Assembly: GCF_018622995.1 (NCBI RefSeq)
Contig: NZ_CP076022.1
Coordinates: 1,922,001-1,986,000 of the forward strand
Origin: Arthrobacter jiangjiafuii
Lineage (GTDB): Bacteria; Actinomycetota; Actinomycetes; Actinomycetales; Micrococcaceae
Direction: 5' to 3'
DNA length: 64,000 nt
This document shows positions 1-64,000 of the stretch, piece by piece. A model generated the notes under the pieces. That model was not told the origin of the DNA. It searched no databases and saw nothing but the letters and a program-made list of their open reading frames with translations. Each line of letters opens with the position of its first letter. The stretch's first letter is position 1. The position numbers were made by a program, and so were the translations under genes.

Positions 1-665
1 ATGGCGGCGCCGATGCCGCGGGCGGCTCCGGTCACGACTGCAACCTTGCCCGCCAGCGGAGCGTTCCAGTCCGCGGGCAAGACCCCGGCCTCGGAACCAA
101 CGGTTATGAACTGGCCGCTGACATAGGCGCTCTTGCCCGAGAGCAGGAAGCGCAGGGCCGCCGCAACCGACGGGGCCGTGGCCTGGACGCCGTTGGCCAG
201 CACGATTCCGTTGGCGGTGGCACCGTCGCGGAGTTCGTGGGCAATGGAACGCAGCAAACCGTCCACGCCCTGCCGGGCAGCGGCGGCCTCGGGAGCCAGG
301 GCTTCCGCCGCGGGCCGGGAGATGGTGAGAACGCGGCCGCCCGGGGCCAGGTCGCGCAGGGCGGCACCGGCGGCCAGGGTTGCCTCGCCCAGGTCTTCGG
401 GTGCGCCAGCGGTATCCAGGACCAGTAGGATGGCGCCGAGCTTCTCCTTGGGCGTTGCGTGCCGGCGGACGTCCTGGTCCCAGCGCAGCAGCAGCTGCGA
501 GAGCTCATCGGCTGCCTCACCCTTGCCCAGGACCAGCACCGGTCCGGGGACCAGCGGCTTGGACGGATCAAAGCGGCGCAGGACGGACGGCCGGGGCAGG
601 CCCAGCTTCTTCGCGATTTCCTTGGTGATGCCGGAATTGACGAGGTTCAGGTAGGTGTCGCCCAT
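1..665 (-). CDS. 3-oxoacyl-ACP reductase, FabG4-like (3' end outside window)
   Basis: NADPH-dependent ketoreductase of the two-Rossmann-domain (FabG4/high-molecular-weight) type. About 221 residues are visible. The first ~200 form a degenerate Rossmann/flavodoxin-like domain; near residue 205 a true SDR domain begins, with the nucleotide motif VVTGAARGIGAAI at the window edge. The catalytic Ser-Tyr-Lys lies outside. ATG at 665 is chosen because it lies 2 bp after the thiolase stop, which implies translational coupling. The pairing with a FadA2/FadI-type thiolase resembles mycobacterial fabG4-fadA2 and suggests fatty-acyl chain modification or beta-oxidation. Family call is firm; substrate chain length cannot be read from sequence. 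Confidence 0.85.
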   Translation of the reverse strand, partial: MGDTYLNLVNSGITKEIAKKLGLPRPSVLRRFDPSKPLVPGPVLVLGKGEAADELSQLLLRWDQDVRRHATPKEKLGAILLVLDTAGAPEDLGEATLAAGAALRDLAPGGRVLTISRPAAEALAPEAAAARQGVDGLLRSIAHELRDGATANGIVLANGVQATAPSVAAALRFLLSGKSAYVSGQFITVGSEAGVLPADWNAPLAGKVAVVTGAARGIGAA

Positions 666-667
666 GA

Positions 668-2005
668 TCAGCGTGCCTCAAGGATCGCGACGAGACCCTG
701 GCCGCCTGCGGCGCAGATGGAAATGAGGCCGCGGCCGGAGCCCTTTTCGTGGAGCATCTTGGCCAGGGAGGCAACGATGCGTCCGCCGGTGGCGGCGAAC
801 GGGTGGCCTGCGGCCAGCGAGGAGCCGTTGACGTTCAGCTTGGAACGGTCGATGGTTCCCAGCGGGCCTTCCAGGCCGAGGCGTGTGCGGCAGAACTCGT
901 CGTCCTCCCAGGCAGCCAGCGTGCTGAGCACGGTGCCGGCGAAGGCTTCGTGGATTTCGAAGAAGTCGAAGTCATCCAGCGTCAGGCCGTTGCGGGCCAG
1001 CAGGCGCGGCACGGCAAAGGCGGGGGCCATCAGCAGGCCGTCCTTGCCGTGCACGAAGTCCACGGCACCGGCTTCGGCATCAACGATATTGGCCAGCATC
1101 GGCAGGTCATGCTCGCGGGCGAAGTCCTCCGACCCCAGCAGGACCACCGAGGCTCCGTCGGTCAGGGGGGTGGAGTTGCCGGCGGTCATGGTCGCTTCAT
1201 CGCCCAGGGCACGGCCGAAGGCGGGCTTCAGCTTGCCCAGCTTTTCCATGGTGGTGTCCGGGCGCAGGTTGGCGTCCCTGGAGAGGCCGCGGTACGGAGT
1301 CACCAGGTCGTCGAAGAAGCCGCGGTCGTAGGCAGCCGCCATGTTGCGGTGGCTGGCCAGCGCCAGCTCATCCTGTGCTTCGCGGGTGATCTTCCACTGC
1401 GCGGTGGTGAGTGCCTGGTGCTCGCCCATGGACAGCCCGGTGCGGGGCTCGCCGGTGGAGGGAGCGTTGGGGGCCAGGTCCTTGGGTCGGATCCGGGCAA
1501 CCGCAGCCAGCTTCTGCTTGGTGGTCTTGGCCCGGGACAGGTCCAGCAGGGCCCGGCGCAGGCCTTCGCTGACGGCGATCGGCGCGTCGGAAGCGGAGTC
1601 CACTCCGCCGGCAATTGCGGACTCAAGCTGGCCGAGCTTGATCTTGTTGGCCAGGCTGATCACGGTCTCGAGTCCGGTGGCGCATGCCTGCTGCACATCG
1701 TAGGCGGGGGTTTCAGCGGACAGTGCGGATCCCAGCACTGCCTCGCGGGTCAGATTGAAGTCCCGGGAGTGCTTCAGCACGGCGCCGCCGGCGACTTCGC
1801 CGATGCGCTCGCCCTGGAGCCCGAACCGGGCCACGAGCCCGTCCAGGGCTGCGGTCAGCATGTCCTGGTTGGAACTGTAGGTGTACTTGCCGCCGGACCG
1901 GGCAAAGGGAATGCGGTTTCCGCCGATGACGACGGCCTTCCGGGCGGTGGGAGCAGGGGTGGACCCGCCGGTTGCGGCGGACTCGGCCTGGGGGTGTACG
2001 GCCAT
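668..2005 (-). CDS. acetyl-CoA C-acyltransferase (thiolase), FadI/FadA2-like
   Basis: Thiolase of 445 aa that cleaves or forms 3-ketoacyl-CoA. Visible motifs are the nucleophilic Cys108 in VQQACATGLE, HEAFAG, the NVNGSSLAAGHPFAATGGR block and the C-terminal CAAGGQG segment where thiolases carry the second catalytic Cys. Start ATG 2005 follows a good AAGGAG ribosome site; an open frame extends upstream but has no family similarity. It is probably co-transcribed with the downstream FabG4-like reductase and is divergent from a TetR regulator whose start is 80 bp away, a typical arrangement for a regulator controlling its neighbour. Confidence 0.93.
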   Translation of the reverse strand: MAVHPQAESAATGGSTPAPTARKAVVIGGNRIPFARSGGKYTYSSNQDMLTAALDGLVARFGLQGERIGEVAGGAVLKHSRDFNLTREAVLGSALSAETPAYDVQQACATGLETVISLANKIKLGQLESAIAGGVDSASDAPIAVSEGLRRALLDLSRAKTTKQKLAAVARIRPKDLAPNAPSTGEPRTGLSMGEHQALTTAQWKITREAQDELALASHRNMAAAYDRGFFDDLVTPYRGLSRDANLRPDTTMEKLGKLKPAFGRALGDEATMTAGNSTPLTDGASVVLLGSEDFAREHDLPMLANIVDAEAGAVDFVHGKDGLLMAPAFAVPRLLARNGLTLDDFDFFEIHEAFAGTVLSTLAAWEDDEFCRTRLGLEGPLGTIDRSKLNVNGSSLAAGHPFAATGGRIVASLAKMLHEKGSGRGLISICAAGGQGLVAILEAR

Positions 2006-2069
2006 GACTCTGATCTCCTTGGGGGTGGCTGCAAAAATGTGAGGGAGGTTACTGCAACCCAGCGTACCT

Positions 2070-2084
2070 GATACGCTCAGTATC
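2070..2084. promoter_or_regulatory. palindrome abutting tetR start, candidate operator
   Basis: Perfect inverted repeat GATAC-GCTCA-GTATC ending at the base before the GTG of the TetR-family gene, inside the thiolase/tetR divergent promoter. TetR proteins bind such short palindromes. There is no Shine-Dalgarno before the GTG, and a weak -10-like TACGCT (2072-2077) lies 7 nt upstream, so transcription may start at the GTG and the palindrome would then overlap the promoter. Operator function is inference. Confidence 0.4.
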
Positions 2085-2807
2085 GTGAACACTGCTCTTG
2101 AGGATCCTCCCTCCCCCGCACCGTCGGATGGACGGTCCCTGCGCTGGGAAGCCCACCGGACCGAACGCCGCCATGAACTGATCAAGGCAGCGCGAAGGGC
2201 CGTGCACGCCCTGGGGGCGGGCGCTTCCATGGAGGAAATTGCCGCAGCGTCGGGCACGTCGAAGTCGGTGTACTACCGGTACTTCGGGGACAAAGCCGGG
2301 CTGCAGCAGGCCATGGGCGACCTGGTCCTGACGCAGATGCAGGAGCGGATCCTGGCTGCCGGACGGACGGCGGAATCACCCCGGGCGGGTATGCAGGCCA
2401 TGGTCTCCGCTTACCTGCAGATGGCCCAGACCTCGCCCCAGGTCTACGCCTTCGTCACCGGGCGTTCCGCAGGTGAAGCCGCCGGAAACGCCGAGCCGCG
2501 GTTCGCTGAGAGCCTGTCCCATTTCCTGGATGCCATCACAGCGATGATGGCCCGCGCCATGCGGGCTTATCTCGACACTGAATCCCCGGCAGAATCCGCC
2601 GCCGACTCCCCCGCCGGCCCCGATGCGCCGCGCCTGGGAGCTGCTGCCGGTTTTTGGCCCACCGCGGCACTGGGGATGGTCCGGGCTGCCGGTGAACGCT
2701 GGCTCGCGGCCGAACCGGGTCCCGGCAAGCCAACCGAAGAACAAATGACCCGCCAGCTCACCACCTGGCTTTTTGACGGCATCGGGTACGAGCAGGGCAC
2801 CCGGTGA
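2085..2807 (+). CDS. TetR/AcrR family transcriptional regulator
   Basis: 240 aa. The N-terminal helix-turn-helix is recognisable at about residues 25-70 (RRHELIKAARRAVHALGAG, then SMEEIAAASGTSKSVYYRYF and GDKAGLQQAM), followed by a ligand-binding helical domain with an Ala/Pro-rich insertion near residues 165-185. GTG start at 2085 without a recognisable ribosome site suggests a leaderless message. It sits between a thiolase/reductase pair on the other strand and an acyl-CoA dehydrogenase 88 bp downstream, so a fatty-acyl-responsive repressor of these genes is the natural inference. The ligand is unknown. Confidence 0.9.
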   Translation: MNTALEDPPSPAPSDGRSLRWEAHRTERRHELIKAARRAVHALGAGASMEEIAAASGTSKSVYYRYFGDKAGLQQAMGDLVLTQMQERILAAGRTAESPRAGMQAMVSAYLQMAQTSPQVYAFVTGRSAGEAAGNAEPRFAESLSHFLDAITAMMARAMRAYLDTESPAESAADSPAGPDAPRLGAAAGFWPTAALGMVRAAGERWLAAEPGPGKPTEEQMTRQLTTWLFDGIGYEQGTR

Positions 2808-2895
2808 CCGGGCAGCGCCTTTCCACAAGCTTCCTCCCCGCAGTTCCACGCACTGCGAAATCCCACAGGCACTACAACAACGAGAAGGACACGCA

Positions 2896-4992
2896 ATGAC
2901 GCAAGCAATCTCCAGTACCGAACGCCAGATCCCCGCCGGTGCCTCCGTCCGCGATGATGACAGCGCAGTCATCAACGTGGACGCCCTGAGCCGGGTACTG
3001 CTGGGCAAATGGGCTGACGAACGCCTCCAGGCCCGCGCGCTCGCCGGCAGCGACGCCCTGCACACGCCTGCAGGCCTGTCGCACACAGAGCACCGCGAAC
3101 GCGTCATGACGCAGCTGAAGATCCTGGTGGACGCCAAGGCCGTGCACCGGGCGTTCCCCTCCTCCCTCGGCGGCGAGGACAGCCATGGCGGCAACGTGGC
3201 CGGCTTCGGCGAACTGGTGGTGGCTGACCCGTCGCTGCAGATCAAGGCTGGCGTGCAGTGGGGCCTGTTCGGCGGCGCCGTCATGCATCTGGGCACTAAG
3301 GAACACCACGAGAAGTGGCTGCCCGGCATCATGAGCCTGGAGATCCCCGGCTGCTTCGCGATGACTGAAACCGGACACGGTTCCGATGTGGCCAGCATTG
3401 CCACCACCGCCGAATACGACGCCGCCACGGAAGAGTTCATCATCAACACTCCGTTCCGCGCCGCATGGAAGGACTACATCGGCAACGCCGCAGTCCACGG
3501 CAAGGCCGCCGTGGTCTTCGCCCACCTCATCACCGCAGGGGTGGACCACGGAGTGCACGCGTTCTACGTCGAACTGCGCGACGACAACGGCTTCCTGCCC
3601 GGCGTCGGAGGCGAGGATGACGGCGTCAAGGGCGGCCTGAACGGCATCGACAACGGCAGGCTGCACTTCTCCAACGTCCGCGTTCCCCGCACCAACCTGC
3701 TCAACCGCTACGGCGATGTTGCAGCCGACGGTACCTACACGTCGTCGATCGAGAGCCCGGGCCGGCGTTTCTTCACGATGATCGGCACCCTGGTCCAGGG
3801 CCGGGTGTCCCTGGACGGCGCCGCAGTGGCCGCCAGCAAGCTGGCCCTGAAGACCGCCATCCAGTACGGCACCGAGCGGCGGCAGTTCAACGGCGCGTCG
3901 GACATCACCGAGGAAGTCCTGATGGACTACCAGCAGCACCAGCGCCGGCTCCTGCCGCGGCTGGCCACCACGTACGCTGCGGCCTTCGCGCACGAGGAAC
4001 TGCTGCATAAGTTCGACGACGTCTTCTCCGGCGCCCACGACACTGACGAAGACCGCCAGGATCTGGAGACGCTGGCAGCCGGATTGAAGTCGCTCTCGAC
4101 CTGGCACGCCCTGGACACGCTGCAGGAAGCGCGCGAGGCCACCGGCGGCGCCGGCTTCCTGGCCGAAAACCGGCTGACCGCCCTGCGTGCCGACCTGGAT
4201 ATCTACGCCACATTCGAGGGCGACAACACCGTCCTGCTGCAACTGGTCGCCAAGCGCCTGCTCGCCGACTACGCCAAGGAATTCGTGGGAGCTGACTTCG
4301 GCGTCCTCGCCCGGTACGCCGTCGGCCAGGCCACCGACCGCACCATGCACCGCACCGGCCTGCGGCAGATTGTCCAGGCGTTTGCGGACACCGGCTCGGA
4401 AAAGAAATCCGCCATTGCCCTGCGCGACCCCAAGACGCAGCGGGACCTGCTGACGGACCGGGTGGGGACCATGGTTGCCGAAGTTGCCGGTGCCCTGCGC
4501 GGTGCCCGCAAGCTGCCCAAGGACAAGGGTGCGGCTGTCTTCAACGACAACCAGCATGCCCTGATCGAGGCTGCACGGGCGCATTCCGAACTGCTGCAGT
4601 GGGAGGCCTTCACCAGGGGGCTGGACACCATCGAGGATGCCGGCACCCGTCAGGTGATGACGTGGGTGCGCGATCTGTTCGGCCTGTGCCTGATCGAGAA
4701 GAACCTCTCCTGGTACCTGATGCACGGCCGGCTGTCCTCACAGCGGGCCCGCACCCTGGGTCCGTACATCAACCGGCTTCTGGCCAAGATCCGGCCCCAT
4801 GCCCTGGATCTGGTGGATGCCTTCGGTTACGGTCCCGAGCATCTGCGTGCTTCGGTTGCCACCGGCGCCGAGAAGACGCGGCAGGACGAGGCCATGGAAT
4901 ACCAGCGGCTGATGCGCGCCTCCGGCGCCGCTCCGGTGGATGAGAAAATCCTGATCCAGCGCAAGAAGCAGGCAGCCAAGGGCAACCGCTAA
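2896..4992 (+). CDS. acyl-CoA dehydrogenase / acyl-CoA oxidase-like flavoprotein
   Basis: 698 aa, longer than a classical acyl-CoA dehydrogenase (~380) and similar to the acyl-CoA oxidase branch. Signatures: CFAMTETGHGSDVASIATTA (flavin/substrate loop), the ITEEVLMDYQQHQRRLLPRLA helix region, TGGAGFLAENRL and YATFEGDNTVLLQ, whose Glu (about residue 441) is the expected catalytic base. A C-terminal helical extension of about 200 residues follows. Start ATG 2896 has AGAAGGA upstream; the frame is open before it but unlike the family. It would catalyse the first oxidation of beta-oxidation. Whether electrons go to ETF or O2 cannot be decided here. Confidence 0.9.
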   Translation: MTQAISSTERQIPAGASVRDDDSAVINVDALSRVLLGKWADERLQARALAGSDALHTPAGLSHTEHRERVMTQLKILVDAKAVHRAFPSSLGGEDSHGGNVAGFGELVVADPSLQIKAGVQWGLFGGAVMHLGTKEHHEKWLPGIMSLEIPGCFAMTETGHGSDVASIATTAEYDAATEEFIINTPFRAAWKDYIGNAAVHGKAAVVFAHLITAGVDHGVHAFYVELRDDNGFLPGVGGEDDGVKGGLNGIDNGRLHFSNVRVPRTNLLNRYGDVAADGTYTSSIESPGRRFFTMIGTLVQGRVSLDGAAVAASKLALKTAIQYGTERRQFNGASDITEEVLMDYQQHQRRLLPRLATTYAAAFAHEELLHKFDDVFSGAHDTDEDRQDLETLAAGLKSLSTWHALDTLQEAREATGGAGFLAENRLTALRADLDIYATFEGDNTVLLQLVAKRLLADYAKEFVGADFGVLARYAVGQATDRTMHRTGLRQIVQAFADTGSEKKSAIALRDPKTQRDLLTDRVGTMVAEVAGALRGARKLPKDKGAAVFNDNQHALIEAARAHSELLQWEAFTRGLDTIEDAGTRQVMTWVRDLFGLCLIEKNLSWYLMHGRLSSQRARTLGPYINRLLAKIRPHALDLVDAFGYGPEHLRASVATGAEKTRQDEAMEYQRLMRASGAAPVDEKILIQRKKQAAKGNR

Positions 4993-5011
4993 GTACCGGT
5001 AGGGAAGCAGG

Positions 5012-5035
5012 CCCGGACCGCAAACGCGGTCCGGG
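5012..5035. terminator. hairpin between convergent genes
   Basis: Perfect 10-bp stem CCCGGACCGC-AAAC-GCGGTCCGGG located between the acyl-CoA dehydrogenase stop and the glgA stop. It lacks a U tract on either side but is ideally placed as a bidirectional terminator. Confidence 0.6.
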
Positions 5036-6241
5036 TCAGCGGGCTTCCGGCAGGACCGACCTGTAAACCTCCAAGGTGGCGGCGGCAATGGATGACCAGG
5101 AAAACTCCTCGGTGGCCCGGCGGCGTCCGGCCTCGCCCATGCGCTGCGCCCGGTCCGGGTCAGTGACAACCTCGGTCAGCGCCGCGGCGAAGTCCCGCAC
5201 GAAGCCATTCGGATCCAGCGGTGTTCCGGTGCCGTCCGAGACCTGCTCCAACGGGACGAGCAGCCCGGTGAGGCCCGGGGCAACCACCTCGGGAATGCCG
5301 CCGGTAGCGGAAGCCACAACGGCCGTTCCGCAGGCCATGGCCTCCAGATTGACGATGCCCAGCGGCTCATAGATGGACGGGCACGCAAAAACGGTGGCTG
5401 AGCTGAGGACCTTGATGAGTTCGGCGCGCGGCAGCATCCGCTCAATGACGACGACGCCGCTGCGGTGCTCCCGCAGCTCCTCGATCAGCACCGCGGTTTC
5501 CGCCGCCAGCTCCGGGGTGTCGGCGGCGCCGAGGCACAGGACGAGCTGTACCTCCGGCGGCAGCAGGGCGGCGGCGCGAAGCAGGTACGGGACCCCCTTC
5601 TGCCGGGTATTGCGTCCGACAAAGACGACGCTGGGACGGTCCGGATCGATCCCCAGGGCCCGGATGCCTTCCGGATCCGTATCGGGGCGCCACAGGTCAA
5701 CGTCGATGCCGTTGTGCACCACGCGCACCTTGTTCGGATCAACCTCGGGATAGCTGCGCAGGATGTCCTGGCGCATCCCCTCCGACACCGCAATGATGGC
5801 CGCGGCGGCGTCGTACGCCGTTTTCTCCACCCAGGAGGAGACGGCGTAACCGCCGCCGAGCTGCTCGGCCTTCCACGGGCGCAGCGGCTCCAGGCTGTGG
5901 GCGCTGAGGACATGCGGGATGCCGTACAGGAGCGAGCCGAGATGTCCGGCCATGTTGGCGTACCAGGTGTGGGAATGCACCAGGTCCGCTCCGGCCAGGC
6001 CCTGCAGGATCTCCAGGTCGGTGCCGAGGGTCTGCACCGCGGGGTTGGCGGCCCCGAGTTCGGCCGGCACGCCGTAGGAGCGCACTACGGCACCGTGGTA
6101 GTCCTCGGGCCGGGGGGCACCAAAGGCATGGACATGGAGGTCCACATGCTCGGCCAGCACCCGGCTGAGTTCGGCTACGTGGACGCCTGCTCCGCCGTAG
6201 ATTTCGGGCGGGAATTCCTTGGACACAATATCAACTCGCAC
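5036..6241 (-). CDS. glgA: glycogen synthase / alpha-maltose-1-phosphate synthase (GT4)
   Basis: Actinobacterial GlgA of 401 aa. Begins VRVDIVSKEFPPEIYGGAG, with the glycine-rich GAG acceptor loop; later HSHTWYANMAGHL, VFVGRNTRQKGV (C-terminal nucleotide-sugar domain) and the E-x7-E type motif YEPLGIVNLEAMACGTAVVAS. In mycobacteria this family (GlgM) uses ADP-glucose to make maltose-1-phosphate for the GlgE route; here only its relation to the divergent ADP-glucose producer glgC is visible. GTG 6241 matches the usual family start. A second in-frame GTG at 6265 lies exactly 6 nt after a -10-like TAGATC, so a leaderless 409-aa form is possible. Confidence 0.9.
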   Translation of the reverse strand: MRVDIVSKEFPPEIYGGAGVHVAELSRVLAEHVDLHVHAFGAPRPEDYHGAVVRSYGVPAELGAANPAVQTLGTDLEILQGLAGADLVHSHTWYANMAGHLGSLLYGIPHVLSAHSLEPLRPWKAEQLGGGYAVSSWVEKTAYDAAAAIIAVSEGMRQDILRSYPEVDPNKVRVVHNGIDVDLWRPDTDPEGIRALGIDPDRPSVVFVGRNTRQKGVPYLLRAAALLPPEVQLVLCLGAADTPELAAETAVLIEELREHRSGVVVIERMLPRAELIKVLSSATVFACPSIYEPLGIVNLEAMACGTAVVASATGGIPEVVAPGLTGLLVPLEQVSDGTGTPLDPNGFVRDFAAALTEVVTDPDRAQRMGEAGRRRATEEFSWSSIAAATLEVYRSVLPEAR

Positions 6242-6279
6242 TAAACCAACGTAGTGCACTGCCACTCGGGTGATCTAGT

Positions 6280-6426
6280 GTGAAGAACAGCAGACTTATT
6301 ACTGCGCGGAACAGCTACTACCCGCAGCAGCAGGCAGCACCACCACAGGCAGCACCACAGGCAGCACCACAGCAAGAAGCACCAACACACCGCGTGGACT
6401 TGCAGCAGCAGACGACGCAGCGATAA
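6280..6426 (+). CDS. possible leader peptide with QAAP repeats upstream of glgC
   Basis: Small open frame of 48 codons beginning GTG 6280 and ending TAA, 16 bp before glgC. The middle is low complexity: a 12-nt unit encoding Gln-Ala-Ala-Pro occurs three times (6331, 6346, 6358) with a degenerate fourth, flanked by runs of Gln. No ribosome site is visible before the GTG. It could be a translated leader of glgC, a remnant, or merely a CA-rich unstructured 5' leader. Coding status is uncertain. Confidence 0.25.
6331..6369 (+). repeat. 12-nt repeats in glgC leader
   Basis: Unit CAGGCAGCACCA at 6331-6342, 6346-6357 and 6358-6369; the last two are directly adjacent and the first is separated by one CCA triplet. 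The spacing is all multiples of three. The tract is nearly free of T and forms a CA/GC-rich leader before glgC. It may vary in copy number between strains. Confidence 0.85.
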
Positions 6427-6442
6427 ACAGGGGAATTACGAA

Positions 6443-7720
6443 ATGGCGCCAAAGAAGGTTCTGGCCGTTGTCCTTGCCGGCGGAGAAGGCAAACGCCTCA
6501 TGCCCCTGACTGCGGACCGGGCAAAACCCGCAGTACCTTTTGCCGGACGTTACCGGCTCATCGATTTCGCCTTATCCAACCTGGTGAATTCGGGATACCT
6601 GCAGATAGTGGTGCTGACGCAGTACAAGTCGCACAGCCTGGACCGGCACATTTCCGAAACCTGGCGGCTCTCCACGCAGCTGCAGAATTACGTCGCTTCG
6701 GTACCGGCCCAGCAGCGGGTCGGCAAGAGCTGGTTCCTGGGCAGCGCCAACGCGATCTACCAGTCCATGAACCTCATCGATGACGCCCGGCCGGACATCG
6801 TGGTGGTCATCGGAGCAGACCACGTGTACCGGATGGACTTCTCCCAGATGGTCGAGGCCCACATCGCCTCCGGCGCATCAGTCTCGGTGGCCGCCGTCCG
6901 GCAGCCGCTGCACCTGGCGGACCAGTTCGGCGTCATTGAAACGGATCCCCAAAGCCCGGGACGGATCGGCGCCTTTGTCGAAAAGCCTGCCACCACGCCC
7001 GGCCTGCCCGATGATCCGGAGATGTTCCTGGCCTCCATGGGCAATTACGTCTTCAACACCGATGCCCTGGTCGAAGCCCTGAAGGTTGATGCCGAGCGGC
7101 TCATCACCAAGCACGACATGGGCGGCGACATCATTCCCTACTTCGTGGACCGCAACGACGCCGCCGTCTACGACTTCTCACACAATGTCATTCCGGGAGC
7201 CACCGGCAGCGACCACCAGTACTGGCGCGACGTCGGTACCCTCGATTCGTACTACGACGCCAACATGGACCTGATCTCCCCGTTGCCGGCGTTCAACCTG
7301 TACAACCTGCAGTGGCCCATCTACACGAGGCAGAGCATCTCCCCGCCCGCAAAGTTCGTGCGCAGCGCCGCCGACCAGGCCGGCACCGCCTTCGACTCCA
7401 TCGTCTCCAACGGCGTCGTGATCTCCGGCGGTACCGTCACCGGTTCCGTGCTCGCTCCGGACGTTTACGTGGACTCCGGCGCTGTGGTGACCGACTCGGT
7501 GCTGATGGACGGAATCCATGTCGGTGCCGGAGCGGTGGTGCGCCGGGCGATCATCGACAAGTTCGTTCAGATCCCGCCGGGTGCCACCATTGGCGTGGAC
7601 CGGGAGCTGGACCTCGCGCGGGGGTTCACCGTGACGGCCTCGGGCCTGACCGTACTGAGCAAAGGCCAGCGGGTGTCCCTGCCGGAACCGGAACCGGAGC
7701 CGGAGCCTGCCCCTGCCTGA
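6443..7720 (+). CDS. glgC: glucose-1-phosphate adenylyltransferase
   Basis: 425 aa; makes ADP-glucose from glucose-1-phosphate and ATP, the committed step of glycogen/maltosyl-donor synthesis. N-terminal nucleotidyltransferase motif [15 protein letters not shown] with downstream KPAVPF, then [34 protein letters not shown] and [12 protein letters not shown]. The C-terminal third is a left-handed beta-helix ([20 protein letters not shown] and following). The extreme C-terminus is an acidic Pro-Glu run ([12 protein letters not shown]), an unusual tail. ATG 6443 has AGGGGAAT upstream. Divergent from glgA, giving a compact glycogen locus. Confidence 0.97.
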
Positions 7721-7762
7721 GCCGCCGGGCGTGCCGCGGCACACCGGCCTGTGATTTTTCCC

Positions 7763-7795
7763 CGCTGCGGCGTCCGGATACCGGGCGCCGCAGCG
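7763..7795 (+). terminator. rho-independent-like terminator after glgC
   Basis: Inverted repeat with 10-bp arms CGCTGCGGCG (7763-7772) and CGCCGCAGCG (7786-7795), a 13-nt loop that can pair internally, then TTTCGTTG. It lies 43 bp after the glgC stop. Confidence 0.7.
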
Positions 7796-7886
7796 TTTCG
7801 TTGTAAGGTCGGAAAGCACCAAAAATGCCCCCGCCGTGTTCTCGCCGGCGGATTACACAGCGGAAAACACGGCAGAAACGACTTTC

Positions 7887-9323
7887 ATGAGCACCCCCGA
7901 CCTGAGCCCCGAAGACCTGCAGGCCTGTCTGCGCGTCCTGTCCTCCATCCACGTCCTGGATGAAGAACACCCCGATTACATTGCCGTCCGGCGGGCGACG
8001 GCCAAGATGTTCAAATCCGTGAAAAAGCACAAGAAAATCGAAAAGCGCAGCGCCGTCGCCGAGGCGGACCGCGCCGTCGTCGCCCTCACCGCAACGGGTG
8101 CCTCCGACCGCATTGACGATGAAACCCGCGGTGCCCAGCTGCGGACCTCCGCCCACGGCCCCTCGGCCGGGACACTGCTCAAGCCGCGCAACTGCTACAT
8201 CTGCAAGCAGCCGTACACCGTGGTGGACGCCTTCTACCACCAGCTCTGCCCCGAGTGCGCCGCCTTCAGCCATGCCAAGCGCGATGCCCGCACCGACCTG
8301 ACGGGCAAGCGTGCCCTGCTGACCGGCGGCCGCGCCAAGATCGGCATGTACATTGCCCTGCGGCTGCTGCGCGACGGCGCGCACACCACCATCACCACCC
8401 GCTTCCCCAAGGACGCAGCCCGCCGCTTTGCCGCCATGGAGGACTCAGCTGACTGGCTGCACAGGCTGAAGATCGTCGGCATCGACCTGCGCGACCCCGC
8501 CCAGGTCATCTCGCTGGCCGATTCGGTTGCCGAGGCTGGACCACTGGATATCCTCATCAACAACGCGGCCCAGACAGTGCGCCGGACCTCGAACGCATAC
8601 CAGCCGCTGGTGGACGCCGAGCTCGAGACCCTGCCTGCCGGGAACATGCCCGAGCTGGTCACCTTCGGCCACACCCACAACGCGCACCCGACCGCACTGG
8701 CCGGGTCCATTGCCGAGCATCCGGTGCTGGCCGGCGACGCCGTCACCTCGCTGGCCCTGACCGCCGGCTCGTCCTCCCTGGAGAAGCTCGGCGCCGGCAC
8801 CGCGATCGACGCCGGCGGGCTGGTTCCGGACACCGCCCCGATCAACAGCTGGACCCAGGTGGTGGACCAGGTGGAGCCCCTGGAGATGCTCGAAGTGCAG
8901 CTCTGCAACGTCACCGCCCCGTTCCTGCTGGTCAACCGGCTGCGCCCGGCAATGGCAGCCTCCGCTGCCCACCGGAAGTACATCGTGAACGTCTCAGCGA
9001 TGGAGGGCCAGTTTGCCCGCCGCTACAAGGGACCGGGGCACCCCCACACCAACATGGCCAAGGCCTCGCTGAACATGCTCACCCGCACAAGCGCCGGTGA
9101 AATGCTGGAAACCGACGGCATCCTGATGACCGCAGTGGACACCGGCTGGATCACCGACGAACGTCCCCATCCGACGAAGGTCCGCCTGGCCGAGGAGGGC
9201 TTCCACGCTCCCCTGGACCTGGTGGACGGTGCTGCCCGCGTTTACGACCCGATTGTCATGGGTGAAGCCGGCGTCGACCAGTACGGGGTCTTCCTGAAGG
9301 ACTACAAGCCCTCTCCCTGGTAA
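7887..9323 (+). CDS. zinc-ribbon SDR-family protein, atypical
   Basis: 478 aa. An N-terminal Lys-rich helical segment is followed by a CxxC...CxxC zinc ribbon (Cys103, Cys106, Cys121, Cys124), then a Rossmann fold with LLTGGRAKIGMYIALRLL (TGxxxxxG at 146-153) and LINNAAQTVRR. Where SDR enzymes have YxxxK the sequence is TNMAK, so Lys392 is kept but the catalytic tyrosine position is Thr388; Ser370 in NVSAMEG may be the usual Ser. A long insert with AGNMPELVTFGHTHNAH precedes the catalytic region. Function unknown; the zinc ribbon could bind RNA, protein or metal. ATG 7887 chosen at the first family-like residue, with a weak ribosome site. Its end overlaps the convergent ATPase by 22 bp. Confidence 0.85.
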   Translation: MSTPDLSPEDLQACLRVLSSIHVLDEEHPDYIAVRRATAKMFKSVKKHKKIEKRSAVAEADRAVVALTATGASDRIDDETRGAQLRTSAHGPSAGTLLKPRNCYICKQPYTVVDAFYHQLCPECAAFSHAKRDARTDLTGKRALLTGGRAKIGMYIALRLLRDGAHTTITTRFPKDAARRFAAMEDSADWLHRLKIVGIDLRDPAQVISLADSVAEAGPLDILINNAAQTVRRTSNAYQPLVDAELETLPAGNMPELVTFGHTHNAHPTALAGSIAEHPVLAGDAVTSLALTAGSSSLEKLGAGTAIDAGGLVPDTAPINSWTQVVDQVEPLEMLEVQLCNVTAPFLLVNRLRPAMAASAAHRKYIVNVSAMEGQFARRYKGPGHPHTNMAKASLNMLTRTSAGEMLETDGILMTAVDTGWITDERPHPTKVRLAEEGFHAPLDLVDGAARVYDPIVMGEAGVDQYGVFLKDYKPSPW

Positions 9324-12094
9324 GCCGGAGCCGACTTCCGCGCCTGGAACCGCGAGACGGCCTTGCGGATTTCGGAGACCCACAGGGCCGTTGATCCTAC
9401 GGCGATGGCCAGGAACCACTGGCCGTCGGTCAGGTCGGTGGTATCGAACAGACCCTGCAGCACCTCCAGCTGGACCACCAGGATCTGCAGGACGACGACG
9501 GCGGCCAGCGACACCCAGACGGCCCGGTTGGTGAAGGTGTGCAGCGAGAACACACTGCCGTTCGCCGAGCGGACGTTGAGCAGGTTGAAGGTCTGGTAGA
9601 AGACGAAGGTCGTGAAGGCCAGGGTGGTGGCGAAGAGCGGATCACCGGCGCTCTCCGGATACATCTGCGGTGCCAGGTACAGCACGCTGCACGTTCCCAC
9701 GGCCATAATGATGCCCATGGTGAGGATCCGGGCTATCCGCTGGCCGGTCAGCAACGGCTCCCGCGGTGGCCGCGGCGGCTGCTTCATCAGTGCCTTATCG
9801 GCGGGGTCCACGCCCAGGGCCAGCGCCGGCGGGCCATCCATGATGATGTTGACCCATAGAATCTGCAGCGCGGTGAAGGGCGCCCCGCCGGCGAGCCCGA
9901 ACGCCGCGGCGGCAAGGAAAATCAGCACGAAGCCCCAGGCAGTGGTCAGCTGGAAGCTGACAAACTTGAGGATGTTGGCGTAGATCCCGCGGCCTTCCTG
10001 CACCGCTGCCACGATGGTGGCGAAGTTATCATCCGTGAGGATCATCTTGGCGGCACCCTTGGACACATCGGTGCCGGTGATTCCCATGGCGATGCCGATG
10101 TTCGCCCGCTTCAGTGCCGGGGCGTCATTGACGCCGTCGCCGGTCATGGCCACGACCGCGCCGTCGGCCTGCAGGGCGGCGACCATCCGGATCTTGTGCT
10201 CGGGCGACACCCGGGCCAGCACGCCGTAGTCCGGCGCCCGCCGCTGCAGCTCGGCATCATCCATGCCGTCCAGCTGAGTCCCGGAGACTGCCTCCCCGCC
10301 GATCCCCAGGTCGCGGGCGATCGCCGATGCGGTGACCAAGTGATCGCCCGTGATCATATGGACGCTGATCCCTGCTTCGTGGGCGCGGGTTATGGCCTCG
10401 GCGGCCTCAGTGCGGGGAGGATCCATAATGCCGGCCACCGCATGGAACACGAGCCCTGACACGCTGTTCCGCAGCGCATCGGGATCAGCGGGCGGGGTGC
10501 CGTCGGCCGTCCGGCTGGCCACGGCCATTGTCCGCAGGCCCTGCCTGGCAAGGGCATCCACTTCATCGCGGATCCGTTGGCGGTCCTCCGGCAGCAGGGG
10601 CCGGGCGCCGTCGGCCGTGGCCAGGAAGTCCGACCGCTCCAGCAGCACTCCCGGGGCGCCCTTCACATAGCAGACGACGCCGTCGCCTGCATCCCCGGAA
10701 GACGTGCCGGCGTCGTCGTCGGCTTCGCCATCGATGGGCAGACGGTTGAACGTGGCCATGAACTTGTAGTCCGAATCGAAGGGGACCTCAGCGATGCGGG
10801 GATGGGAGGCGCGGGCGCCGTCGGTGTCGATACCGCCCTTTTCGGCCAGCACCACCAAGGCCCCTTCCGTGGGATCGCCGGTGAGCATGCCGTCGCGTAC
10901 AGAGGCATCATTGCAGAGGGCAAAGCCCAGCAGCGCCCGCGTCAGGACCGGAGACGGCCGGCCGTCCGCGCTGAGCACCTTCCCCTCGGTGGAATAGCCG
11001 GATCCGGAAACCCGGAAGTCCCGGCCCGAGGCGGTGGCAACGCGGCGGACCGTCATCTCGTTCAAGGTCAGGGTGCCGGTCTTGTCGGTGCAGATCTGCG
11101 AGGTGCTGCCCAGGGTCTCCACTGCCGCCAGCTGCTTGATGATCGCCCCCCGCGCGGCCAGCCGGGACGCCCCCATCGCCAGGGTGAAGGCGACGACGGC
11201 GGTGAGTCCCTCCGGGATGGTCGCCACGGCCAGGGATACGGCGGTCAGGAACAGGTCCCCCCAGCTGTCACCGCGCAGCAGGCCCAGGATGAAGACGATG
11301 GCCACCACTACCAGGGCCACATAGGTGAGCAGGCGTGCCAACTGGTCGATGCTGCGCTGCAGGGTGGTCTTTTCCTCAACCGTTGAACCCAGCAGATGCG
11401 CGATCCGTCCGATCTGCGTATCCATCCCGGTTCCCGTGACCAGCAGGACAGCGCGCCCGCGGCTGACATCGGTATCCATGTAGAGCATGTTGGTCCGGTC
11501 CCCCACGCCCAGTTCGGGGTCGGTCAACACGGCCGGGTTCTTGTTCACCGGCTGCGACTCCCCGGTCAGCGCAGCTTCGGCCACCTGCAGCCGTACCGCT
11601 TCGATCAGCCGGCCGTCAGCGGGGATTGTGTCGCCGGCCTCCAGGAGCACCACGTCGCCCGGCACCAGCTCGGTCCGCGGCACGTCCACGGGCTGCCCGC
11701 CCCGTCGCACCGTGGCCACCGCGACAGAGGTGCTGCGCAGCGCTTCCAGGCTGCTTTCCGCCCGCTGTTCCTGCACATAGTTCAGGACCGTGTTCAGGGC
11801 GATGACAGCGAGGATCACCACCGGGGTCTCCCACTCCCGGGAGACAACGGCGCTGATGACGGCCGCCGCGATCAGCACCAGGATGAGCCGGTCCGTCAGC
11901 AGTGCCAGGATTTTCCGCCAGGCCGGAACCTTCCGTCCGGCGGCGAGCTCATTGTGTCCGTACCGTTGGAGGCGCTGGGCCGCCTGGTCCGGGCTGAGCC
12001 CGGTGGCCGGATCCACGTCCAGCTCGTCGGCCACCTGGGAAGGTGTTTGGGTCCAGGGGTATTCCGGCACCCCGAGTTGATTATCCGCATGCAT
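9302..12094 (-). CDS. P-type cation-transporting ATPase (Ca2+/PacL-like)
   Basis: 930 aa, full length for a P2-type ATPase. Order: cation N-terminal domain, TM1-2, actuator domain with LTGESQPV, TM3-4 with the PEGL ion-site motif (VATIPEGLTAVVAF), phosphorylation motif DKTGT with Asp337, nucleotide domain, MITGDHLVTASAIA and MTGDGVNDAPALK hinge, then TM5-10 with NIIMDGPPALALGVDP. The TM4 and TM6 motifs resemble calcium pumps (SERCA/PacL, Listeria LMCA1) more than heavy-metal pumps. ATG 12094 is the first Met; the ribosome site is weak. Likely monocistronic. Confidence 0.9.
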   Translation of the reverse strand: MHADNQLGVPEYPWTQTPSQVADELDVDPATGLSPDQAAQRLQRYGHNELAAGRKVPAWRKILALLTDRLILVLIAAAVISAVVSREWETPVVILAVIALNTVLNYVQEQRAESSLEALRSTSVAVATVRRGGQPVDVPRTELVPGDVVLLEAGDTIPADGRLIEAVRLQVAEAALTGESQPVNKNPAVLTDPELGVGDRTNMLYMDTDVSRGRAVLLVTGTGMDTQIGRIAHLLGSTVEEKTTLQRSIDQLARLLTYVALVVVAIVFILGLLRGDSWGDLFLTAVSLAVATIPEGLTAVVAFTLAMGASRLAARGAIIKQLAAVETLGSTSQICTDKTGTLTLNEMTVRRVATASGRDFRVSGSGYSTEGKVLSADGRPSPVLTRALLGFALCNDASVRDGMLTGDPTEGALVVLAEKGGIDTDGARASHPRIAEVPFDSDYKFMATFNRLPIDGEADDDAGTSSGDAGDGVVCYVKGAPGVLLERSDFLATADGARPLLPEDRQRIRDEVDALARQGLRTMAVASRTADGTPPADPDALRNSVSGLVFHAVAGIMDPPRTEAAEAITRAHEAGISVHMITGDHLVTASAIARDLGIGGEAVSGTQLDGMDDAELQRRAPDYGVLARVSPEHKIRMVAALQADGAVVAMTGDGVNDAPALKRANIGIAMGITGTDVSKGAAKMILTDDNFATIVAAVQEGRGIYANILKFVSFQLTTAWGFVLIFLAAAAFGLAGGAPFTALQILWVNIIMDGPPALALGVDPADKALMKQPPRPPREPLLTGQRIARILTMGIIMAVGTCSVLYLAPQMYPESAGDPLFATTLAFTTFVFYQTFNLLNVRSANGSVFSLHTFTNRAVWVSLAAVVVLQILVVQLEVLQGLFDTTDLTDGQWFLAIAVGSTALWVSEIRKAVSRFQARKSAPAYQGEGL

Positions 12095-12113
12095 GGGGCT
12101 GCCTCTGGCGATA

Positions 12114-12137
12114 GGGGGTGTTGCTGGGGGTGTTGCT
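12114..12137. repeat. 12-bp perfect tandem duplication in ATPase promoter region
   Basis: GGGGGTGTTGCT occurs twice head to tail, 20 bp upstream of the P-type ATPase start. A directly repeated element here could be a regulator site or part of the 5' leader; no regulator is identified. Confidence 0.6.
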
Positions 12138-12226
12138 CCTCACTCTAACAACGGCGCCCCAAGGAAACCGCACCCGGGACCTATCCGGGGTTTGGCTGGC
12201 GGTAGATTCTGCGGCAGGGTGGGACG

Positions 12227-13276
12227 GTGAACAGCTCTCCCCCGCGACTCCAAGGCACTGCGCTGCTGCCCGGGCTGACTGCCGCTGCGGCCGCCGTCGT
12301 TGCCGCCTACCTCCTGCACCGGCTGATTCCCTGGCTGCCGGTCCTGACCATAGCCGTGGTCCTGGGGTTGGCCGTGGCCAACGTTCCCGGCCTGTCTTCA
12401 TCAGTCTCCGGCCCGTTGAAGCCTGGCCTGTCCCTCGCTGCCAGGCGGCTGATGCGTGCCGGGATTGTACTGCTGGGACTGAAGGTGTCGCTGATCGATA
12501 TTGCCTCACTGGGGTGGGCAGCACTTCTGCTGATCGCCGCACTGGTCGCGGGGGCATTTGCCGGGACCTATCTGATCTGCCGGGCGTTCCGGCTGCCCGG
12601 GGAGGAGCCGCTGCTGATTGCCGCCGGCTTCTCCATTTGCGGGGTGTCCGCCATCGGGGCGATAGCCGCTGCCCGGAGGGTGAGGCACGAGGATACGGTG
12701 GTGCCGATCGCGCTGGTGACGCTCTGCGGAACGCTGGCGATCGGCGTGCTGCCGTTGCTGGCGTCCCTGTTCGGCCTGCCGGACGAGACGTTTGGCCTGT
12801 GGGCAGGAGCGTCGGTTCACGACGTCGGCCAGGTGGTGGCCACGGCCCAGACCGCAGGGACAGCGGCGCTCGCGGCCGCCGTCGTCGTCAAGCTGGCCCG
12901 CGTGGTCATGCTCGCCCCGATGACTGCTGTCGTGGGATTCCTCGGGCGGCGGCAGGATGCCAGGAGCCAGGCCATGGAAACGCCGACGGGCGTGGAACAG
13001 GGGCGCGGCAAGCGGCCGCCGCTGGTTCCGCTGTTTGTCCTCGGTTTCCTGGCACTGATCCTGGTCCGTACCGCCGGGATTCTCCCCGAGGCCGCCCTTG
13101 AAGCTGCAGGGGTTGTTCAGGAGATCCTTTTTGCCGCTGCCCTGTTTTCCCTTGGCGCGGGGGTGCGGTTTAGTGCCCTGTTCGCGTCGGGGGCCCGGGC
13201 GCTCGCTGCCGCGCTGGTGTCCTGGCTGCTGGTTGGCGGGCTGGGGTTGGGCCTGGCGCTGCTGCTCGCGGGGTAG
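12227..13276 (+). CDS. YeiH-family membrane protein (putative sulfate exporter family)
   Basis: 349 aa, about ten hydrophobic segments. Family landmarks are RLMRAGIVLLGLKVSL, GFSICGVSAIGAIAA and GASVHDVGQVVA, the paired Ser/Gly-rich re-entrant motifs of the YeiH/UPF0324 family. The substrate in this family is poorly established; names such as sulfate exporter derive from distant homologues. GTG start at 12227 with AGGGTGGGA upstream. Divergent from the ATPase and separated from it by 132 bp. Confidence 0.85.
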   Translation: MNSSPPRLQGTALLPGLTAAAAAVVAAYLLHRLIPWLPVLTIAVVLGLAVANVPGLSSSVSGPLKPGLSLAARRLMRAGIVLLGLKVSLIDIASLGWAALLLIAALVAGAFAGTYLICRAFRLPGEEPLLIAAGFSICGVSAIGAIAAARRVRHEDTVVPIALVTLCGTLAIGVLPLLASLFGLPDETFGLWAGASVHDVGQVVATAQTAGTAALAAAVVVKLARVVMLAPMTAVVGFLGRRQDARSQAMETPTGVEQGRGKRPPLVPLFVLGFLALILVRTAGILPEAALEAAGVVQEILFAAALFSLGAGVRFSALFASGARALAAALVSWLLVGGLGLGLALLLAG

Positions 13277-13363
13277 GGCAAGGGCAGCAGGGCTTCCGCG
13301 GGAGGACCCTTGCGGCGCCACCGACGCGCCCCTACTGTTGCTGCCTGAAGACGGGACGACGCG

Positions 13364-15085
13364 ATGACCGGATCACCTGACCAGCCGCCTCCGACGGATG
13401 CAACAGCGGAATCCGGCGGCGGCACCTCGCTGTCGCAAAGCAGTCCTGCCGGCCTTGTCCGGTCACCGGAGGCCTCGGGCAAGGGCTACCAGCCGGCAAC
13501 AGCGGCAGGCCTGGTGCTATGCGGCGTTGCGCTCTGGTGCCTTCTGGGCAATCTGGTTGACCCGCACTACGGCAACTCCCGTTACAGCACCTGGTGGGCG
13601 CTCGCGGCCACGGCGGCGGTGCTGGCGCTCATGGCGGGGCTGTATCTCGGTCTGCGTAAGGCCGCGCAGTTTCTGGTCCGCCACCGGGTCCTGGCGGGAT
13701 TGGGGGCTGCGGCAGTATGGGTCCTCCTGTTCGCCCTGCAGGTCCGGCTTGCATATGCCGTCCGGCTGCCGGCTGACTGGGACGCCTACGCCGTGTACAG
13801 CTCCGCTGCCGGGCTGGCCCAGGGAACGCAGACCGAAATCGATCCCGGTTACTTTTCCCTGAACACCAACAACATCCTGATTACCCTGCTGCTCTCCGCA
13901 TATTTCCGCCTGGCCGTCTTCCTGGGCGTCGCCGACCTGGAGATGGCCGCCGCTGTCCTAAACGCCGTCGTCCTGTTCACGGGCATTGCCCTGACCTATG
14001 CAGCTGCACGGATACTCGGCGGACGCACCCTGGCTGCGTTCACGCTGCTTCCCTCAACCGTTTTTGTCCTGCTCTCGCCTTGGCTGGGCGTTGTCTACTC
14101 GGACACGGTTGGTCTGGTGTTTCCGGTCCTGATTCTGTTTCTGTTGCTGGCAGCAGGCCGGGCACGCTCACTGGCCGTCCGGATTCCGTTGTGGGTCCTG
14201 GCCGGAGGGGCCGGAGCTGTGGGCTACGGAATCAAACCCACGGTGCTTATCTGCCTGGTGGCAGCCGCCCTGACAGCGGCCTGCTCGCCGGCCTTGCGCC
14301 GCCGTCGCCCCGGGGCCATGGCCGTGGTTCTGGGCTTTGCCGTCGTGGCAGGGAGTTTTTTTGCCGGGCACCGGCTGATCACGGTTTTCGAACAGCAGAC
14401 TCCGGTGATCAGTTTCAACGTCGAAGACAACCCGGCTGCCATGCCGCCGACCCATTTCCTGAAAGTCGGGGCGCAGAGCTTTGCCGGACCGCACGGACTC
14501 TATTACGGCTGCTACAACGAGGCAGATTATCTGGGCACCGTCACCGTCGCCGACCCGGAGGAGAAGTTCCGCCAAGGACTGGACGCTTATCAGGAGCGGG
14601 TGGCTGCCATGGGACCAGGCGGATATCTTTCCTTCCTGAATCACAAGCTGCTCTGGGTCACCGGCGACGGTTCATTCTTCTCCTGGGGCGAGGGACGGCT
14701 GACCGGGAACAACTTTGTCTCCGCTGACCCGGGAGACAGGGTGATCCAGGACTTCTTCGGGAACAACCGTCCCGGGTTTCCCTGGCTGCTGTCGCTGTGG
14801 CAGGGAACCTGGTTCCTTGTCCTGGCGCTGGTGGCCGTTCCGCTGGTCCTGCGCTCCCCCAACCTGATGCGGCCGGAGGTCACCGCCCTCCGCATCGCTC
14901 TCCTGGGGCTGCTGCTTTTCCTGCTGCTCTCCGAAGGCCGGGCCCGGTTCCTGTACTTGTACGTGCCCTACTTCATCCTGCTGGCCTCCCTGTCCTTCCA
15001 AACGATCATGGACAAGCTGCTGCCGGCCAGGGACGGCGGCGGTGAGGCGACGGGCGGTTTGGGCGACACAAAAGTGCCGCAGTGA
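13364..15085 (+). CDS. GT-C-fold integral membrane glycosyltransferase-like protein
   Basis: 573 aa with about 11-12 hydrophobic segments. After the first pair of TM helices a loop contains RLPADWDAYAVYSSAAG, reminiscent of the acidic motif in the first extracytoplasmic loop of GT-C/PMT-type lipid-linked sugar transferases. A soluble C-terminal half-loop (NPAAMPPTHFLK, FSWGEGRLTGNNF) is followed by final helices with EGRARFLYLYVPYF. Probably acts on cell-envelope glycans using a polyprenyl-phosphate sugar; this is inference from fold. ATG 13364, weak ribosome site. It ends 21 bp before pepN and may be co-transcribed. Confidence 0.7.
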   Translation: MTGSPDQPPPTDATAESGGGTSLSQSSPAGLVRSPEASGKGYQPATAAGLVLCGVALWCLLGNLVDPHYGNSRYSTWWALAATAAVLALMAGLYLGLRKAAQFLVRHRVLAGLGAAAVWVLLFALQVRLAYAVRLPADWDAYAVYSSAAGLAQGTQTEIDPGYFSLNTNNILITLLLSAYFRLAVFLGVADLEMAAAVLNAVVLFTGIALTYAAARILGGRTLAAFTLLPSTVFVLLSPWLGVVYSDTVGLVFPVLILFLLLAAGRARSLAVRIPLWVLAGGAGAVGYGIKPTVLICLVAAALTAACSPALRRRRPGAMAVVLGFAVVAGSFFAGHRLITVFEQQTPVISFNVEDNPAAMPPTHFLKVGAQSFAGPHGLYYGCYNEADYLGTVTVADPEEKFRQGLDAYQERVAAMGPGGYLSFLNHKLLWVTGDGSFFSWGEGRLTGNNFVSADPGDRVIQDFFGNNRPGFPWLLSLWQGTWFLVLALVAVPLVLRSPNLMRPEVTALRIALLGLLLFLLLSEGRARFLYLYVPYFILLASLSFQTIMDKLLPARDGGGEATGGLGDTKVPQ

Positions 15086-15106
15086 CGGAAGTGGTTGAAT
15101 GATGGA

Positions 15107-17740
15107 GTGTCGAACCAGAACCTGCGCCGTGAAGAAGCCGCCGCCCGCTCCGCCCTTGTGACCGTAGATGCCTACCACGTAGAGCTCGATCTGAGCTCAG
15201 CGCAGGACCCGGAGACGGCCGGGTTCCGTTCCCGGAGCACCATCACGTTCCGCTGTGCCCGCCCGGGCGGCTCCACGTTCCTGGACTTCATCCACGGCGG
15301 AGTCTCCTCGGTGACCCTGAACGGACGCGAGCTGCCCCTGGATCTTGCCGTGGACGGGTCGCGGATCCAGCTGCCGGACCTGGCAGTAGAGAACACGGTT
15401 ACCGTGGACGGCACCGCCCTGTACAGCCGCAGCGGCGAGGGCATGCACCGGTTTACCGATCCCGCCGATGGCCAAACCTATCTGTACACGCAGTATGAAC
15501 CCGCTGATGCCCGCCGCGTGTTCGCTGACTTTGAACAGCCCGACCTCAAGGCCAGCTTCACCTTCGCCGTCACGGCGCCGTCGGACTGGGCAGTCGTTTC
15601 CAACGGTGCCGAGGTGACCCGCACTCCCATTGACGCAGCTTCTGAAACAGCTTCTGCAGCACCACAGTGCAGCCGCTGGGAGTTTGCCCCCACGCAGCGC
15701 ATCTCCACCTACATCACGTCCGTGCTGGCGGGTCCGTATTTCAAGGCCGAGGACTTCTGGTCCGGTGTCCTGGATGACGGCTCGGTCCTGGAGATCCCGC
15801 TGGGCGCCTACTGCCGTGCCTCGCTGGCCGAGTACTTTGATCCGCAGAACGTTTTCGACATTACCAAGCGCGGCCTGGATTACTTCCACACACTGTTTGC
15901 CTACCCCTACCCCTTCGGCAAATATGACCAGGCCTTCGTCCCCGAGTACAACCTCGGTGCCATGGAAAATCCCGGGCTGGTGACCTTCACGGAGGCCTAC
16001 GTCTTCCGGTCAAAGGCCACCGAGGCGCAGTACGAGGCCCGCGCCAACACCATCCTGCACGAGATGGCGCACATGTGGTTCGGCGACCTGGTGACCATGA
16101 AGTGGTGGGACGACCTGTGGCTGAAGGAGTCCTTCGCGGACTACATGGGTGCCCTGGCCGTGGCCAACGCCACCGACTTCACCAATTCCTGGGTGTCCTT
16201 CGCGAACCGGCGCAAGGCCTGGGCCTACGTCCAGGATCAGCTGCCCACTACCCATCCGATTGTCGCCGACATCACCGATCTCGAAGCAGCGAAGCAGAAT
16301 TTTGACGGCATCACCTACGCCAAGGGCGCTTCGGTGCTCAAGCAACTGGTGGCCTATGTGGGTTTCGATGCGTTTATCGAAGCGGCCCGCGGCTACTTCC
16401 GTGACCATGCCTACGGAAACACCACCCTCACCGACCTGCTGAACGCCCTGAGCTCGGCCTCGGGCCGGGACATGGGCGTCTGGTCCCGGCTCTGGCTGCA
16501 AACCGCCGGAGTCCCGACCCTCACGCCCCAGCTGGAAACGGACGACGACGGCGCCCTCACCTCGGTCACGATCATCCAGGATGCGCCGGACCCGGTCAGT
16601 GGTGAACAGGTGCCCCGCCCGCACCGCCTGCGGATCGGCCTGTACAACCCAGACGCCGGCGGCGCCCTGGTCCGCACCGACAGTGTGGAGATCGACGTCG
16701 ACGGGCACCGGACCGAGGTTCCCGAGCTGGTCGGCATCCAGCGGCCCGCACTGCTGCTGCTCAATGACGAGGACCTGACCTACGCCAAGATCCGGTTCGA
16801 CAATGACTCACTGCAGACCCTGATGTCATCCCTCGGCCGGATCCCCGATCCGCTGGCCCGGGCGGTCTGCTTCTCGGCACTGTGGAACGGCGTGCGCGAC
16901 GGCGCCCTGAGCGCCTCCGACTATGTCCGGCTGATCGCCCATGCCGCACCGATGGAGACCGGTGCCGGCGTGCTGCAGGTCCTGCTGGACAATGCGCGTT
17001 ACGCGGTGGAGCGCTATGCACCGGCCGAACGCCGCAGCGCCCTGCGTGAAAGCCTCTACTCGCTGGTGGTGGAACAGTTGCACGCTGCAGAGCCGGGCAG
17101 TGACCGCCAGTTGATCTGGGCCCGGAACGCGGCGGCCCTGGGCCGGCGCAGCACCACCCATACCGACCTGCTGCGCGGCCTGCTGAAGGGCCGCACGGAG
17201 ATCCCCGGCCTGGCAGTGGACTCGGACCTGCGCTGGCAGCTCTGGCAGGCACTGGCAGCAACCGGAAGTGCGGCCCGGGCCGAGCTGGAAGCGGAGCTGG
17301 AGCGTGATTCCACGGCCTCCGGGCGGGTCGGTTTCACAACGGCAGCGGCTGCGTTCCCCGAGCCTGCCGTGAAAGCCTCGGCCTGGCAGGAGGCGGTCCA
17401 TTCGGATGAACTGTCCAACCAGCTGCTCTCGGCCACCATCGAGGGCCTGACCATCGGCAGCACCGAACTGCTGTCCATGTTCTCCGCCGACTATTTCGCG
17501 TCCCTGACCCTGGTCTGGAGCGCGAGGAGCATCGAGCTGGCGAGCCGGGTCGTCGGCGGACTGTTCCCGGGAGCGCAGGATCTGCCCGAACACATGGTTC
17601 CGGCCGATCACCCGGTCCTGATGGCCACCATGGACTGGCTCGAGGCCAACCCGCAGGCTCCGGCAGCACTGCGCCGCATCATCATCGAGCAGCAGGACCA
17701 GCTGCTGCGGGCACTGCGAGCCCAGGCCGCGGGCAGGTAG
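15107..17740 (+). CDS. pepN: aminopeptidase N (M1 zinc metallopeptidase)
   Basis: 877 aa. Removes N-terminal residues from peptides in the cytoplasm. The GAMEN substrate motif (GAMENPG, about residue 284), the zinc site HEMAHMWFGDLV (H318-E-x2-H322) and the third ligand Glu in LWLKESFADYMG are all intact; a C-terminal ERAP-like helical domain completes the usual length of ~850-880. GTG 15107 gives the family N-terminus SNQNLRREEAAAR; an in-frame TTG at 15095 would add four residues and has GGAAGTGG before it. Confidence 0.96.
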   Translation: MSNQNLRREEAAARSALVTVDAYHVELDLSSAQDPETAGFRSRSTITFRCARPGGSTFLDFIHGGVSSVTLNGRELPLDLAVDGSRIQLPDLAVENTVTVDGTALYSRSGEGMHRFTDPADGQTYLYTQYEPADARRVFADFEQPDLKASFTFAVTAPSDWAVVSNGAEVTRTPIDAASETASAAPQCSRWEFAPTQRISTYITSVLAGPYFKAEDFWSGVLDDGSVLEIPLGAYCRASLAEYFDPQNVFDITKRGLDYFHTLFAYPYPFGKYDQAFVPEYNLGAMENPGLVTFTEAYVFRSKATEAQYEARANTILHEMAHMWFGDLVTMKWWDDLWLKESFADYMGALAVANATDFTNSWVSFANRRKAWAYVQDQLPTTHPIVADITDLEAAKQNFDGITYAKGASVLKQLVAYVGFDAFIEAARGYFRDHAYGNTTLTDLLNALSSASGRDMGVWSRLWLQTAGVPTLTPQLETDDDGALTSVTIIQDAPDPVSGEQVPRPHRLRIGLYNPDAGGALVRTDSVEIDVDGHRTEVPELVGIQRPALLLLNDEDLTYAKIRFDNDSLQTLMSSLGRIPDPLARAVCFSALWNGVRDGALSASDYVRLIAHAAPMETGAGVLQVLLDNARYAVERYAPAERRSALRESLYSLVVEQLHAAEPGSDRQLIWARNAAALGRRSTTHTDLLRGLLKGRTEIPGLAVDSDLRWQLWQALAATGSAARAELEAELERDSTASGRVGFTTAAAAFPEPAVKASAWQEAVHSDELSNQLLSATIEGLTIGSTELLSMFSADYFASLTLVWSARSIELASRVVGGLFPGAQDLPEHMVPADHPVLMATMDWLEANPQAPAALRRIIIEQQDQLLRALRAQAAGR

Positions 17741-17747
17741 GCATCCG

Positions 17748-17771
17748 TCCCCGCCGGGAGACCGGCGGGGA
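17748..17771. terminator. hairpin between convergent pepN and cupin gene
   Basis: Perfect 10-bp stem TCCCCGCCGG-GAGA-CCGGCGGGGA in the 43-bp space between two convergent stop codons. No U tract, but a GNRA-type loop and central position support a bidirectional terminator. Confidence 0.6.
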
Positions 17772-17783
17772 TACGGGCGGGAA

Positions 17784-18125
17784 CTAGCCCTGGCGGTCCG
17801 TCTTGGCCACGGTGAGCAGTACGGCTGAGTCTTCGACGGCTTCCACCGAGTGCCGGGCCTGCGGAATGATTAGCAGGTCCCCGGCGGATCCCTCCCAGGT
17901 CTCCCCCTCAGACAGCAGCCGGACCCGGCCCTTCAGCACGTAGACCGTGGCTTCACCCGGATTCTCATGCTCGTCCAGGACAAATCCGGCGGTCAGAGCG
18001 ATGATGGTCTGCCGCAGGACATGTTCGTGGCCGCCGTAGACCGTCTGGGCACTGCGGCCGCTCGACGCGCTGCCGGCGATCTGCAGTTGATTCCGCACCA
18101 AGGCGGTCAGGGACTTTTTTTCCAT
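17784..18125 (-). CDS. small cupin-domain protein
   Basis: 113 aa, a single cupin_2 barrel: HENPGEATVYVLKGRVRLL corresponds to motif 1 (His..His/Glu) and AGDLLIIPQARHSVEAVEDS to motif 2. Possible metal ligands are His, Glu and His in these blocks. Such proteins bind small ligands or act as stress-related sensors; no substrate can be named. ATG 18125 (MEKKSLTALV) is preferred over an upstream in-frame start because family similarity begins there. Confidence 0.8.
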   Translation of the reverse strand: MEKKSLTALVRNQLQIAGSASSGRSAQTVYGGHEHVLRQTIIALTAGFVLDEHENPGEATVYVLKGRVRLLSEGETWEGSAGDLLIIPQARHSVEAVEDSAVLLTVAKTDRQG

Positions 18126-18157
18126 GCCTGGCAGTCTACGTGCCTGCCTCACCGAAG

Positions 18158-19237
18158 CTAGGGAACCCGGTTCAGCCATTCGGGGGTACCGAACTTCTCC
18201 GCTACTTTCGCTTCGGCCAGCGCCAGCTCCTCATCGGTGATCCCGGCGGGAACGGCTCCGTAACGGGCGGTGAAGGTCTCCATCATGGTGGCGATGATCT
18301 CTTCCCGGCTCAGGCCGGTCTGCCGGCGCAGCGGGTCGACCCTCTTCTTGGCGCTGGTGGTGCCCTTATCGGAGAGCTTTTCCTTGCCGATCCGCAGCAC
18401 CTCGAGCATTTTATCGGCGTCGATGTCATAGGACATGGTCACGTGATGCAACATGCCGCCGTTGCCGAAGCGTTTCTGCGCGGCGCCGCCGATCTTTCCC
18501 TGGTCGGTCGCGATGTCATTCAGCGGCTGGTACCAGGCCTTAATGCCCAGCTTTTCCAGGGACTCCATCACCCACGAGTCCAGGAAGGGGTAGGAGTCCG
18601 CAAAGCTCAGGCCGTCCACCAGCGACTGCGGTACATAGATGGAATAGGTGATGGCATTGCCGTGCTCCATGAACATCGCACCGCCGCCGCTGATCCGGCG
18701 GACCACCGTTACGCCGTGCTTTTCTGCTCCCTGAGGGTCCACTTCGTTGCGCAGTGACTGGAAACTGCCGATCACCACGGACGGGGCTTCCCATTCCCAG
18801 AACCGGAGCGTGGGGTTGCGCTTGCCCGCACCCACCTCCTCGGCAAGGACTTCGTCCATGGCCACGTGCATCGGCGTGGACAGGGGCGTGGGTCCGATGA
18901 TCTCCCACTGGTGGTCTGTCCAGCCCGTAGCCTTGGCCAGCGCCCGGCGGACGGCGGTGGCAACGGCCTCCGGCGAGAATCCGAACAGCACGGCGTCTGC
19001 GGGCAGGTTGGCCCGGACCGCGGCCGCTATGTCGGCGCCGGTCGTATCCTCGGGAAGCCCTTCCAGCGCCGCATTGATATCGGCCAGGGCGTCATCGGGC
19101 TCGAGGAAGAAGTCACCGCTGAGCGAGACGTCTGCCAGCTTTCCGTCACGGACTTCCAGGTCCACCACGACCAGTTTCCCGCCCACTACCTTGAACTCAC
19201 CGTGGAGGCGGGCGCTGTCCTGTTCCATGCTGCTCAT
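18158..19237 (-). CDS. lplA: lipoate-protein ligase family, accessory domain N-terminal
   Basis: 359 aa. Attaches lipoate to E2/GcvH proteins via lipoyl-AMP. The catalytic biotin/lipoyl-ligase domain (about residues 105-345) carries RRISGGGAMFMEHGNAITYS and the catalytic-lysine block DQGKIGGAAQKR. The small accessory domain, which in E. coli LplA is C-terminal, is recognisable at the N-terminus here (GGKLVVVDLEVRDGKLADVS then GDFFLEPDDALADIN). ATG 19237 has AAGGAAACC upstream. The rearranged order is discussed as a finding. Ligase function is expected but could be lipoyl/octanoyl transfer. Confidence 0.85.
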   Translation of the reverse strand: MSSMEQDSARLHGEFKVVGGKLVVVDLEVRDGKLADVSLSGDFFLEPDDALADINAALEGLPEDTTGADIAAAVRANLPADAVLFGFSPEAVATAVRRALAKATGWTDHQWEIIGPTPLSTPMHVAMDEVLAEEVGAGKRNPTLRFWEWEAPSVVIGSFQSLRNEVDPQGAEKHGVTVVRRISGGGAMFMEHGNAITYSIYVPQSLVDGLSFADSYPFLDSWVMESLEKLGIKAWYQPLNDIATDQGKIGGAAQKRFGNGGMLHHVTMSYDIDADKMLEVLRIGKEKLSDKGTTSAKKRVDPLRRQTGLSREEIIATMMETFTARYGAVPAGITDEELALAEAKVAEKFGTPEWLNRVP

Positions 19238-19258
19238 TCGGTTTCCTTTTCCGCAAGT

Positions 19259-19290
19259 AAAAAGGCCCGCCCGGAGATACCGGGCGGACC
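19259..19290 (-). terminator. rho-independent terminator of rpmE2
   Basis: On the minus strand GGTCCGCCCGG-TATCT-CCGGGCGGGCC followed by TTTTT: an 11-bp stem (one G-U type mismatch) and a U tract, 39 bp after the rpmE2 stop and just before lplA. Confidence 0.9.
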
Positions 19291-19328
19291 TTCTTAGTCT
19301 AGAACCTGTGCTGTTCTGTTCGAACGTA

Positions 19329-19586
19329 TTACTTCTTGGAGCCGAAGCCCTTGAAGCGTGCGTTGAAGCGCTCGACACGGCCGGCGGAGTCCATGATGCG
19401 CTGCTTGCCCGTGTAGAACGGGTGCGACGCGGAGGAGATTTCCACCTCGATGAGGGGGTAGGTGTTGCCATCTTCCCACTCGATCGTCTTGGCGGACGTA
19501 GCCGTGGAGTTGGTCAGGAACGCGGTGTCGGACGCGAGATCGCGGAAGACAACCGGGCCGTACTTCGGGTGAGTATCAGACTTCAA
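19329..19586 (-). CDS. rpmE2: 50S ribosomal protein L31 type B
   Basis: 85 aa. The sequence [19 protein letters not shown] and [20 protein letters not shown] identifies L31. It has no CxxC zinc pairs, so it is the zinc-independent (C-minus) form. The start is TTG at 19586: AGAAGG sits 8 nt upstream and the next residues match the family exactly; no ATG is suitably placed. C-minus L31 is commonly induced under zinc limitation through Zur, but I saw no convincing Zur box in the upstream 130 bp. Confidence 0.93.
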
Positions 19587-19717
19587 TGTATTACCTTCTT
19601 TTGGTGACTGGATTTTGCCAGGCACTGGTGGTTGAAAGCTTGGATTGTCCCCGTGCCGCGCAGTGAGGCACATTCACGGGGATCAGCAATTCAGCATACC
19701 GCATCCGCAGGCGCTGG

Positions 19718-20671
19718 TTAAAGCGGCACTCCCCAGCCGGTGGTTACCGCCGTGATGCTGGAGGTGATGCCCCTGGCCCGCCCGGCGATCTCCAACCGGA
19801 CCGGCCGGTAATAGTCATCCAGCCATATGGTCAGCCCGGTGGGCAGCATCTCGCCGGCCCCCGCCGGGGAACCCGTTTCCGCACCGGCATCCTCCTCCGG
19901 CGCCGCTGGCGGGATTCCACTGATCCTGGTTCGAACGGCCCCGTTCAGCACGGCTTCGTAGTCAACATCCAGCGACGACATTCCCGCCAGCAGAGCTGCG
20001 ACCCGTTCCGGATTCACGGTCAGTTCCGCAGCGTCGGCCAGCACCGCTGCGTAGGCCTCCTCCGGGGTGCCGGAAGGGTTGGCCGTGATTTTGCCGGTGC
20101 CGGTGTCTACGCTGCCCCCGCCTGCCCCCGCAGTGATCCGCAGCTTCAGCTCGGGATTGACCAGGACGAGCGAAAACTCCGGCGCGGTGGTGAATTCCAC
20201 CGTGTGGGTGCCCTGCGGCAGCCAGCTCGACGCGGTCTCGACGGTCTGGGTGCCGCGGCCGCCGGCGGTCATCGCGGCCCCGATGCAGGTGGCGGCCTCC
20301 GCCGGCGGCATGGGTGCCCCGTCCCGGCGCAACAGGAACTGGCATGCATCCTGGACCGGCTCAGGCATTCCTGCCTGGCTGCCGCTGACGCCCACCCGGG
20401 CCGGTGTTGGTGAGGGGGCAGGCGCCGTGGGTGTCGCCACGGACGGCGCGGTTGTCGGTGCCGCCGGAGCCGGGGTTGATGGCTGGAGCGGGCGGCCCGA
20501 GGGGAACGCCGGGGCGGTTTCCTGGTTCCTCATCTGCTCCGCCGTGGGACCGCAGGATGCCAGCGGAATCACCAGTGGCAGCCCCACCGCCATGCCCAAC
20601 AGCAGGCGGTAGGGCAGCGCAGCCCGGCGGTTTGAGGACCGCGTGGACCGTTTGCCTTGACCAATGTTCAT
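19718..20671 (-). CDS. secreted lipoprotein, unknown function
   Basis: 317 aa. Type II signal peptide: Arg-rich start, hydrophobic helix to about residue 37 and lipobox PLASC with Cys40. A Pro/Thr/Ala-rich linker (residues ~45-95) leads to a mature domain of about 220 residues with two Cys (DACQFLL, AATCIGAAM) that may pair, and a C-terminal LTIWLDDYYRPVRLEI strand typical of LppX/LolA-like lipoproteins that cradle lipids. Function inferred only at fold level. Stands alone, 46 bp before nothing co-directional. Confidence 0.75.
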   Translation of the reverse strand: MNIGQGKRSTRSSNRRAALPYRLLLGMAVGLPLVIPLASCGPTAEQMRNQETAPAFPSGRPLQPSTPAPAAPTTAPSVATPTAPAPSPTPARVGVSGSQAGMPEPVQDACQFLLRRDGAPMPPAEAATCIGAAMTAGGRGTQTVETASSWLPQGTHTVEFTTAPEFSLVLVNPELKLRITAGAGGGSVDTGTGKITANPSGTPEEAYAAVLADAAELTVNPERVAALLAGMSSLDVDYEAVLNGAVRTRISGIPPAAPEEDAGAETGSPAGAGEMLPTGLTIWLDDYYRPVRLEIAGRARGITSSITAVTTGWGVPL

Positions 20672-20771
20672 GGCGTCCCCGGAGGAAGGTTCAGGTGGGT
20701 GATGACGCCGTCAGTGTTGCACCCGGGGCGGCCAAGGGTAAGCGCAGCGGCGTTATCCGGTCAGGTTTTCC

Positions 20772-21584
20772 TCAACCTTGCTGCGGGCGGCATTCCCAGA
20801 ACGCCACGGCACTGGCAGCCGCCACGTTCAGCGAGTCCACTCCCCCGCTCATCGGGATCCGTACGGTGAGGTCGACGGCGGACAGGGTACCGTCGGCGAG
20901 CCCGTCACCTTCAGTGCCGAGCACCAGGGCCAGGCGTTCGTCCCGGCGTGCGCTGAGCTGGTCCAAGGTGAGTGATTCCTCCGTCAGGGCCAGTGCGGCC
21001 GTGACAAAACCGGCGTCGTGCAGCATGGACAGCTGCCCGGGCCATTCGGCGAGCCGCACCCACGGCACCTGGAAGACGGTCCCCATGCTGACCCGGATCG
21101 CCCGGCGGTACAGCGGGTCGGCACAGCGGGGACTGATCAGGACGGCGTCCACGCCCAGTGCCGCTGCAGAGCGGAAGATGGCGCCGATGTTGGTGTGGTC
21201 AACGATGTCCTCCAGCACCGCCACCCGGCGGGCTGAAGCCAGCAGGGGTGCCAGTTCCAGCGGGGCGGGGCGTTCCATGGCGGCCAGGGCCCCGCGGTGC
21301 AGGTGGAAGCCGGTGATCTCCTCGAGGACTTCCGCGGATCCCACATAGGCGGGGACATCCGGGTACCTGTCCAGCAGGTCCTGCAGGTCCGGGATCCATT
21401 TCTCGGCCAGGAAGAAGGACCGGGGCCGATGGCCGGCGTCGAGGGCACGCCGCAGGACCTTGGAGGATTCTGCGATGTACATGCCCTCTTCGGGCTCACG
21501 GCGGCGGCGCAGCGCGGTGTCGGTCAGGTTGGTGTAGTCGGCTACCCGCGGGTCAGTGGCGGTGGATAGGTACAAAAGGCTCAC
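20772..21584 (-). CDS. SpoU/TrmH-family RNA 2'-O-methyltransferase
   Basis: 270 aa. N-terminal substrate-binding domain (GMYIAESSKVLRRALDAGH) and C-terminal SPOUT domain with the three trefoil-knot motifs: EDIVDHTNIGAIFRSAAALG, LVLGTEGDGLADG and IPMSGGVDSLNVAAASAVA. Methylates tRNA or rRNA ribose with SAM; the exact nucleotide is not predictable. GTG 21584 directly abuts the TAA of the upstream TauE gene, so translation is probably coupled. Confidence 0.93.
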   Translation of the reverse strand: MSLLYLSTATDPRVADYTNLTDTALRRRREPEEGMYIAESSKVLRRALDAGHRPRSFFLAEKWIPDLQDLLDRYPDVPAYVGSAEVLEEITGFHLHRGALAAMERPAPLELAPLLASARRVAVLEDIVDHTNIGAIFRSAAALGVDAVLISPRCADPLYRRAIRVSMGTVFQVPWVRLAEWPGQLSMLHDAGFVTAALALTEESLTLDQLSARRDERLALVLGTEGDGLADGTLSAVDLTVRIPMSGGVDSLNVAAASAVAFWECRPQQG

Positions 21585-22463
21585 TTAGGACAGCATATTC
21601 CACAGGGCGAGCAGGCCCAGCAGCACGATGACGATGCGCAGCACCACCGGCGGGAGGCGGCGGCCGACGGCGGCACCCAGGAAGCCGCCGATCAGTGAGC
21701 TCACCGCGATCAGCGCTACGACCGGCCAGACAATCCGGTCGGAGGCAAAGATCAGGTAGGAGGAGGCGGCCACGATGTTCACGCCCAGCACCAGGATGTT
21801 CTTCATGGCGTTGGCGTGCTGGATGGTGCCGTGCAGGAAGATGCCCAGGATGCCGACCAGCAGGATCCCCTGGGCCGCCACGAAGTAGCCGCCGTACACC
21901 CCGGCCAGGTAGATCAGGATCGTCAGGAGCACTGTCTGGCGGCGGGGCGGTTTCGCCGGTGCCGCCACGGCGATGCTGCCGGGGCCCGGAGTGCTAGCGG
22001 ACGAGGCACCGCCGCCGTCATCGTCGCTGCCGTCGCCGAACACTTCCTGGAGCGGCAGGACGGGCACCGATGCCTCGGCCCGCCGGCGGACCCAGGCCTG
22101 CAGGGAGGGCTGGAAGATGACGAACAGCAGGGCGAGAACCACCAGGTACGGAGCCACGGTGCCGAAGACGTCCTCGGGCAGGTGCAGCAGCAATGCGGCA
22201 CCGGTGATCCCGCCCAGGATGGAGGCCGGCAGCAGTCTCAGCAGGGTGGGCTTCAGCCCGGCCAGTTCCCGGCGGTATCCCCAGGAACCGGCGATGTTTC
22301 CGGCAATCAGGCCGGTGGCATTTGAGATGGTCGCAGCTACCGGGGCATACCCCAGGGCCACGAGCACCGGAAAGGTGACCAGTGTGCCGGAGCCGACAAC
22401 GGCGTTGATGGTTCCCGCCCACAAACCGGCGAAAAAGACCACGGCGTCATGAAACAGATCCAC
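21585..22463 (-). CDS. TauE/SafE-family sulfite/anion exporter-like membrane protein
   Basis: 292 aa. Two halves of about four TM helices, each beginning with the family GSGTLVTFPVLVALG and AQGILLVGILGIFL type motifs, separated by a hydrophilic Asp/Gly/Ala-rich loop (residues ~145-175). Family members move sulfite, sulfoacetate or other organic acids; substrate not assignable. GTG 22463. Middle gene of a three-gene minus-strand group with an ABC ATPase upstream and an RNA methyltransferase downstream; no obvious functional link. Confidence 0.85.
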   Translation of the reverse strand: MDLFHDAVVFFAGLWAGTINAVVGSGTLVTFPVLVALGYAPVAATISNATGLIAGNIAGSWGYRRELAGLKPTLLRLLPASILGGITGAALLLHLPEDVFGTVAPYLVVLALLFVIFQPSLQAWVRRRAEASVPVLPLQEVFGDGSDDDGGGASSASTPGPGSIAVAAPAKPPRRQTVLLTILIYLAGVYGGYFVAAQGILLVGILGIFLHGTIQHANAMKNILVLGVNIVAASSYLIFASDRIVWPVVALIAVSSLIGGFLGAAVGRRLPPVVLRIVIVLLGLLALWNMLS

Positions 22464-22487
22464 GGAGCAGGTGCCGTCAGGGACGGA

Positions 22488-23273
22488 TCAGCGGCGCGCG
22501 GTGGCGGACCAGCGGCCGCCGTCGTGCTGGACGTGAAGCGGCAGGTCGAAGGCAGCACTGAGATTCTCTTCGGTGAAGACCTCACTGATGGGACCCGAGG
22601 CAACCACACCGCCGTCGCGCAGGAGCAGTGCATGGGTGAAGCCCGGCGGAACCTCTTCGAGGTGGTGCGTGACCAGGACCATGGCCGGAGCTTCCTCGTC
22701 GGCCGCCAGGCCAGCCAGGCGTGCCACCAGGTCTTCGCGGCCAGCCAGGTCCAACCCGGCGGCCGGCTCGTCCAGGAGCAGCAGCTCGGGGTCGGTCATC
22801 AGGGCACGGGCGATCTGCACACGCTTGCGTTCGCCCTCGCTCAGCGAGGCAAACGGGCGGTTCATGAAGGTGGACATGCCCCACTCGTGGAGCAGGTGGA
22901 AGGCGCGGCGCTCGTCGAGCTTTTCGTACTTTTCCCGCCAGCGGCCGGTCATGCCGTAGGACGCGGTCAGCACGACGTTCAGGACGGTTTCATGCTCGGG
23001 AATCTGGTTGGCCAGGGCTGCGGAGGCCAGTCCGATCCGCGGGCGGAGTTCAAAGACATCGACGGCTCCGAGGACTTCCTCGAGGATGCCGGCAACGCCG
23101 CGGGTGGGATGCATGCGTCCGCCTGCGATCTGCAGCAGAGTGGTCTTTCCGGCCCCGTTGGGTCCCATGATGACCCAGCGCTCACCCTCTTTGACCTGCC
23201 AGTCAACGGCATCCAACAGGGTCTTGCCGCCGCGTACGACACTCACGGCAGCAAATTCAAGAACATCACTCAT
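22488..23273 (-). CDS. ABC transporter ATP-binding protein
   Basis: 261 aa. Walker A GPNGAGKTTLLQIAGG, signature LSEGERKRVQIARAL (LSEGE variant), Walker B LLLLDEPAAGLDL, and switch His in LVTHHLEEVPPG. It resembles the YlmA/ModF-like soluble ATPases that lack a neighbouring permease; no membrane partner is encoded next to it apart from the unrelated TauE. ATG 23273 (MSDVLEF) preferred; another Met at 23285 is in frame. Neither has a clear ribosome site. Divergent from serB. Confidence 0.88.
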   Translation of the reverse strand: MSDVLEFAAVSVVRGGKTLLDAVDWQVKEGERWVIMGPNGAGKTTLLQIAGGRMHPTRGVAGILEEVLGAVDVFELRPRIGLASAALANQIPEHETVLNVVLTASYGMTGRWREKYEKLDERRAFHLLHEWGMSTFMNRPFASLSEGERKRVQIARALMTDPELLLLDEPAAGLDLAGREDLVARLAGLAADEEAPAMVLVTHHLEEVPPGFTHALLLRDGGVVASGPISEVFTEENLSAAFDLPLHVQHDGGRWSATARR

Positions 23274-23401
23274 AGCACTAGACATTAGGCTAAAGAAAGG
23301 GCCGATGGCTAAACGCGCCGCCGCAGCCCGCCCCGCGCCTACCTGTCCGGCCGAGCCGGGACGACACAGCTCCAACCCTAATTTCACGAAACGGATACGT
23401 A

Positions 23402-24391
23402 ATGCCCGCAGAGAACCTCCCCGATTCCAGCCCTGCCCCCGAAGCCGGCACCGCGCCGGAATACGGCGTGGTCAGCTACGGCCGCGAACTGAACGATGCC
23501 TATCTGTCGGCCGTCCAGCAGGCCGTGGCCACGCTGGGCGGGCGGATCCTGGAGTTGGAGAACGCGGCCGGCGACGGTTACGTCGTCACCAAGCTGCTGG
23601 TGGCGTACGACGGCGGGATCGAGACACTGCGCCTGGGCGTCGCCGCTGCTGCGTCAGCGGTCCGGAGCCAGGAGAAACAGGGTTCCGGGGAGCAGGTTTC
23701 CGGGGAGCAGGGGGCGGCAGGCGGGCAGACCGCCGTCGTACCGTCTTCGCTGCTGGAACCGGCGCGGAAGCTGCTGGTCATGGATGTGGACTCCACCCTG
23801 ATCAAGCAGGAAGTCATTGAGCTCCTGGCCGCGCACGCCGGACGCGAAGCCGAAGTTGCGGCGGTGACCGAGGCAGCGATGCGCGGCGATCTGGACTTCG
23901 CCCAGAGCCTGCACCACCGGGTGAAAGCCCTGGCCGGGCTGCCGGTCTCAGTCATCGACGAAGTAGGTGCGCGGATTGAGCTCTCCGACGGTGCCGAAGC
24001 CCTGGTCAAGGAATTCCTGTCCGCCGGGCATGCCGTGGCAGTGGTCTCGGGCGGCTTCAGCCAGGTGCTGGACCCGCTGGCCGCGCGTCTGCAGTTGACC
24101 CATGCCCGGGCGAACCTGTTGGGCATCGCCGGCGGTGTGCTGACCGGTTCCGTGGAGGGGCCGGTGGTGGACCGCGCGGTGAAAGCCCGGTCGTTGCGGG
24201 AGTGGGCTGCCGGATTGGGGATCGAGGAGCGGCACACCATTGCCGTGGGCGACGGCGCGAACGACCTGGACATGCTGGCGGCGGCCGCACTGGGCGTGGC
24301 GTTCAATGCCAAGCCGGCAGTGCAGGCCGCCGCGGATGCCGTGCTGAACCTGCCCAATCTGGACGTGGTGCAGCACTTCGTGAAGCTGTAG
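23402..24391 (+). CDS. serB: phosphoserine phosphatase
   Basis: 329 aa. Final step of serine synthesis. HAD-fold motifs: LLVMDVDSTLIKQEVIELL (DxDST nucleophile), AVVSGGFSQVLDPLA (motif II Ser), and VGDGANDLDMLAAA (motif IV). The N-terminal ~110 residues form the ACT-like regulatory segment, and a low-complexity linker with a repeated GSGEQ/SGEQG (from two near-identical 15-nt units around 23690-23710) joins it to the catalytic domain. ATG 23402 follows a short leader. Confidence 0.94.
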   Translation: MPAENLPDSSPAPEAGTAPEYGVVSYGRELNDAYLSAVQQAVATLGGRILELENAAGDGYVVTKLLVAYDGGIETLRLGVAAAASAVRSQEKQGSGEQVSGEQGAAGGQTAVVPSSLLEPARKLLVMDVDSTLIKQEVIELLAAHAGREAEVAAVTEAAMRGDLDFAQSLHHRVKALAGLPVSVIDEVGARIELSDGAEALVKEFLSAGHAVAVVSGGFSQVLDPLAARLQLTHARANLLGIAGGVLTGSVEGPVVDRAVKARSLREWAAGLGIEERHTIAVGDGANDLDMLAAAALGVAFNAKPAVQAAADAVLNLPNLDVVQHFVKL

Positions 24392-24404
24392 GAACGTACC
24401 GGTG

Positions 24405-25154
24405 CTAGCCGGCAACGCCGAGGTAGTCGGCGCCGCCCACGTATTCGGTGTGGCCGGACGGTACGTCGGCGGTGGCCATGCGGGCCACCTCGGCTCCGAA
24501 CTCCTGCACGGAGTAGAGGCGTCCGGCTTCCTCGCGGCGGGCCTCGATGGCACCGGGGTTGGCGCGGTCCAGCAGGGTGGCGGTGACGGTTCCCTCGATC
24601 ATGTCTCCGGAAACCACCACCAGGGTGATGCCCTTGGCTTCGAGCTGCGGGAGCAGCTCGCGCAGGGCGTCCTCGCCGGCCCGCTTGCTGCGCGCCACGG
24701 GCTCATATTCGGGCATGGTGGGAACCGTGTTGATGAAGTGCGCCTGGTGGCTGGTCACGAACACCACCCGTGATCCCGCGGGCATGGCCTCGGCGGCGGC
24801 CGTGAGCATGTTGACCTGCGCGTCGCGGTTGAGCTTGAGCGCGTAGTCCTCCTCCACACCGGATTCCATGCCGCCGGACGCGTTCAGCACCAGGATGTCC
24901 AGCCCGCCGAAGTTCACCTTAGCGGCGTCGACCAGCGCCGCCGGCCCTTCCGCGGAGGTCAGGTCGGCGCCAACGGCAACTGCCCGGCCGCCGTCGTTCT
25001 CGATGCCGGTAACCACCTTGTTGGCCCGCGGGGCCTTCTGCCGGTAGTTGACCACTACGCCGGCGCCCTCGGCGGCCAGGAACTTGGCCACTTCCGCTCC
25101 GATGCCGCGTGAGGATCCGGTGACGATGGCAGCTTTGCCGTCCAGCAGGCCCAT
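24405..25154 (-). CDS. SDR family oxidoreductase (YEPVARSK subgroup)
   Basis: 249 aa. Rossmann motif AAIVTGSSRGIGAEVAKFL, DLTSAEGPAALVDA and LVLNASGGMESG. At the catalytic site the sequence is MPEYEPVARSKRAGEDALR: the lysine is present but the residue four before it is Val, with a Tyr seven before it, so the active site is not canonical. Substrate unknown. ATG 25154 is preceded by a strong GAAGGAG site. Convergent with serB (13 bp between stops). Confidence 0.85.
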   Translation of the reverse strand: MGLLDGKAAIVTGSSRGIGAEVAKFLAAEGAGVVVNYRQKAPRANKVVTGIENDGGRAVAVGADLTSAEGPAALVDAAKVNFGGLDILVLNASGGMESGVEEDYALKLNRDAQVNMLTAAAEAMPAGSRVVFVTSHQAHFINTVPTMPEYEPVARSKRAGEDALRELLPQLEAKGITLVVVSGDMIEGTVTATLLDRANPGAIEARREEAGRLYSVQEFGAEVARMATADVPSGHTEYVGGADYLGVAG

Positions 25155-25308
25155 AAGTGCTCCTTCATAAAGATTTGTGGAATGTGTCCAACTTTTTGCG
25201 CAACTCATCCCATCCTGCCAGCCCCCGGGGCCGGGCACAGTGGTGGAAACCTCCAAAGGATGGCCCCGGGGACGTGTGGCGGGCATGGCGGCCCGGCGGA
25301 AAGGCTGG

Positions 25309-26859
<1,551 letters not shown>

Positions 26860-27735
26860 ATGTACCGGTTCCTTCTCTCCGGCCGCTGGCTGGGCTGGCT
26901 TGCCCTGGTCTGCGCGCTCTCAGCCATCTGCGTGATGCTGGGCTCATGGCAGATGGACCGCCGGGACGCCATCCGCGAGGACATCGGCAATGTGGTCAAC
27001 AACTACGACGCCGATCCGGTCCCCTTCGAGGAGGCCGCCGGACTGTTCGACTCCTATGACCCGTCCAGGGAATGGACGCCGGTTGAGATGACCGGTGTTT
27101 ACGACACGCAGAACCAGCGCATCGTCCGCAACCGTCCGCTCAGCGGGCGTGCCGGCTACGAAGTGGTTGTCCCGCTGAAGCTCTCCGACGGCACCGCCGT
27201 GGTCATCAACCGCGGCTGGCTGCCCATCGGCAACGACGAGGCGGGGCGCCCTGACACCGTTCCGGCCGCACCCTCCGGCGAGGTCACCGTCGTCGCGCGT
27301 ATCAAACCGGCTGAACCCGCCCTGGACCGCGGGGCCCCGGAGGGTCAACTGGCCTCCATCGACCTGGCCCGGTACCAGGACGAGGTGGGCTACGAGCTGG
27401 TGCAGGGTGCCTATGGCCTGATGGCCACAGAAGATCCGGCCCCTGCTGAGGTACCGGAAGCGGCGCCGAAGCCGTCAGTGGATGAAGGCCCGCACCTGTC
27501 CTATGCCATGCAGTGGTACGCCTTCGGCTTCATGCTGTTTGTGGGCCTGGGCTACGCTGCCCGCCAGGAGGCACTGAACCTGCGGTACGCCGATGAAGAC
27601 GAGTATGAGGATGAGGACGACGACGAAATGATCGCCGCGCATCCCGCACCGAGCGAGCGGCGTCGTCCGCGCAGGCAGCGCGGCAGCACCCAGGAGAATG
27701 AAGAGGACGCACTCCTGGACGCCCAGGGCTACTAG
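26860..27735 (+). CDS. SURF1-family cytochrome oxidase biogenesis protein
   Basis: 291 aa. Typical SURF1 layout: N-terminal TM (residues ~8-28) ending LGSWQMDRRDA, extracytoplasmic domain with VEMTGVYDTQNQRIVRNRPL and VVINRGWLP, and a second TM preceded by GPHLSYAMQWYAFGFM. It helps insert or stabilise haem a in cytochrome c oxidase. The C-terminal cytoplasmic tail is very acidic (EDEYEDEDDDEM) then basic (RRRPRRQR). Functionally linked to ctaA and ctaB later in this window. Confidence 0.93.
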   Translation: MYRFLLSGRWLGWLALVCALSAICVMLGSWQMDRRDAIREDIGNVVNNYDADPVPFEEAAGLFDSYDPSREWTPVEMTGVYDTQNQRIVRNRPLSGRAGYEVVVPLKLSDGTAVVINRGWLPIGNDEAGRPDTVPAAPSGEVTVVARIKPAEPALDRGAPEGQLASIDLARYQDEVGYELVQGAYGLMATEDPAPAEVPEAAPKPSVDEGPHLSYAMQWYAFGFMLFVGLGYAARQEALNLRYADEDEYEDEDDDEMIAAHPAPSERRRPRRQRGSTQENEEDALLDAQGY

Positions 27736-27771
27736 CCCGGCCGGCCCGTGGTCCCGCCCTCCCCCGGAGCG

Positions 27772-28956
27772 TCAGGGCCGGCTGCTGACCCGCTGCACAT
27801 ATTCAGCCATGCCGGGGACCGTGAACGCCACCTGGCCCAGGGACGGTGCGTAGATGATGCCCTTGCGGATCAGGGAGCCGCGCGTCATCGTCATGGAGGT
27901 CATCTTCTTCCCTGCCCGGGCTGCGAGGGTGGCGGTTCCGGACCCGGCGGCACCATCCATTGCCATCAGGCGCAGGAACTCGCGTTCGGCCTTTGTGGCC
28001 CGGCGCCATCGCATGGGGAAAAAGCCCTGGTCCAGCTGGGCCCGCCCGATCTCGACGGCTACCCGGGCATCTGCGGCCGTGATCAGTTCCCGGGGTGCCG
28101 ATTCCCAGGCGGCGGAACCGTATTCCTGCAGGAAGTAGGGGTATCCCCCGGCTGCATTCAGGAGCAGATCCAGGGCTTCGGGCTCATAGGACACCCCCAG
28201 CTCACGGGCCGGAGCGGCCAGTGCGGTGCCGGCATCTTCCCGGTCAAGGGCGCCCACCCGGCGATAGGTGAACAGCCCTTCGGCATAACGCTGCGACTGG
28301 TTGAGCGTGGCGGGGAGGTTCGGCAGCCCGGCTGCAACCAGATAGAACGGCCAGTCCCGCTGCCCGGCCTGGTGCTGCGCGCCGAGCAGCGCCGAGAGCA
28401 GTGCGGGGTCCAGGTTCTGCATCTCATCCACCACGATGATCAGCGCCGACCGGCGTTCGGCCAGGGCCAGGGAGATATCCTCCACCGTCTCTTCGAGGTC
28501 GACGGCGAACTCCCCCGAATCACCCCGCCCGTGCCGGGATCCAACACCCACGTCGATGCCGCCGACCTGCAGGCCGTCGGCGAAGGACGTGATGGTTCCC
28601 AGGGCGGCAGCAAGAGCCGGGGTGTTTCCCTGCGAGTGTGCCTTGCGGCCGGCCTGCAGCAGCCCCCGTGCCAGCTTGGCCCGGACGGCCTTGGGCCCAC
28701 CCCCGGCATCCCGGCCTTCCAGCGAGACCACGAGGAAGCCGGCATCCTCGGCACGGCGCCGGAAGTCGTTGAGCAGCACGGTCTTACCCACTCCATGGAG
28801 GCCATGCAGGACAATCCCCCGGTCCGTGCGGCCGGCTGCGGCCCGCGAAACCAGGAGGTCAAAATCATTCATCAAGGCTGTTCTGCCGCTTAATTCGAAG
28901 GGCTTGCGGCCTGCGCCTGGTGAGTACGGGTTGGTGGCACTGTGCATACCCCCCAT
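27772..28956 (-). CDS. AAA/archaeal-ATPase-like protein
   Basis: 394 aa. Walker A HGLHGVGKTVLLNDF (residues 51-65), Walker B ALIIVVDEMQN, sensor-like LVAAGLPNLP and a C-terminal winged-helix-like region (AKEREFLRLMAMDG, SLIRKGIIYAP). Resembles STAND/Orc1-Cdc6-type ATPases used as regulators or in mobile elements and toxin-antitoxin-like settings; there is no recognisable effector domain. ATG 28956 has no ribosome site but lies exactly 6 nt after TATAGC, a good leaderless promoter; ATG 28947 is an alternative with GGGGGT in front. Divergent from the glxA-like operon. Function unknown. Confidence 0.75.
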   Translation of the reverse strand: MGGMHSATNPYSPGAGRKPFELSGRTALMNDFDLLVSRAAAGRTDRGIVLHGLHGVGKTVLLNDFRRRAEDAGFLVVSLEGRDAGGGPKAVRAKLARGLLQAGRKAHSQGNTPALAAALGTITSFADGLQVGGIDVGVGSRHGRGDSGEFAVDLEETVEDISLALAERRSALIIVVDEMQNLDPALLSALLGAQHQAGQRDWPFYLVAAGLPNLPATLNQSQRYAEGLFTYRRVGALDREDAGTALAAPARELGVSYEPEALDLLLNAAGGYPYFLQEYGSAAWESAPRELITAADARVAVEIGRAQLDQGFFPMRWRRATKAEREFLRLMAMDGAAGSGTATLAARAGKKMTSMTMTRGSLIRKGIIYAPSLGQVAFTVPGMAEYVQRVSSRP

Positions 28957-28965
28957 CCTAGCGCT

Positions 28966-29005
28966 ATATCCAGAAAGTTGGATATTGGTTGATAAAGAGG
29001 GATAT
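28966..29005. promoter_or_regulatory. inverted and direct GGATAT repeats in divergent promoter
   Basis: ATATCC-AGAAAGTT-GGATAT (28966-28985) is a perfect inverted repeat that overlaps the presumed -10 (TATAGC on the minus strand) of the AAA ATPase gene; a further GGATAT follows at 29000-29005, 20 bp on. The tract is conspicuously AT-rich for this genome. Candidate operator for the ATPase gene and possibly for the oxidase operon 210 bp away. Confidence 0.45.
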
Positions 29006-29217
29006 GAATTGGAAGGGGTAGAACGCAGTTTCGGGAGAATCCATAAGATCCGGGGAGTACCGCCCACGTGACCTGCGGGTATGCGGCGAGTCCCGATCCG
29101 CGTAAATGCAGGGGACAGAACGCGTGCACCTTACCCGTGCGCTCCCCTCCCCGCCCCTCCTAGCCTGATTTCCATTGGCCAGGAGTCGGAGGGAGTCCTG
29201 GAAACAAGGGAGCCAAT

Positions 29218-31821
29218 TTGACGTACCACTCGCCAGGCCGCGGAAACCGGATCTCCCGGACGGCAGGACAGAACCGCCAGTCGCAGGGAACCGGCACCCG
29301 CTCACCGGCGTTGCTGGCCGGTCTCGTGCTGGTCCTGGTGCTGGGCCTGTTCAGCGCCGTCAATCCCGGCAATGCCGCCGACAGGCCCGAAGCCGTCAAC
29401 CTGGTTCAGAATCCGGGGCTGGAGGAAGGCGCCGACCTCCCCCACTGCTTCTCACGCTCCGGCTGGGGCTCGAAAGGAGCCTGGGCTGTGGCGGCAGGGC
29501 GCGGCGGCGGACGGGCCGCATCGGTCAGCATCGCGGAGTATGTCAGCGGTGACCGAAAGCTGCTGCAGACCGAAAGCCCCGACTGCGCTCCGGCCGTGAC
29601 CGCGGGCACCGGCTACGAGATGGAAATCTGGTACCAGTCGGACGTCCCGGTGACCCTGACGGCCTTTGTGCACGGGACCTCAGGGTGGAGCTACTGGGGT
29701 GATCTGCAGACCTTCCCTGCTTCCAGCGGCTGGTCAGCCGCCAGGAAACAAACCCCGGTGGTACCTCCCGGCACCACCATGATGTCCTTTGGGCTCGCAC
29801 TGGCGGGCAGCGGCACCCTGACCACCGACGACTACTCCCTCCGGGCCGCCGCCCCGCCCCAGGAGACCGGACCCCCCGGGCCGGCCGGAGTCCTCAATCC
29901 GAACCTCTCCGCCGGATCCGGACCGCTTCCGGAGTGCTTCGTCTCCGCAGGCTGGGGGGAGAACACCGTGTCCGGTTCCCTGACAGACGACGTCCCCGCC
30001 GGGTCCGCGCCAGGCACCCGCGCATTCGAACTGGTGATGTCCAACCACATCTCGGGGGATGCCAAACTCATTCCATCCGAAGCCCCGGGGTGCGCCCCTT
30101 CCGTCACTGGAAACGGGCCCTGGGACCTCAGTATTGATTATCTCTCCACCACCGCTTCTGCCTCCTTCACCGTTTTTGTGCACACCCCGGCCGGTTGGCA
30201 GTACTGGACGGACCTGGCTGTCCTGCCGGCTGCACCCGGCTGGACGACGGCAAAGGCCCGCCTCGAGAAGGTTCCGGCAGGAACCGACCGGGTCTCCTTC
30301 GGCATCGCCCTCTTCGGAACGGGCACCCTCAAGACCACCAACTACGCCCTGCTGCCCGCTCCCCCGGACCCCCTTCCTGAACCAGTGGACCCGGGACAGC
30401 CGGAGCTCACCGGTTCCTGGGAGGTACTGGAATCCGAGCTCCCCATCAGGGCCGTCCACACCACACTGCTGCATGACGGCCGGCTGCTGCTCATCGCAGG
30501 ATCGGGCAATGACGGCAACCTCTTTGCCGCCGGGGAATTCCGCGCCGTCCTGTGGGACGCCGCCACCGGAGAATTCACCGAGGTGCCGGTCCCGTATGAC
30601 ATGTTCTGCGCCGGGCATGTCACGCTGCCCGACGGGAAGGTCCTGCTGGCCGGAGGAACTCAGGAGTACCCCGGCGCCCAGGACGGCCCCACCACCTTTG
30701 AAGGATCAAAGCAGAGCTACTACTTCGATCCGGCCGACGATTCCTTTCACCGCCTCCCGGACATGGCCGGCGCCCACTGGTATCCCAGCCTGACCAAGCT
30801 CGGCAGCGGCGATGTCTGGTCCGCCGGCGGACTTAACGAAAAAGCGGAGGGGACAGTCCTCACCGAAATGTTCGACTACTCGTCCATGAGCTGGCTGCCA
30901 CAGGCAGCAGTTCCGCAGACGTGGAGCTTCTGGGGCACCTATCCGCACATGTTCCTGCTCGACGACGGCACCATGTTCTACACCGGGGGCCACACCTTCG
31001 GCAGCGGACTGCCGGGGACGGGAGCCTCCATCTACAACTGGCAGACCGCCCGGATGTGGGACGTTCCCGGCCTGCGGCAAAAGGACCTCCGGGACCAGGC
31101 TGGATCCGTGTTCATAGGACCTGTCCAGGACCAGCGGCTGATGATCGTCGGCGGCGGCAATACCGAGACGAACGAACCCGCCATCAGCCTGGTGGATATC
31201 GTCGACCTGAACTCCCCGACACCCTCCTACTCCCCCGGCCCTGACCTCCCCGGCCCCGGGAAGGCCTACGTCAATCTGGTCAACCTTCCGGACCGGACCG
31301 TCCTCGCATCCAATGGGGCCCGCCACAACCGGGCGTCCGACGTGCTCACGGCCGCCCTCTACGATCCGGCAGACAACCAGTGGCAGAGTGTGCCGGCTGA
31401 TCCGGTCGCGAGGAATTACCACTCAACCGCCATCCTCCTTCCGGACGGCCGCGTCGCGGTCCTGGGGTCAAACCCACTGGATAATTCCTTTGAATTCCGG
31501 ATCTCCGTCTACAGCCCGCCCTACATGGCGGCTGACCGGCCCCGGATCCTTGAGGCACCAAAGCGCGCCGGCTACGGCGAGAGCTTCACCGTGCAGGTGG
31601 ACGGCGAAGCCACTGCCGCCTCGCTGATGTCCCCCATGTCCGCCACGCACCAGACCGACACAAACGCCCGCCTGATCGATCTGCCGATCTCGGGAACCGG
31701 GAACACCTACACGGTGCAGGTTCCAGAGAACCGAAACCTGGTTCCCCCCGGGCCGTACATGTTCACCGTGCTCGACGGCGCCGGAGTCCCCAGCACAGCC
31801 CGATGGGTGTGGATCTCGTGA
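29218..31821 (+). CDS. GlxA-like copper-radical oxidase (AA5), secreted or membrane-anchored
   Basis: 867 aa. TM/signal segment at residues ~29-49, then two homologous ~150-residue modules (each with FVH..GW.YW.DL and a G.GTL.T.. end), then a seven-bladed kelch domain and C-terminal DUF1929 domain. The galactose-oxidase ligand set is present by motif: Cys464 (YDMFCAGHVTLPDG) and Tyr522 (AHWYPSL) for the Cys-Tyr cofactor, Tyr734-His735 (RNYHST) and His811 (ATHQTD) for copper. Streptomyces GlxA is the best-known relative and modifies a glycan made by CslA. TTG 29218 is used because AAGGGAG precedes it. First gene of a four-gene operon. Confidence 0.88.
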   Translation: MTYHSPGRGNRISRTAGQNRQSQGTGTRSPALLAGLVLVLVLGLFSAVNPGNAADRPEAVNLVQNPGLEEGADLPHCFSRSGWGSKGAWAVAAGRGGGRAASVSIAEYVSGDRKLLQTESPDCAPAVTAGTGYEMEIWYQSDVPVTLTAFVHGTSGWSYWGDLQTFPASSGWSAARKQTPVVPPGTTMMSFGLALAGSGTLTTDDYSLRAAAPPQETGPPGPAGVLNPNLSAGSGPLPECFVSAGWGENTVSGSLTDDVPAGSAPGTRAFELVMSNHISGDAKLIPSEAPGCAPSVTGNGPWDLSIDYLSTTASASFTVFVHTPAGWQYWTDLAVLPAAPGWTTAKARLEKVPAGTDRVSFGIALFGTGTLKTTNYALLPAPPDPLPEPVDPGQPELTGSWEVLESELPIRAVHTTLLHDGRLLLIAGSGNDGNLFAAGEFRAVLWDAATGEFTEVPVPYDMFCAGHVTLPDGKVLLAGGTQEYPGAQDGPTTFEGSKQSYYFDPADDSFHRLPDMAGAHWYPSLTKLGSGDVWSAGGLNEKAEGTVLTEMFDYSSMSWLPQAAVPQTWSFWGTYPHMFLLDDGTMFYTGGHTFGSGLPGTGASIYNWQTARMWDVPGLRQKDLRDQAGSVFIGPVQDQRLMIVGGGNTETNEPAISLVDIVDLNSPTPSYSPGPDLPGPGKAYVNLVNLPDRTVLASNGARHNRASDVLTAALYDPADNQWQSVPADPVARNYHSTAILLPDGRVAVLGSNPLDNSFEFRISVYSPPYMAADRPRILEAPKRAGYGESFTVQVDGEATAASLMSPMSATHQTDTNARLIDLPISGTGNTYTVQVPENRNLVPPGPYMFTVLDGAGVPSTARWVWIS

Positions 31822-32507
31822 GGGACCAACAACGGCATGCTGTGATCGCTGCCCTGCTGGCACTAACGATCCTGCTGGCGGTATCAACCCTTTGGGGCGG
31901 CGCTGCCGCAGAACCCGCAGGAGGCCGGGACAGTGGCGGCGCCGCGAAAAGCTCCGATCATGCCCACCCGGGGCCGGCGGCCCCTGGTTCTGATGCCGGC
32001 ACTGCGGCTGTGTCCGCAGCCCCAGCCTCCTCGCCGGAGGAAGCGCCCCACGGCATCGTCTCCGGGATAGGGCAGGGGGAATCGGCAGGTGCTCCGGGGA
32101 GAACCCGCCACCTGCACCTTGCCGAGGCGGCAGGGCAGCAACCGGCGCACGGGGTTCCGCGCGGAAAGCTGGGTCCTGCCGGGGCTGACCGGACGGCAGG
32201 GCTGTCCGAACGGGGTGCTTCGCCCGCCCGGGGCGACCCGGGAAGCGGTACGGCACCCAACACGGGCGGCTGCCTTCCGGAGTACGGAGCCGCCGGGCAG
32301 TGCCTTCCCGTGGTTCCGCCCAGCCTGGCGAGCCATCTTGCGCAGATGAAAGCAGCCGGATTAGACCCCTCGTCCATGCCCCATCACTGGTCATGCGCGG
32401 AGGTCCGCAACTACTTCCCCGACGGCCTGCCCGTGCGGATTCCGGGAACCGACCCGCAACACCTCGATGCCACCGCCGACGGCATTGCCTGCGGAACAGG
32501 CGACTGA
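31818..32507 (+). CDS. secreted protein with C-terminal Excalibur-type domain
   Basis: 229 aa. One N-terminal hydrophobic helix (residues ~10-32), a long Ala/Gly/Pro/Ser-rich low-complexity region, then a C-terminal domain CAEVRNYFPDGLPVRIPGTD...LDATADGIACG that resembles the Excalibur calcium-binding motif (Cys-bounded, Asp-rich loop). GTG 31818 overlaps the oxidase stop by 4 bp (GTGA), so expression is coupled. Role in the glycan pathway is unknown; a wall-associated accessory is plausible. Confidence 0.75.
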   Translation: MRDQQRHAVIAALLALTILLAVSTLWGGAAAEPAGGRDSGGAAKSSDHAHPGPAAPGSDAGTAAVSAAPASSPEEAPHGIVSGIGQGESAGAPGRTRHLHLAEAAGQQPAHGVPRGKLGPAGADRTAGLSERGASPARGDPGSGTAPNTGGCLPEYGAAGQCLPVVPPSLASHLAQMKAAGLDPSSMPHHWSCAEVRNYFPDGLPVRIPGTDPQHLDATADGIACGTGD

Positions 32508-32608
32508 CCCCCGCCACCCCCTTTCATGCCCACCGCCGGCGGACCGCACCGCACCGGCCGATGCCACGCACCTTCGCCCTTCCTTTGCACCCAGACCAGG
32601 AGCCCAGC

Positions 32609-33892
32609 ATGCTCACCTTCATCCTCTCGATCCTCATCGTGCTTATTTCCCTTGCCCTCTTTGGCATCGCCGCCTCAACCCTGCGGCTGAACACCTACGC
32701 CTGGTGGGATCCCAAGACCCAGCAGCGGACCTTTTACGGCGCCCTGCACCCGGCCGAAACCCTGTCCTTTTCGCTGATCATGCCGTGCCGGGACGAACAG
32801 GAACCGGTCATGCAGGCCACGCTCGAAGCGCTGCTTGCGCAGTCTCACCGCCGGAAGGAAATCATCATCTCGGTGGGCCACGATGACGCCGCCACCGTAG
32901 CGATTGCCGAAAAGCTCGCAGCCGAATACCCGGACAGCGTGCGGGTGAGCATCGACTCCGGAGCGACCAAGAACAAACCGCTGCAGCTGAATACGGCGCT
33001 GTCGATGTGCAGCAACGAGATTGTGGGAGTTTTCGACGCCGAGTCCATCGCGGCACCGGGGCTGCTCCGCAATATCGACAGCTGCTTTGTGACCCGGAAT
33101 GCGGATGTGGTCCAGGGCGCGGTGCAGCTCGTGAACTTCCGCGATACCTGGTATTCGCTGCGCAACTGCCTGGAGTACTTCACATGGTTCCGGTCCCGCC
33201 TGCATGCGCAGGCAGACCGGGGGTTCATTCCCCTCGGCGGGAACACCGTCTTCGTCCGGCGGGACCTGCTGGAGGAGGTGGGCGGCTGGGACCCGAGCTG
33301 CCTGGCGGAGGACTGCGACCTCGGCGTCCGGCTCTCCACCCTCGGCCACGAAATCGTCGTCGCCTATTCCGCCGATCTGGTGACCCGGGAGGAAACACCG
33401 GACTCACTGCGCAACCTCATCCGGCAGCGCACGCGGTGGTCGCTGGGCTTTATGCAGGTCCTCGCCAAAGGCGACTGGAAAAACCTGCCCACCCGGCGCC
33501 GCCGCCTCCTGGGCTGGTGGACCCTGATGCAACAGCACTTCATGGCCTTTGCCGGCTTGGTGATTCCGCTGGCCATCGCGGCCGCCATCTGGGGCAATTT
33601 CCCGCTGGTGGTGACCCTGGCAGCCTTTGCACCGCTGATTCCCACGCTGGCCACCATAGCCTTCGACGCCTGCATGCTGCATGAGTTCGGCCGGGACCAC
33701 AAATACCGGATTACCGCGTACGACTATTTCCGGCTCGTCGCAGGCACACCGTTTTACCAAATGGTGCTCGCCATCGCAGCCCTCCGCGCGCTGGGCAAGT
33801 TTTGGCTCGGCGACTTCCGCTGGGAAAAGACAGCGCATTCCGGAGCCCATCTCGCATCGGTCCAGGCGACCCACCGGTTGGTGGAGGCATGA
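32609..33892 (+). CDS. processive family-2 glycosyltransferase, CslA-like
   Basis: 427 aa. One N-terminal TM, GT-A domain, then three or so C-terminal TM helices. Catalytic signatures of cellulose/hyaluronan/chitin synthases are all present: SLIMPCRDE, substrate Asp143 in FDAES, the catalytic-base region EDCD (234-237) and product-binding QRTRW (273-277). It would polymerise and extrude a beta-linked glycan at the membrane. No PilZ domain is seen. ATG 32609 has AGGAG 6 nt upstream. Its stop overlaps the next start as ATGA. Paired with a GlxA-like oxidase as in streptomycetes. Confidence 0.88.
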   Translation: MLTFILSILIVLISLALFGIAASTLRLNTYAWWDPKTQQRTFYGALHPAETLSFSLIMPCRDEQEPVMQATLEALLAQSHRRKEIIISVGHDDAATVAIAEKLAAEYPDSVRVSIDSGATKNKPLQLNTALSMCSNEIVGVFDAESIAAPGLLRNIDSCFVTRNADVVQGAVQLVNFRDTWYSLRNCLEYFTWFRSRLHAQADRGFIPLGGNTVFVRRDLLEEVGGWDPSCLAEDCDLGVRLSTLGHEIVVAYSADLVTREETPDSLRNLIRQRTRWSLGFMQVLAKGDWKNLPTRRRRLLGWWTLMQQHFMAFAGLVIPLAIAAAIWGNFPLVVTLAAFAPLIPTLATIAFDACMLHEFGRDHKYRITAYDYFRLVAGTPFYQMVLAIAALRALGKFWLGDFRWEKTAHSGAHLASVQATHRLVEA

Positions 33893-35493
33893 GCACCGTC
33901 ACCACCCCTGCAACAGCGCATGAAGAGCAGGTTCGGCGCATTCCCACGCTGCCGCCGGCCCGGCGCAAGGCATTGCGCCGCGAAATAAGGCTGGACCGTT
34001 ACGCGCTGGCCGCCCTGGGTGTCCTGGCCACCGTCCTGAGCCTATGGAACCTGAATGGTTCCCCGTCCTATTCCGAGGACGGCGGGACGTATACCGCCCA
34101 GGCATTCAGCGTGCTGGAAGGCAGCCTGGCACCCTATACCTACTGGTACGACCATCCGCCTCTGGGATGGATCCAACTCGGCGCCCTGGCCTGGATCCCC
34201 TACAATCTCGGTTTCGGCGACGGAACCTTCATTGGTGCAACCCGGTATGTCATCACGGTGTATTTTGTGGCGACGGCGCTGCTGGTGTTCCTGCTTGCCC
34301 GACGGTTCCGGGTCCGCCGGCCCCTGGCTGCCCTGGCCGTCGTCATCCTGGTCCTGTCTCCCCTGTCGCTAACCCTGGGCCGCCAGGTCCACCTCGACAA
34401 CATCGGCGCTCCGTGGCTGCTCCTGGCGTTCTATCTGGCCCTTTCGCCGAGGAAGGCCCTGTGGCACCACGTTGCCGCCGGAGCATTTTTCGCCATCGCG
34501 GTGCTGTCCAAGGAAACCCTTGCCATCTTCGGTCCGGCGCTGCTGGTGGCCATGCTCAACCGGCGGTCCTGGTCCAACCGGAGCTTCTCCGTTGCCGGCT
34601 TCCTCGTCGTGGGCGGACTGATCCTGAGTTTCTACCCGCTGATGGCACTGCTGCGGGGCGAACTGACGGCCGGACCTGACCACGTGTCGCTGCAGGAGGC
34701 GCTGGAATACCAGTTCTTCGCGCGGTCCGGTTCCGGCTACATCTGGGAAGCAGGCTCTGACCGGGCCGAGCTCCTCAACGGCTGGCTGTACTTCGACCGC
34801 TACATCATCGCGGCCGGGTGCGTGGCAGCGGTGGTGTGCCTGTTCCGGCGCCGGACGCTCTGGGTGGCGGTGGCCATCCTCTCCTTCGCTATCCCGGTGT
34901 TCATCGGCCAGGGCTATCTGCCGGCTATGTACATCGTAGGGGTCCTGCCCTATCTAGTCCTGGCCCTGGGCGGCGCGCTCAATATGCTCTGGGACCAGGT
35001 TGAAAAGTCTGCCGCGGCAGGACCGCCGGGCCTGAAACCGGTGGTCCGCGCAACAGCCGCTGCCGTGATTGCCTCCGGCGTTGCGCTCATGTCCGTACCC
35101 CAGTGGTTTGAGCAGGACCGCACCCTGCTGACGAGCCAAGCCAACGACGAGTGGCGCAGCACCTTGACCTGGGTCCAGGAGAACGTGCCGCGCCAGGACA
35201 CGGTGCTGACCCCGTACTCCATGTGGCAGGACCTGAATTCCGCCGGCTGGGATGACCCGTGGACGATGATCGTCACGGAAAAGGCTGACCTGGACAGCCG
35301 GTTTGCGGTCGAACACCCCGAAGGCTGGCAGGCCATCGACTGGATCATCGTCGGGCCGATCGTGCGGTCGAACGTCGAAATCCTCGGCCTCACTACCGTC
35401 GGGCAGGCTTTGGAGAACGCCGAACCCGTGGCCGGTTTCGGCGAATGGAGCGTGTACAGGGTCCAGGACGTGCCGGCAGCGGCTGGAACCTGA
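33889..35493 (+). CDS. GT39/PMT-like membrane glycosyltransferase
   Basis: 534 aa with about 11 TM helices. First extracytoplasmic loop has SYSEDGGTYTAQAFSVLEG (acidic catalytic motif) and YWYDHPPLGWIQLG, characteristic of PMT/ArnT-type GT-C enzymes that use polyprenyl-phosphate sugars. An extracytoplasmic C-terminal domain ends in FGEWSVYRV. Overlaps the CslA-like gene by 4 bp, so it probably decorates or anchors the same polymer or mannosylates a partner protein; this is inference. Ends 18 bp from the convergent ABC-F gene. Confidence 0.82.
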   Translation: MSTVTTPATAHEEQVRRIPTLPPARRKALRREIRLDRYALAALGVLATVLSLWNLNGSPSYSEDGGTYTAQAFSVLEGSLAPYTYWYDHPPLGWIQLGALAWIPYNLGFGDGTFIGATRYVITVYFVATALLVFLLARRFRVRRPLAALAVVILVLSPLSLTLGRQVHLDNIGAPWLLLAFYLALSPRKALWHHVAAGAFFAIAVLSKETLAIFGPALLVAMLNRRSWSNRSFSVAGFLVVGGLILSFYPLMALLRGELTAGPDHVSLQEALEYQFFARSGSGYIWEAGSDRAELLNGWLYFDRYIIAAGCVAAVVCLFRRRTLWVAVAILSFAIPVFIGQGYLPAMYIVGVLPYLVLALGGALNMLWDQVEKSAAAGPPGLKPVVRATAAAVIASGVALMSVPQWFEQDRTLLTSQANDEWRSTLTWVQENVPRQDTVLTPYSMWQDLNSAGWDDPWTMIVTEKADLDSRFAVEHPEGWQAIDWIIVGPIVRSNVEILGLTTVGQALENAEPVAGFGEWSVYRVQDVPAAAGT

Positions 35494-35511
35494 GTCCGGC
35501 CGCCCCGGGCT

Positions 35512-37110
35512 CTAGGCCAGTGTCACCAGATCGAGGTAGTCCTCGTTCCAGTGGTCCTCGTCGCCGTCCGGCAGGAGGACCACGCGCTCCGGGTTCAGCG
35601 CCGCCACTGCTCCCTCATCGTGGCTCACCATGACCACTGCCCCGGAGTAGCTGCTCAGGGCACCCAGGATCTCCGCGCGGGAGGCGGGGTCAAGGTTGTT
35701 GGTGGGCTCATCCAGGAGCAGGACGTTGGCCGATGACGCCACAATGGTCGCCAGGGCCAGGCGGGTCTTCTCTCCACCGGAGAGCACCCCCGCCTTCTTC
35801 TCGACGTCGTCGCCGCTGAACATGAACGAACCCAGGACGCTGCGGACCTCGGCATCATCCATGTCCGGTGCGGACGAGCGCATGTTCTCCAGGACGGTGC
35901 GCTCGGTGTCGAGCGTTTCATGCTCCTGGGCGTAGTAGCCGACCTTCAGCCCGTGGCCCGGGATGATCCGTCCGGTGTCCGGCTTGTCCACGCCGGCCAG
36001 CATGCGCAGGAGGGTGGTCTTTCCGGCACCGTTCAGGCCCAGGATGACCACCTTGGAACCGCGGTCGATGGCCAGGTCCACGTCGGTGAAGATCTCCAGC
36101 GAGCCGTAGCTCTTGCTGAGGCCTTCGGCCATCATGGGGGTCTTGCCGCAGGGCGCCGGATCCGGGAAGCGCAGGGCTGCAACGCGGTCGCTGGCACGCA
36201 CGGCGTCCAGGCCGCCCATGAGCCGGTCCACGCGCTTGAGCATGCTCTGCGCGGCGGAGGCGCCGGAGGCGCGGGCCTTCATCTTGTTGGCCTGGGCCAG
36301 CAGGATGCCGGCCTTCTTCTCGGTGTTGGCGCGCTCACGCTTGCGGGCACGCTCATCGGTCTCGCGCTGGATCTTGTAGCGCTTCCAGTCCATGTTGTAG
36401 ATGTCGATCGTGGCGCGGTTCGCGTCAAGGGAGAAGACCTTGTTGACCGTGGCTTCGAGCAGCTCGGTGTCGTGGCTGATCACGATCAGGCCGCCGGTGT
36501 GGTTCTTCAGGAACTCACGCAGCCAGGCGATCGAGTCGGCGTCAAGGTGGTTGGTGGGCTCATCGAGGAGCATGGTCTGGGCATCCGAGTACAGGATCCG
36601 GGCCAGCTCCACGCGGCGGCGCTGGCCACCGGAGAGGGTGCTCAGGGGCTGGTTCAGCAGGCGGTCCGGCAGAGCCAGGTTCGCGGTGATGGTTGCGGCT
36701 TCGGATTCCGCGGCGTACCCGCCGGCGGACAGGAATTCTGCCTCCAGGCGGTCGTAGCGGTTCATGGCCTTCTGCGAGATCTTCGGGTCCTCGCTGGCCA
36801 TTTCGTCCTGGCACTTCTTCAGCTCGGCGGAGACCTTGTCCAGGCCGCGGGCAGAGAGGATCCGGTCCCGCCCCAGCTGCTCCATGTCCGGCGTCCGGGG
36901 ATCCTGCGGGAGGTAGCCGATTTCGCCGACACGCTTCACGTGCCCGCTGGCCGGCAGGGCTTCTCCGGCCAGGACCTTGGTCAGAGTGGTTTTGCCCGCG
37001 CCGTTGCGACCCACCAATCCAATCTTGTCGCCTTTGTCTACACGGAATGAGACCGCTTCCATGAGCAAACGTGCGCCGGCACGGAGCTCGAGATTAGATA
37101 CGGAAATCAC
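35512..37110 (-). CDS. ABC-F family ATPase
   Basis: 532 aa, two ABC domains on one chain without TM segments. Domain 1: GLVGRNGAGKTTLTKVLAG, LSGGQRRRVELARIL, MLLDEPTNHLDADS. Domain 2: VILGLNGAGKTTLLRMLAG, LSGGEKTRLALATIV, LLLDEPTNNLDPAS. The basic helical linker (KRYKIQRETDERARKRERA) is the P-site tRNA interaction motif. ABC-F proteins act on the ribosome as translation factors or confer antibiotic protection; this one has no drug-specific features. GTG 37110 with AAAGG upstream. Confidence 0.93.
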   Translation of the reverse strand: MISVSNLELRAGARLLMEAVSFRVDKGDKIGLVGRNGAGKTTLTKVLAGEALPASGHVKRVGEIGYLPQDPRTPDMEQLGRDRILSARGLDKVSAELKKCQDEMASEDPKISQKAMNRYDRLEAEFLSAGGYAAESEAATITANLALPDRLLNQPLSTLSGGQRRRVELARILYSDAQTMLLDEPTNHLDADSIAWLREFLKNHTGGLIVISHDTELLEATVNKVFSLDANRATIDIYNMDWKRYKIQRETDERARKRERANTEKKAGILLAQANKMKARASGASAAQSMLKRVDRLMGGLDAVRASDRVAALRFPDPAPCGKTPMMAEGLSKSYGSLEIFTDVDLAIDRGSKVVILGLNGAGKTTLLRMLAGVDKPDTGRIIPGHGLKVGYYAQEHETLDTERTVLENMRSSAPDMDDAEVRSVLGSFMFSGDDVEKKAGVLSGGEKTRLALATIVASSANVLLLDEPTNNLDPASRAEILGALSSYSGAVVMVSHDEGAVAALNPERVVLLPDGDEDHWNEDYLDLVTLA

Positions 37111-37343
37111 TCAGTGGACCTTTCGAGGGGGTGGGGGAAACAAAACCTGAACTGCAATGGCAGCCTTTCAAGTCTACCGTCCCGCACGGATTTGTAGAAA
37201 ACCTCCAAAGGATTTACAGTCCGGCGCCGCTACTGTCGAAAGCAGCACAGCCCGCACCGGCCCTCAGTGGCAGGCAGGGCCGCCGCGAAGCCTCCGGGGG
37301 TGATTTCCATCACTCTCATAGAACTCCCACCAAGCGAGCCCCG

Positions 37344-37976
37344 ATGAGCACTTTCCCCGCTCCCCCGGCGTCCTCCCGCCACCGCGACACCGGACACCGC
37401 AGCCGGTGGACCCCGGCCGACCTGGCCATGATTGCCGTTTTCGCGGCCCTGATAGCCGCCTTTTCACTGCTGCCGGGCGTGCCGCTGGGGGCCGGCGTGC
37501 CCATCACCCTGCAGACGTTCGCCGTGATGCTCACCGGCATCCTCCTGGGTCCGTCGCGGGGTACCGCAGCAGTGGGGCTGTATCTGCTGGCCGGACTGGC
37601 GGGCCTGCCGGTCTTCAGCGGTTTCCGCAGCGGCCTGGGTGTCCTGGCCGGACCGTCGGCCGGCTACCTGCTGGCCTTCCTCCCTGCCGCGTTCGCGGTG
37701 GGGCTGCTGGCCCGGGCGGTGCTGCGGCACGCCCCGGCGCGCCGGCGGCGTGCCCGGTTCCTGCTGCTGTTCGCCGCAGCGATGACGGTCAGCTTCCTGG
37801 TGGTGCATCCGCTGGGGATCGGCGGGATGATGCTCAACGCACGGCTCGACTTCCGCGCCGCCCTCACCGCCGACATGGTCTTCTGGCCCGGCGACCTGCT
37901 CAAGAACCTGCTGGCGGCAGCCGTGGCCGTCACCGTGTTGAAGGCCTTTCCCCGGCTGGCAGCGAAACGCCGCTGA
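37344..37976 (+). CDS. bioY: biotin ECF transporter S component
   Basis: 210 aa with six TM helices. BioY family blocks: PITLQTFAVMLTGILLGPSRG, GLAGLPVFSGF, GVLAGPSAGYLLAF. Binds biotin for import. ATG 37344 begins a Ser/Arg-rich N-terminus before the first helix. It overlaps the ATPase gene by one base (TGATG) and the three genes form bioYMN. The 233 bp upstream contain a short GC hairpin (37258-37280) but no identifiable riboswitch. Confidence 0.93.
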   Translation: MSTFPAPPASSRHRDTGHRSRWTPADLAMIAVFAALIAAFSLLPGVPLGAGVPITLQTFAVMLTGILLGPSRGTAAVGLYLLAGLAGLPVFSGFRSGLGVLAGPSAGYLLAFLPAAFAVGLLARAVLRHAPARRRRARFLLLFAAAMTVSFLVVHPLGIGGMMLNARLDFRAALTADMVFWPGDLLKNLLAAAVAVTVLKAFPRLAAKRR

Positions 37977-38674
37977 TGCCCCGGATCTCGCTGCACAATG
38001 CGTCGGTGCTGTCTTCGGAGGTCCCGGCCGTGCCGATCCTGCATCCGCTGTCCCTGGAACTTACCGAGGACCGGATCGCGGTGATCGGCGCCAACGGATC
38101 AGGCAAGTCCACTTTCCTGAGGCTGCTCAACGGCCTGGCTCGTCCCGACAGCGGGACAGTCACCGTTGACGGGCTGGACACCGCACGGCACGGAAACAAG
38201 GTCCGCCGCCGGGTGGGGTTTGTCTTCACCGATCCGCTCTCCCAGCTGGTCATGCCCACCGGGCGCGACGACGTCGAACTCTCCCTGCGCGCTTCCCTGC
38301 CCCGGCGCGGTGAGCGGCGGGCCGCCGCTGAAGCCCGGCTGGAGGCGATGGGCCTGCTGGCACTGGCCGACCGCAGTATTTACGACCTGTCCGGCGGGGA
38401 ACGGCAGCTGATGGCGCTGGCCTCGGTGCTGGCCGTTGATCCCCTGGTCCTCGTCGCCGACGAGCCCAGCACACTCCTGGATCTGCGCAACACCGCCCGG
38501 TTGCGGAAAATCTTCGCCGAGCTCCCGCAGCAGGTGATCTATACGACGCACGACCTCGACTTCGCCGCGGATGCCGCGCGGGTACTGGTGATCGACGGCG
38601 GCAGGATTGTGTACGACGGCGCCCCGGGGGCTGCGCTGGCTGCCTACCGCGCACTGGCGCTGGGTGTGCAGTGA
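37976..38674 (+). CDS. bioM: biotin ECF transporter ATPase (BioM-like)
   Basis: 232 aa. Walker A VIGANGSGKSTFLRLLNG, Q-loop in FTDPLSQLVMPTGRDDVEL, signature LSGGERQLMALASVL, Walker B LVADEPSTLLDLR, switch His in YTTHDLDFA. Energises the BioY/BioN complex. Placement between bioY and bioN and 1-bp/4-bp overlaps make the assignment firm; on sequence alone it is a generic EcfA. Confidence 0.93.
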   Translation: MPRISLHNASVLSSEVPAVPILHPLSLELTEDRIAVIGANGSGKSTFLRLLNGLARPDSGTVTVDGLDTARHGNKVRRRVGFVFTDPLSQLVMPTGRDDVELSLRASLPRRGERRAAAEARLEAMGLLALADRSIYDLSGGERQLMALASVLAVDPLVLVADEPSTLLDLRNTARLRKIFAELPQQVIYTTHDLDFAADAARVLVIDGGRIVYDGAPGAALAAYRALALGVQ

Positions 38675-39291
38675 ACGCACACCTGCTCGGCGCCTACCGC
38701 CCGGGCACCTCACCGGTGCACCGGGCGCCGTTGTGGCTGAAGGCAGCCGCCGTCGTCGCGCTCTCGGTTGCCGTGCTGGCCAACCGGACCCTGCCGGGGC
38801 TGGCCGCCGCCGCCGCGCTGCTCTGCCTTGCCTACGCTGCGGCGCGGCTGCTGCGCGAGCTCTGGCAGCCGTTGAAACTGATGTGGCCGGTGCTGGCACT
38901 GCTGGCAGCGTTCCAGGCCTGGACGAACGGGCCCGCCGCAGCCGTGCTGGTGTGCGGAAGCATCGTGGCCTGCGTGGCTGCCGCCCGGCTGCTGACGCTG
39001 ACTACTCCTGCACAGGACCTGCTGGACGGGCTGGTGGCACTGGTGCGGCCGCTGCGGTTCCTGGGCGCCGACCCGGAGCGGTTCGGGCTGACCCTTGCCC
39101 TGATGATGCGCAGCATTCCGTACCTGCTGGGATCCGCCCGGGACGTGAGGCAGTCCGCCATGGCCCGCGGCCTGGAACGCAACCCACGGGCATTGACCGT
39201 TCCAGTGGTCATCAAGGCGGTGGCGTACGCGCAGCAGACCGGAGACGCGCTGGCCGCCCGCGGCATCGGTGAACCCGCCGACACGGCGTAA
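38671..39291 (+). CDS. bioN: ECF transporter T component (BioN-like)
   Basis: 206 aa, five or so TM helices. The cytoplasmic coupling helices carry the EcfT Ala-Arg-Gly motifs twice (SAMARGLERNPRAL and ALAARGIGE). Couples the ATPase to BioY. GTG 38671 overlaps the bioM stop (GTGA). Confidence 0.9.
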   Translation: MNAHLLGAYRPGTSPVHRAPLWLKAAAVVALSVAVLANRTLPGLAAAAALLCLAYAAARLLRELWQPLKLMWPVLALLAAFQAWTNGPAAAVLVCGSIVACVAAARLLTLTTPAQDLLDGLVALVRPLRFLGADPERFGLTLALMMRSIPYLLGSARDVRQSAMARGLERNPRALTVPVVIKAVAYAQQTGDALAARGIGEPADTA

Positions 39292-39326
39292 CGTCAGCCT
39301 GCTGAGCGTCGGGGATAATCGGAACC

Positions 39327-40238
39327 ATGAGTTTTAACGAAAATGCACGGCTGGATTCCTCCCGGGTCAGCGACCGGCGCGGCAAGGGCAAAGGGATTGC
39401 CGTGGGCGGCGGACTCGGCGGCGGCCTGATCCTGATCCTGTCGCTGATCTTCGGAACGGATGTGATGGACGGCCTCGGATTGAGCGACGGCGGCCCCGCC
39501 GGCACCGGGGCGGGAACCTCGCAGAGCATCTCCGAGTGCCTCGATGGAGCCGACGCAAACGAGCGCCTGGACTGCCGGATCGTCGGCACCGCACAAAGCC
39601 TCGACAGCTTCTGGGCTCCGGCCCTGGCCACCGAGGGGCTGACCTATACCGAGCCCGGGGTCACCCTGTTCACCGGCCGCGTCGACACCGGCTGCGGAGC
39701 GGCAACCAGCGCAGTGGGCCCGTTCTACTGCCCGGCCGACGAGCAGACCTACTATGACACCGCGTTCTTCGACGAACTGGTGGCGCAGTACGGTGCCTCC
39801 GGCGGTCCGCTGGCTCAGGAGTACGTGGTGGCCCACGAATTCGGGCACCATGTCCAGAACCTCACCGGTGTCCTCGGCGCCTCCGCGCAGGATCCGCGCG
39901 GTGCTGATTCTGCGGCGGTCCGCACGGAACTGCAGGCCGACTGCTATGCCGGAATGTGGGCCGGAGCTGCGGCCCACATTCCGGCACCCGGCAGCGCCGA
40001 ACCTTTCCTCGCGGAGCTGACGGCCACCGATGTGCAGGACGCATTATCAGCCGCGTCCGCCATTGGTGACGACCGGATCCAGTCCATGGCCACCGGCCAG
40101 GTGAACCCCGAAAGCTGGACCCACGGCTCCGGGGACCAGCGGCAGGCATGGTTCATGCAGGGCTACACCAACAACGATGGCGGCCTCGGCGTCTGCGATA
40201 CCTTCAGCGCGGCCGATCTGGGCAGCCCCGGCGCCTAG
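39327..40238 (+). CDS. YpfJ-family neutral zinc metallopeptidase
   Basis: 303 aa. Single TM at residues ~22-45 (gly-rich GGGLGGGLILILSLIFG) after a short cytoplasmic tail, then an extracytoplasmic domain with YYDTAFFDEL, zinc motif HEFGHHVQNL and ELQADCYAGMWAG, whose Glu/Asp provides the third ligand. Complete family length. Substrates unknown. ATG 39327 without a strong ribosome site. Convergent with the following gene. Confidence 0.9.
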   Translation: MSFNENARLDSSRVSDRRGKGKGIAVGGGLGGGLILILSLIFGTDVMDGLGLSDGGPAGTGAGTSQSISECLDGADANERLDCRIVGTAQSLDSFWAPALATEGLTYTEPGVTLFTGRVDTGCGAATSAVGPFYCPADEQTYYDTAFFDELVAQYGASGGPLAQEYVVAHEFGHHVQNLTGVLGASAQDPRGADSAAVRTELQADCYAGMWAGAAAHIPAPGSAEPFLAELTATDVQDALSAASAIGDDRIQSMATGQVNPESWTHGSGDQRQAWFMQGYTNNDGGLGVCDTFSAADLGSPGA

Positions 40239-40269
40239 CCTCCCCCAGGACGCAGGCGGGCCCGACCGG

Positions 40270-40665
40270 CTACGAGGCAGCCCCGACGTTCACTTCGGTG
40301 AAATCCCGGCAAAGCAGCCAGCTATCTGCCTCACGCCGCCACGACTCCATCAGCAGCGCGCGTCCGGTGACGTCTCCGCCGGTCCGGTAGGTCATTTCGT
40401 AGCAGACCACCGCCTCCCCGGCACCGCGCGGGGCAACAGTCCGAAATGCAGCATGGACGGTGGCCCCGCGCATGCCCGAGACCGCCTCCCGGAATCCCTG
40501 CCGAGCCGACGCACCGTCAAAGGGGACGGCGGCGGCCGCTTCCTGCCCCAGCCAGCCGTGGTAATCCGGCGCCAGGAAGGCCTCAATAGGGCCGGCATCC
40601 CCCGATGCCATCGCCTCGTTCCAGGCATCCAGATACTGTTCGTGAAAATCCGCGGAGTTTTCCAT
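40270..40665 (-). CDS. SnoaL-like/DUF4440 NTF2-fold protein
   Basis: 131 aa. Typical NTF2-like start HEQYLDAWNEAMASGDAG followed by AFLAPDYHGWLG, beta strands with VVCYEMTYRTGG and a final SWLLCRDFTEV. Such proteins bind small ligands or act as steroid-isomerase-like enzymes; no catalytic residue set is clear. ATG 40665 gives a compact domain; no good ribosome site. Separated from the suf genes by a strong terminator. Confidence 0.75.
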   Translation of the reverse strand: MENSADFHEQYLDAWNEAMASGDAGPIEAFLAPDYHGWLGQEAAAAVPFDGASARQGFREAVSGMRGATVHAAFRTVAPRGAGEAVVCYEMTYRTGGDVTGRALLMESWRREADSWLLCRDFTEVNVGAAS

Positions 40666-40711
40666 GCCGCACACGCTACATCCCCCGGCCGCCATAACAG
40701 TCAGGCACGCA

Positions 40712-40750
40712 CGAAGGGCCGCTCCCCCGTGTCGGGGAAGCGGCCCTTCG
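40712..40750. terminator. very strong hairpin terminating the suf operon
   Basis: 17-nt arms (40712-40728 and 40734-40750) pair with a single mismatch: CGAAGGGCCGCT..., loop of 5. It lies 75 bp after the sufT stop and 47 bp before the SnoaL-like gene on the same strand. U tract is minimal (TTTG on the plus side, CTTCG on the minus side). Confidence 0.75.
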
Positions 40751-40753
40751 GTG

Positions 40754-40807
40754 TTTGTCCGTCTGGACGCGTTTGTCCGTTAGGAAGCGCCTGTCCGTTA
40801 GGACGCG
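40754..40807. repeat. three tandem 18-bp units downstream of sufT
   Basis: TTTGTCCGTCTGGACGCG (40754-40771), TTTGTCCGTTAGGAAGCG (40772-40789) and CCTGTCCGTTAGGACGCG (40790-40807) stand head to tail. Each unit is itself a small palindrome (GTCC-N4-GGAC, one arm degenerate in the middle copy). The array fills the space between the sufT stop and the hairpin at 40712-40750. Confidence 0.9.
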
Positions 40808-40824
40808 GCAGTCAGCACCGGAGG

Positions 40825-41154
40825 CTAGATGTTGAAGCCCAGCGCGCGCATCTGGTCGCGGCCGTCGTCAGTGATCTTCTCCGGACCCCACGGCGGCATC
40901 CAGACCCAGCTCAGGCGCCAGTCGTCGACGACGCCGTCCAGGGCCTGGCCAACCTGCTCTTCGAGCACATCGGTCAGCGGGCAGGCGGCAGTGGTCAGCG
41001 TCATGTCGATCAGCAGCGCGCCGTCCTCGGCGTACCGCAGGCCGTAGAGCAGACCCAGGTCCACAACGTTCACGCCCAGCTCGGGGTCGATGACGTCCTT
41101 CAAGGCCTCTTCGACGTCCTCCAGGGACGTCTGGGCCAGATTCGACTCACTCAT
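40825..41154 (-). CDS. sufT: SufT-type MIP18/DUF59 Fe-S assembly factor
   Basis: 109 aa. DUF59 core: VIDPELGVNVVDLGLLYGL, LTTAACPLTDVLEEQV with the conserved Cys, and WMPPWGPEKI. Involved in maturation of Fe-S proteins. ATG 41154 is favoured over the adjacent ATG 41157 because AAGGAG then has a 6-nt rather than 3-nt spacer. Last gene of the suf operon, 38 bp after sufC. Confidence 0.93.
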   Translation of the reverse strand: MSESNLAQTSLEDVEEALKDVIDPELGVNVVDLGLLYGLRYAEDGALLIDMTLTTAACPLTDVLEEQVGQALDGVVDDWRLSWVWMPPWGPEKITDDGRDQMRALGFNI

Positions 41155-41192
41155 CATCTGCTCCTTGGCAGTTGTAGCGGACAGGGTTAAGC

Positions 41193-41990
41193 CTAGGCCT
41201 TCAGGGCGTTGGCGGTAGCCGTGGCGGCCGTGGCGTTGGCGCCGGTGAAGCGGTCGTAGCCTTCTTCTTCGAGGCGGTCGGCCAGCTCGGGGCCGCCCTG
41301 CTCGGCGATGCGGCCATCAACGAACACGTGCACGAAATCCGGCTTGATGTAGCGCAGGATCCGCGTGTAGTGCGTGATGAGCAGGGTGCCCATCTCGCCC
41401 TTGGAGTGTTCGCGGTTCACGCCTTCGGAGACAACCTTCAGGGCATCGACGTCGAGGCCGGAGTCGGTCTCGTCGAGGATGGCGAACTTCGGGCGGAAGA
41501 GCTCGAGCTGGAGGATCTCCACGCGCTTCTTCTCACCGCCGGAGAAGCCTTCGTTGACGTTGCGCGAGGCAAAGTCGGCGTCGATGCGCAGCTGGGACAT
41601 GGCCGCCTTGACGTCCTTGGTCCAGTGGCGCAGCGAGGGGGCTTCGCCATCGAGCGCGGTCTTGGCGGTGCGCAGGAAGTTGGTCATGGTCACACCGGGA
41701 ACCTCGACCGGGTACTGCATGGCCAGGAACAGGCCGGCGCGGGCGCGGGCGTCCACGCTCATTTCCAGGACGTCTTCGCCGTCGAGCGTGATGGAGCCGC
41801 TGTCGACGATGTAGCGCGGGTGTCCGGCGATGGTGGAGGCCAGCGTGGACTTGCCGGAGCCATTGGGGCCCATGATGGCGTGGGTCTCACCGGTATTGAT
41901 GGTCAGGCTGACGCCCTTCAGGATCTGCTTTTTGACATCCTGGTCGGTCAAAATGCTGACGTGAAGATCTTTGATCTCAAGAGTAGACAT
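41193..41990 (-). CDS. sufC: Fe-S assembly ATPase SufC
   Basis: 265 aa. ABC-type ATPase of the SufBCD scaffold: Walker A MGPNGSGKSTLASTIAG, signature FSGGEKKRVEILQLE, Walker B FAILDETDSGLDVDAL with the SufC-specific DETDSGLD, switch His in LITHYTRIL. Alanine/threonine-rich C-terminal tail (TGANATAATATANALKA). ATG 41990, with GGAG 13 nt upstream. Separated from sufD by 104 bp containing a hairpin. Confidence 0.96.
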   Translation of the reverse strand: MSTLEIKDLHVSILTDQDVKKQILKGVSLTINTGETHAIMGPNGSGKSTLASTIAGHPRYIVDSGSITLDGEDVLEMSVDARARAGLFLAMQYPVEVPGVTMTNFLRTAKTALDGEAPSLRHWTKDVKAAMSQLRIDADFASRNVNEGFSGGEKKRVEILQLELFRPKFAILDETDSGLDVDALKVVSEGVNREHSKGEMGTLLITHYTRILRYIKPDFVHVFVDGRIAEQGGPELADRLEEEGYDRFTGANATAATATANALKA

Positions 41991-42057
41991 ACGAGTTACG
42001 CTTTCTCCTTTGCACGCTCTGGTGCGTATTTAAGCTTCAAAAAGTGTGGGTGCGCCG

Positions 42058-42089
42058 GTTCCCCGGGAGCCGCGTGGCCCCCGGGGAAC
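42058..42089 (-). promoter_or_regulatory. intercistronic hairpin between sufD and sufC
   Basis: Perfect 10-bp arms GTTCCCCGGG (42058-42067) and CCCGGGGAAC (42080-42089). Read on the minus strand the stem is followed after about 14 nt by CTTTTTG. It begins 6 nt after the sufD stop and may act as partial terminator, RNA processing or stability element. Confidence 0.55.
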
Positions 42090-42094
42090 GCCGG

Positions 42095-43425
42095 CTAGCT
42101 TTCGACTGCTGCGAGCTCGCGCTCGACGGCCTCGGTGAGCCGTTCTTCCAGTGCCGGAACCTTGATCTGCTGGATGATCTCATTGAGGAATCCTCGGACC
42201 ACCAGGCGGCGGGCAACATCCTCGGGGATGCCGCGGGCCATCAGGTAGAACAGGTGCTCATCGTCGAACCGGCCGGTGGCGCTGGCATGGCCGGCGCCCT
42301 CGATCAGTCCGGTTTCGATCTCCAGGTTCGGCACCGAGTCGGCGCGGCCGCCGTCGGTCAGGAGCAGGTTGCGGTTGACCTCGTATGTGTCGGTGCCTTC
42401 TGCTTCCTTGCGGATCAGGACGTCACCCACCCAGACGGTGTGCGCATCGCGGCCCTGCAGGGCGCCCTTGTACATGACGCGGGACTTGCAGTTCGGGACC
42501 GCGTGGTCCACGAACAGGCGCTGTTCCAGGTGCTGCCCGGCGTCGGCGTAGTACAGGCCGAACATCTGCACGTCGCCGCCAACAGCGGTGAAGCGCGACG
42601 ACGGCGTGATCCGCACCAGGTCTCCGCCGAGGCTGACCACTACGTGCTTGAACTTCGCGTCGCGGCCAAGCTTGGCGTACTGGGCGGAGGCGTGAACGGC
42701 GTCGTCGTCCCAGTCCTGGACCGAGACAACGGTCAGTTCAGCGCCGTCGCCGACAACGATTTCCACGTTCTGGGACAGCGTGGCCGAGCCCTTGTGGTCC
42801 AGGACCACCACTGCCTTGGAGAACTTCTCCGCGGTGATCACGATGTGCTGCGCCGCGGGATCCTTGCCGGCACCGGTCATGGTCAGCGTGGTGCTGCCCT
42901 CGACGACGGTTTCGGCCGGGATGGTGACAACGGTGGCCTCGGTAAAGGCTTCCCAGGCGGCAGCTGCCACCAGGTCCTCCGGGATACCGGCGGTGCCGAT
43001 GCGGGCATCGGTGCGCGCCACGTTTTCCACGCGGACGCCCTCGGGTGCCACAACGGCAACCCCGGGGGCGGTGCCGGTCAATTCAGCGGTATGCAGGCCG
43101 CGAAGGCGCTTGAGCGGGGTGAACCGCCAGTCTTCTTCACGTCCGGTCAGTTTGCCGAAGTCGCCGCGGCTGTAGGAGGTCAGGCGTCCGGCGCGTGAGC
43201 TGTCCGGAATGCCTGCCCCTGCGCCGTGGCTGTGGGACTTGCTGCTGTCGCCGCCGAGGACTGCGGAGGATTCGTTCAGCGGAGAGAGGTTCTCGCCCTC
43301 TTCGGTGAAACCGTCAATCCGAATGCGGCTGTCCCCGGAGGGGGCACCGATCCTGGCTTTGACGCCCTCTACGGTTTTGCTGACCTGTTCGGTCACGGTT
43401 TCGACGACGTCGTTAAGCTTCGACA

Positions 43426-43426
<1 letters not shown>
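42095..43426 (-). CDS. sufD: Fe-S assembly protein SufD
   Basis: 443 aa. N-terminal helical region of unusual sequence (KLNDVVETVTEQVSKTVEGV), then the SufBD beta-helix with ALQGRDAHTVWVGDVLIR, IEGAGHASATGRFDDEHLFY and C-terminal MARGIPEDVARRLVVRGFL. Partner of SufB/SufC in de novo cluster assembly. Start ATG 43426 overlaps the sufB stop by one base (TAATG), indicating coupled translation. Confidence 0.95.
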
Positions 43427-44900
<1,474 letters not shown>

Positions 44901-44901
<1 letters not shown>

Positions 44902-45683
44902 CACGGCCTTTCTTGCTGATGAATGGATGTGGACTGGGTGGTTTCGGCGTGCACTGGAACGTGCGCCGCAGACCGTGTTCGACCCACGGGTATGTGGGTC
45001 GTACATACGTGACCGCCGCGGGACAACGTGGACAGTCTACGGACGTCCACATCCAGCAGGCGGGCAAAAACTTCGGTTTCCTTGTCGCAGAAGACCGTGT
45101 AGGCGCTGGCAAGACCCTGGATGGGGCAGTGCCCCTGGCACAGCTGCACGCTCAGCAGGGTGCTGGGCTTCTTGGCCGTGCCGATCATGGTGGTGGATCC
45201 CACGAATCCATCCTTGGTCAGCTCGGCCGCAAGGGCCTGTGCCTTGTCGGCGATGTCCGGTCCTGCCGCTTCGACGGCCGGACGGTACTTCTCTTCCATC
45301 CGGGCAAAACGGTCGGCGGCGAACTGTTCGATGGCTTCGGGACCCGCGGCCAGTCCGAGCTGGCGCAGGGCTTCCGTTGCGATATCCAGGTAGTCGTTGC
45401 CCAGATAGGCCTGCCCCTGAGGGCTCAGGACGTATCTGCGCGCCGGGCGGCCTGCGCCCGACGACGGATTGCTGACCCGCTTGACCTCGATCAGGCCCTT
45501 CGCAGACAACGCGTCGAGGTGCCGGCGGACGGCGGCGGGGGTGAAACCCAGACGCTCGCCAAGTTCAGCTGCGCTGACCGGGCCGTGCTCCAGCACCGCA
45601 CCCAGGACACGGTCCCGGGTGCGTTCCTCCGCTTCGCGGACTGCTGCCGGCTTGGCCACTGCCTCCGGCTCAGAGTTGCTCAT
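44901..45683 (-). CDS. sufR: SufR-type Fe-S-sensing repressor
   Basis: 260 aa. N-terminal winged helix ([39 protein letters not shown]) and a C-terminal domain with cysteines placed as cluster ligands: [19 protein letters not shown] and [10 protein letters not shown]. Represses suf when its cluster is intact. ATG 45683 gives the family N-terminus; an in-frame GTG at 45692 is possible. No ribosome site; a -10-like TAGGTC (45704-45709, minus strand) with TTAGTG 16 bp further predicts a very short leader. Confidence 0.9.
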
Positions 45684-45844
45684 AGAATACACAACACAAG
45701 CATGACCTAATCTGTTCCCACGTGCCACTAAGGACAGGCTTCCCACTGCCACGCTGCGCTGCGGGCGGTGTCCGCAGCGGCATCCGCTGCGGTCCTCCGG
45801 CCGGGGTTCGGGGGTGCGGCAGCCAGTACTACCTAACGTAGAAT

Positions 45845-46804
45845 ATGACGGTGCCTAACGACGAACCCTGCCTGACCATTAAAGGCCTGATTAAGGACTG
45901 CGGTCCGGTAGCCGGTCTCGACGGCAAAATGATCCGGGTGCTCGCCGGCGTGGACTTCACTGCCCGCCGCGGCGCCGTCACTGCCCTGCTCGGCGCCAAC
46001 GGCGCCGGGAAGACCACCACCCTGGAATGCGCACAGGGCCTGCAATCCATCAACGGGGGCGAAGTGCGGCTGCTGGGCCAGGACCCCTACGGTGCCGGCG
46101 CCGACCTGCGCAGCCGGGTAGGCGTGATGCTGCAGGACGGCGGCCTTCCCCCGTCCGCGCGCCCCGTCCCGCTGCTGCACCACATCGCCTCGATGTATGC
46201 CGATCCCCGGCCCGTGGATGAACTGGTGTCCCGGCTGGGAATCGGCAGCTTTGCGAATTCGAACATCCGCCGGCTCTCCGGCGGCCAAAAGCAGCGCCTG
46301 GCCATGGCGGCCGCGCTGATCGGACGCCCCGAGGTCCTGTTCCTGGACGAGCCAAGCGCCGGCCTGGACCCGCAGTCCCGGCAGATTGTCTTTGACCTGA
46401 TCTCGGAACTGCGGGCCGAGGGACTGGGCATCATCCTGACCACCCACCTGATGGACGATGCACAGAAGCTCGCCGACTACGTCTACATCATCGACGCCGG
46501 CAAGACCATTGCGCAGGGCACCGTCGCCGAGCTGACGGCACAGACCGGCGACGTGGCCGACCAGCGGCTGATCACCTTCGACGCGGCGCCGGGACTGGAC
46601 CTGGCCGCCGTCGGGCTCCCCCACCTCAAGGCGGACGAGCGGGTCCCGGGCCACTACACCCTCCGCGGCGCCGTGACACCGGCCGACATTGCCGCCCTCG
46701 CCGCGTGGTGGGCAGCGATGGACCTGCTTCCCACCGCAATCCACATGGCCTCGCGTTCCCTCGAGGACGTTTTCCTTGACCTTTCCGGAAGGGAAATCCG
46801 ATGA
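45845..46804 (+). CDS. ABC exporter ATP-binding protein (DrrA/CcmA-like)
   Basis: 319 aa. Walker A LLGANGAGKTTTLECAQG, signature LSGGQKQRLAMAAAL, Walker B VLFLDEPSAGLDPQSR, switch LTTHLMDDAQ, then a C-terminal domain of about 90 residues usual for drug/polymer exporter ATPases. ATG 45845 has no ribosome site; GTG 45851 lies exactly 6 nt after TAGAAT and may be a leaderless start. Coupled by ATGA overlap to its permease. Conserved neighbour of ctaA and suf genes in actinobacteria; substrate unknown. Confidence 0.92.
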   Translation: MTVPNDEPCLTIKGLIKDCGPVAGLDGKMIRVLAGVDFTARRGAVTALLGANGAGKTTTLECAQGLQSINGGEVRLLGQDPYGAGADLRSRVGVMLQDGGLPPSARPVPLLHHIASMYADPRPVDELVSRLGIGSFANSNIRRLSGGQKQRLAMAAALIGRPEVLFLDEPSAGLDPQSRQIVFDLISELRAEGLGIILTTHLMDDAQKLADYVYIIDAGKTIAQGTVAELTAQTGDVADQRLITFDAAPGLDLAAVGLPHLKADERVPGHYTLRGAVTPADIAALAAWWAAMDLLPTAIHMASRSLEDVFLDLSGREIR

Positions 46805-47544
46805 GTGCCCCCGCCTCCCTGCCCGTGCGCATCCTGAACCAGGGCCGCTACGAGGCGATCACCATGCTCCGCAACGGAGAACAGCTGATCCTGGCCGTCT
46901 TCCTGCCGCTGATGGCGCTGGTGGCACTGTGCGTGACGCCGATCCTCGACGGCTACGGCAGCAGCCGGGTCGACATGGCAACCCCGGGGATCCTGGCACT
47001 CTGCGCCATGTCCACCGCCTTTACCGGACAGGGCATCGCCACCGGATTTGACCGGCGCTACGGTGTCCTGAGGTTCCTCTCCACCACTCCCCTGGGCAAG
47101 GCCGGGCTGATCGCCGGCAAGGGCATCGCCGTCGTCGCCGTCCTGGCAATCCAAGTTGTCGTCGTCAGCATCGTGGCCGCCTTCTTCGGCTGGCAGCCGT
47201 CCTGGACCGGCATTCCGCTGGGCCTGGTTTCGCTGCTGCTCGGCGCCGCCGCGTTCACCGCACTGGGACTGCTCGTAGCCGGCACCGCCCGGCCTGAGGC
47301 CACACTGGCCGTGACCAACCTGCTGTGGATCCTCCTGGCAGCTCTCGGCGGTATCATCATTCCGGCGGGAAACCTGCCGGAATTGATGCAGCCCTTCGTG
47401 GAGATCCTGCCCTCGGCCGCACTGGGTGAAGCCATGCGGTCGGCGCTGATTGATGCAGCATTCAATATCCCCGCCACGCTGATCCTGCTGGCGTGGACAG
47501 TCCTGGGCGGCCTCGCGGCCGTCCGCTGGTTCAAATGGAGTTAG
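46801..47544 (+). CDS. ABC-2 type permease
   Basis: 247 aa with six TM helices. ABC2_membrane features: EAITMLRNGEQLILAVFLPL, GQGIATGFDRRYGVLRFLST (coupling region) and GNLPELMQPFVEILPSAALGEA. Partner of the preceding ATPase. Overlaps ctaA's possible upstream ATG but not the preferred GTG. Confidence 0.92.
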   Translation: MSAPASLPVRILNQGRYEAITMLRNGEQLILAVFLPLMALVALCVTPILDGYGSSRVDMATPGILALCAMSTAFTGQGIATGFDRRYGVLRFLSTTPLGKAGLIAGKGIAVVAVLAIQVVVVSIVAAFFGWQPSWTGIPLGLVSLLLGAAAFTALGLLVAGTARPEATLAVTNLLWILLAALGGIIIPAGNLPELMQPFVEILPSAALGEAMRSALIDAAFNIPATLILLAWTVLGGLAAVRWFKWS

Positions 47545-47549
47545 ATTCC

Positions 47550-48554
47550 GTGTCCCCAACATCCGCCGGCACGCCGGTTAGTTCCTCCCCCGCACCCGGC
47601 ACGCCGGCGGCACGCAAGACGGTGCGCTCCCTGGCGGTCGCCTCGCTGGCGGCCAACATCGCCATTGTCGTCACCGGCGGCGCCGTCCGACTGACTGCGT
47701 CCGGCCTGGGCTGCCCGGAGTGGCCGCTGTGCACCCCGGACTCGCTCACCACCACACCGGAGATGGGCCTGCACGGCGTCATCGAGTTCGGGAACCGGAT
47801 GCTGACCTTCGTGCTGGCAGCCATCGCCTTCGCCATGGTCTTCAGCGTCTGGAAGGACCGTGCCGCGCGCCCGGACCTGTTCCGGCTTTCGGTCATCCTG
47901 CTCGCCGGGATTCCCGCCCAGGCCCTCCTCGGCGGCATCACCGTCTGGACCGGGCTGAACCCCTGGATCGTCGGCGGGCACTTCATCCTGTCCATGGTGC
48001 TCATTGTCCTGGCCACCGTCCTGGTCAACCGGGCCTGGCTCACCCCGGCGCAGCTGGTTGCCATGAACGGGCCGCTGGCCGGCCGGACCCTGCGGCCGCT
48101 GCTTGGCGCGCTGGGCGTGCTTTCAGCCCTGTCAGTGGTACTCGGCGTCATCGTCACCGGCTCCGGCCCGCATGCCGGGGACCATGGTGCGGCCCGCAAC
48201 GGGCTGTCCCCGGACCTGATGACCCGGCTCCACGTGGTTCCGGTCTACCTGCTGGTCTTTGCCCTGATCGTGTCCCTGTACCTGGTGCACCGGCACACCA
48301 CGGACGGCCGGCTGCGCCGCTCCCTGCTGCTGCTGACCGCTGTCGTCCTGATCCAGGCAGTCATTGGATACACGCAGCACTTCCTGCACCTGCCGATCAT
48401 CCTGGTGGGCCTGCACATGCTTGGCGCCTCACTGCTCACCGCTGCTGCCGCCCATGTGGTCTATACCGGCTTCGCCCGCCGCGTGCCCGGCGTGGATCCC
48501 GTCGACGCGACGTCCTCGGAGACTGTGCAGTCCCGGAGTGCCGGCCGCCGGTAA
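47550..48554 (+). CDS. ctaA: haem A synthase (COX15/CtaA)
   Basis: 334 aa, eight TM helices. Converts haem O to haem A for cytochrome aa3 oxidase. Landmarks: TGGAVRLTASGLGCPEWPLC (Cys pair region), HGVIEFGNRMLTFV, GGITVWTGLNPWIVGGHF, TRLHVVPVY and GLHMLGASLLTA, with His ligands in each helix. GTG 47550 is preferred because GGAG lies 9 nt upstream; ATG 47535 is in frame but overlaps the permease end without a ribosome site. Confidence 0.95.
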   Translation: MSPTSAGTPVSSSPAPGTPAARKTVRSLAVASLAANIAIVVTGGAVRLTASGLGCPEWPLCTPDSLTTTPEMGLHGVIEFGNRMLTFVLAAIAFAMVFSVWKDRAARPDLFRLSVILLAGIPAQALLGGITVWTGLNPWIVGGHFILSMVLIVLATVLVNRAWLTPAQLVAMNGPLAGRTLRPLLGALGVLSALSVVLGVIVTGSGPHAGDHGAARNGLSPDLMTRLHVVPVYLLVFALIVSLYLVHRHTTDGRLRRSLLLLTAVVLIQAVIGYTQHFLHLPIILVGLHMLGASLLTAAAAHVVYTGFARRVPGVDPVDATSSETVQSRSAGRR

Positions 48555-48589
48555 GCCCGGGCGTTTTCGGGGGCTGCCACCAAGGTCCA

Positions 48590-48621
48590 GGGCCGGATTC
48601 CTTCGGGAATCCGGCCCTTTT
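48590..48621 (+). terminator. rho-independent terminator of ctaA
   Basis: Perfect 12-bp stem GGGCCGGATTCC-TTCG-GGAATCCGGCCC followed by TTTT, 36 bp after the ctaA stop. UUCG tetraloop. Confidence 0.93.
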
Positions 48622-48632
48622 GCGTTCCACCC

Positions 48633-49089
48633 CAGTGTGGGGCTAATGCCGGAAAGGCCGACGGATACCGGCATCGTCCCGACACTCGGCGGGCCGGCAG
48701 GGCATCACCCCGACACTCGACCTTCCGAGCGCCGCGAGTGTGGAGCTAATGACGTTCTGCTTCGCCCACTGGGTCCCACTCGTCGTCCACCTCCGTGACG
48801 GCTTGTGATACCTTGTCCCCGCGCCACCGAGCGCCGAGAGTGCAGTTATGGAGATTGCGGCCCGCTGATAGTCGCCACACATGTACTCTCGCGGTCCGGG
48901 GAGGGGTCCTTTCCGGCGTTATGTGCACTCTCGGCGTCGAGTGTGCAGCTAATGCCGTTCTGCTTCGCCGAGTGTGGAGCCAATCCCGGAAAGGCCGAGG
49001 GATACCGGCATCGTCCCGACACTCGGCGGGCCGGCGAAGGCGTCACGCCGACACTCGGCGGGCCGGCAGGGCCTGACCTCAACACTCGA
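48633..49089. repeat. array of CGAGTGT/ACACTCG repeats between ctaA and ctaB
   Basis: About a dozen copies or near-copies of a GAGTGT-centred element occur in both orientations. Forward type CGAGTGTGGAGCTAAT: 48633 (CAGTGT), 48735, 48938, 48969. Reverse type CGACACTCG: 48680, 48711, 49017, 49049, 49081 (AACACTCG). Related CGAGAGTGCA/TGCACTCTCG: 48835, 48885, 48924. Larger blocks are duplicated: 48735-48766 matches 48938-48969 with two differences, and 48634-48698 matches 48970-49034 with few. A ~32-bp unit is further duplicated at 49003-49066. No convincing gene lies here. Confidence 0.9.
48832..48936. repeat. 13-bp perfect inverted repeat flanking 79 bp
   Basis: CGCCGAGAGTGCA at 48832-48844 and its exact reverse complement at 48924-48936, in the middle of the repeat region. 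The 79 bp between differ in texture from the flanking repeats. Confidence 0.75.
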
Positions 49090-49137
49090 CCTTTCCAAGG
49101 CCGCCCGGCCCAAGGCAGCCCAGCCCTCCCGGACAGC

Positions 49138-49165
49138 AAAAAAGGACCGGAGCCTGCTCCGGTCC
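49138..49165 (-). terminator. rho-independent terminator of ctaB
   Basis: Minus strand: 10-bp stem GGACCGGAGC / GCTCCGGTCC with a tiny loop, then TTTTTT; 20 bp after the ctaB stop. Confidence 0.93.
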
Positions 49166-49184
49166 TTCATCACTTCACCAGCTG

Positions 49185-50129
49185 CTAGAGCAGCGGGCCG
49201 CCCACAAACGGATCGATCGCCAGGGCCAGGAACAGCACGGTGAGGTAGCTGATCGAACCATGGAAGACCTTCATGGCCGTCTTGTCGGTGAGGTTCTCAT
49301 GCTGGGCCCGGTTGTGCAGCCGGTGCGTTTCGGCCAGGAACCAGACACCGCTGAGCACGGCAGCCACGGTGTATACCCAGCCGGCGCCGCCCACGGGGAC
49401 CAGCAGCAGCGAGCAGGCCACGGTGGCGTAGGCGTAAAGGACAACCTGGACGGAGACCAGCTTGGCCCCGGCCACGGCGCCGAGCATCGGCACCGACGCA
49501 TTGCGGTAGTCCTCGCCGTACTTCATGGACAGCGGCCAGTAATGCGGCGGCGTCCACAGGAAGATGATCATGAAGAGGATGACGGCCGGCCATTCCACCG
49601 AGTTGGTGACTGCGGCCCACGCGATCAGCGCCGGCATGCAGCCTGCGGCTCCGCCCCAGACAATGTTCTGGGTGGTGCGGCGCTTGAGGATCAGGGTGTA
49701 GAGGACCACGTACAGCAGGATGGCACCCACGCCCAGGAGTCCGGTGAGCGGGTTGGCGCCGAACCACAGCAGGGCGATGGAAATGATGCCCAGGACCCAG
49801 GCGAACACCATGGCCTCGCGCGGAGTCACCTCGCCGGTGACCAGCGGACGGTTCTTGGTCCGCTTCATCAGCTTGTCCATGTCGCGGTCGATATAGCAGT
49901 TGAACGCACCTGCGCTGCCGGCTGCGAGGGCACCGCCGATCATGGTGAAGACCACCAGCCAGAGATCCGGAAGGCCACCCTGGGCGAAGATCATTGTGGG
50001 CAGCGTGGTCACCAGCAGCAGTTCAATGACCCGGGGTTTGGTCAGTGCCACATAAGCACGGAGCTTACGGCCTGCCGTCATCTTGCCGGTCTGCACCGGA
50101 AGGTCGGCGGGGGCTTGCTGCGTTGTCAC
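49185..50129 (-). CDS. ctaB: haem O synthase (protohaem IX farnesyltransferase)
   Basis: 314 aa, UbiA-type prenyltransferase with about nine TM helices. First Asp-rich motif [20 protein letters not shown], second [13 protein letters not shown], plus [13 protein letters not shown]. Adds farnesyl to haem B, feeding ctaA. ATG 50129. Tail to tail with ctaA across the 630-bp repeat region. Confidence 0.96.
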
Positions 50130-50499
50130 GGGGCGATCACATCATCCATTCTGGGCCGGAAAAGTCCACCATCATCATAGCCTCTATCGGCTGTAGAAAA
50201 CGAAGCCCTGCGTTGCCCTGCCCGCAGGCCGCATATCTGCCTTCGGGGTCTCACTCCGGAAAGGATACGCCCATTGCCCCAGCCCACGGGATAAGGTTGG
50301 AACGGACCTTTCCCGGCGGCATCACAATCGCCGCCAGGGGCAGCACCATGCAGGGCAAAAATAAAACCGCCACCGGCGGTATGGATTATCCGCATCCGCC
50401 GGTTGTAGTGGTTAGTGAACCGGGCGCTATGAAAAGGGTGCCCGGTCAGTCTCCGGCGTTTCATCGCCGGTCATCTGTAAAGAGAGGGGCCCGGTAAAC
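50130..50499. other. 370-bp divergent ctaB/tkt intergenic region
   Basis: Holds the promoters of ctaB and tkt, which I cannot place with confidence. A 49-codon open frame (50348-50497) with AGGGG 7 nt before its ATG ends 2 bp before the tkt start, but its third-position GC is low and I do not recognise the product, so I do not call it a gene. A short GC palindrome occurs near 50370-50380. Confidence 0.5.
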
Positions 50500-52698
50500 G
50501 TGCCACATATGGAAGAGCAAGAACTGACCTGGACAGACCTGGACCGCAAGGCAGTGGACACTGTCCGCGTCCTGGCCGCCGACGCCGTCGAAAAGGTCGG
50601 CAACGGACACCCGGGCACGGCCATGAGCCTGGCCCCGGCAGCCTACCTGCTGTTCCAGAAGCTGATGCGCCACGATCCCTCGGACCCCCAGTGGACCGGC
50701 CGTGACCGCTTCGTGCTCTCCCCCGGACACACGTCACTGACGCTTTACATCCAGCTGTTCCTCTCCGGCTACGGACTGGAAATCGAAGATCTGGAATCAC
50801 TGCGCACCTGGGGCTCCAAGACCCCCGGCCACCCCGAATACCGCCACACCGCCGGCGTCGAAATCACCACCGGACCGCTGGGCCAGGGCCTGGCCTCCTC
50901 CGTGGGCTTCGCGTTTGCCCAGCGCCGGCTCCGCGGCCTGCTCGACGCCGATGCGCCGCAGGGGCAGAGCCCGTTCGACCACACCATCTGGGTGATCGCG
51001 TCCGACGGCGACCTGCAGGAAGGCGTCACGTCCGAGGCCTCCTCGCTGGCCGGCCACCAGGAACTGGGCAACCTCGTTGTCATCTACGACGAGAACCACA
51101 TCTCGATTGAAGACGACACGGACATCGCCTTCACCGAAGACGTCCTCAAGCGCTACGAGGCCTACGGCTGGCACACCCAGCGCGTGGACTGGACCAAGAC
51201 CGGCGAATACGTCGAGGATGTCAACGAGCTTTACGGCGCACTGCTCGCTGCCAAGGCCGAGACCAACAAGCCGTCCATCATTTCGCTGCGCACCATCATC
51301 GGCTGGCCGTCCCCGACGAAGCAGAACACGGGCAAGATCCACGGCTCTGCGCTCGGCAAGGACGAGGTTGCCGCACTGAAGGAAGTTCTCGGCTTCGATC
51401 CGCGGAAGTCCTTCGACGTCGATCCCGCCGTCCTGGAGCACACCCGCCAGGCCGTTGCCCGCGGCGCCGGAGAGCGCGCCGAGTGGAACAAGGGCTTCGA
51501 GGCCTGGAAGGCAGCCAACGACGACGGCGCCGCCCTCCTGGAGCGCATCAGCACCGGAACGCTGCCCGAGGGTTGGGAAAAGGCACTGCCGGAGTTCGAA
51601 GCCGGCAAGGATGTCTCCACCCGCGCCGCTTCCGGCAAGGTCCTCTCCGCGATCGGCCCGGTACTCCCCGAGCTGTGGGGCGGCTCCGCTGACCTGGCCG
51701 AATCCAACAACACCACCATCGAGGGATCCCCGTCCTTCATCCCGGCCTCCAAGCAGACCAGCGCCTGGTCCGGCAGCCCGTACGGACGGGTGCTCCACTT
51801 CGGCATCCGCGAGCATGCCGCCGCCGCCATCGTCAACGGCATCACCATGCACAGCGGGACCCGCGCCTTCTCGGGCACGTTCCTGATCTTCAGCGACTAC
51901 CAGCGCCCGGCCATCCGCCTGGGTGCCCTGATGGGCGTTCCCTCGATCTACGTCTGGACGCACGACTCGATCGGCCTGGGTGAAGACGGACCCACCCACC
52001 AGCCGGTGGAGCAGCTGGCCTCGCTGCGCGCCATCCCGGGCCTGGACGTTGTCCGCCCCGGCGACGCCAACGAGGTGGCCGTGGCCTGGAAGACCATCCT
52101 GGAGAACACGGAGAACCCGGCCGGCATCGTGCTCACCCGCCAGAACATCCCCACCTACCCGCGCGGCGACGGCGAAGCCACGGCTGAGTCCTTCGCCTCC
52201 GCAGAGGGTGTTTCCCGCGGCGGTTACGTCCTGGCCGAAGCGGTCCGCGACGGCGCCGTCGTTCCTGCCGATGTAATCCTCATCGGCACCGGCTCCGAGG
52301 TCCAGCTGGCCGTGGCTGCCCGCGAGGCCCTGGCCGCAGAGGGCATCGCCGCCCGCGTCGTGTCCGTGCCTTCCCTGGAGTGGTTCAACAAACAGGACGC
52401 CGCCTACCGCGAAGCCGTGCTGCCCAAGGACATCAAGGCACGCGTGTCCGTCGAAGCCGGGATTGCCCAGGGCTGGCGCGAACTGGTTGGCGACGCCGGC
52501 CGCAGCGTCTCGCTGGAGCACTTCGGCGCCTCGGCCGACTACAAGACGCTCTACCGCGAATTCGGCATCACCGCCGAGGCGGTTGCGGAAGCAGCACGTG
52601 AGTCCATGGCTGCAGCCAACGGCTCCGACACGGCGCCGGCGGGTACCACTGCGGCGCCGTCCGGGGAAGAGTCCACCGAGACCGGCGACCAGAAGTAA
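50500..52698 (+). CDS. tkt: transketolase
   Basis: 732 aa. Thiamine-diphosphate enzyme of the pentose phosphate pathway. Thiamine and metal sites: [50 protein letters not shown] with [11 protein letters not shown] (GDG...N motif), [18 protein letters not shown], and catalytic Glu in [15 protein letters not shown]-terminal Ala/Thr/Ser-rich tail of ~25 residues is extra. GTG 50500 fits the GAGGGG site; ATG 50509 is in frame. First gene of the tkt-tal-pgi-zwf-opcA-pgl operon. Confidence 0.97.
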
Positions 52699-52751
52699 TT
52701 CCAGCGTCGCATTTCCACAGCTACGCAAAGCACTTACAAGGAGAGACATTC

Positions 52752-53867
52752 ATGACTTCCACCCCCACCGCACGGCTTTCCGAAGCCGGCGTATCCATCT
52801 GGCTGGACGACCTGTCCCGCGAACGCATCGTCTCCGGTTCCCTCAAGGACCTGATCGAGCACAAGAACGTCGTCGGCGTCACCACCAACCCGAGCATCTT
52901 CGCTGCGGCCCTTGCCAACGGTGAGTCCTACGCCGCCCAGGTGCAGCAGCTCTCCCGCTCGGGAGCCGACGTCGACAAGGCCGTCTTCGAAATCACCACC
53001 GATGATGTGCTCCAGGCCTGCGATGTGTTCGCCCCGGTGGCCGAGGCCACGCACGGCGTCGACGGCCGCGTCTCCATCGAGGTCGACCCCCGCCTGTCCC
53101 GCGATACCGAAGGCACCATCAAGGAAGCCCGCGAGCTGTTCGACAAGGTCGGCCGCTACAACGTGCTGATCAAGATCCCGGCCACCAAGGAGGGCCTGCC
53201 GGCAATCTCCGCGACGCTGGCCGCCGGGATCAGCGTCAATGTCACGCTGATCTTCTCCCTGGAGCGCTACCGCGAGGTCATCAACGCCTACATGGTGGGC
53301 ATTGAGCAGGCCCGGGAAAACGGCCACGACCTGTCCAAGATCCATTCCGTGGCGTCGTTCTTCGTCTCCCGCGTGGACGCCGAGATCGACAAGCGCCTCG
53401 AGGCCATCGGCACCGACGAGGCCCTGGCCCTGAAGGGCAAGGCCGGACTGGCCAATGCCCGCCTGGCCTACCAGGTCTTCGAAGAGCAGTTCGCCACCGA
53501 GCGCTGGGCAGTGCTGGCCGAAGCCGGCGCCAATGCCCAGCGCCCGCTGTGGGCCTCCACCGGCGTCAAGGATCCGGCCCTGCCGGACACCCTGTACGTC
53601 ACCGGCCTGGTGGCCCCGCACACAGTGAACACCATGCCGGAGAAGACGCTGGACGCCACGGCGGACCACGGCGAGGTGACCGGAGACACGATCACCGGCA
53701 CCTACGCGGAGTCCAACGCGGTCCTGGACCAGCTGGACGGGCTCGGGATCTCCTACACCGACGTCGTCGAACAGCTTGAAACCGAAGGCCTGGACAAGTT
53801 CGTGGTCAGCTGGGGAGAACTCCTGGAGACCGTGAAGACCGCGCTGGACAACGCAAAAGAGGCATAA
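52752..53867 (+). CDS. tal: transaldolase
   Basis: 371 aa, the longer actinobacterial/cyanobacterial type. Motifs: [16 protein letters not shown], Schiff-base Lys in [28 protein letters not shown]-like [14 protein letters not shown] and [16 protein letters not shown] 52752 with AAGGAGAGA upstream. Transfers dihydroxyacetone units between sugar phosphates. Confidence 0.97.
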
Positions 53868-53872
53868 GCAAA

Positions 53873-55501
53873 ATGACCACACTGTCCTTCGAAGCAGCCG
53901 CAGCTGCGCTGGCCGCCGTCGACAAGAACGTTCCTGCCCTGGTCCGTGACGAAGTCGCCACCCGCCTGCTCGCCCAGGATCCCACCCTGTGGGGCCCCGA
54001 CGCCGAAGCAGAGGCTTCCATCCGGTTGGGATGGTTGAACCCGTCAGCAGCCTCCCGGCCGCTCGTTGGACAGATCCGCAGGCTGCGGGAAGAACTGGCC
54101 GCCGAGGGAGTGACCCGCGTGGTCCTCGCCGGCATGGGCGGTTCTTCCCTGGCCCCGGAAGTCATCACCGGCACCGCGGGAGTGGAGCTGACGGTCCTGG
54201 ACTCCACGGATCCGGACGCTGTCCGGGCCGCCCTGGCCACCGGGCTGCAGGAGACCGTCATTGTGGTCTCCTCCAAGTCGGGTTCCACGGTGGAGACCGA
54301 CTCCCAGCGGCGCACCTTCGAGCAGGCGTTTACCGACGCCGGTATCGACGCGAAGTCCCGCATCGTCATTGTCACCGACCCGGGTTCACCCTTGGATGAG
54401 GCCGCCCGCGCGGCCGGTTACCGCGCAGTCTTTAACGCCGATCCCAACGTCGGCGGCCGCTACTCGGCGCTCACCGCCTTCGGCCTGGTCCCCTCGGGAC
54501 TTGCCGGCGCCGACATCGAGGCACTGCTGGACGACGCTGAGGATGCCCTGGAAATCCTCAGCGACAACGCCGAAGACAACATCGGCCTGCAACTCGGTGC
54601 CGCACTGGGCGGCACCGACCCGCTGCGCAACAAGGTCGTCATCGTTGATGAAGGATCCGGGCTGGCCGGCTTCCCCGACTGGGCCGAACAGCTCATTGCC
54701 GAATCCACCGGCAAGCTCGGCACCGGCCTGCTGCCCGTCGTCGCCGAACCCGGAGCACCGGAAACCGCATCCGGCGCCGCCGACGTGTTGACCGCCCGGC
54801 TGGTGGCCGTTGATTCCGACGCCGAACCCGTTGGCGACCAGGTGGTGGTGGCCGGCTCCCTCGGCGGGCAGATGATGCTGTGGGAATTCGCCACCGCCGT
54901 CGCCGGGCGCCTGCTGGGCATCAACCCGTTTGACCAGCCCGACGTCGAAGCAGCCAAGGTGGCTGCGCGCGGCCTGCTCGACGCGCGCCCCGAGGCCACC
55001 GAACCGTCCTTCGTGGACGGCTCCGTGGAGGTTCGCGGTCCGGCGGAGCTGCTCGGCGACGCCGGCACGCTGCGCGGCGCGCTGGACGCCCTGCTGGGCG
55101 CGCTGGACACCGACGGCTACCTGAGCATCCAGGTCTACCTGGACCGCGAGGCCCAGGGCGAACTGGCAGGCATCCGGCCGGAACTGGCCGCCGTCACCGG
55201 CCGGCCGGTGACCTTCGGCTGGGGGCCGCGGTTCCTGCACTCCACCGGGCAGTTCCACAAGGGCGGACCGGCGCAGGGTGTCTACCTGCAGGTCACCGGC
55301 ACCCCGCGCCAGGACCTGGCCATTCCGGGCCGGCCCTTCACCTTCGGCCAGCTCATCAGTGCCCAGGCAACCGGAGACGCCCAGGTCCTCGCTGACCAGG
55401 GCCGGCCCGTGCTGCGGCTGAACCTGCTGGACCGGGAGGCGGGGGTCCGCGAGCTCGAGGCTGCTGTCCGTTCCCTGTCCGCAGAAGGGGGTAACGCATA
55501 A
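53873..55501 (+). CDS. pgi: glucose-6-phosphate isomerase (tal-pgi-type domain)
   Basis: 542 aa. SIS-domain isomerase: VVLAGMGGSSLAPEVITG, VVSSKSGSTVETDSQ, DPNVGGRYSALTAFGL, and late WGPRFLHSTGQFHKGGP with the catalytic Lys/His. It belongs to the subfamily found as the C-terminal half of Tal-Pgi fusions, here a separate gene 5 bp after tal. Links glycolysis and the pentose phosphate pathway. ATG 53873. Confidence 0.92.
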   Translation: MTTLSFEAAAAALAAVDKNVPALVRDEVATRLLAQDPTLWGPDAEAEASIRLGWLNPSAASRPLVGQIRRLREELAAEGVTRVVLAGMGGSSLAPEVITGTAGVELTVLDSTDPDAVRAALATGLQETVIVVSSKSGSTVETDSQRRTFEQAFTDAGIDAKSRIVIVTDPGSPLDEAARAAGYRAVFNADPNVGGRYSALTAFGLVPSGLAGADIEALLDDAEDALEILSDNAEDNIGLQLGAALGGTDPLRNKVVIVDEGSGLAGFPDWAEQLIAESTGKLGTGLLPVVAEPGAPETASGAADVLTARLVAVDSDAEPVGDQVVVAGSLGGQMMLWEFATAVAGRLLGINPFDQPDVEAAKVAARGLLDARPEATEPSFVDGSVEVRGPAELLGDAGTLRGALDALLGALDTDGYLSIQVYLDREAQGELAGIRPELAAVTGRPVTFGWGPRFLHSTGQFHKGGPAQGVYLQVTGTPRQDLAIPGRPFTFGQLISAQATGDAQVLADQGRPVLRLNLLDREAGVRELEAAVRSLSAEGGNA

Positions 55502-57040
55502 ATGGCGGATGAGAAGCACAGTTCCAACCCGCTCCGGGATCCCCGCGACCGGCGGCTCAGCCGGATCGCCGGCCCCTCCTCGCTGGTGATCTTCGGTGTT
55601 ACCGGCGACCTGGCACGGAAGAAGCTCATTCCGGCCGTGTACGACCTGGCCAACCGCGGCCTGCTCCCGCCGAGTTTCTCCCTGGTCGGTTTCGGCCGCC
55701 GCCCTTGGAGCCATGAGGATTTCGCCGCCCAGGTCAAGGAATCGGTCCAGGCCCATGCCCGCACCCCGTTCGACGACGGCGTGTGGAAGCAGCTGGCGGA
55801 AGGAATCCGCTTCGTTGAGGGCGGCTTCGACAGCGACGAGGCGTTCGTGAACCTCAAAGACACGCTGCAGAGCCTCGACGCGGAGCGCGGCACCCGCGGC
55901 AACCATGCCTTCTACCTGTCGGTTCCGCCCAAGTCCTTTGAGGAGGTCTGCCAACAGCTCTCCCGCAACGGGCTGGCCAAGACCTCGCAGGGCAAATGGC
56001 GGCGCGTGGTTATCGAAAAGCCCTTCGGCCACGACCTGCAATCGGCCCGTGAGCTGAACAACGTGGTGGAGTCGGTCTTCCCCGCTGATTCGGTGTTCCG
56101 GATCGACCACTACCTGGGCAAGGAAACGGTCCAGAACATCCTGGCCCTGCGCTTCGCCAACCAGCTCTTCGAACCGATCTGGAATGCGAACTTCGTGGAC
56201 CACGTCCAGATCACCATGGCCGAGGACATCGGCATTGGCGGGCGGGCGGGATATTACGACGGCGTGGGCGCGGCCCGCGACGTCATCCAGAACCACCTGC
56301 TGCAGCTCCTGGCGCTCACCGCCATGGAAGAGCCCATTTCCTTCGACGCCGACCACCTGCGCGCGGAGAAGGAAAAGGTGCTCGCGGCCGTCCGGCTTCC
56401 GGAGGACCTGTCCAAGCACTCCGCACGCGGGCAGTACACCGGCGGCTGGCAGGGCGGCGAAAAGGTCACCGGATTCCTGGAGGAAGAGGGCTTCAACCCC
56501 GATTCCACCACCGAGACCTTCGCCGCGATCCGGCTGGACATCAACACCCGCCGCTGGGCCGGCGTCCCGTTCTACCTGCGCGCCGGCAAACGCCTGGGCC
56601 GGCGGGTGACCGAGATTGCCGTGGTGTTCAAGCGGGCTCCCAACCTGCTCTTCCGCGACCACAATGACCACGACTTCGGCCAGAACGCCGTGGTGATCCG
56701 GGTCCAGCCCGACGAAGGCGCCACCATCCGCTTCGGGTCCAAGGTCCCGGGCACGCAGATGGAAGTCCGGGATGTGTCCATGGACTTCGGCTACGGACAT
56801 TCCTTCACCGAATCCAGTCCCGAAGCCTATGAACGCCTGATCCTGGACGTATTGCTCGGCGAGCCGCCATTGTTCCCGCGGCATCAGGAGGTGGAGCTGT
56901 CCTGGAAGATCGTCGACCCGTTCGAGGAATACTGGGCATCCCTGGGCACACAGCCCGAGCCGTACGCCCCGGGCAGCTGGGGGCCGGAATCGGCCGATGA
57001 ACTGCTCGCCCAAGACGGAAGGACCTGGAGAAGGCCGTGA
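55502..57040 (+). CDS. zwf: glucose-6-phosphate 1-dehydrogenase
   Basis: 512 aa, expected length. NADP site VIFGVTGDLARKKLIPAVYDL, substrate motif RIDHYLGKETVQN (catalytic His/Lys), and FYLRAGKRLGRRVTEI. First step of the oxidative pentose phosphate pathway. ATG 55502 is immediately adjacent to the pgi stop; its own stop overlaps opcA. Confidence 0.98.
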   Translation: MADEKHSSNPLRDPRDRRLSRIAGPSSLVIFGVTGDLARKKLIPAVYDLANRGLLPPSFSLVGFGRRPWSHEDFAAQVKESVQAHARTPFDDGVWKQLAEGIRFVEGGFDSDEAFVNLKDTLQSLDAERGTRGNHAFYLSVPPKSFEEVCQQLSRNGLAKTSQGKWRRVVIEKPFGHDLQSARELNNVVESVFPADSVFRIDHYLGKETVQNILALRFANQLFEPIWNANFVDHVQITMAEDIGIGGRAGYYDGVGAARDVIQNHLLQLLALTAMEEPISFDADHLRAEKEKVLAAVRLPEDLSKHSARGQYTGGWQGGEKVTGFLEEEGFNPDSTTETFAAIRLDINTRRWAGVPFYLRAGKRLGRRVTEIAVVFKRAPNLLFRDHNDHDFGQNAVVIRVQPDEGATIRFGSKVPGTQMEVRDVSMDFGYGHSFTESSPEAYERLILDVLLGEPPLFPRHQEVELSWKIVDPFEEYWASLGTQPEPYAPGSWGPESADELLAQDGRTWRRP

Positions 57041-57972
57041 TTGTAGAACTGCCGGACACAACAACGTCCAAGGTATCCAAGGAAATCGTGGCCATGCGCG
57101 AAAAGGGCGGGGTGGTCACCCTGGGGCGCGTGCTGACCCTGGTGGTGGACACCCAGCCCGATTTCGTCGAGGAAGCCATTGCCGCCGCCAACGAGGCCAG
57201 CCGGGAACATCCCTGCCGCATTATCGTGCTCGCTGAGGGTTCACCCACCGATGAAACCCGCCTCGATGCCGAAATCCGGGTGGGCGGCGACGCCGGTGCC
57301 TCCGAGGTGATCGTCTTGTCCGGCTCCGGTGAGCTGGCCGGGGAGTCCGTCTCGCTTGTTTCGGCGCTCCTGTTGCCCGATGCCCCGATCGTGGTGTGGT
57401 GGCCCCACGGCGTGCCGGCCAACCCGGCCCAGACGCCGCTGGGCAGCATTGCCCATCGGCGCATCACAGACGCCGCTACCGAGGAAGATCCCAAGAAGGC
57501 CCTGCTGGCCCTGGGCGAGGAATACGCCGACGGCGACACCGACCTGAGCTGGACCCGGCTGACCAACTGGCGGATCCAGCTGGCAGCGGTGCTGGACTTG
57601 GCCCGGGGAGACCGGGTGCGGGCCGTGACGGTGGCCGGAGCCTCGGATTCGGCCAGCACCTTCCTGCTCGCGGCGTGGCTGAAGCACGCCCTGAAGGTTC
57701 CAGTGAAGATCGTTGAAGGGGAACCCGGAACCGGCATCCGCCAGGTTGTCTTCGAACGCGACGGCGGCAAGGTGGAGCTGTTCCGCCCGGACCAGGCCAC
57801 CGCACACCTGACCCAGCCCGGCCAGCCCGAGCAGCAGATCTCGCTGCCCCGGCGGAGCCTCCGGGACTGTCTGGCGGAGGAACTGCGCCGGCTGGATCCG
57901 GATGAAGTCTACGGCGAAGTACTGACGCAGGGGCTGGCAGCATGCCTGTCCCAGGAAGGGGTCCCGGCATGA
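57037..57972 (+). CDS. opcA: glucose-6-phosphate dehydrogenase assembly protein OpcA
   Basis: 311 aa. Blocks RVLTLVVDTQPDFVEEAI, LLLPDAPIVVWWPHGVPANP, ARGDRVRAVTVAGASDSAST and LRRLDPDEVYGEVL match OpcA. Activates or assembles Zwf. GTG 57037 overlaps the zwf stop by 4 bp; stop overlaps pgl as ATGA. Confidence 0.95.
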   Translation: MIVELPDTTTSKVSKEIVAMREKGGVVTLGRVLTLVVDTQPDFVEEAIAAANEASREHPCRIIVLAEGSPTDETRLDAEIRVGGDAGASEVIVLSGSGELAGESVSLVSALLLPDAPIVVWWPHGVPANPAQTPLGSIAHRRITDAATEEDPKKALLALGEEYADGDTDLSWTRLTNWRIQLAAVLDLARGDRVRAVTVAGASDSASTFLLAAWLKHALKVPVKIVEGEPGTGIRQVVFERDGGKVELFRPDQATAHLTQPGQPEQQISLPRRSLRDCLAEELRRLDPDEVYGEVLTQGLAACLSQEGVPA

Positions 57973-58826
57973 GGAATTTCCCCAACGGAGTGAGCATCCA
58001 TCCCGATATCCAGTCGCTGACGGCGGCCACCGCTGCACGGCTCATCACCAAGCTGGTGGATGTGCAGAGCCGCCGCGGTGTCGCCACTGTGGTGCTGACC
58101 GGGGGCACGGTGGGTACGGCGGTGCTCGACGCCGTTGCCTCTGCCGAGGCCAGGGCGGCCGTGGATTGGTCACGGGTTAATTTCTGGTGGGGCGATGAAC
58201 GCTTCCTGGCCGCGGACTCCCCTGACCGGAATGCGGTGCAGGCCGCCGGAGCGATGCTCTCCCGGCTGCCGGTAAGCCCGGACCGCGTGCATCCGGTGCC
58301 CTCGTCCGACGATGCAGCCTCTGTCCAAGACGCCGCCCTGGGTTATGCCCGCAACCTGGCCGAGGCCGCTGCCGCAGAGCAGCTTGCACCCGGCTTTGAT
58401 GCCGTGGACCCCCGGCTCCCCCGCTTTGATGTGCTGCTGCTCGGCGTCGGGCCCGATGCCCATATCGCCTCGCTCTTCCCGGAAATGGCTGGCGTCCGCA
58501 CCACCGGTGAAACCGTGGTTGCAGTCACCGACGCCCCCAAGCCGCCGCCGGAGCGGGTTTCCCTGACGCTGGAGGCGATCAACACGGCAGAGGAAGTCTG
58601 GCTGGCCGTGGCGGGCGAGGATAAGGCCGCTGCCGTGGGCCTGGCCCTCGCCGGCGCCGGGCCGGTGCAGGTTCCGGCCGCAGGCGCCCACGGCCGGTCC
58701 AAGACCCGGTGGCTCATCGACCAGGCCGCGGCGTCACAGCTGCCTGAGCGGTTGCTGGACCCGGACGGCACAGGCGCGGGCAGGGATGCCGGCAGCACGG
58801 AGGACAGCATCCGCTCCGAACACTAG
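57969..58826 (+). CDS. pgl: 6-phosphogluconolactonase
   Basis: 285 aa. Family motifs VVLTGGTVGTAVLDAVA, VNFWWGDERFLAADSPDRN and DVLLLGVGPDAHIASLFP (glucosamine-6-phosphate isomerase-like fold). Hydrolyses the Zwf product. C-terminal tail is Gly/Asp/Ser-rich and variable. ATG 57969 is coupled to opcA. Last gene of the operon. Confidence 0.95.
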   Translation: MRNFPNGVSIHPDIQSLTAATAARLITKLVDVQSRRGVATVVLTGGTVGTAVLDAVASAEARAAVDWSRVNFWWGDERFLAADSPDRNAVQAAGAMLSRLPVSPDRVHPVPSSDDAASVQDAALGYARNLAEAAAAEQLAPGFDAVDPRLPRFDVLLLGVGPDAHIASLFPEMAGVRTTGETVVAVTDAPKPPPERVSLTLEAINTAEEVWLAVAGEDKAAAVGLALAGAGPVQVPAAGAHGRSKTRWLIDQAAASQLPERLLDPDGTGAGRDAGSTEDSIRSEH

Positions 58827-58950
58827 GCCCTGCTGCATCAGGACCTGCCGCACCAGCCCTGGTGCGGTGCCCGGACAGGTGGCCGGCCGCGTCGCTGCGG
58901 GCGGGCCGCCAGGCGCTGGTTTTCTCAGCCGCGACCGACGCCAAACACAA

Positions 58951-58984
58951 AGCCCCGCAGGCCGTGTGGCCTGCGGGGCTTTTG
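58951..58984. terminator. bidirectional terminator between pgl and secG
   Basis: Perfect 13-bp stem AGCCCCGCAGGCC-GTGT-GGCCTGCGGGGCT, with TTTT on the plus side and AAA before it (U tract on the minus strand). Between convergent pgl and secG. Confidence 0.92.
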
Positions 58985-59019
58985 GCTCCCCGTTGGGGTG
59001 CTGCGCTCAAATGGCTTGT

Positions 59020-59271
59020 CTACGCTTCGCCGGCGAAACGCTGGATCAGGCCCAGGGCAATGATGACGGCACCCCAGGACAGTCCAAGGATGACGGTGAA
59101 GCGGTTGAGGTTCCTTTCGGCAACACCTGAGGATCCCATGCTGCTGGTCATGCCGCCGCCGAACATGTCCGACATGCCGCCGCCGCGCCCCTTGTGCAGG
59201 AGGATGAGAAAGGTCAGCAACAGACTGGTGATGGCAAGAAGAACCAGCAGGACAATCTTCAGAATTTCCAC
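59020..59271 (-). CDS. secG: preprotein translocase subunit SecG
   Basis: 83 aa. Two TM helices (residues ~3-23 and ~58-78) joined by a Gly/Met-rich loop HKGRGGGMSDMFGGG, the SecG hallmark. Auxiliary subunit of SecYEG. Placed after tpiA as in most actinobacteria. Confidence 0.95.
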   Translation of the reverse strand: MEILKIVLLVLLAITSLLLTFLILLHKGRGGGMSDMFGGGMTSSMGSSGVAERNLNRFTVILGLSWGAVIIALGLIQRFAGEA

Positions 59272-59333
59272 TTACGGCCTTTCAAGGGTGACGCATGGAT
59301 GGAGACGGACGCTGCGGTGCAGGTCAGCTGCAA

Positions 59334-60149
59334 TCAGTCGGTCACCAGATGTTGTTCGAACCTGACAATATTAGCAAATTCGGTCACATCCAAACTGGCC
59401 CCGCCAACCAGCACGCCGTCGACATCCCGCTGCTTCAGGATGCTGGCCGCATTTGCCGCCTTCACGGACCCGCCGTAGAGCAGGCGCGTCTTCGCCGCCA
59501 CGGCGTCGTCGTACAGATCCGCGATCTCAGAGCGGATGGCCGAGCACATTTCCTGTGCGTCCTCGGGGCCGGCGACCTCGCCGGTACCGATGGCCCAGAC
59601 CGGCTCATAGGCAATGACCAGAGCGGATACCTGCTCGGCGTCCAGGCCGGCGAGGTCGCGGCGGACCTGCTCCAGGGTGTGCTGGACATGCTTGCCTGAC
59701 TGGCGGATTTCCAGCCCCTCCCCGACGCAGAGCAGCGGCACCAGGGAGTTGCGGTAGGCCGCGACCAGCTTCTCGTTGAGCAGCTCATCGGTCTCACCGT
59801 GCACGGTGCGGCGTTCGCTGTGCCCCACCAGGACATACCGGCAGCCCAGTTTCGACAGGAACTGCCCGGAGATGTCGCCGGTGTAGGCGCCGGAGTCCTT
59901 GGGGGAAAGATCCTGGGCACCGAACTCAATGTCCAGCTTGTCGCCCCGGATCAGGGTCTGGACGCTGCGCAGGTCCGTGAACGGAGGAAAAACGGCCACC
60001 TCAACGCGGTTGTAGTCGTGCTGGGCGTCCTTCAGGGTCCAGGCCAGCTTCTGCAGGAGCGTGATGCCCTGGACGTGGTCCATGTTCATCTTCCAGTTGC
60101 CCGCGATCAGCGGCTTCCGGTCAAACTTTCCATTGGTCGAGGTGGTCAT
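59334..60149 (-). CDS. tpiA: triosephosphate isomerase
   Basis: 271 aa. Substrate/catalytic motifs: [12 protein letters not shown] (Asn, Lys), [15 protein letters not shown] (His), [13 protein letters not shown] (Glu), and [12 protein letters not shown] with [13 protein letters not shown] 60149 is preferred to the adjacent ATG 60152 since GGAG then has a 5-nt spacer. Interconverts GAP and DHAP. Confidence 0.97.
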
Positions 60150-60246
60150 CATCGCTCCGGTTTCATCAGTAGATCTGTTGGGGTGGGTCCGCTTCGGGCG
60201 GATCCGGGGTAAGAATAGGCGTAAAGATACAAAGGGCGGACATAGA

Positions 60247-60280
60247 AGTGCGGGCCCGCCCCATCAGGCGGGCCCGCACT
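60247..60280 (-). terminator. strong hairpin between pgk and tpiA
   Basis: Perfect 14-bp stem AGTGCGGGCCCGCC / GGCGGGCCCGCACT with a 6-nt loop, just after the pgk stop on the minus strand and ~100 bp before tpiA. No U tract; may be a partial terminator or 3' stabiliser that separates pgk and tpiA expression. Confidence 0.65.
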
Positions 60281-60286
60281 GTGGAG

Positions 60287-61513
60287 CTACAGGCCCAGGA
60301 CGGTCAGGCCGGGCAGCTTCTTGCCTTCAAGGTATTCAAGCGAGGCACCGCCGCCGGTGGAGATGTGGCCGAAGTCGCTGTCGCTGAAGCCGAGCTTGCG
60401 GACGGCGGCGGCCGAGTCTCCGCCGCCTACCACGGTCAGGCCGGATGAATCCTTCAGGCCCTGCGCAATGGTGCGGGTCCCGTTGGCAAAGGCATCGAAT
60501 TCAAAGACACCCATCGGTCCGTTCCAGAACACGGTCTTGCCTGATCGGATCCGTTCAGCAAAGGCGGCGGCCGAATCGGGGCCGATGTCCAGCCCGATGC
60601 CGGAAGCACCGAAGCGGCTGTTCTCCATCCCGTCTGCAGGCACCACCTCCACGTCGGCATCGGCAGCGAACTTGTCCGCCACCACGATGTCGGTGGGCAG
60701 CACGAACTCGCAACCCACTTCCTTGGCACGGGAGAGGTAGCCCTTGACGTTCTCGATCTGGTCCGCTTCAAGCAGCGACGCGCCCACCTTGTGGCCCTGC
60801 GCTGCCAGGAACGTAAAGACCATGCCGCCGCCGACCAGGAGGTAGTCTGCGCGGTCCATGAGGTTCTCGATCACCGCCAGCTTGTCGGAGACCTTCGAAC
60901 CCCCCAGGACCACCACGTAGGGCTGCTCGGGGTTCTCCGTGAGCCGCTTCAGCACCTGGACCTCGGTGTTCACCAGGTCTCCCTCATACGCCGGAAGGAC
61001 CTCCGCGATGTCGTAGACACTGGCGTGCTTGCGGTGCACCGCACCGAACGCATCATCGACATAGGCGCCGGAGTTATCCGTCAGCCCGGCAAGTTCCCGC
61101 GCCAGCGCCAACCGCTCGTCGTCGTTCTTGGAGGTCTCACGCGGGTCAAAGCGGATGTTCTGCAGCACCAGGACCGATCCGGCGGCCAGCGAGCCGGCGA
61201 GGCTGTGCGCGCTCTCCCCCACCACGTCGGCGGCAAACTCCACCGGGAACGGTGAAAGTTCATCCAGCCGGTCCGCGGCGGGCTGCAGCGAGTACTTCTC
61301 GTCCGGAGCGCCCTTGGGCCGTCCCAGGTGGGCCATGACGATGACTTTGGCACCTTGCTCCACCAGTTTCTGCAGGGTGGGGATGGAGGCGCGGATGCGT
61401 CCGTCGTCAGTAACGCGGCCGTTCTCGAGCGGTACATTCAGGTCCGAGCGGACCAGCACGTACCGGCCGTCGACGCCGTCGCTGATCAGTTGATCAAGAG
61501 TCTTGACTGTCAT
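60287..61513 (-). CDS. pgk: phosphoglycerate kinase
   Basis: 408 aa. Substrate region [19 protein letters not shown] and MAHLGRPKG, hinge and nucleotide motifs [32 protein letters not shown], and [27 protein letters not shown] 61513 with AAAGG 5 nt upstream; an upstream in-frame start has no support. Makes ATP in glycolysis. Confidence 0.97.
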
Positions 61514-61573
61514 GTCTACCTTTACGTCCCTTGCGGGCATTGGGATCTTGGATCGGGGTGCGTGCAGGGACGC

Positions 61574-62671
<1,098 letters not shown>

Positions 62672-62715
62672 TTATCGAAGCGGCCGGTGGACACCCTTCC
62701 GGCCGGCCCGAGGAG

Positions 62716-62743
62716 CCCGCCGGGCCTCAACGGCCCGGGCGGG
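62716..62743. terminator. GC-rich hairpin between sodA and gap
   Basis: CCCGCCGGGCC (62716-62726) and GGCCCGGGCGGG (62732-62743) pair with one bulged G. No U tract. About 80 bp beyond the sodA stop; possible terminator. Confidence 0.4.
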
Positions 62744-62821
62744 TGCCCTCGGACTCATCTTACGCGCCGGGTCTCTCAGGGGGACCCGTGCGGGAGCAGA
62801 TTTGTGCCTTGGCGACGCTGA

Positions 62822-63448
62822 TTACGCGGGGAGAACCAGTCCGTGGGCGCCGTTGCGGGCAGCCTCGAAGCGGGTTGCCACGTCTGCCCAGTTCACGATG
62901 TTCCAGAAGGCCTTGACGTAGTCTGCCTTCACGTTCACGTAGTCCAGGTAGAAAGCGTGCTCCCACATGTCCAGCATCAGCAGCGGGATGGTGCCCACGG
63001 GCACGTTGCCCTGCTGGTCATAGAGCTGCTCGATGACGAGGTTCTTGCCCAGCGGCTCGTAGGCCAGCAGTGCCCAGCCCGAACCCTGCAGCGACATCGC
63101 GGCTGCGGTGAACTGGCCGCGGAAGGCGTCGAAGGAGCCGAAGAAGTCATCGATGGCGGCAGCAAGCTCGCCAACCGGCTTGTCGCCGCCCTCGGGAGAG
63201 AGGTTGTTCCAGAAGATGCTGTGATTGACGTGGCCGCCAACGTGGAAGGCCAGGTCCTTGGACAGCTTCGGGATCGTGGCGAAGTCGCCCTTTTCGCGGG
63301 CTTCAGCCATCTGCTTCAGTGCCGTGTTGGCACCGGCAACGTAGGTGGCGTGGTGCTTGTCATGGTGAAGTTCCATGATCCGGGCCGAAATATTCGGCTC
63401 CAGGGCAGCGTAGTCGTAGGGCAGTTCCGGCAGTGTGTACTCGTTCAC
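62822..63448 (-). CDS. sodA: superoxide dismutase (Fe/Mn family)
   Basis: 208 aa. All four metal ligands by motif: His in [12 protein letters not shown], His in [10 protein letters not shown], and Asp/His in [13 protein letters not shown]. Gly/Gln residues near [12 protein letters not shown] are typical of the Mn/cambialistic form but do not settle the metal. GTG 63448 follows a strong GGAGGA site. Inserted between whiA and gap. Confidence 0.96.
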
Positions 63449-63537
63449 AAAATCCTCCAGATAACGTCGGATCGGTCCTCCGGACGGCGTTTCCGCCCGG
63501 AAACCAAGGTGCCGCCGAAAGGCAGCAGACTTAGTCC

Positions 63538-63564
63538 ATCCTATGACTTAACGCTACTCGTCAA
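63538..63564 (-). promoter_or_regulatory. candidate sodA promoter
   Basis: Minus strand TTGACG (63559-63564), 15-bp spacer, TAGGAT (63538-63543). The -35 overlaps the end of whiA. The spacer is short, so this is tentative; it would leave an ~85-nt leader. Confidence 0.4.
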
Positions 63565-64000
63565 GCATCTCAGGAGTCACATTGGCCTCAGTGCCCGGGA
63601 TGCCCAATTCGGCGGCACGCTTGTCCGCCATGGCCAGCAGCCGGCGGATGCGTCCGGCGATGGCGTCTTTGGTCATGGGAGGATCAGCCAGGTGCCCCAG
63701 TTCGTCCAGGCTCGCCTGCTTGTGCGCCACCCGCAGCTCGCCGGCGTAGCGCAGGTGCTCGGGCACGTCCTCGCCGAGGATGTCCAGGGCGCGGTCCACC
63801 CGGGCACCGGCGGCAACGGCGGCCTGGGCGGAACGGCGCAGGTTTGCGTCGTCGAAGTTCGCGAGCCGGTTGGCCGTGGCCCGCACTTCCTTGCGCATGC
63901 GGCGCTCTTCCCAGACCATCAGCGCGTCGTGGGCCCCCATGCGGGTGAGCAGCGCGGCAATGGTGTCCCCGTCGCGGATGACCACGCGGTCGATTCCGCG
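63554..64000 (-). CDS. whiA: DNA-binding protein WhiA (5' end outside window)
   Basis: About 148 C-terminal residues are visible: [40 protein letters not shown] and a final helix-turn-helix region [20 protein letters not shown]. This is the C-terminal part of WhiA, the sporulation/cell-division regulator conserved in Gram-positive bacteria. The LAGLIDADG-like N-terminal half lies beyond the right edge. Upstream of gap-pgk-tpiA as is usual in actinobacteria. Confidence 0.95.

Follow-up and report, generated by a model that had tools for sequence, protein, structure and literature searches.

Organization of the locus

The window, a stretch of 64,000 nucleotides from the Micrococcaceae bacterium Arthrobacter jiangjiafuii, contains a unit of four genes, all confirmed as called: an oxidase (OX), an Excalibur-like protein (EXC), a family 2 glycosyltransferase (GT2), and a GT39-like enzyme (GT39) (Table 1). 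A preliminary description of the locus counted three of four junctions as tight or overlapping. Four genes have three junctions, of which two are 4-base overlaps (GTGA and ATGA, where the EXC and GT39 starts overlap the OX and GT2 stops, respectively), and the third is a 101-base gap. In 14/15 loci, a start codon for EXC lies in a 4-base overlap with the end of OX.

Table 1. Features of the four-gene cassette, in window coordinates.
Feature	Position	Strand	Details or basis
OX, copper-radical oxidase (predicted activity) of a clade near GlxA	29218..31821	+	TTG start, 867 aa
Hydrophobic segment of OX, aa 30-48; signal peptide or anchor	29305..29361	+	hydropathy scan
Two predicted CBM-like beta-sandwich modules of OX, aa about 60-214 and 221-383	29395..30366	+	internal repeat, relatives, AlphaFold2, Foldseek
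Catalytic kelch propeller and E-set domain of OX, without GlxA domain 2	30403..31818	+	
Cys464 of OX, expected Tyr-Cys cofactor residue	30607..30609	+	alignment of 9 sequences and GlxA alignment
EXC: N-terminal hydrophobic segment, low-complexity linker, 4-Cys Excalibur-like domain	31818..32507	+	GTG start, 229 aa
4-Cys Excalibur-like domain of EXC	32247..32504	+	C, YG, C, P, C, D, LD, AC invariant in 27/27
GT2, membrane processive-type glycosyltransferase	32609..33892	+	427 aa; FDAES, AEDCD, QRTRW
GT39-like GT-C enzyme (PMT_2)	33889..35493	+	534 aa
Gly65 of GT39, at the conserved Glu of the DDEGTY motif	34081..34083	+	alignment of relatives
Segment of the cassette insertion, unmatched in genus relatives that retain both flanking genes	29012..35513	none	

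Features of the encoded proteins

OX matches the Pfam family GO-like_E_set above its cut-off (6e-24), and its copper-radical set is complete, with Cys464, Trp521-Tyr522, Tyr734-His735, and His811 aligning with GlxA. The Cys, both Tyr, and both His, which are the residues expected of AA5 enzymes, are invariant in 9/9 aligned sequences; the Trp beside the Tyr is not. The full galactose-oxidase ligand set of the preliminary description is therefore borne out, and the misalignment of copper ligands that it had named as a refutation did not occur. By its active-site residues, OX is predicted to act as an AA5-type copper-radical oxidase. In a quick tree, the OX clade comprises 32 of the 73 rows and forms a separate group near GlxA (SH-aLRT 100). 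The two N-terminal modules are modeled with a CBM-like fold (AlphaFold2 pLDDT 90). In Foldseek searches, they match a CBM22 tandem at an E-value of 8e-12, with a TM of about 0.35 for tandem matches, and CBM4-2 with a TMt of about 0.70; the 284 matches at E ≤ 0.001 are a mixed list of sugar-binding and other beta-sandwich proteins.

The whole EXC protein has no Pfam match at E ≤ 1, and its C-terminal 86 residues match Excalibur (PF05901) at E = 0.045, where 14.6 bits fall below the cut-off of 22 bits. Within the EXC family, 22/27 members match PF05901 at E ≤ 1 (best 2.3e-5). The domain is predicted with a pLDDT of 85, and its fold retrieved 0 Foldseek matches at E ≤ 10. Like Excalibur (CbpL, PDB 5J8T, to which the profile match is weak at E 0.043), EXC has a Cys pair and an Asp-rich D-x-x-x-D-G-x-x-C loop. 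Relative to the DxDxDGxxCE loop, the Cys pair and the first Asp are invariant, the third position is Thr in the window and Asn, Asp, or Thr in other members, and the fifth is Asp or Asn. Unlike Excalibur, EXC is tied to an oxidase, carries two additional invariant Cys in an extension at its N terminus, and lacks the final Glu ligand, which is Gly in the window.

Beyond what the preliminary description contained, EXC and OX are encoded in one ORF in five named Streptomyces loci (L045, L047, L051, L052, and L058), and the two share one frame in all 5 non-own matches of a phylum sample (L183-L187). Within the OX clade, L044, one Frankia OX copy, and 3/4 Actinocorallia copies have no EXC of their own.

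GT2 matches Glyco_tranf_2_3 above the cut-off (6e-45). The FDAES, EDCD, and QRTRW signatures reported previously are present, with the DxD motif in the form DAE and QRTRW found in 17/17 aligned sequences; with three hydrophobic segments, the protein has the motif and membrane features of a processive GT2. It scores only 37.9 bits against the CelA-family model (cut-off 699.1).

GT39 matches PMT_2 at 8e-11 (PF13231, 42.8 bits against a cut-off of 26.1), in agreement with its initial description as PMT-like. An acidic DE motif in the first loop is typical of GT-C enzymes. In the window GT39, the Asp of this motif is kept and the Glu is replaced by Gly, an alteration that had gone unnoticed; the Glu is kept in 23/24 aligned relatives, and the remaining sequence (L030) is misaligned and has the Glu when read by eye. 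Another point missing from the preliminary description is that, when 10 loci are compared, 9 have a DPMS-GtrA or GtrA gene adjoining the cassette or close to it; the tenth, the window, lacks it, and no close DPMS-GtrA match was found in the window's genome. Because the motif Glu is lost and there is no donor gene beside GT39, the GT39 arm of the window may be decaying, and with no close DPMS-GtrA match in the genome, decoration may not happen here. Systems of the GtrA/GtrB/GT-C type are lipid-linked decoration systems. Relatives of the window cassette resemble them in that DPMS and GtrA domains adjoin a GT-C enzyme, but differ in linking these to an oxidase and a processive-type GT2, and the window cassette has no adjoining donor gene.

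Distribution and acquisition

Ten other loci show the same gene order, OX-EXC-GT2-GT39, and linkage is also seen, in other gene orders, in Streptomyces, Acrocarpospora, and Frankia. In a sample of 120 family genomes, EXC occurs in 5 (among at most 48 candidates scored per listed genome; at most 14 per listed genome were scored in another survey) and the clade OX in the same 5, and GT2 occurs in 7 and GT39 in the same 7, with the 5 falling within the 7. The recurrent order and the matching presence go beyond chance. The four genes co-occur in related genomes, whereas a lack of co-occurrence had been named as a refutation, and the earlier proposal is supported insofar as the cassette for oxidation and glycan assembly is distinct, conserved, and present outside filamentous groups. 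Over 10 loci, and uncorrected for the species tree, gene distances correlate for GT2-GT39 (r 0.97), OX-GT2 (0.86), and OX-GT39 (0.83); for EXC, the correlations are lower (0.47-0.56), with up to 31/2000 shuffles as high. Among titles and abstract openings of the open-access literature, we found no paper on this cassette or on an Excalibur-oxidase pairing, and no biochemistry for this OX clade.

Within the genus, the cassette is found in 1/29 genomes, and the flanking genes adjoin one another in relatives, a feature absent from the preliminary description. No GC signature of transfer is seen (66.0% for the cassette versus 66.4% for the window), so the case for transfer into this lineage rests on the distribution and the empty sites. 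Loss in 28 relatives is the alternative, and is less simple.

Proposed function and alternatives

We consider it probable that this is a laterally acquired cassette that makes and oxidizes a surface glycan, with GT2 making, GT39 decorating, OX oxidizing, and EXC tethering. In the order of steps that we infer, GT2 would polymerize and export a putative glycan backbone, to which GT39 would add a sugar on the outer side, drawing on a lipid-phosphate donor that DPMS-GtrA would make and flip in relatives. The CBM-like modules of OX would bind the glycan, and its Cu/Tyr-Cys radical site would turn a presumed primary-alcohol substrate into an aldehyde, releasing H2O2. EXC would be a partner devoted to OX and would most likely tether it through a membrane anchor, a linker, and a disulfide-stabilized domain that is perhaps also stabilized by Ca2+.

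That the locus is simply a cslA-glxA cellulose synthase locus is highly improbable, and we rejected this assignment. The two parts of OX that match a GlxA share 35% and 47% identity with it, and GT2 has a QxxRW motif, but OX reaches only 416.4 bits against the GlxA model NF052501 (NCBIfam cut-off 800), matching positions 53-141 and 260-644 and missing domain 2 (aa 143-260). GT2 shares about 23% identity with a CslA, and no FxVTxK gating loop was found in its sequence when read by eye; the initial GlxA/CslA-like label, taken as membership, is not upheld. Moreover, S. acidiscabies has a GlxA above the cut-off and, elsewhere, an OX of the window's kind. As described in PMC11022532, CslA pulled down part 12-261 of GlxA, which contains domain 2, but not part 12-54. 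It is also unlikely, although somewhat less so, that OX and EXC form an autonomous secreted oxidase, which attacks external polysaccharides or generates H2O2, with GT2-GT39 merely traveling along. This reading would suit a Kocuria locus (L032) with OX-EXC but no GT39 anywhere in the genome and no GT2 in the locus, A. ruber, where OX-EXC and GT2-GT39 lie on different contigs, an Actinocorallia locus (L057) with four tandem OX genes, one EXC, and no GT2 or GT39, and GT2-GT39 pairs without OX that adjoin GH8 and sortase genes (L026; L030 and L031 by eye), although such pairs also speak for the glycan-oxidizing cassette. However, all five OX-EXC genomes of the 120 also carry GT2 and GT39, and the linkage persists in other orders in Streptomyces, Acrocarpospora, and Frankia.

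A role of EXC in copper loading or cofactor maturation of OX is doubtful. GlxA maturation depends on Sco and DtpA according to PMC4736821, and at least one close His pair is present in the EXC linkers or flanks in 15/25 cases; however, 10/25 have none, only 3/15 beat shuffling at 0.05, and in two cases (L048 and L049) the pair is upstream of where EXC probably starts. With His pairs this uneven, we set EXC aside as a His-rich copper donor and keep the idea as a rival; the same-chain fusion with OX fits a stoichiometric subunit better. We regard it as improbable that GT39 is a protein O-mannosyltransferase decorating OX or the EXC linker: there is, besides PMT_2, a PMT match just over the cut-off, and the EXC linkers are rich in Ala, Pro, Ser, and Thr by eye, but GT39 follows GT2 (the same 7/120) rather than OX-EXC (5), and its pairing with GT2 persists in loci that lack OX. 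A same-glycan link through a module shared with a CE4 deacetylase (its identity confirmed by Pfam in L016 only) was not retained; it is only suggestive because genomes that lack the cassette also encode proteins with this module.

Returning to the glycan-oxidizing cassette, whose GT39 arm may be failing in this genome, we view the system as a relative of the Streptomyces GlxA system and not a copy, because OX is accompanied by a small cysteine-rich domain, with which it forms a fusion in some Streptomyces. Like GlxA-CslA, OX has the copper-radical residues, including the Trp beside the Tyr, as well as an N-terminal hydrophobic segment and an adjoining membrane GT2 gene. Unlike GlxA-CslA, it has added CBM-like modules and EXC in the absence of domain 2, with a different GT2, an added GT-C enzyme, and DPMS-GtrA in relatives. 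More tentatively, and a little short of an even chance in our judgment, these loci could represent a second actinobacterial class of oxidative glycan assembly related to GlxA-CslA, in which an AA5 oxidase would need a dedicated Ca2+-dependent 4-Cys Excalibur-like subunit, fused or translationally coupled, and would act on the side chain of a branched glycan made by a GT2, GT-C, and DPMS-GtrA module joined to it.

The in vivo substrate of GlxA is not settled, and its redox function is called presumed in the discussion of PMC11022532. A system that is related but lies outside the filamentous groups, and whose linked genes hint at backbone synthesis, a side-chain donor, and oxidation, would make the substrate question testable. 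The Excalibur domain, the function of which is called unknown in PMC5137146, is tied here to one specific enzyme. Although L026 has DUF4397 and sortase in place of BcsB and the window cassette has no glycoside hydrolase, the related GT2-GT39 pair of L026 is followed by GH8, resembling the cellulose-type operons bcsA-bcsB-bcsZ and cslA-glxA-cslZ as given in PMC11022532.

Layout and distribution of the cassette

The preliminary description proposed a four-gene operon at 29218-35493, and the window holds all four genes, on one strand, at the coordinates tabulated below. They encode a copper-radical oxidase (OX), a protein with a four-cysteine Excalibur-like domain (EXC), a membrane processive-type glycosyltransferase (GT2), and a GT39-like GT-C enzyme (GT39).

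Genes of the cassette in the window
Gene	Coordinates	Strand	Junction
OX	29218-31821	same strand as the other three	
EXC	31818-32507	same strand	4-base overlap with OX stop
GT2	32609-33892	same strand	starts 101 bases after EXC
GT39	33889-35493	same strand	4-base overlap with GT2

Within the genus, OX is found in 1 of 29 genomes (E<=1e-60), and the downstream ABC-F gene in all 29. We compared the flanks with loci of 11 relatives. In four (L160-L163), the upstream ATPase-like gene adjoins ABC-F at about 320-710 bases, and in five (L165-L167, L169, L170), a SURF1-like gene, which was identified by eye and precedes the ATPase-like gene, lies close to ABC-F. This SURF1-like gene is ~1.2 kb from ABC-F in L168, and L164 gave no upstream match among the flank loci compared. 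The window segment unmatched in the relatives, about 29012-35513, corresponds to the four genes.

Among 120 evenly drawn family genomes, five carry EXC, at six places, and these five also carry OX of the window's type (catalytic identity >=54%), again at six places; the OX search at E<=1e-20 listed 11 genomes, six of them through weaker matches to the catalytic part or to an N-terminal module. Both GT2 (E<=1e-60) and GT39 (E<=1e-20) are found in the same seven genomes, among them these five. One of the five (G087, 390 contigs) has OX and EXC on separate short contigs. A scan of named contigs confirmed 582 of 593 stretches, the best 80 of which gave 79 loci, to which family loci were added. Among these best 80 stretches and family loci, we observe the order OX-EXC-GT2-GT39 at no fewer than 10 loci besides the window (L019, L033-L038, L041, L042, L050), with a contig end falling inside GT39 in L041. 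Contig ends also divide the cassette genes in two Galactobacter genomes. The OX of Arthrobacter nitrophenolicus (L050 7711-10412) lies in two frames, reflecting a draft error or a broken gene, and a contig filed as Saccharibacteria, whose binning may be wrong, carries GT2, DPMS, GT39 and OX (L044).

Pairing of OX with EXC

Of 15 loci, 14 (all but L040) have a start codon for EXC within a 4-base overlap with the OX stop, and a profile search of the loci at hand found the four-cysteine domain and OX in one ORF in L045, L047, L051, L052 and L058. Of 396 sampled Actinomycetota genomes, at least six have EXC, the window's own and five others of one genus, rates that are lower bounds because at most 14 candidates were scored per listed genome; in all five non-own genomes, some of which may be among the named Streptomyces genomes, one ORF holds both EXC and OX. 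In L046, EXC follows OX by ~1.3 kb with another gene in between; this locus, from Acrocarpospora catenulata, has a TnpB-like transposon gene (by eye) on the other strand between the two (10458-12196).

A quick 73-row tree, which excluded L050 and L058 as too short, groups the EXC-associated oxidases into a single clade of 32 rows (SH-aLRT 100), separate from the GlxA group (L141, L143, L108; SH-aLRT 99), with a third small group besides. Within the OX clade, L044, a single Frankia copy and three of the four from Actinocorallia lack an EXC of their own, and in L023 EXC is on a different contig from OX. The Actinocorallia locus (L057 5597-15071) has four OX genes in tandem and one EXC. In L020 (7517-13326), a 1098-aa OX and a lipoprotein-type EXC (by eye) precede a gene whose GH18 match is below threshold. 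In a second OX-EXC unit, from Arthrobacter sp. RIT-PI-e (L142 894-9962), the downstream genes encode another type of GT2 (QQYRW), a PMT_2 enzyme, GH26 and PIG-L, and GtrA lies upstream; the layout is as in the cassette, and the enzymes are other ones.

Active site of OX

Aligned with GlxA, OX has Cys464, Trp521-Tyr522, Tyr734-His735 and His811 at the positions of the GlxA radical-site residues. Across the nine aligned sequences, the Cys, the two Tyr and the two His never vary, unlike the Trp. The two further OX modules are modelled as CBM-like beta-sandwiches. A CE4 polysaccharide deacetylase of the same genome (L016 403-2049; genome position 3580237) has a C-terminal module resembling them.

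Comparison with GlxA and CslA

The cassette had been likened to the Streptomyces oxidase and GT2 pair GlxA-CslA. We rejected OX as GlxA (416 bits versus a cut-off of 800) and GT2 as CslA (identity to a CslA about 23%). Among 18 genomes searched, only S. acidiscabies exceeds the GlxA cut-off, and its GlxA is distinct from its separate OX of the window's kind. The best NCBIfam match of the window GT2 is PgaC/IcaA, at 67.9 bits versus a cut-off of 422; the window GT2 shares 51% identity with that of Streptomyces locus L047. The GlxA stretch termed domain 2 in an excerpt of PMC11022532 is missing from the window OX; the same excerpt reports CslA pull-down with GlxA 12-261 and not with GlxA 12-54. 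According to excerpts of PMC3543389, most GlxA orthologues are from Streptomyces and three are from Frankia, and cslA-glxA-endoglucanase linkage occurs in Streptomyces only; in Frankia, sco genes adjoin such clusters (PMC4736821, excerpt).

GT39 and candidate donor genes

The DDEGTY motif reads SEDGGTY in the window GT39, and the motif Glu is kept in 23 of 24 aligned relatives; L030 is misaligned there, with the Glu present in its ORF. In L033-L037 and L042, the gene after GT39 encodes DPMS and GtrA domains (Pfam in L035 and L037, by eye in the others) and is a putative lipid-linked sugar donor gene. GtrA alone follows GT39 in L019 and L050, and in L038 a GtrA gene is ~3 kb away on the opposite strand; GtrA-only genes carry the DPMS-GtrA label in the locus layout because both queries hit them. 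Matches of 44-50% to the DPMS-GtrA gene occur in all seven Streptomyces, Acrocarpospora and Frankia genomes searched, spanning only the DPMS part in three Acrocarpospora, and the remaining matches include generic DPMS-like genes (32-38%); G040 gave none in that genome search. No DPMS-GtrA gene lies beside the window cassette, and the same genome has one DPMS-like match at 33% and two GtrA genes. In L026 (5803-12215; Pfam), and in L030 (7873-14207) and L031 (5654-12156; both by eye), a GT2-GT39 pair stands without OX, and DUF4397, GH8 and sortase genes come after it.

Proposed mechanism

Gene content, motifs, association, fusion and absence from relatives are direct observations; from family knowledge, GT2 would polymerise, GT39 would use a lipid-phosphate sugar, and OX would produce an aldehyde and H2O2. 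EXC may act as a tether, because it has an N-terminal hydrophobic segment, is fused to OX elsewhere and has an Excalibur-like loop. In the CbpL Excalibur domain, Ca2+ binding leads to folding, with a Cys-Cys bridge (PMC5137146, excerpt). Ca2+ binding by EXC is uncertain: of the ligand positions in its loop, the first is always Asp, the second and third hold Asp, Asn or Thr, and the Glu at the last is not conserved. In L020 and L043, the EXC N-terminus is lipobox-like by eye.
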